Below the pieces are notes generated by a model. That model was not told the origin of the DNA and did no database searches. It was given only the letters and a program-made list of their open reading frames with translations. Shown here piece after piece: positions 1 to 46,144 of a stretch of DNA of 46,144 nt. The stretch spans positions 1 through 46,144 of the forward strand of contig JAJZEC010000026.1 of NCBI GenBank assembly GCA_021805825.1, written 5' to 3'. The translations under genes and the position numbers were made by a program. This DNA comes from Pseudomonadota bacterium (lineage in GTDB: Bacteria > Pseudomonadota > Gammaproteobacteria > Burkholderiales > Burkholderiaceae_C). How positions within the stretch are numbered: the stretch's first letter is position 1; each line of letters starts with the position of its first letter.

Positions 1-648
1 CTCGGCCGTGTACTGCTGTTTCGGGATCGTCTTCACTTCGTCTCGTCCTTCAGGTCTCGATGCTACACATCGGCTCCTGGAAGACGAAAAACGGCAGGCA
101 GCTCACGCGGCCCTTCGCAGGCCTGCAGCAGGCTCGCCAATCGCGCGAGAATGAGCAAGATCTAGCGGCGAACGAGCAACCACATGCCGCACACCAAGCT
201 AGAGCGTTTGGAACCGGGCAGCCTACCCGCTCCCTCGGTAGGTAGGGCAACCTCGCAGTCGCGGACCAGACCCTGCGCACGCCGGAGCGGAAAGGGGGTC
301 AAGGGTTCAACCGGAAGCCGCACGCGGAGCGCAGGGCGAAGCCCGAGCACCGAACGGGTGAGGATTGCGCCCTTGATGCCCTTGCAGCGACCCGACGCTT
401 GCGGCAGGGGGCTAGAGACGCAAGCGAAGCGCGGCGCCGTCTGGCCCCTGCCGACAGAGGGCGACTCGCTCCCCTTCCCGTAGGGAAGGGGCGGGGGGGA
501 TGGGGTCTTCATCCAGCCCCCGCAGGGGGCCTGAATTTGGGGGGGTGCCGGGTGGGAGCGCCGAGGGCGCGGGCGGCGGCGTACAACGCCGCCGGAGCCG
601 GCGGGGGGCTTTGCCCCCCAAGAGGCGGCGCGGGCGCGACGCGCACGC
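1..648. other. Gene-free GC-rich left edge
   Basis: No convincing gene is visible. Open frames exist on both strands but are rich in Pro, Arg and Gly, lack ribosome binding sites and overlap each other antisense, as expected from high GC. The stretch ends in several strong short hairpins and leads into the AT-rich repeats and iterons of the replicon module to its right. Confidence 0.5.
471..619. repeat. Cluster of three short-loop GC hairpins
   Basis: Three perfect inverted repeats, each with a 3-nt loop, follow one another: 471-491 (9-bp arms, CCCCTTCCC/GGGAAGGGG), 575-593 (8-bp arms, GGCGGCGT/ACGCCGCC) and 603-619 (7-bp arms, GGGGGGC/GCCCCCC). None has a clear T-tract, so they are not classical terminators. 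They lie 130-280 bp from the iterons and could be part of the origin or REP-like intergenic elements. Confidence 0.5.
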
Positions 649-649
649 G

Positions 650-679
650 GATTAAGAGAGATTAGAAAGGATTAGCCTT
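650..679. repeat. Three 10-bp AT-rich direct repeats (possible unwinding element)
   Basis: GATTAAGAGA, GATTAGAAAG and GATTAGCCTT follow head to tail, starting at 650, 660 and 670. This is one of the few A/T-rich spots in a GC-rich stretch and lies about 70 bp from the iteron array. Iteron origins commonly carry an AT-rich region with short direct repeats where the helix opens. The repeats are visible directly; the origin role is inference. Confidence 0.45.
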
Positions 680-748
680 CACCGGCCAGAGCGCGCGCAG
701 CCATACGCGCGTTGACTTTTCTGCGCTCGAGCGTGTACTTCTCGGCCC

Positions 749-849
749 CGCTGGAACGGGCCCTTGGCCGCGCTGGAACGGCGGAGCGCACCTGCTGGAA
801 CGGCAGGGCGCACCCGCTGGAACGGTACCCGGCGCACTCGCTGGAACGG
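749..849. repeat. Five iteron-like direct repeats (candidate oriV)
   Basis: CGCTGGAACGG occurs at 749, 771, 815 and 839, and with one mismatch (TGCTGGAACGG) at 793. The spacing is 22, 22, 22 and 24 bp, about two helical turns. Spacers of repeats 2-4 share a GGCGCAC-like end, so the true unit may be about 17-19 bp. Iterons of about 17 bp with about 22-bp period are the binding sites of TrfA in RK2-type origins, and here the array touches the stop codon of a TrfA-family gene. Function as an origin is inferred. Confidence 0.7.
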
Positions 850-851
850 CA

Positions 852-1829
852 TCATGCGCTCCGCCTCGACGGTGACTTCGCAGCCCGCCTAGCCAAGTGC
901 CGCTGCTGTGAGGCCGTACCCGCCTTTGAAACCTCAACGAGATCCTCAGAGATCGTGTACCGGAACTTTTCGCCGTGAGCTTTGCTTGCTTCAGCGACGG
1001 CGGCCAGCGCCAGGCCCAGGGACTGGCGGAACCGCCGTATCTCGGCCTCGCTTCCGCAGAGCCGGCGCAAGGTCTCGACCCTGAAGCCGAATGGTTTCGC
1101 GTGAGTTGCGTAGAACCCGTGTAGCCATTCGGCAAGTTGATGGCCACGAAGCTCGCGACGAACGGCCCATTCCAACTGCGTGAACTGATCGCGGCAAAAC
1201 AGGGGACTCAACCTTGGGTCCAGCTCGATTGTCCACGACCGTGTGGACTCATCCTTGGCCGCGGATGCAATCAGACTACCGATATATGTGTGGCGCCCTT
1301 GCTGGACGGTCAGCGCCGTCGCCACGAGTCTTTCGATGCACGCTTGTAACGTCGCCCGATTCTTGCCGCTATCCGTCTTCCCCATGAGCTTCAACAAGGT
1401 GTACGAAGCCACTTTGCAATGACTTCCGATCCTCTGGTGCCTCACGGCGTGAAGAACACTCTGCCAGACGGTCAGATCGCATTGATCGAGACGCTCGCCT
1501 TTGTACCGGATGGCTACGCCATCGAGCGCGGCAATGGCTACGCCATGTAGGTAGCGCCGTCGCCCTCGCTGCACCACGCCGAAAAGGGCGCTACGCAGGA
1601 TCCCGTTTGGCACTGCACGGACTTCTTCGGGCCAATGCGGCAGCACAGCGGTAAGTGAAACTTGCGCGAAGTCGATGCCAGGGTGAGCACCAATGGTCGC
1701 CTCGGGGGCTCTTGCATTAGCGTCCGGTGGAACAGCCAGGCCCGCGTCGCGTCTAGATTTCGCCAACTCTGCACGAGCCAAAATGCGCTTCCACGAGTCC
1801 GGCTTTGCACAATTAGGGACGCTTGACAT
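852..1829 (-). CDS. TrfA-family plasmid replication initiator
   Basis: 325-aa protein resembling TrfA of broad-host-range plasmids, which binds iterons and recruits DnaA and helicase. The hallmark block lies at residues about 73-92 (VPNGILRSALFGVVQRGRRR), followed by a winged-helix-like region, as in the TrfA Pfam family. The N-terminus is shorter than RK2 TrfA (382 aa). The start at 1829 has a G-rich ribosome binding site (GGGGGG) a few bases upstream and overlaps the end of the helix-turn-helix gene by 17 bp, so translation is probably coupled. Five iteron-like repeats abut the 3' end. It shows no obvious lesion. Finding a plasmid initiator beside a chromosomal tRNA suggests an integrated plasmid or integrative element. 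Confidence 0.85.
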   Translation of the reverse strand: MSSVPNCAKPDSWKRILARAELAKSRRDAGLAVPPDANARAPEATIGAHPGIDFAQVSLTAVLPHWPEEVRAVPNGILRSALFGVVQRGRRRYLHGVAIAALDGVAIRYKGERLDQCDLTVWQSVLHAVRHQRIGSHCKVASYTLLKLMGKTDSGKNRATLQACIERLVATALTVQQGRHTYIGSLIASAAKDESTRSWTIELDPRLSPLFCRDQFTQLEWAVRRELRGHQLAEWLHGFYATHAKPFGFRVETLRRLCGSEAEIRRFRQSLGLALAAVAEASKAHGEKFRYTISEDLVEVSKAGTASQQRHLARRAAKSPSRRSA

Positions 1830-2217
1830 GGCTACCCCCCAAGAGCTCGGTTGTAGCCGACTTGCGTGGCCGTCCACGTCGAGGCGCCGTGGCAAGTGAA
1901 GATGTAGCCTTTGAGCGCGGCGTAAAAGGCGCCGCGGCGGTGCTAGTTGTATCCGCAAGTGGCTTACATGCGCTCTTGGCATCAGCAACGTCATTTGCTG
2001 TCGACAGCCCTCGCTCAATGATTCGCTCGAGATCAGTACGACGGATGTACTGCCGAGCACCGATGCGGATCGTTTCGAGGGCCCCGGACCGTATCAGTCC
2101 ATAGAGCTTGCTTCTGCCGTGCCCGAGAACGGCACAGCTATCGTTTATGGTGAACGCCTCTTGCAGGGCCGTCCGTAGACCGCCTGTTCGAGGATGAACA
2201 ATTGCCGCCATGGTCAT
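1813..2217 (-). CDS. Helix-turn-helix DNA-binding protein (AlpA/excisionase-like fold)
   Basis: 134-aa protein. Residues about 22-70 (core FTINDSCAVLGHGRSKLYGL) resemble MerR/excisionase-type helix-turn-helix domains: a helix pair followed by a short wing and an 'IRRTDLERII' segment. The C-terminal half is low-complexity and holds an AT-hook-like RRGRPRK. Its 3' end overlaps the TrfA-like start, so the two form an operon and it may regulate replication or excision. An alternative ATG lies at 2211. Neither start has a strong Shine-Dalgarno sequence. The family is reasonably clear; the target is unknown. Confidence 0.7.
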   Translation of the reverse strand: MTMAAIVHPRTGGLRTALQEAFTINDSCAVLGHGRSKLYGLIRSGALETIRIGARQYIRRTDLERIIERGLSTANDVADAKSACKPLADTTSTAAAPFTPRSKATSSLATAPRRGRPRKSATTELLGGSHVKRP

Positions 2218-2702
2218 CTACCGAGGGAGTCGTCCGGGAAGACCCCGGACGGTCCGCGATCGAAAGATGACCCTGCGCCCCGACCACCGAGCGTTGCACT
2301 CGGCCGGTTGCCTCGATGTGCGACGTCGAGGAGCACGGCGGGCCGCAGCTGGGCTAGATCACTGTTTCTTGGCGGCCGGGGTCCCTGACTCGCGATAAGG
2401 CGCCCATCGCACCGCCGTAATTCTCGGGGACTTACTGGCATTGCCCCGAGGTACGCGAACGGCGCCGGGTGCTCCCCCAGCAGTGCTAGCTATGCCCGCG
2501 TGAAAATGCTAACACGTGCGCTGGTGGCCGCAACAGTACCAACCGAGACAATTCGGGGACGGAGGCGATCCGCACGGATGCGCACACACGCGCACAGACT
2601 GGGACACTGCAGGGACATTGACGATGCAAGCGAGTCACGAATCGGCCCCGACGCATCTTCGATGAGATTTCGCAACCTATTGTTTTTGTTATGATAAATT
2701 GG
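2218..2702. other. Gene-free spacer between the replicon module and tRNA-Arg
   Basis: No supported coding region. The short open frames on both strands lack start signals and recognisable motifs. The stretch presumably holds the promoter of the leftward helix-turn-helix/trfA operon and the junction between the accessory DNA and the 3' end of tRNA-Arg at 2703. A slightly A/T-rich run at about 2660-2700 precedes the tRNA 3' end. I could not identify an integrase or the partner repeat of an attachment site in the window. Confidence 0.4.
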
Positions 2703-2776
2703 CCTGCCCGGAGGGAATCGAACCCCCGACCCACAGCTTAGAAGGCTGTTGCTCTATCCAACTGAGCTACGGGCAG
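2703..2776 (-). tRNA. tRNA-Arg (anticodon TCT)
   Basis: The minus strand folds as a tRNA. The acceptor arms are CTGCCCG/CGGGCAG, the D-arm reads GCTCAGTTGGATAGAGC, the anticodon loop CTTCTAA gives TCT, and the T-arm contains GGTTCGATTCC. CCA is not encoded in full. The 3' end faces the accessory DNA at 1-2702, the usual geometry of a tRNA used as an integration site. Confidence 0.95.
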
Positions 2777-2845
2777 CATGTGCTCGCCAGTGGCCGAAAG
2801 TGTAGCCATCCCGGGTCGCGATGCGCCCACGGCGGCGCCCTCGGA

Positions 2846-3973
2846 TCAGGAGCCCAGGGGCATCGCCAGGCCGGCAGCCGCTCGCGCCAGTGCTTCCCGG
2901 TGCTGATCCGAGGCAGCTTCGGCGGTGAAGCGGATGATGCCATCGGCATCGAGCCGACGGCTCAGCGCGCCGGTCGCCCACAGACGGTGGGCGTGGGCAA
3001 TCGCCTCGCCCAGCGCAAAGCCCAACTGGTGGACATCGAGTTCGCGCCGGAACAATAACGGAATCATGTCTGCCGCGCTCAGTGCCCGCTGCGCGCAGGC
3101 CTGCAGCAGCAGCAGCAGGCGTTCGGCGTGGTGGGCGCGCAACTGACGCACCCGCGAATGCACCCCGCGAAAGGGCAGGCCATGCGAGGGCAGCACCTGG
3201 GTCTGCGCGTCCAGGGCGTCGAAACGATCGAGCGACCGCAGGTAACGCCCGAGGGCATCGGACTCCGGCTCCATCGGATACACCGAGACGTTGGTGGAAA
3301 TGCGGGGCAGCAGCAGATCGCCTGCAATCAGCAGCCGCTGCTGCGAACACCACAGCGCGGCATGCTCGGGGCTGTGCCCTCCCCCCTCGATGACCTGCCA
3401 TTCGGCAGCGCCGATGCGCAGGCGCTGCCCGGCTTCCAGCCGCTGGAAGGTCAGCGGCAGCGAAGGCACCAGCTGCATGTACAGGTTGCCCCGTGCGCGC
3501 AATGCCTGCAGGTGCGCGGGCTGCGCGCCGTGCACGCGAAAATGCTCCACCAGCCCGGCGGTGTCGGTGGGCGGCAGACCGGCACCGATGATGCGTGCGC
3601 TCAAGTATTCGCCCTGGGTCATCAGCAGCGGCGCGTTCCAGCGCCGGCACAGCCAGTCGGCGAGTCCGACGTGGTCGGGATGCAGGTGCGTGCAGACCAC
3701 CCGGCGCACTGGCCTGCCCTGCAGGTGCTGCTCGAACACCTGCTCCCAGGCCTGTCGGGTGGTGTCGTTGCACAGACCGCAGTCGACGATCGTCCAGCCC
3801 TCGCCATCCTCGAGCAGCCACAGGTTGATGTGGTCGAGCGCCATCGGCATCGGCATGCGCAGCCAGTACACCCCGGGAGCGACGGCGTGCACGCCGCCCG
3901 GCGCCGGGGGAACGGTTCCGGCAAAGTAATCCGGCTGAAAGGACGCTTCGTCCATGGAAGGGGCTGACTGCAT
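2846..3973 (-). CDS. MBL-fold metallo-hydrolase
   Basis: 375-aa metallo-beta-lactamase superfamily hydrolase. The zinc-binding signature THLHPDHVG sits in the N-terminal half, followed by an EGGGHSPEHAALW histidine, an IAGDLLLP aspartate and an LPSHGLPF histidine, the usual order of metal ligands. A helical C-terminal domain of about 100 residues resembles the winged-helix tail of glyoxalase II-like or lactonase-like enzymes of this superfamily. The substrate cannot be read from sequence. ATG at 3973 is the best start, though no strong ribosome binding site precedes it; ATG at 3955 is an alternative. The DUF4404 gene lies 34 bp upstream on the same strand. Confidence 0.85.
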   Translation of the reverse strand: MQSAPSMDEASFQPDYFAGTVPPAPGGVHAVAPGVYWLRMPMPMALDHINLWLLEDGEGWTIVDCGLCNDTTRQAWEQVFEQHLQGRPVRRVVCTHLHPDHVGLADWLCRRWNAPLLMTQGEYLSARIIGAGLPPTDTAGLVEHFRVHGAQPAHLQALRARGNLYMQLVPSLPLTFQRLEAGQRLRIGAAEWQVIEGGGHSPEHAALWCSQQRLLIAGDLLLPRISTNVSVYPMEPESDALGRYLRSLDRFDALDAQTQVLPSHGLPFRGVHSRVRQLRAHHAERLLLLLQACAQRALSAADMIPLLFRRELDVHQLGFALGEAIAHAHRLWATGALSRRLDADGIIRFTAEAASDQHREALARAAAGLAMPLGS

Positions 3974-4007
3974 GAGCAACCTGGAAGGAGGAGCCGGCGT
4001 ATACAGC

Positions 4008-4265
4008 TCAGGCGCCGATGCCTTCGAGCAACACCCCGAGCTCGCGCAGCACCGCGGCCGCGGTCGGGTGTTGTTGCGCGAAGCGCAATGAAAGATCGCG
4101 CACGCGCTGCGCCAGCCCCTGGGCCTCGGCGCTGGCCCCCAGCGCGCGGCGGATGTCGGCATCGAGTGCGGCGAGGTCGGCGCGCAGCGCAGGATCCGGC
4201 GGCGCCCCCGATTCCAGCGCTTCGCACAGGCGTTCCAGGCTTTGCTTGACGGAAGAGGAGTCCAC
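4008..4265 (-). CDS. DUF4404 family small protein
   Basis: 85-aa acidic, helical protein matching the DUF4404 family in length and pattern: a 'LERLCEALES' N-terminal helix, 'LRADLAALDADIRRAL' in the middle, and the family-like end FAQQHPTAAAVLREL followed by a short tail. It starts with GTG at 4265, preceded by GAGG eight bases upstream. No signal peptide or membrane segment. The function of the family is unknown. It is co-oriented with the MBL-fold gene 34 bp downstream and probably co-transcribed. Confidence 0.8.
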   Translation of the reverse strand: MDSSSVKQSLERLCEALESGAPPDPALRADLAALDADIRRALGASAEAQGLAQRVRDLSLRFAQQHPTAAAVLRELGVLLEGIGA

Positions 4266-4499
4266 GGCGTACCTCGCAGTTTGCGCATTGCGTGCGAAAA
4301 GATCAGTGTAAGCCCTGAGCCGGGGCCCGCGCCGCGGTGCCGGGCGCAGTGCGCACCGCGCTGCTTGCGCCGCCTCGGCTGGTAGCATGTCCGAGCCCAG
4401 GCGCCTCGCGCACTGCCGCGCCCCACCAGCCTCCGCTACAGCCCACGGCCGCGATACGACGCGCGCCCCATGCCCCCGATGTCTCCTGCCCTGCCCCCG

Positions 4500-4856
4500 A
4501 TGCGCGTGATGCTGCGCGCCAAACTGCACCGCGCCACCCTGACCGGCGCCGACCTGCACTACGAAGGTTCCTGCGGAATCGACCAGCAGTTGCTCGACGC
4601 CTGCGACATCCTCGCAGGCGAGCAGATCGACATCTACAACGTCAGCAACGGCGCGCGACTGAGCACCTACGCCATCGCGGAGCCGCCCGGCAGCGGGCGC
4701 ATCACCCTGAACGGCTCGGCGGCCCGCCACGCGGCCGTCGGTGACCTGCTGATCATCTGCACCTACGCGCCGATGGACGACCCCACGGCGCGCTCGTTCC
4801 GGCCACGTATCGCGCTGCTCGGCGATGGCAACCGCATCGCGTCGATGAAGAGCTGA
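4500..4856 (+). CDS. panD: Aspartate 1-decarboxylase proenzyme
   Basis: 118-aa pyruvoyl-dependent enzyme converting L-aspartate to beta-alanine for pantothenate and CoA synthesis. The family N-terminus MLRAKLHRATLT and the self-cleavage motif YEGSCGID are present; cleavage between Gly23 and Ser24 would create the pyruvoyl group. YNVSNGARLSTYAI and LNGSAARHAAVGD are further conserved blocks. I chose ATG 4500 because it aligns with the usual PanD start; the open frame extends upstream without support. Length is slightly below E. coli PanD (126 aa). It stands alone, with no other pantothenate gene nearby. Confidence 0.95.
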   Translation: MRVMLRAKLHRATLTGADLHYEGSCGIDQQLLDACDILAGEQIDIYNVSNGARLSTYAIAEPPGSGRITLNGSAARHAAVGDLLIICTYAPMDDPTARSFRPRIALLGDGNRIASMKS

Positions 4857-4909
4857 GCGTGCCCGGGCGGCCGGGCTGCGCGCCGCCCGCCTCCCGTGGG
4901 GATCGTCGA

Positions 4910-5491
4910 TCAGCGCCCGTAGGCCACCTGCAGGCGCGCGGTGCCGATGGCAAGCGCGGAAGCTCGGGCCGCCAGCTGCGCCGGCCCGGCGCCGGGAGGA
5001 AGAACCAGTCGGCGAACGGCCAGCGCCCACACCGTCAGCTGGTAGCGGTGCGGGCCGCTTCCCGGTGGCGGACAGGGGCCTCCGTAGCCCATGGTGCCGA
5101 AACTGTTGCGCAACTGGCGTGCACCGGGCGGAAGGCCGCTGCCGTCGGCGGCACCGGCGCCCGCAGCGAGACCCTGCGCGACGGCCGGGATATCCAGCAC
5201 CGCCCAGTGCCACCAGCCGGCACCGGAGCGCGCGTCGCGATCGAACCAGGCCAGCGCCAGGCTGCGGGTACGCGGGGGCAGCCCGCTCCATTCGATGCGC
5301 GGCGATACGTTGCGACCTCCGCAGCCGGCGCCGTCGTAGCGCTGTGCCGGCGCAACCCCGTGGCGAAAAGTCGGACTCCATACGACAAAGGGCCTCTGCG
5401 CCCGCGCTGCAGGCATGCCTGCCGGCAGGCATGCCAGGAGCATGCCCAGCGCCAGGCCGTGCAGCCACGGCCTTCGTTGCATTCGTGCCAT
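4910..5491 (-). CDS. Secreted YbhB/YbcL-type PEBP-family protein
   Basis: 193-aa phosphatidylethanolamine-binding-protein family member of the bacterial YbhB/YbcL type. A signal peptide (hydrophobic residues about 10-25, ending PAARA before Gln) predicts export. The ligand-pocket motifs NVSPRIEWSGLP, WWHWAVLDIP, GYGGPCPPPGSGPHRY and YQLTVWAL are in the correct order. ATG 5491 follows a GGGGGG ribosome binding site. The family's biochemical role in bacteria is poorly defined. It is transcribed toward panD, tail to tail. Confidence 0.9.
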   Translation of the reverse strand: MARMQRRPWLHGLALGMLLACLPAGMPAARAQRPFVVWSPTFRHGVAPAQRYDGAGCGGRNVSPRIEWSGLPPRTRSLALAWFDRDARSGAGWWHWAVLDIPAVAQGLAAGAGAADGSGLPPGARQLRNSFGTMGYGGPCPPPGSGPHRYQLTVWALAVRRLVLPPGAGPAQLAARASALAIGTARLQVAYGR

Positions 5492-5679
5492 ACACCCCCC
5501 GGTTTGAGTGCCGGCAGCGGCCTGCTTTGCCGACGCCGGCGTCGGCCTGTCCACTATGCTAGTGCCGTGACCCCGCGAACCGGCGGGATCGGTCGCCCGC
5601 CGCGCCGACCATGCCGCGGCATGGCGGTCGTGCCCGCTTCCCGCGCCCCCGGGCGCACCTCCCGGAGAAACCAGCAGCC

Positions 5680-6840
5680 ATGGCCGTCCTGGGGGCCGCG
5701 TCGGCGGCCGCCGCCTTGCTTCATGAGCACCGCCTGCGCATGGTGCTGCGCGCCGACGGCCGCGGCCTCACCGCGGTGGAGTCCTTGCCGCGCCGGGCCT
5801 CGCAGGCGCATCGGGTGCTCGTCGGGCGCACCACCCAGCAGGCGCTGGCGCTGCTGCCCTCGCTGTTCCCGCTGAGCGCGATGGCCCACCGCAGCGCCTG
5901 CGCGGCGGCACTGGCCACGCTGCAACGCCGCGCCTGCGCCGCGGGTGATGAAGCCATGACGCGCGCCCTGCTGCTCGAACGCTTGCGCGAGCACCTGCTT
6001 CCCCTGCATCGCGAATGGCCGCTGTGCATGGCCGTGGCGCCATCGCAGCAGATCCTGCAGGCGATCGACCAGGGCACCCGAGGGACGAACATCGCGCGCG
6101 CCGAGCCAGGACGACATGACACGCTGCGCGAACTGGTGGAGACCAACAGCCTGGGCATGCCGGCCGGGCGATTCCTGCAGATCGACAGTGCCGCCGCGCT
6201 GCACGACTGGGCGCGGGATCACCAGCACCTGGCCCCGGCGCGCTTCTTCCACTGGCTGTGGGCACAGCCGCTGGCACTCAGGCGCGTGGAGCTGCCGCCG
6301 GCGCTGCCGCGCATCGAGGCTGGGCAACTCGCGCCCAGGCTGCTCGGCGATGCGGGCGAAGCCTTCGAGGCAGCGCCGCAATGGGAGAGCCTTTGCCGCG
6401 AAACCGGGCCTTGGGCGCAGCAATGGCCACACCCGCTGCTGCGCGACCTCGCGCGCCCTGGCGGGGAGGCCGCTGCGCTGTTGCTCGGGCGTTTTGCCGC
6501 GTGGCTGCTCGAACTCGCGCAGGCCTTCCTCGACTGGGTGGAAGCCTCCGATGCGCCGGATGCGGTGCAGGCGGCCGACGGCTGCGCGCTGGTGCGCACC
6601 GCACGCGGCACCCTCGCCCATGCCGTCGCCGTCGACACCGGCGGGCGCATCACGCGTTGCGCGATCCTGGCGCCGGCCCAGTGGAATTTCCATCCGCTGG
6701 GCACGGCCTCGCAGATGCTGGGCGCCATCGCCTGGACGACGCCGCGCCAGGTCGCGCAGACCGCCAGCCTGGTGGCTTGCGCGATCGACCCCTTCGTGCG
6801 CTGCGATTTCGCGCTGCCGGAAGTGGCGGCCGCGCGCTGA
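5680..6840 (+). CDS. HupK/HoxV-like protein related to NiFe-hydrogenase large subunit
   Basis: 386-aa protein resembling the HupK/HoxV accessory proteins, which look like NiFe-hydrogenase large subunits lacking metal cysteines. The C-terminal block ILAPAQWNFHPLG followed by IDPFVRCDF corresponds to the hydrogenase 'P.tWN..P' and DPCxxC regions, with the first cysteine replaced by Phe. The N-terminal LFPLSAMAHRSACAAAL matches the RxCGxC region, also without the cysteines. HupK/HoxV acts in assembly of the Fe(CN)2CO cofactor. ATG 5680 has GGAG upstream. No hydrogenase structural or hyp genes are visible nearby, so this copy is an orphan in the window. Distant homology; moderate certainty. Confidence 0.6.
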   Translation: MAVLGAASAAAALLHEHRLRMVLRADGRGLTAVESLPRRASQAHRVLVGRTTQQALALLPSLFPLSAMAHRSACAAALATLQRRACAAGDEAMTRALLLERLREHLLPLHREWPLCMAVAPSQQILQAIDQGTRGTNIARAEPGRHDTLRELVETNSLGMPAGRFLQIDSAAALHDWARDHQHLAPARFFHWLWAQPLALRRVELPPALPRIEAGQLAPRLLGDAGEAFEAAPQWESLCRETGPWAQQWPHPLLRDLARPGGEAAALLLGRFAAWLLELAQAFLDWVEASDAPDAVQAADGCALVRTARGTLAHAVAVDTGGRITRCAILAPAQWNFHPLGTASQMLGAIAWTTPRQVAQTASLVACAIDPFVRCDFALPEVAAAR

Positions 6841-6849
6841 GCCTCCGGC

Positions 6850-7992
6850 TCAGATCAACTCGTCGATCCCGACCCGGTTGCGTCCGGCCTGCTTGGCCTG
6901 GTACATCGCACGATCGGCACGCGACAGCAGGGTCGACAAGGGCTCCGCAGCCGACCAAGCGGCCAGCCCGATCGAGGCGCTGACGGCGCACGGTTCGGGC
7001 AGGTGCTCGAAAGCGGTCGACTCCAGGGTCTCGCGCAGCCTGGAGGCGCAGGCCAGGGCATCGCCCAGCGACGTGTCGGGCAGCACGAGCAGGAATTCCT
7101 CGCCGCCCCAGCGCCCGACCTCGCCGCCGGCACGCAGCGAGCCGCCGATAAGTTGCCCGACCTGGCGCAGGATGGCGTCGCCGGTGGGGTGGCCGAAGCG
7201 GTCGTTGATCGACTTGAAATGATCGATGTCTGCGAGCAGGATGGCCAACGGGGCTCCCGAGCGCAGCGCGCGCTGGATCTCGCGCTGGAGAAGGGCCTCG
7301 ATCTGGCGCCGGTTCCACAGCCCGGTCAGCGCATCGCGGGTGGCCATGTGCTCCAGCTTGCTCGCCGTCTCCTTCAGGCGCTGGCGCAGGCGTGCGATGT
7401 AGCTCGCGGCGCTGGCGAACCACAGGGTGGACACCAGGACCAGCAGTGCCGTGAGCATCTCGGTGCTCGGCGGAACCATGCCTGCATACCAGCGCAGGCG
7501 CAGCGCCAGAGCCGCGGCGTAGCTGAGCAGGATGCAGACTCCGACCTGGAACAGCCCGCGTCGGTCGAGGCGCAGCATCGCGAACACGAACAGCACGCTG
7601 TAGAACGGAACCGCCAGCAGATTCATCTGCGCCCCCGACAGCAGCATCAGGCTGATGATGCCGACGCCGGTGAGCACCTGTGCCAAGGTCAGCGACGGCT
7701 CCCGGAAACGCAGGTTGGCGCGGCTGAGGAACAGCGCCAGGAAGATCAGGTTGGGCAGCAGGATGGTGGCAGCAAGAACGAGCAGATGCGGCCAGCTCAG
7801 CAGGCCCAGCGCGGCGCAGGCCACCAGCACGCACAGACCGATGCCGTAGGTCGCGCTGGCCGCGGCAAAGCGCAGCAGCCGCAGACGCTGCTGTTGCTCC
7901 ACGGTGCGCGAGCGCGTCCACGATTCCCCATCGGGGGTACCGAGGGTCATGCTGGACGGCGAGACGCTGGCGTTTTGCAGGCTGTGTCGCAT
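6850..7992 (-). CDS. Membrane-bound diguanylate cyclase (GGDEF)
   Basis: 380-aa protein predicted to make cyclic di-GMP. Residues about 40-200 form roughly six hydrophobic segments (membrane sensor region of unknown ligand), then a short coiled linker and a GGDEF domain from about 215. The active-site motif is GGEEF at 296-300, and the 'TRDALTGLWNRR' and 'DIDHFKSINDRFGH' blocks are intact. The product-inhibition site RxxD is degenerate (R287-A-G-G), so feedback inhibition may be lost. It converges with the HupK-like gene, with only 9 bp between them. Confidence 0.92.
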   Translation of the reverse strand: MRHSLQNASVSPSSMTLGTPDGESWTRSRTVEQQQRLRLLRFAAASATYGIGLCVLVACAALGLLSWPHLLVLAATILLPNLIFLALFLSRANLRFREPSLTLAQVLTGVGIISLMLLSGAQMNLLAVPFYSVLFVFAMLRLDRRGLFQVGVCILLSYAAALALRLRWYAGMVPPSTEMLTALLVLVSTLWFASAASYIARLRQRLKETASKLEHMATRDALTGLWNRRQIEALLQREIQRALRSGAPLAILLADIDHFKSINDRFGHPTGDAILRQVGQLIGGSLRAGGEVGRWGGEEFLLVLPDTSLGDALACASRLRETLESTAFEHLPEPCAVSASIGLAAWSAAEPLSTLLSRADRAMYQAKQAGRNRVGIDELI

Positions 7993-8219
7993 GGTCGGAT
8001 CTGCGCCCCGGAAAGTCCTGGACAGAAAAGCTGCTCAGGGATCCTGACGCTGTTCATACGATGGTACGTTGTGCGAACTTCAGCCTTTGCGCAGGATTTT
8101 TGCTGGCAGCGACAGTTCTTGATCCAGTAAAGGAAAGTTACCAGATGGCGTTGACATGACGCGCCGTCCACGCCCGCGCCCTGCGCGCAACGGGACGGAG
8201 CTCCGTGCGCGGGAAGTGC

Positions 8220-9005
8220 TCAGCGCGCGCGGATGAACAGGGTATGCAGGCTGCGGCCGAAGGCGCCGTCGGCGTCGAACACCGTGGCATGGCTGATGCC
8301 CACGCCGTCGCCGTCGATGGCCGTGCGCGCATCGATGCCCAGCCAGGGATGCCGCGGCTCGCGGTAGATGCTGAGTTGCAGATCCACCGGCACGAAACTC
8401 CAGGAATGCGCGGGAAGCTCGGCGCTGAGGCCGTTGGCCGAGTCGAGCAGCACCAGCAGGCGCTCCAGTGCCGACTCCGGCCGGCCCCGCACCAGGGCAA
8501 TGCGCGGCCGCGCCCACACCGTTGCCGGGCCCGGCTGGTCGAAGCCCCCACGGGTGAAGCGCCATTCGATCGCCTCGCCGTAGGGAAAGTGGCCGACCCC
8601 CTCGAAGAAGCGTTGCGCCTGCGGGCCGGGAAGCGCCGGCACCTCGAAGGCGTCGGCCACCGCGCCCACGCAGCCCGGCTCGCGCTGCAGGCGCCACGCG
8701 CGGGCCAGCAACACCTCGCGCCCGCCCGCAAGCATGCGTGCCTCGAGCAGTTCGACCCGGCGTCCGGGCCGCGCCATGCGCACTTCTACGCGGCACGGAG
8801 CCAGCGGCACAGGACTGAGGATTTCCACGCCCAGGCGAGCGATCTGCAGGCCCTCGCGCGCCTGGAAACTGCGCATCGCATGGCTCAGCAAGGCGATCGG
8901 CGGTCCGCCGTGCAGCAGATCCGGCGCCCAAGGCCCGACCGCGGCCACCGTGGGCTCGTAGTCCTGCTCGCCGGTCTGCAGATAGAAGGCTTCGGGAAGT
9001 TCCAT
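8220..9005 (-). CDS. Acyl-CoA thioesterase family protein (double hot-dog)
   Basis: 261-aa protein of the thioesterase/TesB-like double hot-dog type. The motif GPWAPDLLHGGPPIALLSHAM at the N-terminus corresponds to the conserved 'HGG' helix region, and the second half contains SFVPVDLQLSIYREP and ATVFDADGAFGRSLHTLFI, typical of this family. It would hydrolyse acyl-CoA or related thioesters in the cytoplasm; the chain length cannot be told. ATG 9005 is the start. It is probably monocistronic: the next co-oriented gene upstream ends 150 bp away. Confidence 0.82.
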   Translation of the reverse strand: MELPEAFYLQTGEQDYEPTVAAVGPWAPDLLHGGPPIALLSHAMRSFQAREGLQIARLGVEILSPVPLAPCRVEVRMARPGRRVELLEARMLAGGREVLLARAWRLQREPGCVGAVADAFEVPALPGPQAQRFFEGVGHFPYGEAIEWRFTRGGFDQPGPATVWARPRIALVRGRPESALERLLVLLDSANGLSAELPAHSWSFVPVDLQLSIYREPRHPWLGIDARTAIDGDGVGISHATVFDADGAFGRSLHTLFIRAR

Positions 9006-9155
9006 GATGCGCGCATGCTAGCGTCCGGACACTCGCCCACTGCCTCAGGCGCATGCCGCCCGAGGCCCCAGGGCCGAGCTTCCGGCAGCGCCCGATGCAG
9101 CGCAGGCTCGCGGTACCGCCATCGCATGCGAAGGAGATCGATCCGCCGCGGCTGG

Positions 9156-10451
9156 CTACGGCTCCCGCTGCGCACCCGACGCCGGCCCCCTGCGACCGCG
9201 CGGCGGAATCAGCGCCTCATCCGCCCGTTCCACCGCCAGAAGTTGGTAGGCTCGCCGGTTGCTGAAGGTCGTATTCCAGGCCGGCAGCTTCGGGTCGTCG
9301 TACACCCACAGCGCGGCCAGTGGCGCACCGCTTGCCAGAACCGATCGCAGCAGCGACCGAAACGCCTGCCGCCCGTCCGCTGCTGTCGCCGGGACACCGA
9401 ACTCCCCGATGAAAAGCGGCTGGTGGTCGCGGCGCGCGAGGCGGTTCAGGAAGCGCAGCCACGCGCCCCCGGACGGGAATGCAGGCAGCCGCCCGCGACC
9501 CGCATACCAGTGGATGCTGGTCATGTCCATGGGCGCGGGGTTCAGCGATCGGAGCATCCTGGCGTATTCCTGCCGGCTGTCGACCCCCCAGGACTGGCGG
9601 TATCGCTGGTGCCAGGCCGAGATGCGGTCAACCGAGTTCCCGCTCTCGATGATCCGGTAGGGGTCGTACTTGCGGACTTCCTTGGCGAAGATCCTGAAAG
9701 CCACCGCGAGCTCGGCGCTGCTCAGCCGATCCGCCGCGGTTCGCACCGCGGGAGTTCCGCGCGCCGGGCACACCGGCGCGCCGTGGCTCCTCCAGTTGGG
9801 AAGATCGGCCGCGAGGTTGTACTCATTGCCGAACTCGTAGCCCCAGATCGCCGGAGAGTGCGCGAAGCGCTTCAGGAACTGCGATACGTAGCTGCGCATG
9901 AAGCGGATGGTCTTGCTGCCCGGGTTTCCCCACTGGTCGCGGGGCTCGCCGACGAGATCGGGAACGGTGGAACTGTTCCAGAAGAAGTCCGGGATCAGCC
10001 CGACGTGATCCTCCTGCGCCTGTCGCACGACATCGCGCATCAGCCCCCAGTACCTGGCGGGACTCCTTTGCAGCAGCTTGAGGTCATCGGGCCAGAAGCC
10101 GGTCGCCATGAAACGAACAAAGGGAATGTGGTGGACTTCCAGTTGCCGCAGCGCGCTGATGTAAGCGGTGCTCGACGGGTCGGCGAGCAGCCCGGAGAAC
10201 AGGCTGAAGTCATCGACCCCGATTCCGCGAAAGGGCTTCCCATCCAGCAGCAGCTGGCCGCCGAGTCCCACCGTGAGTCCAGGCTGCGCCGGGCTGGCCA
10301 AGGCGCCCGCGGGCAACGCTCCCGATGCATGCGTCGCCGCGGCAGACAGCCCCAGCAGCAGGAGCAGAACCCGGAGGAATCGCCCTCTCGCGAACGCCAG
10401 GCAGCGACGCGTGCCAACGCGCGCCGTACTTCGGGGTTTCCATATCGTCAT
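9156..10451 (-). CDS. Secreted glycoside hydrolase-like protein (GH5/GH-A clan)
   Basis: 431-aa exported protein with a hydrophobic signal segment near residues 20-40, ending ATHASG. The fold looks like a cellulase/mannanase-type (beta/alpha)8 barrel: the block LLDGKPFRGIGVDDFSLF at the start, the acid/base motif YEFGNEYNL (Asn-Glu), and the nucleophile motif PLFIGEFGV (Glu). Polysaccharide cleavage is therefore likely, with an unknown substrate. ATG 10451 was chosen because the signal peptide follows it; no strong ribosome binding site is visible and ATG 10505 is possible. The gene lies just outside the left boundary of the tRNA-Pro element. Confidence 0.78.
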   Translation of the reverse strand: MTIWKPRSTARVGTRRCLAFARGRFLRVLLLLLGLSAAATHASGALPAGALASPAQPGLTVGLGGQLLLDGKPFRGIGVDDFSLFSGLLADPSSTAYISALRQLEVHHIPFVRFMATGFWPDDLKLLQRSPARYWGLMRDVVRQAQEDHVGLIPDFFWNSSTVPDLVGEPRDQWGNPGSKTIRFMRSYVSQFLKRFAHSPAIWGYEFGNEYNLAADLPNWRSHGAPVCPARGTPAVRTAADRLSSAELAVAFRIFAKEVRKYDPYRIIESGNSVDRISAWHQRYRQSWGVDSRQEYARMLRSLNPAPMDMTSIHWYAGRGRLPAFPSGGAWLRFLNRLARRDHQPLFIGEFGVPATAADGRQAFRSLLRSVLASGAPLAALWVYDDPKLPAWNTTFSNRRAYQLLAVERADEALIPPRGRRGPASGAQREP

Positions 10452-10602
10452 GGGGAGCACCGCGCCATGTCCATCCTGCAACGCCGTATTGTCCCCGACA
10501 CGCATGGGCGCATGCTGCGGCTCTCGGCAACAAGCGCCGGGACGCATGGGGAAACCTTGTCGAAGCGAGCTCTGCGCCGATTGCCGCTGAAGATTGCCCA
10601 CG

Positions 10603-10625
10603 AAAAAGCCGGCCCCCGGCCGGCT
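10603..10625 (-). terminator. Copy of the tRNA-Pro terminator in attL
   Basis: Read on the minus strand, AGCCGGCC and GGCCGGCT pair around a 3-nt loop (10607-10625) and are followed by a T run. This equals the terminator after the intact tRNA-Pro gene. Here it follows only the severed 3' tRNA half, so it has probably lost its original role. Confidence 0.7.
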
Positions 10626-10646
10626 CCCGCAAGTCGTTGAAAATTT

Positions 10647-10691
<45 letters not shown>

Positions 10692-10809
10692 CTGCCTTTG
10701 GGGGTCAAAAGCGCTCGATTTGACGGGGCCTCGGAAATCACAAGCTGTTGATTCTTAACAAGAATGCATTTTTGCTGCGACGCGGAAATTCGTTTGCAGC
10801 TAACGCCGA

Positions 10810-10847
10810 TTGGCAACAGAATGGCAACAGCAGGAGGGTTGTTGCCA
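10810..10847. promoter_or_regulatory. Candidate integrase arm-type sites, left end
   Basis: TTGGCAACA (10810-10818) and ATGGCAACA (10821-10829) lie 11 bp apart. A reverse copy, TGTTGCCA (10840-10847), overlaps the integrase start codon. The same paired motif recurs at the right end of the element. Short direct repeats near both att cores are typical arm sites of tyrosine integrases, and their overlap with the integrase ribosome binding region would allow autoregulation. Motif seen; function inferred. Confidence 0.5.
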
Positions 10848-12256
10848 TGGCAGGACGCAGGGTTGGACTGACCGTCAAGGAAATCGAAAACGCACGCGCC
10901 GACGGCGCGGACCGCTGGCTGAACGACGGCGGTGGCCTGTTCCTGCACGTGCGCCCTGCCGGCACCAAGACCTGGCGGCTGCGCTACACGGTGGCCGGCA
11001 AGCGCCGCATCGTCGACCTCGGCGACGCCAAGTTGAAGACCCTTGTCGAAGCCCGCCAGGATGCCGACGAGTTGCGCCGGGTCGTCGACAACGGCCTCGA
11101 TCCGATCGAGGAACAACGCAAGGCCCGCGAGGCCGCCGAGGCCGAGGAGCAACGCCGCCAGCAGGAGATCGCCTCGCGCCGCACCCTGGGGGACGCCGCC
11201 GCGCTGTGGCACAAGCTGCAGTTGGCCAACCGCAAGGACGGCGGCATCGAAGCCATGCGCATGCTGCGCAAGGACGTCATCAACGTCCTCGGCCATCGCG
11301 ACCTGCGCAGCATCGGGCGCGGCGATCTGCTCGCCTGCCTCGACGGCATCGTGGCACGCGGCGCGCGCGTGCAGGCCAACCATTGCCTGGTCGCGCTGAA
11401 GCAGTTCTATCGCTGGTGCGAAGCCCGCGACTGGGTCGACCGCTCGCCGCTGACCTGGATCGCGAAGAAACAGGTTGGCGGCGAAATGAAGGAACGCGAC
11501 CGCGTGCTCAGCCTGGACGAGATTCGTGCCCTGCGCGATCGACTGCCGCAGGCCAACCTGGAGCGCCACGCCGAACTCGCGATCTGGATCCTGCTGTCGA
11601 CGCTGGTGCGCGTCGGCGAACTCAGCCAGGCCGCGTGGAAGAATGTCGACCTGAATGCCGGAGTCTGGTACCTCCCGGAGACCAAGAACGGCCAGCCGCA
11701 CACGGTGTTCCTGTCGGAGTTCGCGCTGCGACAGTTCCGCGAACTCAGGACACTCACCGGATGGTCGGCATGGGTCATGCCATCTGCGCGCAAACGTGCA
11801 CCCGGCAAGGAAGCACCTCAACCAGAGATCGACGCGCCGATCGGCAAGCAGGCGCTGACCAAGCAGTTCACCGACCGCCAGAGTCCGCTGGACAAGAAGC
11901 ACCGCACGCAGGCCAAAGGCACGCTGACGCTTGATGGCGGTCGCTGGACCGCGCACGACCTGCGCCGTACCGGCGCGACCATCATGGGCGAGAACGGGGT
12001 GATGTCCGAAGTGATCGAACGCTGCCTGAACCACAAGGAACACCGCAAGGTGGTGCGGACCTATCAGCGGCAGGAACTCTTGCCGGAGCGGCGGGAAGCG
12101 TGGCGGGTGCTTGGCGATGCGCTGGATGCGGCCTTCAACAATGCTCCTCGCACGGTTGTGTCGCTCGGTACGGCCTCAAGGCAACGAGGCGCCACGGTGC
12201 ACTACCCCCAGTGGGGCCTCCCAAGATCCGCGCGCCGCCACGCGTCATCCATCTGA
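10847..12256 (+). CDS. P4-type tyrosine integrase
   Basis: 469-aa site-specific recombinase. The N-terminal DUF4102 arm-binding domain (residues about 7-90, LTVKEIENARA...WLNDGGGLFLHV) is typical of P4-like integrases that target tRNA genes. The catalytic domain shows TLVRVGELSQ (first Arg), HDLRRTG (His-x-x-Arg), LNHKEH and the terminal nucleophile context KVVRTYQRQ (Tyr). ATG 10847 has GGAGGG at 10833-10838. The reading frame extends upstream without a start signal. The gene begins about 155 bp from attL and reads into the element. The active site looks complete, so it may be functional. Confidence 0.95.
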   Translation: MAGRRVGLTVKEIENARADGADRWLNDGGGLFLHVRPAGTKTWRLRYTVAGKRRIVDLGDAKLKTLVEARQDADELRRVVDNGLDPIEEQRKAREAAEAEEQRRQQEIASRRTLGDAAALWHKLQLANRKDGGIEAMRMLRKDVINVLGHRDLRSIGRGDLLACLDGIVARGARVQANHCLVALKQFYRWCEARDWVDRSPLTWIAKKQVGGEMKERDRVLSLDEIRALRDRLPQANLERHAELAIWILLSTLVRVGELSQAAWKNVDLNAGVWYLPETKNGQPHTVFLSEFALRQFRELRTLTGWSAWVMPSARKRAPGKEAPQPEIDAPIGKQALTKQFTDRQSPLDKKHRTQAKGTLTLDGGRWTAHDLRRTGATIMGENGVMSEVIERCLNHKEHRKVVRTYQRQELLPERREAWRVLGDALDAAFNNAPRTVVSLGTASRQRGATVHYPQWGLPRSARRHASSI

Positions 12257-12466
12257 ACGCGCTGCGCTGAAATCTGCCGAGCAGCGACAGCCCGGCGACG
12301 GCACCTCGGCCATTGCTGCCACTGGGCCTATCCAGGGGAACGTCAGCACTGTGCCCCGCTGCTGACCTTGGCTGTATCTGGCTGCCGAATGTCCTGCGGC
12401 GGCAATGCGCCTGCACAGCTCAAATCGCTGCGGCCGTCGCCACCCGCCTGGCTGAACACGCGCGGG

Positions 12467-13339
12467 CTACGCGAGCGCAACGTAGATGTCGGTCTGCCAC
12501 AGTTGCGGCGGGGTTTCCGGGTAGACGCTGAGGTAGTGGAGGAACAGCGGCTGGTCGCGCAGTTCCTCGCCGCTGTGGGGCAGCCAGTCGCGATAGATCG
12601 GGTAGATCGTCTCGCCGATATGGTCCGGGGAGCCGACATGGCGCACGACGGCGCAGCGCCCGCCAGGCATGACAAGCTCGTACACGCCGAATTCGTTGGG
12701 CGCCACGGGCTCGGCGATCTCGCCGCAGATGTCGAAGCGGAACTCGTCGGGTGGCGTGGTATCGGGGTTGCCGTGAGGGATGCCGAAGGTGCGGCTGCTT
12801 TGCACCGGCGACTGGCCGCTTTGTTGGCGCCACGCGATGAAGCGCTGCACGCTGGCGTTGACCAGGCCGGGGGCGCCCCGGTGCGACAGTGCCGCGACGC
12901 GGGTGGGCGGGAATTCGACAATGCGGACTTGCATGACCATGCTCCTAGAAAAATGGGGGACGACGAACACCGCGCTCCAGACCTGCCAGTTCGGCGCGCG
13001 CCGGAAGCGCCCGGGCGCCATGCCGAACGCCCGCCGGAAGGCCCGCGAGAACGCCTCGGGGCTTTCGAAACCGGCTTCGAGTGCGGCTTGCAGCACCGAG
13101 CACCCGGCCTGGGACACCAGGCGGTGCGCGGCCCGGCGCAGGCGCATCAACTGCACGTAGCGCGCCACCGGCACACCGACGTAGGCGCTGAACTGGCGAT
13201 GGAAGTGAAACGCCGAGAAGTTTGCGACGCGGCTCAGAGCCTGCACCGAGAGGTCGCCTTCGAGGTTGGCGTCGATGTAGGCCAGGACGGCGTCGAAACG
13301 CTTAGCGTAGGCCTGGGCGGGAACCGTGCGGGTGTGCAT
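12467..13339 (-). CDS. AraC-family regulator with GyrI-like effector domain
   Basis: 290-aa transcription regulator. The N-terminal AraC double helix-turn-helix (about residues 10-110) contains LSRVANFSAFHFHRQFSAYV and AALEAGFESPEAFSRAFRRAFG. The C-terminal half (about 130-290) is a GyrI/SOUL-like small-molecule-binding domain with VRIVEFPPTRVAALSHRGAP near its start. This order is the reverse of classical AraC and matches Rob/SoxS-type GyrI-fused regulators. It is divergent from the acetyltransferase gene across 137 bp, so it may control it. It is element cargo. A 210-bp spacer with nothing recognisable separates it from the integrase. Confidence 0.9.
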   Translation of the reverse strand: MHTRTVPAQAYAKRFDAVLAYIDANLEGDLSVQALSRVANFSAFHFHRQFSAYVGVPVARYVQLMRLRRAAHRLVSQAGCSVLQAALEAGFESPEAFSRAFRRAFGMAPGRFRRAPNWQVWSAVFVVPHFSRSMVMQVRIVEFPPTRVAALSHRGAPGLVNASVQRFIAWRQQSGQSPVQSSRTFGIPHGNPDTTPPDEFRFDICGEIAEPVAPNEFGVYELVMPGGRCAVVRHVGSPDHIGETIYPIYRDWLPHSGEELRDQPLFLHYLSVYPETPPQLWQTDIYVALA

Positions 13340-13476
13340 GGCGACATGGTCGCTCGTGCGGCTCGCCTTGTCCTTGCCGCGTTTGCTCGATCGCCGAGAT
13401 CCTTGCCGGCTGCGCAGGCGCCGCGGCCGGTGGACGCTATGCTGCCGGCAACGGCCGCACGGCCAGTGAGCCAGGC

Positions 13477-14070
13477 ATGGATACGAACCCTTCCCGACAC
13501 ACCAAGCGCGTGGCGACGTCCAGCCTCGAATGGGCGGCCGAGGCCAACGACATCCGGCGCGGCATGCGCCTGGCCGCAGAGCTTAACAAGCTGGGCATTG
13601 ACGATGCGCAGCGCATCCGGGAACTCTTCGGTGAATTGACCGGACAGGCAGTCGACGAGACCTTCACGCTGCTGCCGCCCTTCTACACCGCCGGCGGGCG
13701 TCGCATCCGGGTCGGGCACAAGGTGTTCATCAACCAGTGCTGCACCATTTACGACATGGGCGGCGTGCAGATCGGCGACCTGGTGATGATCGGGCCGAAC
13801 GTGAACCTGATCACCACGGGCCACGCGATGGCGCCGTCGCAGCGCCGCAAGACCATCGAGTCGCGGCCGATCGTCATCGGGCGCAACGTATGGATCGCCG
13901 CGGGCGCGACGATCCTGGGCGGGGTAACCGTCGGCGACAACGCGGTGGTGGGCGCCGGCGCCGTGGTCACGCGCGACGTGCCGCCGAACACCTTCGTGGC
14001 CGGCGTGCCCGCGCGAGTCGTGCGGCACCTGGAAACAGACGAAGACCGCGAAGCGCCTTGCAGAGCCTGA
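13477..14070 (+). CDS. Hexapeptide-repeat O-acetyltransferase (maltose/NodL type)
   Basis: 197-aa left-handed beta-helix acetyltransferase using acetyl-CoA. The N-terminal segment resembles the maltose acetyltransferase domain. The core has VFINQCCTIYDMGGVQIGDLVMIGP, the catalytic His in ITTGHAMAP, and hexapeptide repeats VWIAAGATILGGVTVGDNAVVGAGAVV ending in VPARVVRHL. The acceptor (sugar or other hydroxyl compound) is unknown. ATG 13477 is the only suitable start. It is divergent from the AraC-GyrI gene and is cargo of the tRNA-Pro element. Confidence 0.9.
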   Translation: MDTNPSRHTKRVATSSLEWAAEANDIRRGMRLAAELNKLGIDDAQRIRELFGELTGQAVDETFTLLPPFYTAGGRRIRVGHKVFINQCCTIYDMGGVQIGDLVMIGPNVNLITTGHAMAPSQRRKTIESRPIVIGRNVWIAAGATILGGVTVGDNAVVGAGAVVTRDVPPNTFVAGVPARVVRHLETDEDREAPCRA

Positions 14071-14384
14071 GCGCCTCGGGGCGGCGCTCTGAACACGACC
14101 GTGACCGCCTCAAGGAGTGGCAGAAGCTCGGCCAGAGCGGGCGTTAGGCATGATCTGCGGCCGCGACCGCTTACTGCTTCCAGCGGTCGCACGCAGCGTC
14201 AACCTCCCGAGCGTCGGCTTCTCGCTTCCGCGAACTATCGCCGCGACCAATAGCGACTGCCCGGCGTCAACTATCGTGAGCGGCGACGCCGCTCAAGTTA
14301 ATTGTCGCCGGCCAAGCGACGGACCGGTTACCGACGCGCGGCCTGGACGAGACAGATATCGTTTGTCCGCCCTGAAAATGTGGC
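14071..14384. other. Gene-free cargo spacer
   Basis: No supported coding region in these 314 bp. A 7-bp stem hairpin (GAGCGGC/GCCGCTC, 14278-14294) is present without a T run. A GCGTTAGGC heptamer-like sequence near 14146 recalls an integron attC end, but no partner was found. Confidence 0.4.
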
Positions 14385-15308
14385 CTATGAAGCACCTCGA
14401 CTCAAGACGGCCAGCTGATTTCGAATGTATCGCCCGGGCGGCATGCCCACATATCGGGTGAAGGCCACGTTGAACGTGCTCGCAGAGCTGTAGCCCACCC
14501 GTTCGGCCACCACGGCGATGCCCACCTCCTTGCGCTGAAGCATGCTCTTGGCCAAGGCCATCCTCCAGGCCAGGAGGTACTCCATGGGCGAGACACCCAC
14601 TGCGCGGCTAAAGCGCTCAAAGAAGGTCGTCCTGGACAGGGCGGCTTCCTTTGCAAGACTGGCGATCGTCCACGGTCGACCTGGGTCTTCGTGCATCCGG
14701 CGTATAGCCGAGGCAAGGCGATCATCGGCCAATCCACGCAGCAAACCCGGCGACGCGGCCGTGCTGGCCGCCGATCGCAAGGCTTCCATCAGCAGCACCT
14801 CCAGCAATCGCGCAAGGATCGTGTCCCGACCTGGGCGTTGCTGGCTCGACTCACGGGCCACGAGCTGCACCAGCGTACCCATTTGGGCTTCGCCGCGGAT
14901 GTGCACGAGCTGGGGCAGAAGTGCCACGAGCAGTTTCGCGTCCGGCGAGCCGAAAGCGCAGTAGCCCACCAGCATGCGTGTGTCCGGCGGTCCGGTTGGG
15001 CGGCCGTGTCGGGTTTCGCCATTCAGTTGGGTCACCATCGAGGCGTCGTTGTCGCAGGGTCCCGTGGGCTCCAGTCCCGCCACGCTGAAGCCGAAGGCGG
15101 CAGGAATCAGGATGAAGTCGTCCTTCTGGAGGTCGATCGGTTCCATGCGGTCTATCTCGAGCCGCGCTCCCCCCTCCAGGACAACGCAGTAGAACGGTTG
15201 CCCCGCTTCGGCTCGGCGGACGCTCCAGGCGCCCGCCCCGCTGACCAACTTCGAGAACCGGGCACTCGGCTCGAGCAGCGTGGCAATTTCGGTGAGGGGG
15301 TCGGTCAT
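14385..15308 (-). CDS. AraC-family regulator with cupin_6-type sensor domain
   Basis: 307-aa regulator. Residues about 1-190 form an AraC-type cupin sensor (YCVVLEGGARLEIDR and DDFILIPAAFGFSV are typical strands). The C-terminal two-helix-turn-helix domain (about 205-300) includes IASLAKEAALSRTTFFERFS and VAERVGYSSASTFNVAFTRYVGMPPGRYI. The frame extends to a TTG at 15326, but ATG 15308 is the more likely start. It is divergent from the short-chain dehydrogenase, a common arrangement for AraC/SDR pairs, so it probably regulated that gene, which is now disrupted. Confidence 0.9.
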   Translation of the reverse strand: MTDPLTEIATLLEPSARFSKLVSGAGAWSVRRAEAGQPFYCVVLEGGARLEIDRMEPIDLQKDDFILIPAAFGFSVAGLEPTGPCDNDASMVTQLNGETRHGRPTGPPDTRMLVGYCAFGSPDAKLLVALLPQLVHIRGEAQMGTLVQLVARESSQQRPGRDTILARLLEVLLMEALRSAASTAASPGLLRGLADDRLASAIRRMHEDPGRPWTIASLAKEAALSRTTFFERFSRAVGVSPMEYLLAWRMALAKSMLQRKEVGIAVVAERVGYSSASTFNVAFTRYVGMPPGRYIRNQLAVLSRGAS

Positions 15309-15408
15309 ATCCGGACGATCAAACAATAAAAGCGGACTATTGATTGTAGATCGTTCTGATTGACGCTCCTATTCTTTCGGCACCGCAACCCGCTTCCAAG
15401 GAACTTTC
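15309..15408. promoter_or_regulatory. Divergent promoter region of the AraC/SDR pair
   Basis: 100-bp spacer between two divergent genes and visibly A/T-richer than its surroundings. It holds an inverted repeat CAATA (15324-15328) / TATTG (15338-15342) with a 9-bp spacer close to the regulator start, a plausible operator half-site arrangement. No consensus sigma-70 promoter can be assigned with confidence. Confidence 0.3.
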
Positions 15409-16164
15409 ATGAAGACCGTACTGATCACCGGATGATCCTCTGAATTCGGCCTCGAAACAGCCAGGCACTTCCTCGCCCGTGGCTGGAATGTTGTTGCGAC
15501 CATGCGCACCCCGCGCAAGGATCTGCTCCCCGAGTCCGAGCACCTTCGCATCGTGGCGCTCGACGTCACCGATCCGCAAAGCATTCGCCACGCGGTCGAG
15601 GCCGCCGGCCCGATCGACGCACTGGTCAACAACGCAGGGTTTGGGCTGATGGCCGCACTGGAGGGCACGCCGTTGGCAACGGTCCGGGACGTTTTCGAGA
15701 CGAACACATTCGGGCCGATGGCAATGATCCAGGCTGTCTTGCCTCAATTCCGTGAGCGCAACGCCGGCGTCATCGTGAACGTCTCGTCGAGCACGACGCT
15801 GAAGTCGCTCCCGCTGTTGTCGGTCTACACCGCCAGCAAGGCGGCGCTGAATGCGTTCAGTGAGTCGCTGGCGCTGGAGCTCGCACAGTTCAACGTGCGA
15901 GTCGGTCTGGTGTTGCCCGGGCGCTCGCCCGAGACGCCGTTCAGCCAAACGGCGCAGCAGCGCGCGCAAGCCCTGGAGGGCGCCATCCCAGAGGCCTACG
16001 CGGACTTCGCCCAGGGCGTGTTCGCACGCATGCGCCAGGGCTCGGCCCTTGTCACGCACGCGGACGACGTGGCACAGGCCGTGTGGCGCATGGTGAACGA
16101 TGCAGCGAGCCCACTGCGTGTGGCCGCGGGCGCCGACGCTTTGGCGTTGGCCGAGGCGCTCTGA
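15409..16164 (+). pseudogene. Short-chain dehydrogenase/reductase with in-frame stop
   Basis: Reading from ATG 15409, the protein begins MKTVLITG and then meets TGA at 15433-15435, inside the glycine-rich cofactor motif TGxSSGxG. The frame continues intact to 16164. Downstream are NNAG (in ALVNNAGFG), the catalytic Ser in NVSSSTT and YTASK (Tyr-x-x-x-Lys). The stop probably arose from TGC (Cys, the usual residue) to TGA, and the following motif Gly is also changed (SSEFG). Restart at ATG 15502 would give 220 aa without the nucleotide-binding loop, so activity is unlikely. It is cargo of the element, divergent from the cupin-AraC gene. Confidence 0.85.
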
Positions 16165-16526
16165 CGCGATTGGGCGGCGGCACCCGGCCAACGCTAGAAA
16201 AAGCCGATCCGGGTGCAGCACCCCTCAGAGTCCCCTGAGGACACCATTGCCGTCATTGCCGCGCCGGGGTGTCAGCGCCCGCAAAGGCCGACCTCCAGTC
16301 CTTGGCCCAACAAGGGCATCTCGGGCAAGGCTGGCGTTGGCGAGAGGTTGCACCGACAACCGCAGGACGGTAGTCAGTGGCGACAACCGTTGCGTCTGGA
16401 TGCAATGGGTACGTGCGCGGAGCACAACAGGTCATTGCGCTGCCTGGTTGAGGCTCCCGCTGCCTGCGCGCCTGCCGAAGCCTCCTAGCGGTTTGCGCTA
16501 CATGGGCGACGCCAGTCTGCCACCGT

Positions 16527-16650
16527 CGAGAAATAGGCCATTGTTCAAGGCCATTTTCGGGAAATGGCCCATTTCTTTGGCCCATTGATCGGAATGGGCC
16601 ATTGTTCGTGGCCATTTCTCGGGAAATAGGCCATTGTTCATGGCCCATTC
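16527..16650. repeat. About 31-bp imperfect tandem repeat, four copies
   Basis: Four imperfect units start near 16527, 16558, 16590 and 16620, each with a CGGGAAAT(A/G)GGCC-like start followed by ATTGTTC or a variant and a GGCCATT block. Palindromic GGCCATT/AATGGCC blocks recur within units, so the array can form alternative hairpins. The base composition is lower in GC than the flanks. Function unknown; it could be a protein-binding array of the mobilization or partition system. Confidence 0.65.
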
Positions 16651-17091
16651 GGATCCCGGGGCACCACCGATGGCGCATTTGGTGCCTTGAACGCCCCCCG
16701 AAGACCCCTCGTGTCTGACCACAGCTGCATGGTTGCGCCCCATGACGAGAGCTCGTCCGGCGCCGCGTGCGCAAAGGACCGTAGTCCTCGGCGCGAGGTG
16801 GGGGGAGGACCATTGCTTCCTGGCAAATGTTTTCCTTCGCACGCCGCGACAGCGGCCTGCGAAGGGTGCATGGCGCTGGAAGTTGCTGCTGCGCGTGCCG
16901 TTGTGGGGGCACATGCTGTCGTGGCACGGCTGCCGTGGCTGGTGGGGGTTGGCTCTGCTCTTGCACCACCACATGGTCTACCCCGCGACGTTGTCGCCCA
17001 TGTGCGTGCGCTGCGTTGTCGCTACCGTGGCATCGAGGCCGCCGCTTCAGCATCGAAAGGCTGCCTGCCAGAGAGAGGCCCTCAACCTACT

Positions 17092-17136
17092 AGCACCCTT
17101 CGGGTGCTGTAGGCGAAGGAAGGGTGCCCCTTCCTT
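17092..17136. repeat. Paired hairpins upstream of the relaxase (candidate oriT)
   Basis: Two perfect inverted repeats lie 7 bp apart: AGCACCC/GGGTGCT (17092-17108, loop TTC) and AAGGAAGGG/CCCTTCCTT (17116-17136, loop TGC). They are about 140 bp upstream of the MobV-type gene and read in its direction. MobV transfer origins contain inverted repeats next to the nick site just upstream of mob, so this is the best oriT candidate. I did not find a confident nick-site match. Confidence 0.4.
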
Positions 17137-17274
17137 TCGAAACCTTCCCAACCCCGCTGGCTTGGCTGATGTCGCCTGGCGCGCTGACCGCTTCGATCAT
17201 CGCACCTCGGCTATTCCCGCTTAATGCGATCGCCTCTACAACGACACCGTATGCGGCTCGATGGAGGTGGAACC

Positions 17275-18819
17275 ATGCTGGACCATGAACATGCCGAGGA
17301 ACTGCTGCCCCGGGTCTCGGTGCGCCTGGCCGGCGTGCCTGCGACCCGCCTGGCGTTCGTCGCTCGCCACAACCTGCGTCAAGGCCCGCCACCGGGGTAC
17401 GTCGATCCGGCACGCGCGCATCTGAACGCGGTCCTGTTCGGCCCGGAGGCCGGCGACTTCAAGGCGGCAGCGCTCGCCAGCGCCGAGCGTTACCGGAACC
17501 GGGTCGGGCAGAAGGTACAGCGCAAGCAAGCCTTGCTGGTGGAAGGCATCGTCACGTTCTCGCGCGCCGCGCAGCCCATCGTGCAGCAAGACCTGGAGCA
17601 AGCGCACGCTCGCGCCCTCGCCTTGGTCGAGGAGATCGTGCGAACCCACGGGTACGGCGCCAAGCTAGTGTCGCTGGTCTATCACGGGGATGAGTCCGCG
17701 CCGCACTATCACTTCCTGCTCGAAGGCGTCGGTGCCGATGGCCGCGCGGTCCTGCAGCGGTTCCAGCGGCGCCAAGGGACGCAACTGCAGGACCTTGCGG
17801 GTCTGGCCTTCGCGCCGATGGGCATTCAACGCGGCATCCCGGTGATTCAGCGCATGCAGCGCGGCGACGACCGCAGCAAGGTCGTCCATCGCAGCGTCCG
17901 ACAGCTGCATGCCGATCTGCCGAAGGAACTTGCGGCCAGGCAGCGACAAGTTGCGGCCGTGGCCGTCTACCTCGCCAAGTTGCAGGCCAAGGCCGGCACC
18001 ACCGAGTCCCGGCTGAACAAGGCTCACGCGGAACTCGCCAAGGTGCAGGCCCAAGCCAGCGTCGATGCGGCCCGTGTTGCCAGGCTGGAGGAACGCATCA
18101 AGGACTACACGGTGCGCTTGGCAAACCAGCGCGCGCAAATCGATGCGGCGATGCCCAAGCCGGTCGAAGTCACCGTGGTCACCGGCACCGAGAAGGGCTT
18201 GCTCGGCAGCAGGCCAACGACTGCCGTGCAATCGTTCTACTCCGCCGAGGAGGTGGCGCGCTTTGCCGATCGCTTGAACCATGCGCTGCTGCGTGAGAAG
18301 GATCGCGCGCGCAAGGCCGAGCAGGAACGCGCAGTCGCGCAGGCCCAGGCACAGCGCCTGCACTCGATCATCGCGCCCTACCCCCAGTTGGGTTGGCGCC
18401 GGCAGGCACGAGCAGCCGGCGAGCAGGGGCCCGAGCAAGGCCGGGTGATCCACATGGACCAGCGCTACGTCTACGCGGTCGAGGCGCGCACCGATGCGTT
18501 GATCGAAGGACCAAGGCCGCGCGATGTGGAGGTGGACTTCGGCATGGTGCTGGAGTTCGATCACGACCGCGTCGTACCGCCGAGCAAGCCCGACGTTCAG
18601 CCCTGGGGCCTGGAACAGGTGATCGCCGCGATCCCGCGATTCGTCACCGACAGAATGCCGAGCGCCTTGCCCATGCTCGCCGCTCGGCTTGCCAGCGAGG
18701 ACGCGGAATTGCGCGAGGAAAGGCGCCGCCAGATGGCCGAGGCCGGATCGGACCTTGCCCCTGACACTGACGATGCCGCCCATGCGCCCGTGCAGGCGCC
18801 TGGCAACGACTGGGCGTGA
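17275..18819 (+). CDS. MobV/Pre-type plasmid mobilization relaxase
   Basis: 514-aa relaxase-like protein that would nick at oriT and lead DNA transfer. MobV motifs are in order: RHNLR (31-35) with DPARAHLN (44-51), a VEGIVTFS motif near 89-96, and the metal-binding motif H137-x-D139-E140-x-x-x-H144-x-H146 within YHGDESAPHYHF. A long coiled-coil-like stretch (about 215-290) follows, then an unassigned C-terminal region. ATG 17275 has GGAGGTGG just upstream. It is the last gene before attR and the only transfer gene on the element, consistent with mobilization by a helper. Confidence 0.85.
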   Translation: MLDHEHAEELLPRVSVRLAGVPATRLAFVARHNLRQGPPPGYVDPARAHLNAVLFGPEAGDFKAAALASAERYRNRVGQKVQRKQALLVEGIVTFSRAAQPIVQQDLEQAHARALALVEEIVRTHGYGAKLVSLVYHGDESAPHYHFLLEGVGADGRAVLQRFQRRQGTQLQDLAGLAFAPMGIQRGIPVIQRMQRGDDRSKVVHRSVRQLHADLPKELAARQRQVAAVAVYLAKLQAKAGTTESRLNKAHAELAKVQAQASVDAARVARLEERIKDYTVRLANQRAQIDAAMPKPVEVTVVTGTEKGLLGSRPTTAVQSFYSAEEVARFADRLNHALLREKDRARKAEQERAVAQAQAQRLHSIIAPYPQLGWRRQARAAGEQGPEQGRVIHMDQRYVYAVEARTDALIEGPRPRDVEVDFGMVLEFDHDRVVPPSKPDVQPWGLEQVIAAIPRFVTDRMPSALPMLAARLASEDAELREERRRQMAEAGSDLAPDTDDAAHAPVQAPGNDWA

Positions 18820-18924
18820 GCCGCAGCACCCTGGGTGCCGCATCAGCCCCACGGCCCTGTGCCGGCCGCTCAGCGCCTGCCAGTGTCGGCCATGCGCAAC
18901 GCGAGCCGCTGCTGCCTGCGCCAA

Positions 18925-18944
18925 TTGGCAACAGATTGGCAACA
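18925..18944. promoter_or_regulatory. Candidate integrase arm-type sites, right end
   Basis: TTGGCAACA occurs at 18925-18933 and 18936-18944, 11 bp apart, the same motif and spacing as the pair near the integrase gene at 10810-10829. It lies just inside attR. Two matching pairs at opposite ends support an integrase-binding role. Confidence 0.55.
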
Positions 18945-18950
18945 AACCCC

Positions 18951-19078
<128 letters not shown>

Positions 19079-19209
19079 AAACTGCTATTCTAGGCACGGG
19101 CTTGAACCCGTCCTCCCCGAAGCCCCGCAAACCATCCCGCCACGACACCGCAGGCGGCCCTGCAGCAGGTGGCCGCCAGGGCTCCTTTCGGCCCTTTTTC
19201 GCCAAATCC

Positions 19210-19737
19210 ATGTCATCCACGCGTAAAAGCTCAGTTTCCCCCCTGTTCCTGTTCATCGATCTGCTGGTCGCGCTGGGCTGCCTGGCCATCCTCGGAGGCG
19301 CGCTGTGGCTGCAGCAATCGGAGGGCGCGCTACCCTGCGCACTCTGTGTGCTGCAGCGCATGGCCTACCTCGGCGTGCTCCTGATGTCCCTATTGGCAGC
19401 GGCGGGTTTCGGGCTGCGCTGGCGAAGCCTGGCGCGTACCGCCGTGTGGCTGGGTCTGCTTGCAGCGATCATCGGGCTGGCCTTCGCGGGGCGCCATATC
19501 TGGCTGGTCTACCACCCCGATCAGACCTGCGGACTGGATCCACTGGCCACGCGCATCAACCACTGGCGCGTCACCCAGCTCGCACCCTGGCTGCTGCAGG
19601 CCGACGGGCTGTGCAGCATCGTTCCCTATCTGTTCGGGCTGCCCCTGCCGCTGCTGTCGGGAATCGGCTTCGCCGTGCTGGGGCTGATGCTCGGGGTCAC
19701 GCTGCCGGCGGCCGGCAGGCTGCACCGCGCGCGCTGA
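19210..19737 (+). CDS. dsbB: Disulfide bond formation protein B
   Basis: 175-aa inner-membrane quinone reductase that reoxidises the periplasmic oxidase DsbA. Four hydrophobic segments are visible. The first periplasmic cysteine pair is C43-A-L-C46 and the second is C107/C135, all conserved. ATG 19210 is chosen because it places a short cytoplasmic N-terminus before the first membrane helix; the frame runs upstream into tRNA-Pro without meaning. No dsbA partner is nearby. It converges with the 3-hydroxybutyrate dehydrogenase gene. Confidence 0.95.
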
Positions 19738-19746
19738 CGGCCGCCA

Positions 19747-19764
19747 GGCCGCCCGCGGGCGGCC
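19747..19764. terminator. Palindrome between convergent dsbB and bdh genes
   Basis: A perfect 18-bp palindrome, GGCCGCCCGCGGGCGGCC, lies between two convergent stop codons. It lacks T-tracts but could act as a bidirectional transcription barrier. Confidence 0.4.
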
Positions 19765-19791
19765 GTGCGGCCCTCCTGCCGGCTCTTCGGC

Positions 19792-20574
19792 CTATTGCAT
19801 GAACCAGCCGTGGCTGACCACCAGCGATTGGCCGGTCAGCGCGTTCGATTCGAAGCCGGCGAACAGCAGCGCGACCTCGGCCACGTCCTGCAGGGTGGTG
19901 AACTCGCCGTCGACGGTCTCCTTGAGCATCACCTTGGAGATCACGTCGGCCTCGCTGATGCCCAGCGCCTGGGCCTGCTCGGGAATCTGCTTTTCCACCA
20001 GCGGGGTGCGCACGAAGCCCGGGCAGATCACGTTGGCGCGGATGCCATGCTGGCCGCCCTCCTTGGCCACTGTCTTGCACAGGCCGATCAGGCCGTGCTT
20101 GGCGGTGACGTAGGGCGCCTTGAGCATCGAGGCTTCCTTGGAATGCACCGACCCCATGTAGATGATGCTGCCCCCGCGTCCCGAGGCCTTCATGTGCGGC
20201 AGGCAGGCCTTGGTCGTCAGGAAGGCTCCATCGAGATGGATGGCCAGCATCTTCTTCCACTCGGCGAAGGGGAACTCCTCGACAGGATACACGATCTGCA
20301 CCCCGGCGTTGCTGACCAGCACGTCGACCCCGCCGTAGGCTGCCACCACCTTGGCCACCGCGGCGTCGACCTCCGACTCGCTGGTCACGTCCATGGCCAC
20401 CGCCATCGCGGTGCCGCCGGAGGCGGTGATCGCGTCGGCCACGGCCTGCGCCGGCTGGAGGTTGATATCGGCAATCACCACCCTGCCCCCTTCACGGGCG
20501 TAGGTCAGCGCGATCTCCTTGCCGATGCCGCTCGCGGCACCGGTGACGATGCATACCTTCTGCTGCAGTTTCAT
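19792..20574 (-). CDS. 3-hydroxybutyrate dehydrogenase
   Basis: 260-aa classical short-chain dehydrogenase interconverting 3-hydroxybutyrate and acetoacetate with NAD+, used in polyhydroxybutyrate turnover. TGAASGIG (11-18), [17 protein letters not shown] and the catalytic PYVTAKHG are intact, and the C-terminus [11 protein letters not shown] is typical of bacterial D-3-hydroxybutyrate dehydrogenases. ATG 20574 follows a GGGAG site. It is the third gene of an operon with acetoacetate decarboxylase (55 bp upstream) and a patatin-like protein, a pairing that supports the substrate assignment. Confidence 0.93.
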
Positions 20575-20629
20575 CGAAGCTCCCTGTTCGTGTGGAGTGC
20601 GCGCCGGCTCCCCCGGCGCACGCCAAAGC

Positions 20630-21367
20630 CTACGCCAGATAGTCGTGCACCACGCGCCCGAGGCCGAGCGTGAGGTCGGTCAGCAGGTGCACGCCGGATA
20701 CCACCTCGAGCACCGGAAGGCTTGCCACCGGCGCCAGGGCATGCTCGGCCAGTTGCAAGGCCACCGGGCCGCTCCAGGCGCCCTTGAGCACCACATCCTC
20801 CAGGTAGTACTCGACCAGTTCGCAGACGCGCGGACTGCCGTCGACATGGGGAATGATCTTCAGCAGGTAGCCGGGTTCGAGCAGGCTCGCGAGCACCTTG
20901 TCGTGGTCGAGGCTCCGATGCTTGTAGCCCATGGTCGCGGTGGCCACGCGCACCTCGCCGTAGTCCAGCGTTCCCAGCAGGGTGTCGGTCTGCACGCGCA
21001 GCGCCGGCGATGCCAGCTTCTTCGGAAAGCCCCACAGCTCGCGGCCCCCGGCGATCGGGGCTTCGTCGTTCAGGTACATCGAATGCACGTAGCTGCCGCT
21101 GCGGCCGTTCAGGCGCACGGGAATCACCTGCCCGGACTCGGTGTAGTCTCCGAATCCGGTGGAGTCGGGCATGCGGATGAACTCATACTTGACCAGCGGC
21201 TCCACGATCTCCAGCGGCTCCGGCACCACGGCGCGCAACGCGTCGGGATCGGTGCGGTAGGTGATGACCAGGAACTCGCGATCGACGAAACGGTAGGGGC
21301 CCGGCGGAAAGGCCGGGCTGGTCAGCGGCATCGCGAAGGCCTGGCGGCGGACGTCCTCGATCTTCAT
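20630..21367 (-). CDS. adc: Acetoacetate decarboxylase
   Basis: 245-aa enzyme converting acetoacetate to acetone and CO2. The Schiff-base lysine lies in [10 protein letters not shown] (K116, with K117 next to it, matching K115/K116 of the clostridial enzyme), and the flanking [17 protein letters not shown] block is conserved. The start overlaps the patatin-like stop codon by 4 bp (ATGA), so translation is coupled, with a GGAG site inside the upstream gene. Position between a lipase-like protein and 3-hydroxybutyrate dehydrogenase fits a ketone-body/PHB degradation operon. Confidence 0.95.
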
Positions 21368-22545
21368 GGAGCGGATCTCCCGGTTGCGGCCACCGCTGCG
21401 TCGGACGGCGGCACGTCGAACACATGCACTCCCTCGGCGTCGGGCGCGTGGGCCTGCCAGCGCGGATCGTTCAGGGTGCGGCTCATGTCGGCCACTCCGG
21501 CCTGCCAGTGCTCGAGCATCGAGCGGCGCGAGAACTCGTAGTCCTTGGAGTGGCCCTCGTAACCCTTGCTGCGGTAGATCAGATGCACGATGTCCATGTT
21601 GCCCGGGCCCTGGTGCAGGCGCGCGAGCTCGCGCACATCCGGGTCGTCCCGCAAGGCGGCAGGCAGCTTGGGCAGCAGCCGGGCCAGCGCGCGGGCCGCG
21701 CGCTGGTGCTGCACCGCCTGGCTGGTGTTGAGCCGGGTGCGGCTGGAAAAGCGGATGTCCTTCTCGCGCGCGACCACGTCGGTCATCGTCTGCGGCAGCC
21801 TGCCCACCGCGGGGAAGAGGTCGACCTGGAACACCATGCGGTGCTGCGCGATCGGCTGGTCGAGCACGTACTGCAGTGGGGTGTTGGACACCAGCCCCCC
21901 ATCCCAGTAATGCTCGCCGTCGATCTCCACCGGAGGGAAGCCCGGCGGCAGCGCGCCGCTGGCCATGATGTGGCGCGCGTCCAGGCGCTGCCTGGCCGAA
22001 TCGAAATACTCGAAGTTGCCGGTGCGCACATTGACCGCGCCCACCGACAGCCGCGTCGAACCCTGGTTGATGCGGTCGAAGTCGACCAACCGCTCCAGCG
22101 TGCGCGCCAGGGGCGCGGTGTCGTAGTGGCTGATCGCCCCGGCCGTTCCGCGTGGCTGCCAGGTCGCCGGGGGCATGCGCGGGGTGAAGAAGCCGGGCAC
22201 GCCGAACAGCACGCCGCGCAGGGCGCTGGCCTCGTTGAAGCTGCCGCGCAGGTCGCCGCTGAGCATCGTCGCCAGCCCGGCCGGCATCGGGGAGCTCACC
22301 AGTTCCCAGAAGTCGCGCAGGCGCTGCAGCCGGTGCGCCGGAGGGTTGCCGGCGATCAGCGCGGCATTGATGGCGCCGATCGATACACCGGCGACCCAGT
22401 CCGGGTCGCGGTGGATCCGGGTCAGCACTTCATAGACACCGCCCTGGTAGGCGCCGAGCGCGCCACCGCCCTGCAGCACGAGAATGCAGTGCGCCTTGGC
22501 GCAACGCGCATCGACGGGGTGGCTGGAGGATTTCTGGCCGGGCAT
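21364..22545 (-). CDS. Patatin-like phospholipase/esterase
   Basis: 393-aa patatin-family serine hydrolase with a Ser-Asp dyad. The oxyanion loop [11 protein letters not shown] is near residues 26-36, the nucleophile motif GVSIG contains Ser55, and the aspartate is in [13 protein letters not shown]-terminal extension with [16 protein letters not shown] resembles the DUF3734 tail of related proteins. Patatin proteins of this type often accompany 3-hydroxybutyrate dehydrogenase and may act on lipids or intracellular PHB; that role is inferred. ATG 22545 has GAGGTG just upstream, and the open frame extends further without support. First gene of the operon. Confidence 0.9.
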
Positions 22546-22692
22546 GTTCACCTCGCTGGATGCATCCGCAGCGCTCGGGTGCCGATGCGCACCGCCTGCT
22601 GCATCGCACAAGGTTAGCAGCGCGGCACGGCCTTCGTTGTTACAAGATCCTGGCCCGCCCAGCGGCGCCGGGCTCGGCGCCGCCGCGGAGCA

Positions 22693-22723
22693 AAAAAACC
22701 CCGGCGCGTTGCCGCGCGGGGGT
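22693..22723 (-). terminator. Rho-independent terminator of ctaD
   Basis: On the minus strand a long GC stem (CCCCGCGCG pairing with CGCGCCGGGG, one mismatch, GCAA-type loop) is followed by seven T residues. It lies about 25 bp beyond the ctaD stop codon and separates it from the patatin operon. Confidence 0.85.
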
Positions 22724-22746
22724 CTGCGTCGGGGACGGCAGGCGCT

Positions 22747-24375
22747 TCAGTCCTGCAGCACCGCGTCGGCGGCCTCGTTCAGGCGCGGCGGGGTCTCGAA
22801 GGTGTGGAAGGGCGGCGGCGAAGGCACTTCCCATTCCAGGCCGCGGGCACCGTCCCAGGGCCGCTGCGGGGCCTTCACGCCCTGCCCGCGCAGCATCGGC
22901 AGCACCACCGCGAAGGCGAAGTACACCTGCGCCAGGCCGAAGATGAAGGAGCCGATGGTCGACAGCTGGTTGAAGTCGGTGAACTGCAGAGGGTAGTCCG
23001 CGTAGCGGCGCACCATGCCGCCCAGGCCGAGGAAGAACTGCGGGAAGAAGGTCAGGTTGAATCCGATCATCGACAGCCAGAAATGGATCTGGCCGGCGCG
23101 CTCGTTGTACATCACCCCGCTCCACTTCGGGCCCCAGTAGTAGACGGCCATGAAGATCGCGAACAGCGAGCCCGCCACCATCGTGTAGTGGAAGTGCGCG
23201 ACCACGTAGTAGGTGTTGTGCACTTCGGTGTCGATCGGCGCCATCGCCAGCACCAGGCCGGTGAAGCCGCCGATCAGGAACACCACGATGAAGCCGATGG
23301 CGAACAGCATCGGCGTCTCGAAGCTCAGCGAGCCACGCCACATGGTGGCCACCCAGTTGAACACCTTCACCCCTGTGGGCACGGCGATCAGCATGGTCGC
23401 GTACATGAAGAACAGCTGGGCGAAGGTCGGCATGCCGGCGGTGAACATGTGGTGCGCCCAGACGATGAACGACAGGATGGCGATCGACGCCGTCGCATAC
23501 ACCATCGAGCTGTAACCGAACAGCGGCTTGCGCGAGAAGGTCGGCACCACGGTGCTCATGATGCCGAAGGACGGCAGGATCAGCACGTACACCTCGGGGT
23601 GACCCATGAACCAGAACAGATGCTGGTACAGAACCGGGTCGCCACCACCTGCGGTGTTGAAGAAGTTGGTGCCGAAGTGACGGTCGGTCAGGGTCATGGT
23701 GACCGCGCCTGCGAGCACCGGCATGATGGCGATCAGCAGGTAGCCGGTGATCAGCCAGGTCCACGCGAACATGGGCATCTTCATCAGGCTCATGCCCGGC
23801 GCGCGCATGTTGAGGATGGTGACGATGATGTTGATCGAACCCATGATCGACGACGCACCCAGGATGTGCACCGTGAAGATCACCAGATCCATGCTCATGC
23901 CCTGCTGCACCGTCAGCGGCGCATACAGGGTCCAGCCGACGTCGGGAGCGCCACCAGGCACCAGGAACGAGGTCACGCCCAGGATCGCGGCCGGGATCAG
24001 CAGCCAGAAACTGAGGTTGTTCATGCGCGGGAAGGCCATGTCCGGCGCCCCGATCTGCAACGGGATCATCCAGTTGGCCAGGCCGGTCAGCGCCGGCATC
24101 ACGGCCATGAAGATCATGATCAGGCCGTGCATCGTCGAGAACGACAGGAACATCTGCGGGTTCAGGAACTGGATCCCCGGCTCGTACAGCTCGGCGCGAA
24201 TGCCCATCGCCAGGATGCCCCCGACGAACAGCATGACCAGCGCGAACACCAGGTACATCGTCCCGATGTCCTTGTGGTTGGTCGAGAACACCCAGCGCCG
24301 CCAGCCATGCGGATGGTCGTGGGCATGATCGGCACCATGTGCCGGCGCATGGACTGGATCGAGCACGACGCTCAT
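22747..24375 (-). CDS. ctaD: Cytochrome c oxidase subunit I (aa3-type)
   Basis: 542-aa membrane protein, the catalytic subunit of a heme-copper oxidase that reduces O2 and pumps protons. About twelve membrane helices are visible. Key motifs: [11 protein letters not shown] at the start, [10 protein letters not shown] (heme a ligand), [18 protein letters not shown] (Cu-B His with cross-linked Tyr), [12 protein letters not shown] (Cu-B histidines) and [12 protein letters not shown] (heme ligands). ATG 24375 has AAAGGAG nine bases upstream. Subunits II and III and assembly genes are not adjacent, and the gene ends in its own terminator. A 300-bp spacer upstream (24376-24675) shows no other gene. 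Confidence 0.97.
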
Positions 24376-24675
24376 CAGTGGCTCCTTTGTTGAATCAACC
24401 GTTGTCTGCAAATCGAAATTCTTGTTGTGTCCGCTGCGGTCGCGCGCGTCCATCGCGCGCCGCGACCTTCCGATGCGTGCCACCCGGCAGCATACACCGG
24501 GCAGCCGCCAGGGGGTTCAGGCGAACGGCTCGGAACCCCACCCTTTGTACCCTGTTCACGCCCCGAGGATTCCCACGCCATATAAGGGTTTTCACCAGGA
24601 ACGACTGCGGTTGCTCAAGGCCGCTGGCGGCCGCCAGCGGCCGAAGCCACCCGGCCGGGCGCGCGAAGGGCGCGC

Positions 24676-25506
24676 TCAGTTCCAGCCCCCCGAGCCATCG
24701 TCGCTCCAGGATCCGGAGTCGTCGATACCGAAATCCTGATCGTCGGGCAGCGCCGAAGGGCCGGCTGCGCCGAAATCCGCGCCGCCCTGCCCGCCTCCGT
24801 CCCACGCCGGGCGCGCCGCGCCGCCATCGAGCAGCTTGTCCACCAGCATTTCGCCGGCGGCCACCCCGGCGCCCAGCGCCAGGCCTGTGCCCACGGCGCC
24901 CAGCACGCCACCGGCACCACCCGCGGGCGGGGCCGGGGGGTAGGACGGCCCGTAGCCCGGCGCCATGCCGGGAGCGGGCCCGAAGCCGGGCTGAAGGGGT
25001 TGCTGGGGATAGGCCCCCCAGGGCTGCGCCGGGATCTGCGCGAGCTGCGGCCGACGCGACGCCCGGTAGACGCCCCACAGCACCAGCAGCGCGAGCAGGG
25101 TCAGCCCGATGCCGATCGCCCCCAGCGGCAGGCCATGCCGCCGCACCGACGCCGTGCGGCCGGAGTGCTCGGCAACCTGGCGCGCGAACGCGGCAACGGT
25201 GTCGCGGCGCGCGAAGCCCAGCCCCGGATCGAGCCGGCGTGCCTGCGTCAGTTCGGCCGAAGCGCGCGACCATTGCCCCTGCAGCGCGGCGACCCGCGCC
25301 GACACGTAATGCGCCTTCGCCGAATCCGGATAGGCCGCGAGCACCTGGTCGATCTCCTGCCGCGCCTGCTGCAGTCGTCCGCTGCTGGCCGCGGTGTAGA
25401 CCTGCTGGATCGACGGCACCGCGACCGGAGCCGACCACGCTGCCGTGCTCCAGCCGCCGCACGCAGCCAGGAGCAGCAGGGAAAGCAGCAGACGCAGGGT
25501 TTTCAT
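24676..25506 (-). CDS. Lipoprotein with TPR-like repeats, membrane anchor and Gly/Asp-rich tail
   Basis: 276-aa protein of unknown function. The N-terminus [16 protein letters not shown] has a lipobox (LAAC). Residues about 30-110 form two or three TPR-like helical repeats ([40 protein letters not shown]). A membrane segment follows at about 125-145, then a proline/tyrosine-rich linker ([20 protein letters not shown]) and an acidic Gly/Ser/Trp C-terminus. ATG 25506 gives the signal peptide. A periplasmic or envelope scaffolding role is plausible but not shown. It lies upstream of ctaD on the same strand, divergent from the monooxygenase gene. Confidence 0.75.
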
Positions 25507-25679
25507 GGTGTTCCGGGCATGCCGCCCGCCGACGGCTGTTGCGCGGGCCGGACGACATCGAGCGGCCACGAATGCGAGCGGCAGACGGCAAGGGCCTCCC
25601 GCGACGCAAAATTTTATCGCGTGCGCCGGACGCGCACGAGCGCATGCAGCTCAAGGCGGCTCGCGGCACAATGCGTCCC

Positions 25680-26723
<1,044 letters not shown>

Positions 26724-26747
26724 GCGCTGCGCAAAGGGCGATCGACC

Positions 26748-28374
26748 ATGTCCTTGCGCGCGTCAAGCTGTCTGGTCGCTGCCGGCCTTCTCGTCGCGGC
26801 CGCCGCACTGGGCCCCATGGTGCGCGCCGCGCCGAAACCCGCATTGCGCGAAGGCGCAAGGCTGATCCCCCGCTGGCCGCGGGTGCGGCTGCCCCTCGCG
26901 TCGGCTGCGCAGGCACGCCGCGCGATGCGCGCGGGAGTCGAGTTGCTGAACCCGGTCGGGGTGCCGGTTCCGGGCGTGCTGGCGCTGCGCGGAACGCATC
27001 TGGACTTCGAGCCGGCCAGACCGCTGGCTGGCTGCAGCGTCTACACCCTGCTGCTGCGCGCCGAGGGCCACGGGCCGCTGCGCATCCGTCTGCGCACCGG
27101 CTGCAGCCGGTGGAGCCCGCCGTTGCAGATCGACCAGCACGCCCACGCGCGCCAGCCGCAATACGCGGCTGGCGACGTGCACCTGGCAGCCACCGCGCGC
27201 GGCGGGGTGGTCGCCGTCTGGTCGCAGGGGGACGGCCGGCGCAGCGCGGTGTTCAGCAGTCGGCGGCTCGCCGACACCGGTAGCTGGACGCCGCCGAGGC
27301 GGCTCGGCCGCAATGCTCCGGGCAGCGACGAACTGCCCGCCGTGGCCACGCTCGGCACCGGGCAGGTGCTGGCCGCCTGGGTACATGTGCGGCGGGCTTC
27401 GGCGATGCTGCTGGCGCAGTGCCTGGGCAACGGCTGCGTGCCGCAGCGCCTGGATCGTGCGGGACTGCGCCGGGGCCCCGCCTCCGTGCGCCTGGCCGCT
27501 GATGCCGAGGGCGACGCGGTCGCGGTGTGGGAGCAGCCCTGGCAGGGCCACGGGGCGATCTGGGCTGCGCACTGGAGCGCGGCGCGGCATCGCTGGAGCC
27601 CGGCCCGCCTGCTGGCCGCCGGGCGGCGCGGCAGCTACGCGCCGGTGGTGGCCGGCGCCGGCGACGATCGCTTCGCGGTGGCCTGGGAGCGCGGGCCGGT
27701 CGGGCACGAGAGCGTGCGGGCCCGCCGCTGGCGGCGCGGCCGCTGGTCGGCTCCGCATCGCCTGAGCGCCCATGACGTGCGCGCGCAGCAGCCAAGGCTG
27801 GCGCTGGACGCGCGCGGCGACCTGGCCGCCGCCTGGGTGCAGGGCCGCGGCGCGGCGCAGCGCGTGGCGGTGCGCCGCATGGTGTGGCCGCACTGGACGG
27901 GCAGCTCCTTTGTGCTGCGGGCGCACGCGCTGCACGCGGCCGCGGCCGATCTCCGCCCTCGCCTTCGACGCCGCGGGCAACCTGGCCCTAGCCTGGGAAC
28001 AGCAGCGGGCCCGGCTGCGCCCGTTCCGCATCGAGGCCGCGCGCTGGCCGCGCGCGGCGCAGCTCCCGGGGTCGGTGCAGCGCCTCGACCAGCCGGACGG
28101 ACGCGGGGCCGGACACCCGGTGCTGGTCGCCGACCCGGCGGGCAACCTGCTGTGCGCCTGGTACCAGCTCGGGGCGCAGGGACTGCAGGTGTGGATGGCG
28201 CGCTTCGATGCCAGCAGCCTGCACTGGCAGGCCGCGCAACGCTTGTCGCAGCCGCGGCAGACGGTGCGCGCCAGCCTGCCCGCGCTGAGCGTGGACACCG
28301 CCGGCAGCGTCACCGCCGCCTGGCAGCAGTACAACAACTGGCGCAACATCATCGTCGCCCGCCGGCTGCCGTAG
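26748..28374 (+). pseudogene. Secreted repeat protein (propeller-like), frameshifted near 27948
   Basis: An exported protein starts at ATG 26748 (signal peptide ending VRAAPKP). From about residue 150 it carries regularly spaced repeats of the pattern 'A-G-x-x-x-A-x-W-x-Q/E ... R-x-W': AVWSQGD, AAWVHV, AVWEQPW, VAWERGP, AAWVQGR, then LAWEQQR, CAWYQLG and AAWQQYN. The last three lie in a different frame, from 27949 to the stop at 28374. A single-base change at or just before 27948, in a GGCCGCGGCC run, breaks the gene. The eight repeats of about 50 residues suggest a beta-propeller. The downstream frame is well preserved, so the lesion is recent or a sequencing error. Function unknown. Confidence 0.65.
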
Positions 28375-28572
28375 CCGGCTGCCGTAGCCCGCTGCCTCAG
28401 GCGCATCGTCGGGCGTGCGACCTGCCTGACGCAGCGGAGCGATGACCCTGCAGACGATGGGTGTGGGGAACTTGCCCAGCCCAACGGCCTCCAAGTTGCA
28501 AGCGCGACGGCATGCTGGTCGCGCCGAGCGGCAAGCTTGCCTGGCGATCCTTCCCTTCTGGAGAACCGTCCC

Positions 28573-29067
28573 ATGAGAAGCTCCACCGGTCGCGCGCGCC
28601 GCGGCTCCATGCAGGTCGCCGCGGTGGCCGCGGCGAACCTGTTCCTGCTCCCTGCAGTCCACGCTCAACCTGGCGAGACGGCGGTGGCTGACAACTGGAT
28701 GGTGCTCAGCACATCCCATCCGCCCGCGGGAACGCAGGAAAGCATCACCTACAAGACCTTCGAACTGCGATGGCTGTGGACCTCGTCGCTGCATCTCAGC
28801 AAGTACGGCGCGCCGCTGCATGTGATCAACACGACAACCAATACCCAAAGCATCGGCGGCTGGGAATACACCTGGCGCTCCTATGCCGGACATGTCGAGA
28901 CCCCGGGGCAGTACGGCCCGGTCGTCGGCCTGCACTGGGCCTACGACAACGGAGTCGTGCAATACCTGGCCACCACGCTGCACGTGGCGCAATCGCTGCC
29001 GGGCATCCCCGGCGAGTCCCTTGGCGGCTTGCCGCAAGCGGCGCCCGACACCCGACCCGAGTCCTGA
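28573..29067 (+). CDS. Secreted protein of unknown function
   Basis: 164-aa protein. A basic N-terminus followed by a hydrophobic stretch ending AVHAQ predicts export. The mature part is rich in Trp, Tyr, Thr and Gly (NTTTNTQSIGGWEYTWRSYA, GLHWAYDNGVVQYLATTLHV), which suggests a beta-rich fold. I do not recognise a family. ATG 28573 follows TGGAGA. The next gene starts 16 bp downstream, also exported, so the two are an operon and may act together. The 198-bp spacer upstream separates it from the propeller-like gene. Confidence 0.7.
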   Translation: MRSSTGRARRGSMQVAAVAAANLFLLPAVHAQPGETAVADNWMVLSTSHPPAGTQESITYKTFELRWLWTSSLHLSKYGAPLHVINTTTNTQSIGGWEYTWRSYAGHVETPGQYGPVVGLHWAYDNGVVQYLATTLHVAQSLPGIPGESLGGLPQAAPDTRPES

Positions 29068-29083
29068 GCACGGAGACGCAACG

Positions 29084-29827
29084 ATGCACACCCGCAAGCA
29101 TTGCCGAAGCCTCGCGCGCGCCTGCGCCGCGCTGCCTGCCCTGGTGCTCGCCACGGCCTGCTGGGCCCACCAGGCGCCAGCCGACGCGCATTCCCCGATC
29201 CTGCCCTTGCGCAACCCGATTCCCGGCGCCAACGCCCTGACCGGCCTGCCCGACGGCGCCGTGACCACCCTGTCCCTGGACGACCTGCCGCCGTGGTCGC
29301 GCGCGATCTATGACGAGGATCTGCGCGCCGACCGCATCGGCTACAAGATGGTCGACGATCAGGTCGTGGGCGACGTGCTGGGGCGCTACCGCGATGTGCT
29401 CGAGCCTGCCGCGCCGGATGTCCCCGCGACCTCGATGTCCGGCATCGACCTGCAGCGCAGCGACCTCGCGCGGCTGCGCTACCTGGGCAGGATCCCCGGC
29501 CTGCGGCTCGACCGGCAACTGCTGTCGGCGACCCTGGTCTTCGAGCGCGCAGACCAGGTGCCGCTCTTCCTCGAGGAATTCCGCTTCGCCGATGCGCCGG
29601 GTGGGGCGATCCTGATGATGCGGGAACTGCTCAATGCGCAGGTCGGCGCGCATCCGGCGCGCGTGGTGATCCAGAAAACCCGCAGCGGCCTGAGCCGCAG
29701 CGTGCTCATCTGGGCGGCTGGCGGCACCGAATACCGCCTCTCGGTGTTCGACGATGTCGATGTACCCCGGGCGCAGCACTGGAATCGAGCCTGGTTGCTC
29801 GGCCTGGCCGCAAGCCTCGGCACCTGA
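29084..29827 (+). CDS. Secreted protein of unknown function, operon partner
   Basis: 247-aa protein with a signal peptide ending TACWAHQ. The mature part contains DLPPWSRAIYDEDLRADRIG, an LGRIPGLRLDRQLL segment and FLEEFRFADAPGGAILMMREL. No family is recognised. ATG 29084 is 16 bp after the previous stop and has GGAGACG upstream, so it is translated from the same message. It ends 52 bp from the convergent TrpB2 gene. Confidence 0.7.
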   Translation: MHTRKHCRSLARACAALPALVLATACWAHQAPADAHSPILPLRNPIPGANALTGLPDGAVTTLSLDDLPPWSRAIYDEDLRADRIGYKMVDDQVVGDVLGRYRDVLEPAAPDVPATSMSGIDLQRSDLARLRYLGRIPGLRLDRQLLSATLVFERADQVPLFLEEFRFADAPGGAILMMRELLNAQVGAHPARVVIQKTRSGLSRSVLIWAAGGTEYRLSVFDDVDVPRAQHWNRAWLLGLAASLGT

Positions 29828-29848
29828 GCGAGCCCACCGGCACGAACC

Positions 29849-29871
29849 GGGCCGGGCGCGCTGCCCGGCCC
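29849..29871. terminator. Bidirectional hairpin between convergent genes
   Basis: A perfect 9-bp stem, GGGCCGGGC/GCCCGGCCC, with a 5-nt loop lies between two convergent stops. There is no T-tract, but its position fits shared termination. Confidence 0.5.
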
Positions 29872-29879
29872 GCCAGGGC

Positions 29880-31250
29880 TCAGGCCGCTTCGGGAACGCT
29901 GGGCAACCCGGCCAGCGCCATCGCCAGTTCGCGCTCGTCGTAGGACTCGTCCTTGAGTTCCCCGGCGAAGTACTTCTGGTAGGCCGACATGTCGAAATGA
30001 CCGTGGCCGCAGAGATTGAACAGGATGGTTTCGCTGCGCCCCTCGCGCTTGCAGCGCAGCGCCTCCTCGATCGCGCCCTTGACCGCATGGTTGGCCTCGG
30101 GGGCCGGCACGATACCCTCGGTGCGCGCGAACTGCACCCCGGCGGCGAAGCACTCGCCCTGGGTGTAGGCCACCGCCTCGAGCATGTCGAGCTGTTTGAG
30201 ATGCGACACCAGCGGGGCCATGCCGTGGTAGCGCAGCCCGCCGGCGTGGAAGCCGGGAGGCGTGAACGTCGACCCGAGGGTGTGCATCTTGGTCAGCGGG
30301 GTCATGTGCCCGGTGTCGCCGAAGTCGTAGGCGTAGCGGCCACGCGTCAGCGAGGGACAGGCGGCCGGCTCGACCGCGACGATGCGCGGCCTGGGCCCGC
30401 CGCGCAGGCCGTGGCCGATGAAGGGAAAGGCGATGCCGGCGAAATTCGAGCCCCCGCCGGTGCAGCCCACCACCACGTCGGGCCAGGCGTCGGCCATCTG
30501 CATCTGCTCCATGGCCTCCAGGCCGATCACCGTCTGGTGCATCAGCACATGGTTGAGCACCGAGCCCAGCGCGTACTTGGTGTCCTCGCGCTGCGCGGCC
30601 AGTTCGACGGCTTCGGAAATCGCGATGCCCAGGCTGCCCGGGTGATCCGGGCGCTGCGCCAGCACATGCCGGCCGTATTCGGTCTCGGACGACGGCGAGG
30701 GCAGGCAGCGCGCGCCGTAGGTCTCCATCACCGCGCGCCGGTAGGGCTTCTGGTCGTAGGAAACCCGCACCTGGAACACCAGCACTTCCAGCCCGAACAG
30801 CTGCCCGGCGAAGGCCAGCGAAGTGCCCCATTGGCCGGCGCCGGTCTCGGTGGTCAGCCTGCGCACCCCGGCCTGCGCGTTGTAGAAGGCCTGCGCTACC
30901 GCAGTGTTGGGCTTGTGGCTGCCGGCCGGGCTGACGCCCTCGTACTTGTAGAAGATCTTCGCCGGGGTCTGCAGGGCCTTTTCCAGGCGGTGGGCGCGGT
31001 ACAACGGCGCCGGGCGCCACAGGCGGTAGACCTCGCGCACCGGCTCGGGAATCTCGACCTCCCGCTCGGTACTGACCTCCTGCGCGATCAGGGCCATCGG
31101 GAACAGCGGGGCCAGATCGTCGGGGCCGATCGGCTGCAGGGTTCCCGGATGCAGCACCGGGGGCAGCGCCCGCGGCAGGTCGGCCTGGATGTTGTACCAG
31201 GCCTTCGGGATGCGGCTTTCATCGAGCAGATACTTGGTCGTCTGACTCAT
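29880..31250 (-). CDS. Tryptophan synthase beta-like protein, TrpB2 type
   Basis: 456-aa pyridoxal-phosphate enzyme of the TrpB2 branch, longer than TrpB1 (about 400 aa). PLP lysine in GSHKPNTA; phosphate-binding glycines in [22 protein letters not shown] and [12 protein letters not shown] are TrpB2-like. TrpB2 works without TrpA and condenses serine with indole; some members act on other nucleophiles. ATG 31250 is taken (GGAG eight bases upstream); ATG 31253 is adjacent. No trpA or other trp gene is nearby. The P-loop gene lies 168 bp upstream on the same strand. Confidence 0.93.
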
Positions 31251-31418
31251 CATGGGGTCTCCAGGAGCGGCGGGAATTTCGTGCAGCATAGCCGGCGCGG
31301 ACTCCCGCGGGCAGGCGTTTGACAACAGGGCCCTCGTCGGAGGGGCCACGGAGATCAACGTTCCGCCACTTGCCACCGGGCGCCGCCACCGCCGGCACGA
31401 GGAGACAGGATCAGGACA

Positions 31419-32567
31419 TCACCCATGCCGCGCGCTGCCTCGCGGCGCCTGCCTGGCAAGCTGGGTGACCCGCGGCAGCAGATGATGCAGAACCTCTGGG
31501 GTGGCGATCTGCTCGACGGTGCAGGTCGGAACGCCAACCGCTGCCGCCGCCTCGCGGGTGGCCAATGGGGACGCGGTCAGCAGGCCGCTGACCGCCACCA
31601 GGGGCAAGTGCCGCTGGCGCAGCCAGGCCACGCCGGCGACCGCGCTGAGTGCGTCGGGAGCCGCATACAGCACGGCGTCTACGGTTTCGGCGAACACCTT
31701 CGATTGCAGCAGCGCCGCGGTTTCGCGCTGCAGCAGGCCGTCGGCGACCTCCACCACCATACTGTCGACCCCGCTGCTCGCCACATGCCCGCACAGGTTG
31801 GCAAAAATGCGCTCGACCTCGGAAGGCGCGAGCCCCGCGGTGGATGCATGGCCCATGTCCGTGCAATCCACCGTGCAGGCGGCTCCGGCATCGAGCATCA
31901 GCCAGCGATCTCCACCGGCACCGGTTCCGGTGACCTTGGCCGCGCCCACGCGCAGGCCGGCCCGCCGCAGCCCGGCGATCAGGTGCGCCGCGGTGGTGGT
32001 CTTGCCCGAATTCATGCTTGAACCGACCACGGCGATGGTCAGGGCCGCGCGGGCGCGCGCGGCGGCGCCCAGCGCCGCATCGCGCAGGTTCAGCACGCCG
32101 CGCGGGCTGGCCAGCAAGCCGATGGGCTGGATCTGCGTGGCGCCCTGGATCCCGGTGTGGCGCGTCACCATGCGTGCCGCGACACCTCCACCAGCCACCA
32201 GGTGGCAATCGAGCAGGTCGTCCGGGATCACGGCCTCGAACTGGTCGGGGGCGTAGCACGCGCCATAGGCGACGATGACCTCGTCCCCCGGCCACAGCCG
32301 CTGACGCCTGCCGTCGGCCGATTCCAGATGCTGGTGCAGGCCAAGTTGCAGCACCCGCGCCAGCACCAGATCCCCGGGGTGCGGCTTGAGGCTGCCCAGC
32401 AGGGAGTCGGCTTCGTGCACGGCGACGCGACGCACGCTGTAGGCCCTTTTGGCCTGCTGCAGCCGTGTCCGCACGATGTCGCCTGCTTCGGCCTGCGCCA
32501 CGCTGTCGCCACCGGCAAGCAGGAAGGGAGGTATGCGCGACAGTTGCCATGCCGTGTTTTCGTTCAT
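31419..32567 (-). CDS. P-loop NTPase, DUF1611-like, unknown function
   Basis: 382-aa soluble protein. The N-terminal half (about 1-170) has no recognised motif. The second half starts with a Walker A loop, VVGSSMNSGKTTTAAHLI (GSSMNSGKT), followed by AAKVTGTGAGGDRW, TDMGHASTAGL and VVEVADGLLQRET, resembling DUF1611-type P-loop proteins. It may be a ligase-like or transferase-like ATPase of amino-acid metabolism; this is inference. ATG 32567 follows GGAG. A perfect palindrome sits 63 bp upstream. Neighbours are a proline-racemase-family gene (upstream) and TrpB2 (downstream). Confidence 0.65.
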   Translation of the reverse strand: MNENTAWQLSRIPPFLLAGGDSVAQAEAGDIVRTRLQQAKRAYSVRRVAVHEADSLLGSLKPHPGDLVLARVLQLGLHQHLESADGRRQRLWPGDEVIVAYGACYAPDQFEAVIPDDLLDCHLVAGGGVAARMVTRHTGIQGATQIQPIGLLASPRGVLNLRDAALGAAARARAALTIAVVGSSMNSGKTTTAAHLIAGLRRAGLRVGAAKVTGTGAGGDRWLMLDAGAACTVDCTDMGHASTAGLAPSEVERIFANLCGHVASSGVDSMVVEVADGLLQRETAALLQSKVFAETVDAVLYAAPDALSAVAGVAWLRQRHLPLVAVSGLLTASPLATREAAAAVGVPTCTVEQIATPEVLHHLLPRVTQLARQAPRGSARHG

Positions 32568-32629
32568 CAGGGTCTCCGCTGGTCGGTCGACAACAAGGGT
32601 TGCCCATACACCGTTCAGAGCCAATTTAC

Positions 32630-32646
32630 ATGGGAATATTTCCCAT
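32630..32646. promoter_or_regulatory. 17-bp palindromic operator candidate
   Basis: ATGGGAA-TAT-TTCCCAT is a perfect 7-bp inverted repeat with a 3-bp centre, in an A/T-rich patch between the epimerase stop and the P-loop start. Such symmetry is typical of a dimeric repressor site. On the minus strand a weak -35-like TTTCAA and a -10-like TGTAAAT flank it, so it could block the promoter of the P-loop/TrpB2 genes. Confidence 0.55.
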
Positions 32647-32728
32647 TCTTGAAATCTTTATTTCGTCTTACGTTTCTTGCATTTCGCAATGATCGCGCCG
32701 CGCCACGGCAGGCTGGCCCGCCCCGGCT

Positions 32729-33670
32729 TCAGGTGTCGCGCTCGCCCTCGTCGATCAGCAACTCGCCCTGCGCGGTGACCTGCGCGCGCCCGCGCAACGT
32801 CGGGTGCGCACACAAGCGGCCGTGGGCATCCGGCCCGGCCGATGCAAAGCTGGCCTCGAACACACTGCCGGTGATGCCCTGCTGGCGCCAGATGGCGCCC
32901 GGCGCCAGCAGGCCGTCGGCGGCCAGGCAGGCGAGCTTGGCGCTGGTGCCGGTGCCGCAAGGAGAGCGATCGAAGGCGCCGCCCGGACAGAGGACGAAAT
33001 TGCGCGCATCCGCCGCCGCATCCGCATCGGCCACCGAGGTGATCTCGATGTGGTCGATTTCCTCGGCACCGCGGCCGGTGATGCCCTGCGCGCGCAACTG
33101 CCGGCGCATCGCCGAGGCCAGCTCGCACAAGGCGGCGCGGTTGTCCCAGTGCACACGCACCCCTTCCACCTCGACGAGGAAGAACCAGTTGCCGCCCCAC
33201 GCGACATCGCCGACGAAACGGCCGTATCCCGGGACGTCCAGCAGCACATCCTGCAGCTCCCGATAGGCCGGCACGTTGTCGATGCGCACCATGCCGTCGG
33301 CCCCATATTCGGTGCGCACCTGGCCGACCGGCGTGCGCAGCATCCGCGGCCCGGATGGCCATTGACCCAGAAAGACGAGGGAGGCAATCAGACCGATGCT
33401 GCCGTGTCCGCACATCCCCAGCGGGCCGACGTTGTTGAAGTACAGCACCTGGCCGGCTTCGCCGGGACGCGCCGGCGACCACCACACCGCGCCGACCAGA
33501 ATGTCCGAGCCACGCGGCTCGTCCACCGCGGCCCGGCACAGCCAGCCATGCTCACGCCAGAATTCCCGGGCGTCCTGCTCGATGCCGCGCGGCGGTCGCG
33601 GCAAGGCGTCGAGCAGCACGCGCGTGGGCTCGCCGCCGGTATGCGAATCGATGAAGGGCAATCGGTACAT
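32729..33670 (-). CDS. Proline racemase family protein (4-hydroxyproline epimerase-like)
   Basis: 313-aa cofactor-independent epimerase. Both catalytic cysteines are present: MCGHGSIG and DRSPCGTGTSAK. The two-cysteine pattern indicates a racemase/epimerase rather than the Thr-containing hydroxyproline dehydratase. HTGGEPTRV at the N-terminus and WGGNWFFLV in the middle are family features. It probably interconverts trans-4-hydroxy-L-proline and its cis-D isomer; proline racemase is the alternative. ATG 33670 is the start. No other hydroxyproline catabolic gene is in view. Confidence 0.9.
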   Translation of the reverse strand: MYRLPFIDSHTGGEPTRVLLDALPRPPRGIEQDAREFWREHGWLCRAAVDEPRGSDILVGAVWWSPARPGEAGQVLYFNNVGPLGMCGHGSIGLIASLVFLGQWPSGPRMLRTPVGQVRTEYGADGMVRIDNVPAYRELQDVLLDVPGYGRFVGDVAWGGNWFFLVEVEGVRVHWDNRAALCELASAMRRQLRAQGITGRGAEEIDHIEITSVADADAAADARNFVLCPGGAFDRSPCGTGTSAKLACLAADGLLAPGAIWRQQGITGSVFEASFASAGPDAHGRLCAHPTLRGRAQVTAQGELLIDEGERDT

Positions 33671-33885
33671 GGCGCACAGGACTCCGGCATCGCGGGCCCC
33701 CGGAGGGCGCGCCCGCGCGCAGCGGCAGGGTCGTCGACGGTCGCCTCCGCCGAGCCGACGATCCCGGCCGGTGGAAGCGATTGATCCATTGCAGCATACG
33801 TTCCTCAGCCATCGTTACGTTTGGTCACTTTCGCTCTAGGCTGCACCTCCTGCAGGCACCTGCCTGCGCACAAGGAGCGCGAATC

Positions 33886-34500
33886 ATGAATGCGACATCG
33901 ATGTCCCGGCGCAGCCTGATCTGGGCACTTTGCGCCGCGTTGGCGGCCCCGGCCCTGGCCAACGGTGGTGGCGGTGGTGGTGGCGGCGGTGGTGGCGGCG
34001 GCGGTGGAGGAGGCGGCGGCGATGGTGGTGGAGGCGGCGGTGATGGCGGTGATGGCGGGGGAGGCGGCGCCGGCGGGGCGGGCGCCGGTGGGGCGGGATC
34101 CGGTGCCGGTGCCGGTGCCGGTGCCGGTGCCGGTGCGGGCGCAGGCAACGGCAACAGCGGCGGACAGGGTGCCGGCTTCGGCGCTTCGCCCGGGCAGTCG
34201 CCAGGCGAACAGCCGGGAGTCAGCGGCAGCACGCAGTCCTCGGCCCAGAATCCCTCGCAGCAGACCGGGCCCCAGCAGCATCGGGAGCAGGTGCGCTCGC
34301 GGGAGCGCAATGGCCAGACGGGAAGCGGCGAAGGCGCGAGCCAGGGCAGCGAGGGAAGCGACACCGGCACGGGAACCACCGGCCCAACCGGATCGACGGG
34401 CTCGACCGGGCCCACCGGATCGACGGGCTCCACCGGGCCCACCGGGGAGTCTGGAACCGACACCGGCGGCGAATCGGGAAGCGGATCCGGGAACGACTAG
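33886..34500 (+). CDS. Secreted poly-glycine / collagen-like low-complexity protein
   Basis: 204-aa protein. A signal peptide (RRSLIWALCAALAAPALA) precedes an extreme low-complexity mature part: a run of about 18 Gly, then GD/GAG repeats, a Gln/Ser-rich segment, and GPTGSTGST collagen-like triplets near residues 165-190. ATG 33886 has a near-perfect AAGGAG site seven bases upstream, which supports real expression. Related Gly-rich secreted proteins occur in Burkholderiales, with no defined role. The repeats are coded by tandem DNA repeats, so length could vary by slippage. Frame usage rules out a simple shadow of the opposite strand. Confidence 0.75.
   Translation: MNATSMSRRSLIWALCAALAAPALANGGGGGGGGGGGGGGGGGGGDGGGGGGDGGDGGGGGAGGAGAGGAGSGAGAGAGAGAGAGAGNGNSGGQGAGFGASPGQSPGEQPGVSGSTQSSAQNPSQQTGPQQHREQVRSRERNGQTGSGEGASQGSEGSDTGTGTTGPTGSTGSTGPTGSTGSTGPTGESGTDTGGESGSGSGND
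34102..34137. repeat. GGTGCC hexanucleotide tandem repeat
   Basis: Five exact GGTGCC units plus a sixth GGTGCG unit code for the Gly-Ala run of the Gly-rich protein. A unit of 6 bp keeps the frame on slippage. Confidence 0.85.
34381..34446. repeat. 27-bp tandem repeat coding collagen-like triplets
   Basis: Two units of 27 bp (34381-34407 and 34408-34434, three mismatches) and a partial third (to 34446) encode GPTGSTGST. This is a G-x-y triplet array as in bacterial collagen-like proteins. Confidence 0.8.
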
Positions 34501-34506
34501 GCAGGC

Positions 34507-34533
34507 CGCGCGCGGGGGTGCATCACCCGCGCG
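34507..34533. terminator. Bidirectional hairpin after the Gly-rich gene
   Basis: CGCGCGGG(GG)GTG pairs with CACCCGCGCG around a CAT loop, with a two-base bulge, between two convergent genes. No T-tract. Confidence 0.4.
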
Positions 34534-34573
34534 CCCGGCATGCGCCCACGCGGGGGAGACGCGACCGGCCTGA

Positions 34574-36643
34574 CTACCCGGCGGTGGGCGATGCGCGCCC
34601 CAGTTCCTCGAACCAGGCACGCGCGAAGCCCTGGATCACGCGCGCGCGCAGCCGCGCCCGGACGACCCCCTTGCCCTCGAAGTGCTCCGCCAGCAGCATC
34701 GCCAGTTCGGTGCCCTGGAGGCCGCGCTCGGCGATGAACACTTCCACCGTCCGCCGGGCATCCATGGGGGCCGCAAGGCCCGCCTCCTCGGGATGCCCCA
34801 TGGACTGCAGATCCCAGAGCAGGTAGGTGGCCAGCGCCCCCAGCGCGGTCGTTGGGCGGTTTGCATCGACGTCGTAGCGAAAACCTCGATACCAGGCTGC
34901 GATGTTCTCGATCGGCATGGGGCGCGCGATGCCATAGCCCTGCCCCTGATCCGCACCGAGGATCCGTGCGCTCTCGATCAGTCCCCGGTGCTCCAGCCCT
35001 TCCACGGTCAGACGCATGTCGAAGGCATGCACGAGGCGGGTCAGGTACAGCATGAACTCGAGCGCGCGCTGCGGTCGCTCGGTGGCGCTGCGCACCAGCG
35101 CCTGATCGAGCTTGACCTCGTCGAAGGCATACTGATCCAGGCGCAGCAGCGAGCTGTGCCCCGAACCCAGGTCGTCCTCGGCGAAGCGCACGCCGGCGTC
35201 CCGCAATTTCTGCAGGAAAGCCTGTCGGTGCTCATCCGAATCCGATGCCTCGCGCGTCTCGAGCAGTTCCAGCTCGATCGACGAACCGAGGTCTGCGCAC
35301 TTGCGCATGGCCTGCAGGATCGACCGCTCGCAGCGCGCGTCGCCGATGCCCTCGGCCGGAAAGTTCAACGCAATCGTCGCCGGCAGGCCGGCCTGCGCCA
35401 GCAGCCTGGTGTCACAACAGGCGCGCTCGAGTCCCAATTCCAGGATGGTGAACAGCTCCGCGTTGCCACAGGCGGGCAGGAAGAGCTGCGGGGCCACCAG
35501 TCGCTCCTGATCGTCCACCAGGCGCGCCAGCGCCTCCACCTTGCGCAACTGCCCGGTGCGCAGATCGATGATCGGCTGGTAGAGGAAGGCCACCCGCTGC
35601 TCGGCAATCCAGCCGCGGTACTTCTGCCGCAAGGGCAAGGCCACGACGGGCGCCATGCTCAGCCTCTGCACGGCGTGACTCAGCGCCCTCTGCAGATGGC
35701 TGAGGAAGTTGCTGATGCGCAGCGTCGAGAAAAACCGCGGCCACGCGCTGTACAGCGTCAGCAAGGCGATGCTCTTTCCGGTGTCGTCAAGCAGCGGCAC
35801 CGAGGCGCTGGAACGAAAGCCCAGCTGCCTGCCGAAGCCCTGCCAGGGCCGGTTGCGCGACTCGACCGCCCAGGCGTCGGAGATGATGATCTCCCCGCTG
35901 CGCCACGCACAGCCTCCGGGCCCCTGGCCCGAGGGCCTGTCGGCGTCGGTGCTGATCTTCGGTACCACGCCGGTCATCATGGCCTCGTGGTAGCGATGCC
36001 CTCGATGCCCCTCGGAAGCCTCGATCTGCAGTTCCCCGCTTGCATCGCATCGCCCCAGCAAGGCCGAGACCTCGCCCTCGAGCGTGCCGATGCGCTCCAT
36101 CACCCCGCGGATCAGGTCGGAGAAATTGCCGGTCTGCTGGATGATCTCGTCGATCGCCGCCGAGGCCAGCGCCAGTCCGGCGTCGACCCGCTGGTAGCTT
36201 CCCGCCTGCGCCTGCATGTCGACGAAGATGCGGGACTGCATGATGTCGAGGATCGCATGCCGCTGCGCCGGGTCGATCCGCGGCATGATGTCCTCGCGCG
36301 CCTTCTGCTGGAACAGGGCGAAGGACTCGATCAGCGCCTGCAGCTCGACGCCGACCAGCGCATGCGCGCGCCCGACGCGGCGCGCCTCGTCCTGGTGCCG
36401 AGCCAGGCTCAGATCCGGCGAGAAGATCCGCCGCAGGTACTGCGCCTCTTCCGCCCGCAGACGGACGACCTCGTCTTCCTGCAGCGCGCCCAGGATGCGC
36501 GCGCCCTCCTCGGTACGCGCCAGCACATCGAAGAAATCCTCGGCAAAGCGCTCGGCAAGAGCCTGGATCGTGCCCTGGATCGGCAGCAGGCAGGCCGCCG
36601 CCTCGTGGCCGTAGACGCGCTCGTGGGCGTTGCTGAAGGTCAT
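34574..36643 (-). CDS. Globin-coupled c-di-GMP phosphodiesterase (protoglobin-GAF-EAL)
   Basis: 689-aa cytoplasmic regulator that should hydrolyse cyclic di-GMP in response to a heme ligand such as O2. Residues about 20-150 form a sensor-globin domain, with the probable proximal heme ligand His94 (GRAHALVGVE). A GAF-like domain follows (about 170-330). The EAL domain (about 345-580) has the catalytic set E370, N427, E462, D490/D491, K511, E548 and Q568 in place, with variant wording (EDDLGSGHSS, VEGLEHRG). A C-terminal tail of about 100 residues is unassigned. ATG 36643 has AAGGAG. A diguanylate cyclase gene lies 76 bp upstream on the same strand, forming an opposing pair. Confidence 0.88.
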   Translation of the reverse strand: MTFSNAHERVYGHEAAACLLPIQGTIQALAERFAEDFFDVLARTEEGARILGALQEDEVVRLRAEEAQYLRRIFSPDLSLARHQDEARRVGRAHALVGVELQALIESFALFQQKAREDIMPRIDPAQRHAILDIMQSRIFVDMQAQAGSYQRVDAGLALASAAIDEIIQQTGNFSDLIRGVMERIGTLEGEVSALLGRCDASGELQIEASEGHRGHRYHEAMMTGVVPKISTDADRPSGQGPGGCAWRSGEIIISDAWAVESRNRPWQGFGRQLGFRSSASVPLLDDTGKSIALLTLYSAWPRFFSTLRISNFLSHLQRALSHAVQRLSMAPVVALPLRQKYRGWIAEQRVAFLYQPIIDLRTGQLRKVEALARLVDDQERLVAPQLFLPACGNAELFTILELGLERACCDTRLLAQAGLPATIALNFPAEGIGDARCERSILQAMRKCADLGSSIELELLETREASDSDEHRQAFLQKLRDAGVRFAEDDLGSGHSSLLRLDQYAFDEVKLDQALVRSATERPQRALEFMLYLTRLVHAFDMRLTVEGLEHRGLIESARILGADQGQGYGIARPMPIENIAAWYRGFRYDVDANRPTTALGALATYLLWDLQSMGHPEEAGLAAPMDARRTVEVFIAERGLQGTELAMLLAEHFEGKGVVRARLRARVIQGFARAWFEELGRASPTAG

Positions 36644-36719
36644 CGCGACTCCTTGTCCACTTCAACCGGCACCGGCATCCGCACTGCCGGCGCCGCCCCG
36701 CGGGCCGATCGCACGGCGC

Positions 36720-37847
36720 TCATGCGCCCTGCTCGTCGCCCGCCACGACGACACGGTTCCCGCCCTCACCCTTGACTCGATACTGGGCCGCATCGGCGCG
36801 CGCGATGGCGCGCTCGGCCGTTTCCTGCGGCCTCAGCGTGGCGACCCCCACGCTCATCGTCACGCGCACCGAGCGGCCCGTGGGCGACACGATGCGCAGT
36901 TCCTCCACCGCCCGACGCATGCGTTCGGCAACGAGTACGGCCCCGGCCTCGTCGGTACCGGCCAGCATGACCAGGAATTCCTCGCCTCCCCATCGCGCGA
37001 TGGCGTCGGCCGAGCGCAGGCACCCTGCCAGGGCCCGGCTCACGGCCTGCAGCGCGGCGTCCCCGGTAGCGTGGCCGAAGGCATCGTTGATGGCCTTGAA
37101 GCGATCCAGGTCGCACATGATGAAGAAGAGCGATTCCGGGCCGCGCTGCAAGCGGGATTCCGCGTAATGCATCAGATCCAGCATGGCGCGCCGGTTGCGC
37201 AGGCCGGTCAGCGAATCACTGCTCGCCAGTTCCCGCAACGCTCCCTGCGTCTGTTCGATCACGTAGGCGTAGATGGCGGCGAGCAGGCTCAGGATGGCCA
37301 TGACCGCCACGGCGTTGAAGTAATGCAGGCTCGACACCACGAAGGGTGCGATGGCCATCGCGGGCCGGCGCCCGGCGAAGGCCGCGTCCAGCCCCAGGTA
37401 GAGCGCGGCAAGGCACAGCACCCCCGCGACCTTGAAGGCTCGCGGCCGCACGCCGCTCACGACCAGAACCGGCAAGGCCAGCACGATGTAGGCACCGAAT
37501 CCGCAGGACCAGCCGATTACCGTCGTCGCAAGCACCGCGTGCACGACAATTTCTCCAGCGGCCAGCAGGATCGCAGCTTCCGTTCGGCCCCGGCGCGCCA
37601 GCAGGAAGGCAGCCACGTAGGCGAGCACACTGGCCACATTGAAGACCACCAGCACGTACACCTTCGCCCACAGGAACAGCCCGAGGAACAGGACATGGGT
37701 CAGCCCGGCCACGACACAGATCCAGGGCAGGACGCGGGCGAAGATGCGTGCCTGGGCCTCCATCGGAGCCATGGCGAGCCGCATCGGGAATGCGCCTGGA
37801 GCCGGCGATTGCCCGGGCGCAGGCGACCGGGAGGAGAGCGACATCAT
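36720..37847 (-). CDS. Membrane-bound diguanylate cyclase (GGDEF) beside the globin-EAL gene
   Basis: 375-aa protein. Five or six hydrophobic segments (residues about 35-195) precede a GGDEF domain with SSDSLTGLRNRR, CDLDRFKAINDAFGHATGD and the active-site GGEEF at 287-291. The inhibitory I-site RSAD is intact (R-S-A-D just before), unlike the other diguanylate cyclase in this window. ATG 37847 is used; a GTG at 37868 would extend the N-terminus by seven residues, and ATG 37784 is also possible. Likely co-transcribed with the globin-coupled EAL protein downstream. Confidence 0.92.
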   Translation of the reverse strand: MMSLSSRSPAPGQSPAPGAFPMRLAMAPMEAQARIFARVLPWICVVAGLTHVLFLGLFLWAKVYVLVVFNVASVLAYVAAFLLARRGRTEAAILLAAGEIVVHAVLATTVIGWSCGFGAYIVLALPVLVVSGVRPRAFKVAGVLCLAALYLGLDAAFAGRRPAMAIAPFVVSSLHYFNAVAVMAILSLLAAIYAYVIEQTQGALRELASSDSLTGLRNRRAMLDLMHYAESRLQRGPESLFFIMCDLDRFKAINDAFGHATGDAALQAVSRALAGCLRSADAIARWGGEEFLVMLAGTDEAGAVLVAERMRRAVEELRIVSPTGRSVRVTMSVGVATLRPQETAERAIARADAAQYRVKGEGGNRVVVAGDEQGA

Positions 37848-37988
37848 GGAGGGAATTCGCGAGCGCACGGATCATGTGCCTGCAGGCACGCAACCGAGCT
37901 TAGCGACATCGCCCGCGGACAACAATCGCAAGAATCCATTCCCGCGACGAGCAACGGTGGTGTCGACGCGCGCCGCGTCGCAGCCGGC

Positions 37989-38177
37989 TCAGCCGAGCAC
38001 CAGCAACGCAACCACGGCTGCCGCCCAGGCCCCGATCGAGGCCGTGGTGGCATCCTGCGCGCCCAGCAGCACGGCCGCGCAGGCCGCCCACGCCGCCAGG
38101 CCGAGTTCCATGCGCAACCCGGAAGCACCGCCGAGCAGCGCGAGCAAGGATGCGAGAAGGATCAGTCTGCGCAGCAT
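37989..38177 (-). CDS. Small predicted membrane protein
   Basis: 62-aa hydrophobic protein: MLRRLILLASLLALLGG, a short loop with RMELG, then a second hydrophobic stretch through AAWAACAAVLLG and the C-terminus. Two membrane helices are predicted. No family is recognised. ATG 38177 lacks a strong ribosome binding site. It lies upstream of the diguanylate cyclase gene on the same strand, with 141 bp between. Confidence 0.35.
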   Translation of the reverse strand: MLRRLILLASLLALLGGASGLRMELGLAAWAACAAVLLGAQDATTASIGAWAAAVVALLVLG

Positions 38178-38231
38178 GCGTTCATTGTCGCGCCGAGCGG
38201 GCCGTGGCGGAAGCGCCGTTCGCCTCTCTCG

Positions 38232-38430
38232 GCGTGGAGGCTGCGCACCCGCGAGCTTGCGCATGCGCGTCCAGGCTTCGGCTACCCGCGCATCACGGAC
38301 CGACTCCCCGACCCGCGGAACCGCGGCCGTACCGCGCCATGGCCTTCGTGCACCTTCAGGGCGCCAGCGGGAACAAGTTCCGGATCCTGACGGTGATCGA
38401 GGGCTTCCGAACTCCGCGGACTGACGTGAT
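38232..38430 (+). pseudogene. IS3-family transposase OrfB remnant
   Basis: Translated pieces match the integrase part of IS3-family OrfB: RTRELAHARPGFGYPRIT (the 'RELA..RPRFGYRRI' block) in one frame, and after a shift AMAFVHLQGASGNKFRILTV (the 'W.MDFV...GRKFR.LTVVD' block) in another. The pieces are frameshifted and truncated. No inverted repeats were identified. Confidence 0.55.
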
Positions 38431-38498
38431 GCATGGGCTCTTGCAGTCGCTCAGAAGAATCACCACTTCGCCCCTTTTCCGGCTTTCGCGGCACCCAT

Positions 38499-39437
38499 TC
38501 ACCTTTGCGCAAGCACACAGAAGGCCGGGCCATTCTGATGCTCGACGTCATCAAAGGCGATTTCAATCCTTGAAAATCCCAACTTCGACAGAAGTTCAAG
38601 CAGATCGCTTTTCTCGATCCAGTGAGAATAATCTTCCGGGCCGCCGCAGAAGCCAGACCACCCCAGCGCGTCACCGTATTGCTGCCTGACCACCCTGACG
38701 TCGAGACCTTCAAAACGGACGATATCCGGTCGCTTGTAGTTCCACTTGCCGCTCCTGATTTGCGACTCAAGCGCAGGATTCCACTTGCTCAAATCACTTT
38801 CGAAATAATGCGTCCATAAAAACATGCGATCACTGCATCTTGAGAATTTCTCAAGAAATCGCACCGGCTCGGTCATGTGGTACAAGACACCACTTGCACA
38901 AACCAGGTCAAAATTCGCTTCACCCGTATCGAGCTTGTTGAAATCCCCAAGCAGAAATCTGCTTCGCAACGAATACTGGTTCTTCACGATCAGACATCTC
39001 AGAAAGGCGCCGATATTTGCCTCAACGGACAGAACATCCGCACCCATCTTTTCCAGGAACAGCGTGTGCGCTCCTTCAAGCGGCCCGAGTTCGAGGATTC
39101 TCTGGTTTTCCAGAGTCATCTTCGACGCCAGCCATTCCATGCGAGGATCATTGGTTCCGTGGAAACTGCCCTGCGTCAGTCTTTCACCGTTCCGGCCTTC
39201 AAAGTAGGTGCTCCATACCCCATCAAGCAACTGGAACGGATTGATGTCTTCCGGCTTGTCGGAGCTGTATCTGGCCAACTCCCTGGCCAGTGCGTTGAAG
39301 GACTTCCTGTATGCTCTCTTTTCCTTCATTCCGAAATCAAGGTAATGCTTCGCCGGGTCAACACCCGCCGCCCGTACATCGGGATGCAACTCCAGATACA
39401 ACTCTGGATCAAAGTCTTCCGGCAATTTTGCGTTCAC
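38499..39437 (-). CDS. SAM-dependent methyltransferase with FDPELYL-type N-terminal motif
   Basis: 312-aa protein. The first 40 residues (FDPELYLELHPDVRAAGVDP...HYLDFG) match the short 'Y-x-x-x-x-PDV...A-x-x-HY' module found in surface polysaccharide and S-layer-associated proteins. A class I methyltransferase domain follows, with motif I ILELGPLEGAHT, DVLSVEAN and FDLVCASGVLYHM. It starts with GTG at 39437 behind AGGAAGG. The GC content is lower than in the core blocks, and IS3-type remnants lie on both sides, which suggests acquisition by transfer. The substrate is unknown; a surface glycan role is plausible. Confidence 0.82.
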   Translation of the reverse strand: MNAKLPEDFDPELYLELHPDVRAAGVDPAKHYLDFGMKEKRAYRKSFNALARELARYSSDKPEDINPFQLLDGVWSTYFEGRNGERLTQGSFHGTNDPRMEWLASKMTLENQRILELGPLEGAHTLFLEKMGADVLSVEANIGAFLRCLIVKNQYSLRSRFLLGDFNKLDTGEANFDLVCASGVLYHMTEPVRFLEKFSRCSDRMFLWTHYFESDLSKWNPALESQIRSGKWNYKRPDIVRFEGLDVRVVRQQYGDALGWSGFCGGPEDYSHWIEKSDLLELLSKLGFSRIEIAFDDVEHQNGPAFCVLAQR

Positions 39438-40089
39438 TTGGCCTTCCTGGATTCAGATCGCGCGACCCTCAGGGTTCCAAAGGGAAAATCCCTGCAAGGA
39501 TGCCCCGCTTCGTTGCGTGCATACGCACGCGCATTGCTACCGGCTGCAACCGTCGACCAGTGCACTGCTTCCGCTTCGGCGTTCCCCTCCCGACAGGATG
39601 TCGCCCCGCATGGTCTCCGGATCCTCGCCGAACCGCCGGGAGCCCAACCGAAGAGATCGGTGCGCAAGGAGGGATGCAGGCCGTGCCACCGGGCGTCACA
39701 AGCCATCAAGGGCAGCGCACGCATCCTCGCCATGCCGTGGATCGGAACAGCGCCTCCGACCTCGAGACGCGCAAGACCGCGCTCCCCGCGCGATCGGAGC
39801 AACCACGGTCTGCCGGATTGCAGCTTCGCGCCGGAATCGATGCGGCAGCGCAGATCGGATTTTCCCAGGCTTTTGATTTTCCTGGGTTTATGGCGGAAGC
39901 GGTGTGTGTCAGGGAAGCAACACAAGCTGCTCCAGGAGCTCTCTTTTCGTCTCACCGAAAAGTTTCGTACTCGGAAAGGTACCCGCTGGAGAGGCCCTGT
40001 TTTCAAGGCTCTCCGGGGCATAGTACCCGGTCAGGGGCTGGCATACCCTAGCCTTGAAAGCACTGGCCAGGACCCCAAGTCAACAGACC
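39438..40089. other. Gene-free spacer upstream of the methyltransferase
   Basis: About 650 bp without a supported gene. Frames on both strands overlap and lack protein-like composition. It may hold degraded insertion-sequence DNA, since an OrfA remnant begins at its right end. Confidence 0.4.
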
Positions 40090-40302
40090 ATGACAAGCCC
40101 GAGCAGGCGCGAATGGTGGAACCCCGAGACCCTGTCGCAGGAGATCGGCTGCACCGTGGAGTCGCTACATCTCTGGCTGCGTGACGGCGAGAAGGCCGAC
40201 ATCCCCAGCAACGACAAGGAGCGACTCCGCAGCTTCCTCGACGAAGTCTTGCGCCTCTCCGCGTTCAATCGTTGCGTCCCGCCCAGGGCCTTCGGTCCAG
40301 TA
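40090..40302 (+). pseudogene. IS3-family transposase OrfA remnant
   Basis: The frame MTSPSRREWWNPETLSQEIG followed by CTVESLHLWLRDGEKADIPS and ERLRSFLDEVLRL resembles the helix-turn-helix and leucine-zipper part of IS3-family OrfA ('IGCTAETLR.WVRQAE...ERLK.LE.E..EL'). The zipper is degraded and the match ends near 40302; about 330 bp further right (to 40635) I see no gene. It is a relic, not an active element. Confidence 0.45.
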
Positions 40303-40635
40303 CCAGCTGCCCCTCAGGAAGAACGACGTCGCAGGCTAGCCGAAGGAACTGTGGCTCGTGATGGGGACGCTGCGCCACGGCTGCTCACGTGCACGAGAAG
40401 TTGAGGCCAGCTAACTGCCCTACGCCACGTCGCACGAGCCGGTGCACGAGTTCCCGGAAAGCCTGCGCCAAGCCTGCGCAGCCGAGACAAGGAAAAAGGT
40501 AATGAGGGAAATTCCAAACTTAAGGGGCAACCCAAATATCGTCAAAACTATTACTTCCCTGATCACAAGATAATAGAAATTTGCAATCGCCTAGGCGCAA
40601 CATGGGACAAAGCGATGCCGCAGTCTAGCCAAAAA

Positions 40636-41679
40636 CTATTGAAACGATAAATTGAATCCGGGCGTTAGCCACTCCTCCCATACGCGGTCGACGGCTTCAA
40701 CCAACTCCTGATCAGCCCCCCGCTTAACGTAGTCGCGCAGCGAACTCATGCGCTCTAGCTGTTTCTGACGAGTCTGCGTCGGGCTCACGGTAGGGACTAC
40801 GGCTTCAATTTGCTCGATTATGGCGTCCCGATGTTCATCATCGAACACGCGTTCATCAAACGTAAACGCCATCGGCAAGCCGGAAATCTGCACACCCGGA
40901 AGACAGCGCAAAATGAATTTACTTAGCGCCTTGTCCTGCGTTATGAGAACCGACTCTCCTGCCGGCCGGAAGCCATTCTGCAGCAGGCTTCCCAATGCAT
41001 ACCAGAGGGACAGATCACCGACTCGATTCCGCAAGTAATTTTCGTCGAACTGACTCTCCCCCTTCCCACTACCATGAAGCGAAATGAAACTATTTAGGTA
41101 CGAGTAGGCGCTGTTGTCGTCCCCCACGAGGCGTACCTTCTGATTTTTCCGTAGGTAACTACCGAGGCAGCACAGCATGATGCAACCACTGAATATCGGA
41201 ACATCCTGCGACCTCAACTCAGCGAGCAGTTTCGCGGGAATACTGTCGCCCTTACGGGCTTTGACGATCCGATATAGGAGTACAACGTAGAGGTAAACAA
41301 GCATCCACTGCGTTTTCCAAGCTCGTTCGTTGCTTTCCAAACTGCGAGCTTGCGCTCTTGCGTAGCCAACTGGAAAGCAGAAACCTTCCGCGATGAACGG
41401 GGCCAGGAAATCGTTTATTCGCCCCTCTGCATTATCGCGAAAACTCGCATTCGACAGCCATTGCTCGACCCACGCCAAGGTGGGATTTAATGCAATTCCT
41501 CCCGTTACCTTTAATTTTAGGCCCCTAAGCCATTCTGAACGCACAACCGCGTTGTTGTCGAGAAATAACTCGTACGGACCTTGGCCTTTCTCCAAGTTTC
41601 GGAATGGCCAGACCATGGCATACCCGTCCCGCAAATTAATAATCCGGTTTTCGTATGGAATGTCCGCGACAGATATCAT
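40636..41679 (-). CDS. PIN-like candidate nuclease, unknown family
   Basis: 347-aa protein from ATG 41679 (a longer frame to 41766 is less likely). The pattern suggests a PIN-like fold: LFLDNNAVV (first Asp), then far downstream RVGDLSLWYALGSL (Asp) and VLITQDKALSKFIL (Asp before the last strand), the usual spacing logic of PIN metal ligands around an alpha-rich insert. No signal or membrane segment. The DNA has clearly lower GC and different codon use from the core, with a TTATTTTTCTTTC promoter-like upstream. This looks like an accessory gene, possibly a toxin or defence nuclease. The PIN assignment is my inference. Confidence 0.5.
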   Translation of the reverse strand: MISVADIPYENRIINLRDGYAMVWPFRNLEKGQGPYELFLDNNAVVRSEWLRGLKLKVTGGIALNPTLAWVEQWLSNASFRDNAEGRINDFLAPFIAEGFCFPVGYARAQARSLESNERAWKTQWMLVYLYVVLLYRIVKARKGDSIPAKLLAELRSQDVPIFSGCIMLCCLGSYLRKNQKVRLVGDDNSAYSYLNSFISLHGSGKGESQFDENYLRNRVGDLSLWYALGSLLQNGFRPAGESVLITQDKALSKFILRCLPGVQISGLPMAFTFDERVFDDEHRDAIIEQIEAVVPTVSPTQTRQKQLERMSSLRDYVKRGADQELVEAVDRVWEEWLTPGFNLSFQ

Positions 41680-41789
41680 TATTTTTCTTTCAAATCTATT
41701 ACCGCACGCACAAAACCTCGAATCACGAAATGAAAGTGCCCGCACTCCTTCATATTTTTTAGGCAAAATGACCAGTCTCGCGCGTTGCG

Positions 41790-42137
41790 CTACTTCCCCG
41801 TCGTGACGGTCGTCACGCCGTTGTCAGGGCGAAGCTGAACCGGTCCGGGATGTTCAACGCACTCGAATTGAATCGTTGCCCCACCTAGGCTGCTGCCTAC
41901 TCGAGGTTGCCGCAAGTTTTCCCCGATCAGCTGGAACTTGAGGCCCTTCTTTGCGCAAAAGGCATTCCCCTGAACCATCAAATCCTCGGCAAGCGTGCCG
42001 ACGTCCCCGAATGCCCCGGCGACGTTCGTCTTGGACATCAGGTAAGTGTTCGCGCCGATAGGGACGGGGTTTGTTGGGCTAGTTGTGCACCCAGTGAGCG
42101 CAACACCGAGAACTACGGCAAGCAGCAGATGTCGCAT
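41790..42137 (-). CDS. Small lipoprotein
   Basis: 115-aa protein with a signal sequence and lipobox (MRHLLLAVVLGVALTGC). The mature part contains NTYLMSKTNVAGAFGDVGTL and FCAKKGLKFQLIGENLR, a pattern seen in small envelope lipoproteins of unknown function. ATG 42137 follows GAGGTG. It is divergent from the recombination operon; one copy of the long structured repeat lies between their starts. Confidence 0.75.
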   Translation of the reverse strand: MRHLLLAVVLGVALTGCTTSPTNPVPIGANTYLMSKTNVAGAFGDVGTLAEDLMVQGNAFCAKKGLKFQLIGENLRQPRVGSSLGGATIQFECVEHPGPVQLRPDNGVTTVTTGK

Positions 42138-42222
42138 CACACCTCTCCCTCGATGAAATTTTCTCGAGTGTAGCGACACGCGAAGCGTGCGTCGCCGAGG
42201 AAAAGACGCTTCTTGATCAGGG

Positions 42223-42339
42223 GAGGAAGGCACTTCCCCCATCTATTCCTATAGGGGAAGCCGACAACCCCGAGAGCCGCAGAAACATTGGCTTCGCGAG
42301 GCACTTGCTGCCCACAGAAATTCGGAAATCCGTGGGCAG
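42223..42339. repeat. Structured 117-bp direct repeat, copy 1
   Basis: Matches 45666-45781 along its whole length, with blocks of exact identity (CATCTATTCCTATAGGGG, GCAGAAACATTGGCT, CTGCCCAC). On the plus strand it can fold into CTTCCCC/GGGGAAG and CTGCCCAC/GTGGGCAG hairpins. It lies between the divergent lipoprotein and recombination operons. It could be a regulatory RNA/DNA element or an attachment-type repeat. Confidence 0.8.
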
Positions 42340-42416
42340 TCACCTTCGAAATTTCCCCTGCTCCTTGGTACAAGAACCTTGAGGAATCCCCCTCGTCTCT
42401 TGACCAGGAGAACACC

Positions 42417-42506
42417 GTGTTCGACGCCCTTGTCGAAGCCCTGGCCGCAGCCGCAGCTGCAGCCGCCAAGGCTGCTCTGCAAGCCCTAGCCGAACTGCTG
42501 CGCTAG
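42417..42506 (+). CDS. 29-aa alanine-rich amphipathic micropeptide
   Basis: GTG 42417 follows an excellent ribosome binding site (AGGAG five bases before), and the frame ends at TAG 42506. The peptide begins MFDALVEALA, continues with eight Ala and one Lys, and ends in ALQALAELLR. It would form one amphipathic or membrane-associating helix. It is the first frame of the recombination operon, 92 bp before the DUF932 gene. It may be a leader peptide or a functional small protein. Confidence 0.55.
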   Translation: MFDALVEALAAAAAAAAKAALQALAELLR

Positions 42507-42598
42507 GTCTCTCCCCCCTCCCCCTCGCCTCGTCGCTTCCGAGTCGGTTTGCTTCGACCCGGCGACTTCGCTCGTCCCTACTTCCTGGAGAACCCGTC

Positions 42599-43534
42599 AT
42601 GCACCTCGTTCAAACCATGGCCTATGTCGGTGCCGAACCCTGGCACGGACTGGGCCAACGCCTTCAACCTCGCGAGCCCATCGAGGCCTGGCAACAAGCC
42701 GCCGGCATGGACTGGACCATCGAGTCCTCGCCTGTCCGCTTCTTCAACGGCTCCGAGACCCTGCACAGCTTCCCCGAGCAACTGGTGCTTCACCGCTCGG
42801 ACAACCACGCTCCCCTCGCAGTCGTGAGCCAGCGCTTCCAGGTCGTGCAGCCCCGAGAAATCCTGGAGTTCTACCGCGACCTCAGCGAAGTGTCCGGCTT
42901 CGAGCTGGAGACCGCGGGCGTCTTGAAGGGCGGCAAGAAGTTCTGGGCCCTGGCGCGCACCGGGCAGTCGGCCGTGCTCAAGGGCCACGATCAGGTCAAA
43001 GGCTACTTGCTGCTGGCCACCGCCTGCGACGGAACCTTGGCCACCACGGCGCAGTTCACGTCGGTCCGAGTCGTGTGCAACAACACGCTGCACATTGCCC
43101 TCGGTGACAACATGGGCGCAGTGAAGGTCAGCCATCGGTCCAGCTTCGACGCCGACGCTGTGAAGCGGCAGCTCGGCATTGCCGTCTCCAGCTGGGACAG
43201 CTTCTTGGTCCGCATAAAGGCCCTGTCCGAACGCAAGGTGAGCGACGCTCAGGCCGAAGCGTTCCTCGCCAAGGTACTCACCCTGCCCCAGCACGGGCAA
43301 GCCCCGCAGAAGCCCATTGCAGCGGTTCTGGAGCTATTCCAAGGCCATGGCAAGGGAGCGGAGCTGGCCTCGGCCAAGGGAACAGCGTGGGGTCTCGTCA
43401 ACGCGGTGACGGAGTACGCCGACCACAGCAAGCGAGCCCGCAGCACCGACCACCGACTGGACTCGGCGTGGTTTGGACCTGGTGCGCAGCTGAAGCAAGC
43501 AGCCTGGCAGGAGGCCTTGAAGCTCGTCTCGTAG
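42599..43534 (+). CDS. DUF932 phage/plasmid-like protein
   Basis: 311-aa protein of the DUF932 / TIGR03299 family. The typical N-terminus 'MAYVGAEPWHGLGQRL' and the core AVVSQRFQVVQPREILEFYRDL, TSVRVVCNNTL and VKVSHRSSFDADAVK are present. The family is found on plasmids, phages and conjugative elements near recombination genes; its biochemistry is unknown. ATG 42599 has CTGGAGAAC upstream, the same ribosome binding sequence as the YqaJ gene. First large gene of the operon. Confidence 0.88.
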   Translation: MHLVQTMAYVGAEPWHGLGQRLQPREPIEAWQQAAGMDWTIESSPVRFFNGSETLHSFPEQLVLHRSDNHAPLAVVSQRFQVVQPREILEFYRDLSEVSGFELETAGVLKGGKKFWALARTGQSAVLKGHDQVKGYLLLATACDGTLATTAQFTSVRVVCNNTLHIALGDNMGAVKVSHRSSFDADAVKRQLGIAVSSWDSFLVRIKALSERKVSDAQAEAFLAKVLTLPQHGQAPQKPIAAVLELFQGHGKGAELASAKGTAWGLVNAVTEYADHSKRARSTDHRLDSAWFGPGAQLKQAAWQEALKLVS

Positions 43535-43568
43535 CGCGTAACGACCGTTACGGCGTAACCAACCTGGC

Positions 43569-43600
43569 GCCCGGCCCAGCTCAGCGCTGCCCGGGCTTTT
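43569..43600 (+). terminator. Hairpin with T run between DUF932 and YqaJ genes
   Basis: GCCCGG pairs with CCGGGC, with an inner CAGC/GCTG stem, followed by TTTT. It could terminate or attenuate transcription after the DUF932 gene. A second small hairpin, CGTAAC/GTTACG (43537-43552), precedes it. Confidence 0.5.
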
Positions 43601-43619
43601 CCATTTCTGGAGAACGACC

Positions 43620-44606
43620 ATGCAACCCCAGCAACAACCTCGACCCAGGCCAGCACTTCGCCTGGTCTCCACCAACACCTTGAGCCGCGACGAGTGGCTG
43701 CAGGTTCGTCGGCGTGGCATTGGCAGCTCCGACGCTGCTGCTTCCGTGGGACTGAACCCCTACCAGTCGCAGCTCGAACTCTGGCTCGTGAAGACCGGAC
43801 GCGACAGCAACCTGCCGAAGGACGACCCCAATGACGAGAGCTCGCCCATGTATTGGGGAACGTTGCTCGAACCCATTGTGGCCGCCCACTACACCAAGCG
43901 CACTGGCCTGCGTGTACGCCGCGTCAACAGCGTGCTGCAACACCCTGAGCACCCCTGGCTGCTAGCCAACATCGACCGGGAGGTCCTGGGCTCGTCGGAG
44001 GTGAGCGTCCTGGAGTGCAAGACCGCAGGCATCAACGGCGCGAAGCTTTGGCGTGAAGGCGTTCCCGAGTACGTGCAGCTTCAGGTCCAGCACCAACTCG
44101 CTGTGACCGGCAAAGCAGCTGCTGACGTTGCCGTGCTGCTCGGGGGGCAGGAGTTGCAGGTTCACCGTGTGGTCCGTGATGACAAGCTCATTGCCCGCCT
44201 CATTGAGCTCGAAGCCAGGTTCTGGGCCTACGTCGAAGCGGACACGCCACCACCTGCAGACGGCTCGGACTCGGCTGCTCAGGCGCTGCAAGCCCTCTAC
44301 CCCTACGACAACGGGGCAACGGTCGACTTCAAGGCCGACACGAAGCTCAGCACCACGTTTTCCGACTGGCTCTCAATCAGGGCCAAGCGCGAAGAACTGG
44401 AGCAGCAGGAGGCCCAGTGCAAGGCCACATTGCAGCAAGCCATGGGTGACGCCACACGCGCGGAGTTCGAAGCCGGCGCCGTGAGCTGGAAGCGCAGCAA
44501 GGACAGCACCGTGTTGGACGTCGAAGCCTTGCTCAAGGCTCAACCCGAGTTGCTGCAGAAGTACCCGAAGACCCGCCCGGGAAGCCGGCGGTTCACGTTG
44601 CTCTGA
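43620..44606 (+). CDS. YqaJ-type viral recombinase nuclease
   Basis: 328-aa nuclease of the lambda-exonuclease-like YqaJ family. Catalytic signatures: RRGIGSSDAAASVGLNPY, YWGTLLEPIVAAHY (Glu), NIDREVLG (Asp) and VLECKTAG (Glu-x-Lys). It would resect double-stranded DNA ends for single-strand annealing recombination. ATG 43620 has CTGGAGAAC upstream. A RecT/Bet annealing partner is not visible in the window. Its neighbours are the DUF932 and Gp3-like genes, a set typical of integrative and conjugative elements. Confidence 0.92.
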   Translation: MQPQQQPRPRPALRLVSTNTLSRDEWLQVRRRGIGSSDAAASVGLNPYQSQLELWLVKTGRDSNLPKDDPNDESSPMYWGTLLEPIVAAHYTKRTGLRVRRVNSVLQHPEHPWLLANIDREVLGSSEVSVLECKTAGINGAKLWREGVPEYVQLQVQHQLAVTGKAAADVAVLLGGQELQVHRVVRDDKLIARLIELEARFWAYVEADTPPPADGSDSAAQALQALYPYDNGATVDFKADTKLSTTFSDWLSIRAKREELEQQEAQCKATLQQAMGDATRAEFEAGAVSWKRSKDSTVLDVEALLKAQPELLQKYPKTRPGSRRFTLL

Positions 44607-44620
44607 ACCAGGAGGAAGTC

Positions 44621-45496
44621 ATGATTGAAGGTCTCGCCATCACGCCGCCCGTGCTGGGGCGCATTTCCATTGGCAAGGTAGTCGAACGCAACGGTAAACG
44701 CCTACCGGAGAAGGACGATGAGTTCACGGTCACGAGCCTGGTCCAGGGCAAGGACGGCTGGGTACATCACCCCCTCGACGAAGTTCTGCGCAAGGCCTCG
44801 GCGGAGAAGAAGCTCAGGGCTCTGCCGGTGAAGGTCCTCTTCGCCGATCCCGACCTGAGCCTGCGAGCTGAGTACACCGCCTTCAACCGGCAAACGGGAA
44901 GACCCGTGTGTGCTGGCAACGGGCAGAGCTGCAAGCGCAGGACAGCGGAGGGGCTGGTCACGTTGCCCTGTCCGACGCCGGAGAACTGTGCGGTCGCAGA
45001 CGAGCTCGGGTGCAAGCCCTACGGGCGCCTGAACGTGCAGCTCGAAGGCCAGGAGGACGAGCTGGGAAGCTTCGTGTTCCGGACCACGGGGTACAACAGC
45101 ATTCGCACCCTGGCTGCCAGGCTGAAGTACTTCCAGGCACTCGCTGGGACAGCGCTTCCGTGTCTGCCGTTGACGCTCAAGCTTCGGGCCAAGAGTACGA
45201 CCCAGAGCCACCGGTCGGCGGTGTACTTCGTGGACCTCGTGGTGCGGGAAGGGCTGACGCTTGAGCAAGCGCTGCAGAAGGCCAAGGAGGAGAGCAGCGC
45301 TCGTGAAGCCGCGGGCTGGAACCAGGCCGCGTTGGACCAAGCTGCGCTCGACGGGCTGAAGAACGGAGCGTTCGAGGATAGCGAAGAAGAAGGCGAGGCG
45401 GTACTCGAGGAGTTCTACTCCGCGGGCCCTGCACAGCCAGCAACGACGCTGGCCGAGAAGCTCGAGGCCAAGGCTACCGCTGGGAGTGCGCCATGA
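44621..45496 (+). CDS. Gp3-like (recombination directionality factor-type) protein
   Basis: 291-aa protein resembling Gp3-like proteins, sometimes annotated as hydrolase or metal-binding. LPVKVLFADPDLSLRAEYTA is followed by a cysteine cluster (RPVCAGNGQSCKRR, LPCPTPENCAV, LGCKPYGRL) likely to bind zinc, then FVFRTTGYNSIRTLAARL. The acidic C-terminus is low complexity. ATG 44621 has AGGAGG six bases before and lies 14 bp after the YqaJ stop. It may steer a serine recombinase or support DNA recombination; the exact role is inferred. Confidence 0.7.
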   Translation: MIEGLAITPPVLGRISIGKVVERNGKRLPEKDDEFTVTSLVQGKDGWVHHPLDEVLRKASAEKKLRALPVKVLFADPDLSLRAEYTAFNRQTGRPVCAGNGQSCKRRTAEGLVTLPCPTPENCAVADELGCKPYGRLNVQLEGQEDELGSFVFRTTGYNSIRTLAARLKYFQALAGTALPCLPLTLKLRAKSTTQSHRSAVYFVDLVVREGLTLEQALQKAKEESSAREAAGWNQAALDQAALDGLKNGAFEDSEEEGEAVLEEFYSAGPAQPATTLAEKLEAKATAGSAP

Positions 45497-45606
45497 GAAC
45501 GACCGTGGAGAAGGTGGTCATGACCATTGCGGTGACCGTGGCGCTGGCAGTCGTCGGAGCTGTGCACCTACTGCTCGTGCTGCACCGGTGGGCAATCGGG
45601 TGGTGA
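45493..45606 (+). CDS. 37-aa single-pass membrane peptide
   Basis: ATG 45493 overlaps the previous stop codon (ATGA), so translation is coupled. The peptide has a basic/acidic start (MRTTVEKVV), one hydrophobic helix of about 22 residues (TIAVTVALAVVGAVHLLLVL) and the end HRWAIGW. It is followed at once by a terminator, so it is the last gene of the operon. No homolog is known to me. Confidence 0.6.
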   Translation: MRTTVEKVVMTIAVTVALAVVGAVHLLLVLHRWAIGW

Positions 45607-45612
45607 GTGTTG

Positions 45613-45636
45613 AAGGGGCTGACGCGGCCCCTTTTT
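45613..45636 (+). terminator. Rho-independent terminator of the recombination operon
   Basis: AAGGGGC (45613-45619) pairs with GCCCCTT (45627-45633) around a 7-nt loop; the T run continues from the stem to 45636. It lies 7 bp after the membrane peptide stop. Confidence 0.85.
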
Positions 45637-45665
45637 CGCTGCAGTGAAGGACGGCTGGCCAGGCA

Positions 45666-45781
45666 GAGGAATGCACTTCCCCATCTATTCCTATAGGGGA
45701 AGCGGAAGGGGCTGAGAGCAGCAGAAACATTGGCTCTGCGGGGTATTGGCTGCCCACGGAATTTTGGAAAAGTGTGGGTGG
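45666..45781. repeat. Structured 117-bp direct repeat, copy 2
   Basis: Second copy of 42223-42339, in the same orientation, 116 bp. In the right-hand stem the 3' arm reads GTGGGTGG instead of GTGGGCAG, so two pairs become G-U wobbles in plus-strand RNA but mismatches on the other strand. It lies 30 bp after the operon terminator, so it is upstream of whatever follows. Confidence 0.8.
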
Positions 45782-46019
45782 AGCGAAGACCTTTGGTCAG
45801 GGATACCGGCGGACCGAGGGCCTTGTCATCGGCCTGAGCGGGCGCTGGGCGCCACACGTCGTAGCGGCCGCCATGCGCTATCCAGCGGTCTCCGAGATCC
45901 AAGGCGCCATGTCCCGCCTGGCTGCAATCCTTCCCTGACTCAAGGCAACCCGCCTCCACGGTTCCCGGGGCGGTTCAGGGTCATCTGAGCGTCGCGGGTC
46001 GGTTTGGGGAGCTTGAGGG
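45782..46019. other. Spacer with a small open frame
   Basis: No firm gene. A 54-codon frame from GTG 45774 to TGA 45938 reads protein-like in its second half (LSGRWAPHVVAAAMRYPAVS) but has no ribosome binding site and may be the tail of a degraded gene. Confidence 0.25.
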
Positions 46020-46144
46020 TGTCACGAGTCGGCGTAATCCGGCCACCCGGAGTCGGCATATATCGGCCAGTGGAGCCGGTGCCGAGAGGGGTCTCGAACG
46101 ACCCTGTTGAAGGGCCTTATTTTGCCGGGTTTTGGGGTTTGTTC
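46020..46144. mobile_element. Possible IS21-family element end
   Basis: From TGTCAC (46020) two related 20-bp direct repeats follow, GAGTCGGCGTAATCCGGCCA (46026-46045) and a variant at 46050-46069, 24 bp apart. Repeated (G)TCGGC...CCGGCCA units near the tip are typical of IS21-family ends, where transposase binds several sites. The window stops before any transposase gene can be seen. Confidence 0.35.

Follow-up and report, generated by a model that had tools for sequence, protein, structure and literature searches.

The left edge of the 46,144-bp stretch of DNA analyzed here (the window), which is an entire contig (C77), one of the 110 that make up a 3.35-Mb draft genome, is most likely (probability roughly 0.8) the tRNA-proximal end of an integrative element that sits at the 3' end of a tRNA-Arg(TCT) gene and carries a TrfA replicon. 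The element would extend from position 2699 to position 1 and beyond the insertion sequence at that edge. This reading follows from the recurrence of the same layout in nine genomes, from complete elements in four of them, and from a pair of TGTCCC sites shared with such elements.

Organization of the left edge of the window

Since the tRNA-Arg gene lies on the minus strand, its 3' end faces, in this order, a gene for a small HTH_17 protein (2217–1813), trfA, the iterons and the AT-rich repeats, after which comes the contig end (Table 1). Thus, the replicon does adjoin a chromosomal tRNA, as the original prediction from the bare sequence had stated, and it is the 3' end of that tRNA which points toward trfA. 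A free plasmid caught in the assembly is ruled out, for the same contig has the tRNA and a neighbor gene that are conserved in eight congener loci.

As the window is the whole contig, its left edge is the contig end, and this break lies about 540 bp past the AT-rich repeats, in bases that look like the end of an insertion sequence: read on the minus strand, positions 1–106 open a transposase-like frame, which we take to belong to an insertion sequence family. The far end of the element would lie beyond it.

Table 1. Features at the left edge of the window, with candidate roles where these are proposed
Feature	Position	Strand	Remarks
Insertion sequence end (putative) at contig break	1–106	-	98% match to G000:C7:23382–23487, 83% to C51
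Three GATTA repeats (TAATC on gene strand); probable DNA unwinding element	650–674	-	at 650, 660 and 670; 10-bp spacing
Spacer between iterons and AT-rich repeats	675–749		75 bp; without the DnaA box of most relatives
Five iterons, GCTGGAACGG (CCGTTCCAGC on gene strand)	750–849	+	starts 750, 772, 794, 816, 840; spacing 22/22/22/24
trfA, replication initiator	852–1829	-	325 aa from ATG, uninterrupted; stop codon 852–854; Pfam TrfA 7.2e-20
Small HTH_17 protein gene; possible excisionase or regulator	1813–2217	-	Pfam HTH_17 7.1e-9; overlaps trfA start by 17 nt
Second, degenerate pair of 11-bp period (CGTCCC, TGTCTC)	2545–2561	-	by eye, against G420 and G422
TGTCCC-N5-TGTCCC; probable integrase arm sites	2601–2617	-	82 and 93 bp from tRNA 3' end; only such pair in the window
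Probable attachment core, 3' part of tRNA-Arg	2700–2747	-	extent borrowed from the 48-bp repeat of congener G308
tRNA-Arg(TCT), integration target	2700–2776	-	conserved tRNA and neighbor-gene block ends at 2698–2699 in eight congener loci

The initiator gene

The gene that had been assigned to the TrfA family belongs there by its Pfam match, with 71.6 bits against PF07042 at a curated cut-off of 22. A search for related loci that used this TrfA sequence alone turned up no confirmed relative. A search of the PDB with its sequence gave no match, and an AlphaFold model built from seven sequences is weak (pLDDT 60, pTM 0.41). In a Foldseek search with this weak model, the PDB matches ranked 1–27 are entries of RepE54, Rep, RctB and Pi, i.e., all replication initiators, with E-values of 1e-5 to 7e-3 and query TM-scores of 0.23–0.31, and with some entry titles naming only the co-crystal series.

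Against three relatives, the window trfA has a dN of 0.34–0.41 and a dS of 1.8–2.9, the latter saturated, giving dN/dS values of 0.14–0.19, next to 0.21–0.30 among those three. Substitutions unique to the window gene number 41, 38 and 58 at codon positions 1, 2 and 3 (7/8/10, 18/11/30 and 18/14/26 for the three relatives), a mild third-position bias that leaves room for relaxed constraint on this branch. The branch is also long (0.83) in a tree of 19 TrfA sequences, where 10 of the 16 inner forks are open, while a clade of 14 sequences of the CCGTTCCAGC type has support of 100/99 and mixes plasmids with tRNA-linked copies. In an alignment of few sequences inspected by eye, the TrfAs that go with CCGTTCCAGC-like iterons share a GKTDTGKNR-like stretch, which is missing from L023, L132 and L133 with their other iterons.

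Chromosomal trfA copies in G129 and G295 were considered as functional evidence and set aside, being partial matches only (residues 66–261 and 176–261 in G129; 206–324 in G295). Two further oddities among the homologs may be recorded: the plasmid pVEIS01 (L021:5001–5669) codes for a TrfA without an internal stretch found in its relatives, with one exact iteron core remaining after the gene, and contig C181 of G709 (L306, L313) carries two trfA copies of equal score in opposite orientation about 29 kb apart.

The small gene before trfA might, from its HTH_17 domain, code for an excisionase or a regulator. By eye, a small HTH-like gene occupies the same place in the window, G065, G259, G069 and G423; Pfam backs HTH_17 only for the window and for the viral contig L265 (described below), with no support in the three others scanned. 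No co-oriented HTH gene is listed before trfA in G422 and G421.

The origin region and its relatives

The iteron core GCTGGAACGG occurs five times at the end of trfA and nowhere else in the 46,144 bases of the window (mean 0.23 and maximum 2 in 100 shuffles), and all ten of its positions are invariant over the five copies, as opposed to two among the 14 flanking columns displayed. Two bases separate the last copy from the trfA stop codon. Five repeats of 22–24-bp period at the 3' end of the gene had indeed been proposed, and they are found at 750–849 next to the stop codon at 852–854; the 11-mer CGCTGGAACGG given for them is exact in four of the five copies, whereas copy three starts with T. 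The three AT-rich repeats that had been placed about 70 bp further out are the GATTA repeats, 75 bp from the outermost iteron core, and probably constitute the DNA unwinding element.

Two or three TAATC words at 10–11-bp spacing follow trfA in 15 of 16 relatives whose origins were read, a set that leaves out G259, and the 10/10 spacing of the window recurs in L265 and L184. The distance from the last iteron core to the first TAATC, 75 bp in the window, is 76 bp in nine relatives (pBR1.1, pENT-6b61, pVEIS01, G423, G421, G422, L212, L214 and L265) and deviates in L184 (119) and L190 (121); in five of the 16 the value is not comparable, either for want of a TAATC cluster or because a different word serves as the main iteron. 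In contrast, no DnaA box can be recognized in the window spacer, the best match having three mismatches, whereas a match is seen in all 16 relatives, with no more than one mismatch in 10 of them and with two in the other six.

The missing DnaA box, together with the perfect iteron cores, would suit an initiator and iterons that no longer replicate and have been turned into a DNA-binding repressor with its operator array. This is improbable in view of the retained AT-rich repeats and 75-bp spacing, features that should be of importance for strand opening alone.

The closest plasmid TrfAs, at 61% identity, are those of two small plasmids of the pBR1.1 type (rep_cluster_2147), Delftia pBR1.1 (NZ_OK324135.1) and pENT-6b61 (CP026191.1), in which the trfA stop is followed by eight and five CCGTTCCAGC cores, respectively, at 22 bp (23 once), then by CTATCCACA, and then by TAATC repeats. 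The window thus has the CCGTTCCAGC iterons, at a period of about 22 bp directly after trfA, and the TAATC words of these plasmids, and departs from them in several respects: they occur as free circles and have a different small gene ahead of trfA, where the window has the HTH_17 gene; the 22-bp units of their arrays hardly differ from one another, while only the 10-bp core is constant in the window; and their CTATCCACA resembles a DnaA box, which the window lacks. The same iterons also follow trfA on a 5.7-kb contig (G168:C63) with a relaxase-like frame, as judged by eye.

A scan for paired iteron cores, with a query that did not contain TrfA, gave at least 119 genome-contig stretches and 10 viral ones; a TrfA gene was found by tblastn in eight of the 129 loci listed, and the other 121 were dropped. 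Hence, the check that had been proposed along with the original prediction, to look for this iteron at the 3' ends of other TrfA genes, comes out positive in pBR1.1, pENT-6b61, G168:C63 and these eight loci. A separate observation concerns the IMG/VR contig L265 (1–5114), which joins the same trfA and iterons to an HTH_17 gene, a ParA-like gene and a phage lysozyme gene, and is possibly a phage-plasmid.

As had also been surmised, the iteron is unlike that of RK2, as far as the word that we take to be the RK2 iteron goes, and it matches the pBR1.1-type plasmids instead; an RK2-type origin is therefore ruled out. The RK2/IncP-1 trfA-oriV system is similar to the window in combining a TrfA-family initiator and iterons with an AT-rich, repeated unwinding region; the parts of PMC4081077 that describe the RK2 unwinding repeats name DnaA boxes and four 13-mers, while the window has no DnaA box and three GATTA repeats.

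The tRNA-Arg gene as integration site

A query of the tRNA and its neighbor gene finds some match in all 28 genomes of the genus, the own one included. In eight congener loci (L059–L066), where the two are joined, the match stops at 2698–2699, i.e., at the 3' end of the tRNA, so that the neighbor block is conserved right up to the point where the element starts. Second copies of the tRNA-Arg(TCT) end are seen in congeners: one of 48 bp at a distance of 39 kb in G308, one of 47 bp at 17 kb in G420, and one of 27–28 bp on another contig in G409. Adjacent to this second copy, on its inner side, G308 and G420 each have a tyrosine integrase. About 2–4 kb from the tRNA, G308 has RepC and AAA_25 proteins and G420 a D5_N protein, and a homolog of the window TrfA or HTH protein is found in none of 18 congener stretches.

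The own assembly, by comparison, has no second copy of a 19-mer from the tRNA end at up to one mismatch. Its nine PF00589 matches show a weak likeness to the integrase family of the elements (best 29% over 238 aa), and a query with the G308 integrase was likewise weak (best 2.3e-5), so no integrase clearly of that family was found in it; the 2.7 kb of the element on this contig contain no integrase gene. The phage integrase of the window (10748–12256, Arm-DNA-bind_3) sits inside a 47-bp repeat with tRNA-Pro and therefore belongs to another element. That second, small integrative element occupies 10645–19078 of the window, between a 47-bp direct repeat (10645–10691) and a tRNA-Pro(TGG) gene (19002–19078), and codes for an AraC-type regulator; a weak Mob_Pre match at 17224–18819 falls below the cut-off.

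The far end of the tRNA-Arg element is thus absent or unassembled. The description of the replicon as complete-looking in the original prediction was too strong: iterons, AT-rich repeats and trfA are there, while a DnaA box, a second attachment copy and a clear family integrase were not found. These three gaps count against full function of the window copy, which may have been cut down or impaired. A narrower form of the main reading, according to which an insertion sequence or a deletion removed the integrase and the far attachment site and left an immobile, decaying remnant with the initiator, the iterons and one end, is a serious possibility, although one to be held tentatively and at somewhat below even odds. 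It would accommodate the lack of a second attachment copy and of a clear family integrase in the own assembly, the insertion sequence at the contig end, the missing DnaA box along with the degenerate second pair of arm sites, and the long TrfA branch with its mild third-position bias. Yet, trfA is uninterrupted with a dN/dS of 0.14–0.19 (on a saturated dS), none of the five iteron cores deviates, and the spacing within the origin is preserved; moreover, as the contig breaks at a repeat, the absent part may simply be unassembled.

Elements with the same layout at other tRNA genes

The order of tRNA followed by trfA, with the tRNA upstream and co-oriented, is found in nine distinct genomes including that of the window, at seven tRNA species. 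Four of these genomes hold complete elements of 14–24 kb, which start with the tRNA and trfA and finish with an integrase and a perfect 45–49-bp repeat of the 3' portion of the tRNA: contig C1 of G422, a Xanthomonas bin (JADFDQ010000010.1; tRNA-Val(CAC), 49-bp repeat, 17.4 kb); G069:C33 (tRNA-Ala(CGC), 45-bp repeat, 14.0 kb); G259:C27 (tRNA-Ala(CGC), 45-bp repeat, 24.1 kb); and G423:C23 (JAKBJU010000018.1; tRNA-Met(CAT), 47-bp repeat, 15.9 kb). Their integrases are 39–69% identical to each other and 37–44% identical to those of G308 and G420. The iteron of the window recurs in G422 and G423, while G069 has another. As for transfer functions, G069 carries a relaxase (PF03432), and G423 a TraG_N protein and a coupling-protein homolog.

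In G837, trfA, iterons of another word and a family integrase accompany a tRNA-Ser(GGA) gene, the contig ending 62 bp behind the integrase with no second tRNA copy on it. This contig (C47; L330, 15,868 bp) starts 10 bp before the target tRNA, whereby contig and element nearly coincide. Only the tRNA end is visible in G065 (Ala CGC), G421 (Ser GCT), G856 (Leu CAA) and the window. G947 differs, having an integrase in two pieces beside tRNA-Met and a trfA with the same iteron type about 11 kb away; its longest downstream tRNA copy measures 18 bp. Behind the TrfA origin of G069, with its other iterons, lie three words of the CTTGAGGGGC type (L032:2633–2885), one of them inverted, that resemble the RK2 iteron.

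The layout is confined to a part of the TrfA homologs. A tRNA lies within a flank of at most 1.5 kb of trfA in four of 30 loci of the family sample (the window, L027, L031 and L032; 32 places matched, two of them without a locus), in none of 10 in the class sample, and in three of eight besides the window in the order sample, where L317 was counted as a duplicate of L187; from these counts, most TrfA homologs are without it. Among the iteron-scan matches listed, the figure is three of eight TrfA loci. G949:C23 and G903:C22 were counted as duplicates of G423/L187 and L184, respectively, their contigs being of identical length.

Paired TGTCCC sites beside the tRNA

Between the tRNA and the HTH_17 gene, the window carries a TGTCCC pair that probably represents the arm sites of an integrase. 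TGTCCC lies 82/93 bp from the tRNA end in the window, 80/91 bp in G420, 103/114 in G422, 101/112/122 in G421 and 50/61 in G409, and both G422 and G420 carry the pair at the integrase end as well. Across 334 loci (2.17 Mb, with overlaps counted apart), TGTCCC-N5-TGTCCC has 21 matches at 11 distinct places, nine of which are ends of tRNA elements: the window, G409, three in G420, three in G422, and G421. The remaining two lie beside an integrase of G421 (L300) and in G295. TGTCCC is absent from six of 11 tRNA flanks examined, and other elements have other words at 11-bp period.

The period itself is less telling. The window flank has a repeat of 8/9 bases at 11 bp (shuffle P 0.007), and the 10-bp period scores equally. 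When 13 flanks are scored for their best 9-base repeat at this period, all 13 reach at least 7/9, nine reach at least 8/9 and four reach 9/9, as compared with 289, 62 and 3 per 1000 random 250-bp stretches; among periods of 9–13 bp, that of 11 bp is strictly best in five flanks, tied in five (the window included) and beaten in three. Since other periods do as well or better in eight flanks, only the shared TGTCCC pair is taken as evidence, and not the 11-bp period.

Integrative element or integrated plasmid

The original prediction had left the choice between an integrated plasmid and an integrative element. The first would be a free plasmid of the pBR1.1 type that was integrated by homologous or insertion sequence-mediated recombination and came to lie beside the tRNA by chance. 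Its appeal comes from the closest TrfA relatives, which include small plasmids with the same iterons, and from the CCGTTCCAGC clade in which plasmids and tRNA-linked copies are mixed. Nevertheless, it is quite unlikely: the block boundary falls at the tRNA 3' end and the paired site of G420 is present; an inspection by eye of the open reading frame list shows nothing between the tRNA and trfA that resembles the relaxase of pBR1.1 or the gene upstream of it; and the tRNA–trfA order recurs at seven tRNA species, with attachment pairs in four genomes. The integrative element is favored by the congener attachment sites at tRNA-Arg(TCT), the paired site like that of G420, and the four complete relatives.

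For the element thus favored, the anatomy, the fit of initiator and iterons, the tRNA target and the existence of complete relatives are established by comparison, and excision, replication and the parts played by the HTH protein and the arm sites are inferred. A course of events can be proposed. If the element is active at present, an integrase at the far end, off the contig, would excise it as a circle, perhaps with the HTH protein acting as excisionase. TrfA, made from the overlapping gene pair, would bind the iterons and open the AT-rich repeats, whereupon theta replication would start and the circle would be kept until reinsertion or transfer. The recurrence of the layout at other tRNA genes in other bacteria suggests that such elements are able to replicate once out of the chromosome.

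Evolutionary considerations

The window element is not the first of its kind, since TrfA in integrative elements has already been published: the part of PMC8409611 that concerns them describes TrfA-encoding, yicC-specific integrative elements related to SGI1, which are proposed to replicate independently, and a passage of PMC9035990 mentions a trfA-like rep in SGI1-related elements of Vibrio cholerae. The yicC elements resemble the window in placing a PF07042 initiator in an integrative element, and differ in their target, which is yicC rather than a tRNA-Arg gene; an AcaCD-binding motif is predicted upstream of their trfA in the same part of PMC8409611. SGI1 itself, with its rep-oriV, may also be likened to the window as an integrative element with an iteron-based origin and, by the account in that part of PMC8409611, a replicating excised form. 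It is set apart by an initiator of another family (pfam04796, according to the passage in PMC9035990), by trmE as target, and by control through a helper plasmid. With integration at tRNA-Arg, the window falls outside these trmE- and yicC-targeting groups, whose backbone is not to be seen in it. PMC5704250 lists SGI1 and BcenGI2 with Rep_3 initiators and other mobilizable elements with RepA/RepC, whereas PMC4405046 and PMC7765201 mention trfA only in other contexts. Elements that target tRNA genes and carry this TrfA origin were found nowhere in the literature searched, outside which most subscription journals fall.

These patterns raise a wider reading, for and against which the odds appear about even, namely, that the window represents a family of integrative elements at tRNA genes which has not been described so far and has members in Burkholderiales, a Xanthomonas bin and others. 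In this family, the tRNA-proximal end would be a slot that receives a replication module, in many cases preceded by a small HTH-like gene. TrfA and its own iterons would occupy the slot in the nine genomes, RepC with an AAA_25 (RepA-like) protein in G308, and a D5-type primase-helicase in G420, the latter two elements both sitting in the same tRNA-Arg(TCT). Given that the same TrfA replicons also exist as small plasmids, exchange of the module would let lineages move between a plasmid and an integrated existence. The G308 locus (L097:14359–16372), where RepC and AAA_25 genes lie near the same tRNA-Arg, is in its own right an integrated element, and its pair of plasmid-type replication genes is a different one.

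The four complete and five partial elements, the window included, provide a set for testing conditional replication after excision against free plasmids with the same origin, and they bear on the interconversion of integrative elements and plasmids.

At its right edge, where the contig also ends, the window has consecutive DUF932, YqaJ recombinase and Gp3-like genes (42599–45496), probably a further mobile region, and the G+C content is lower (0.51–0.64) across 38–46 kb.
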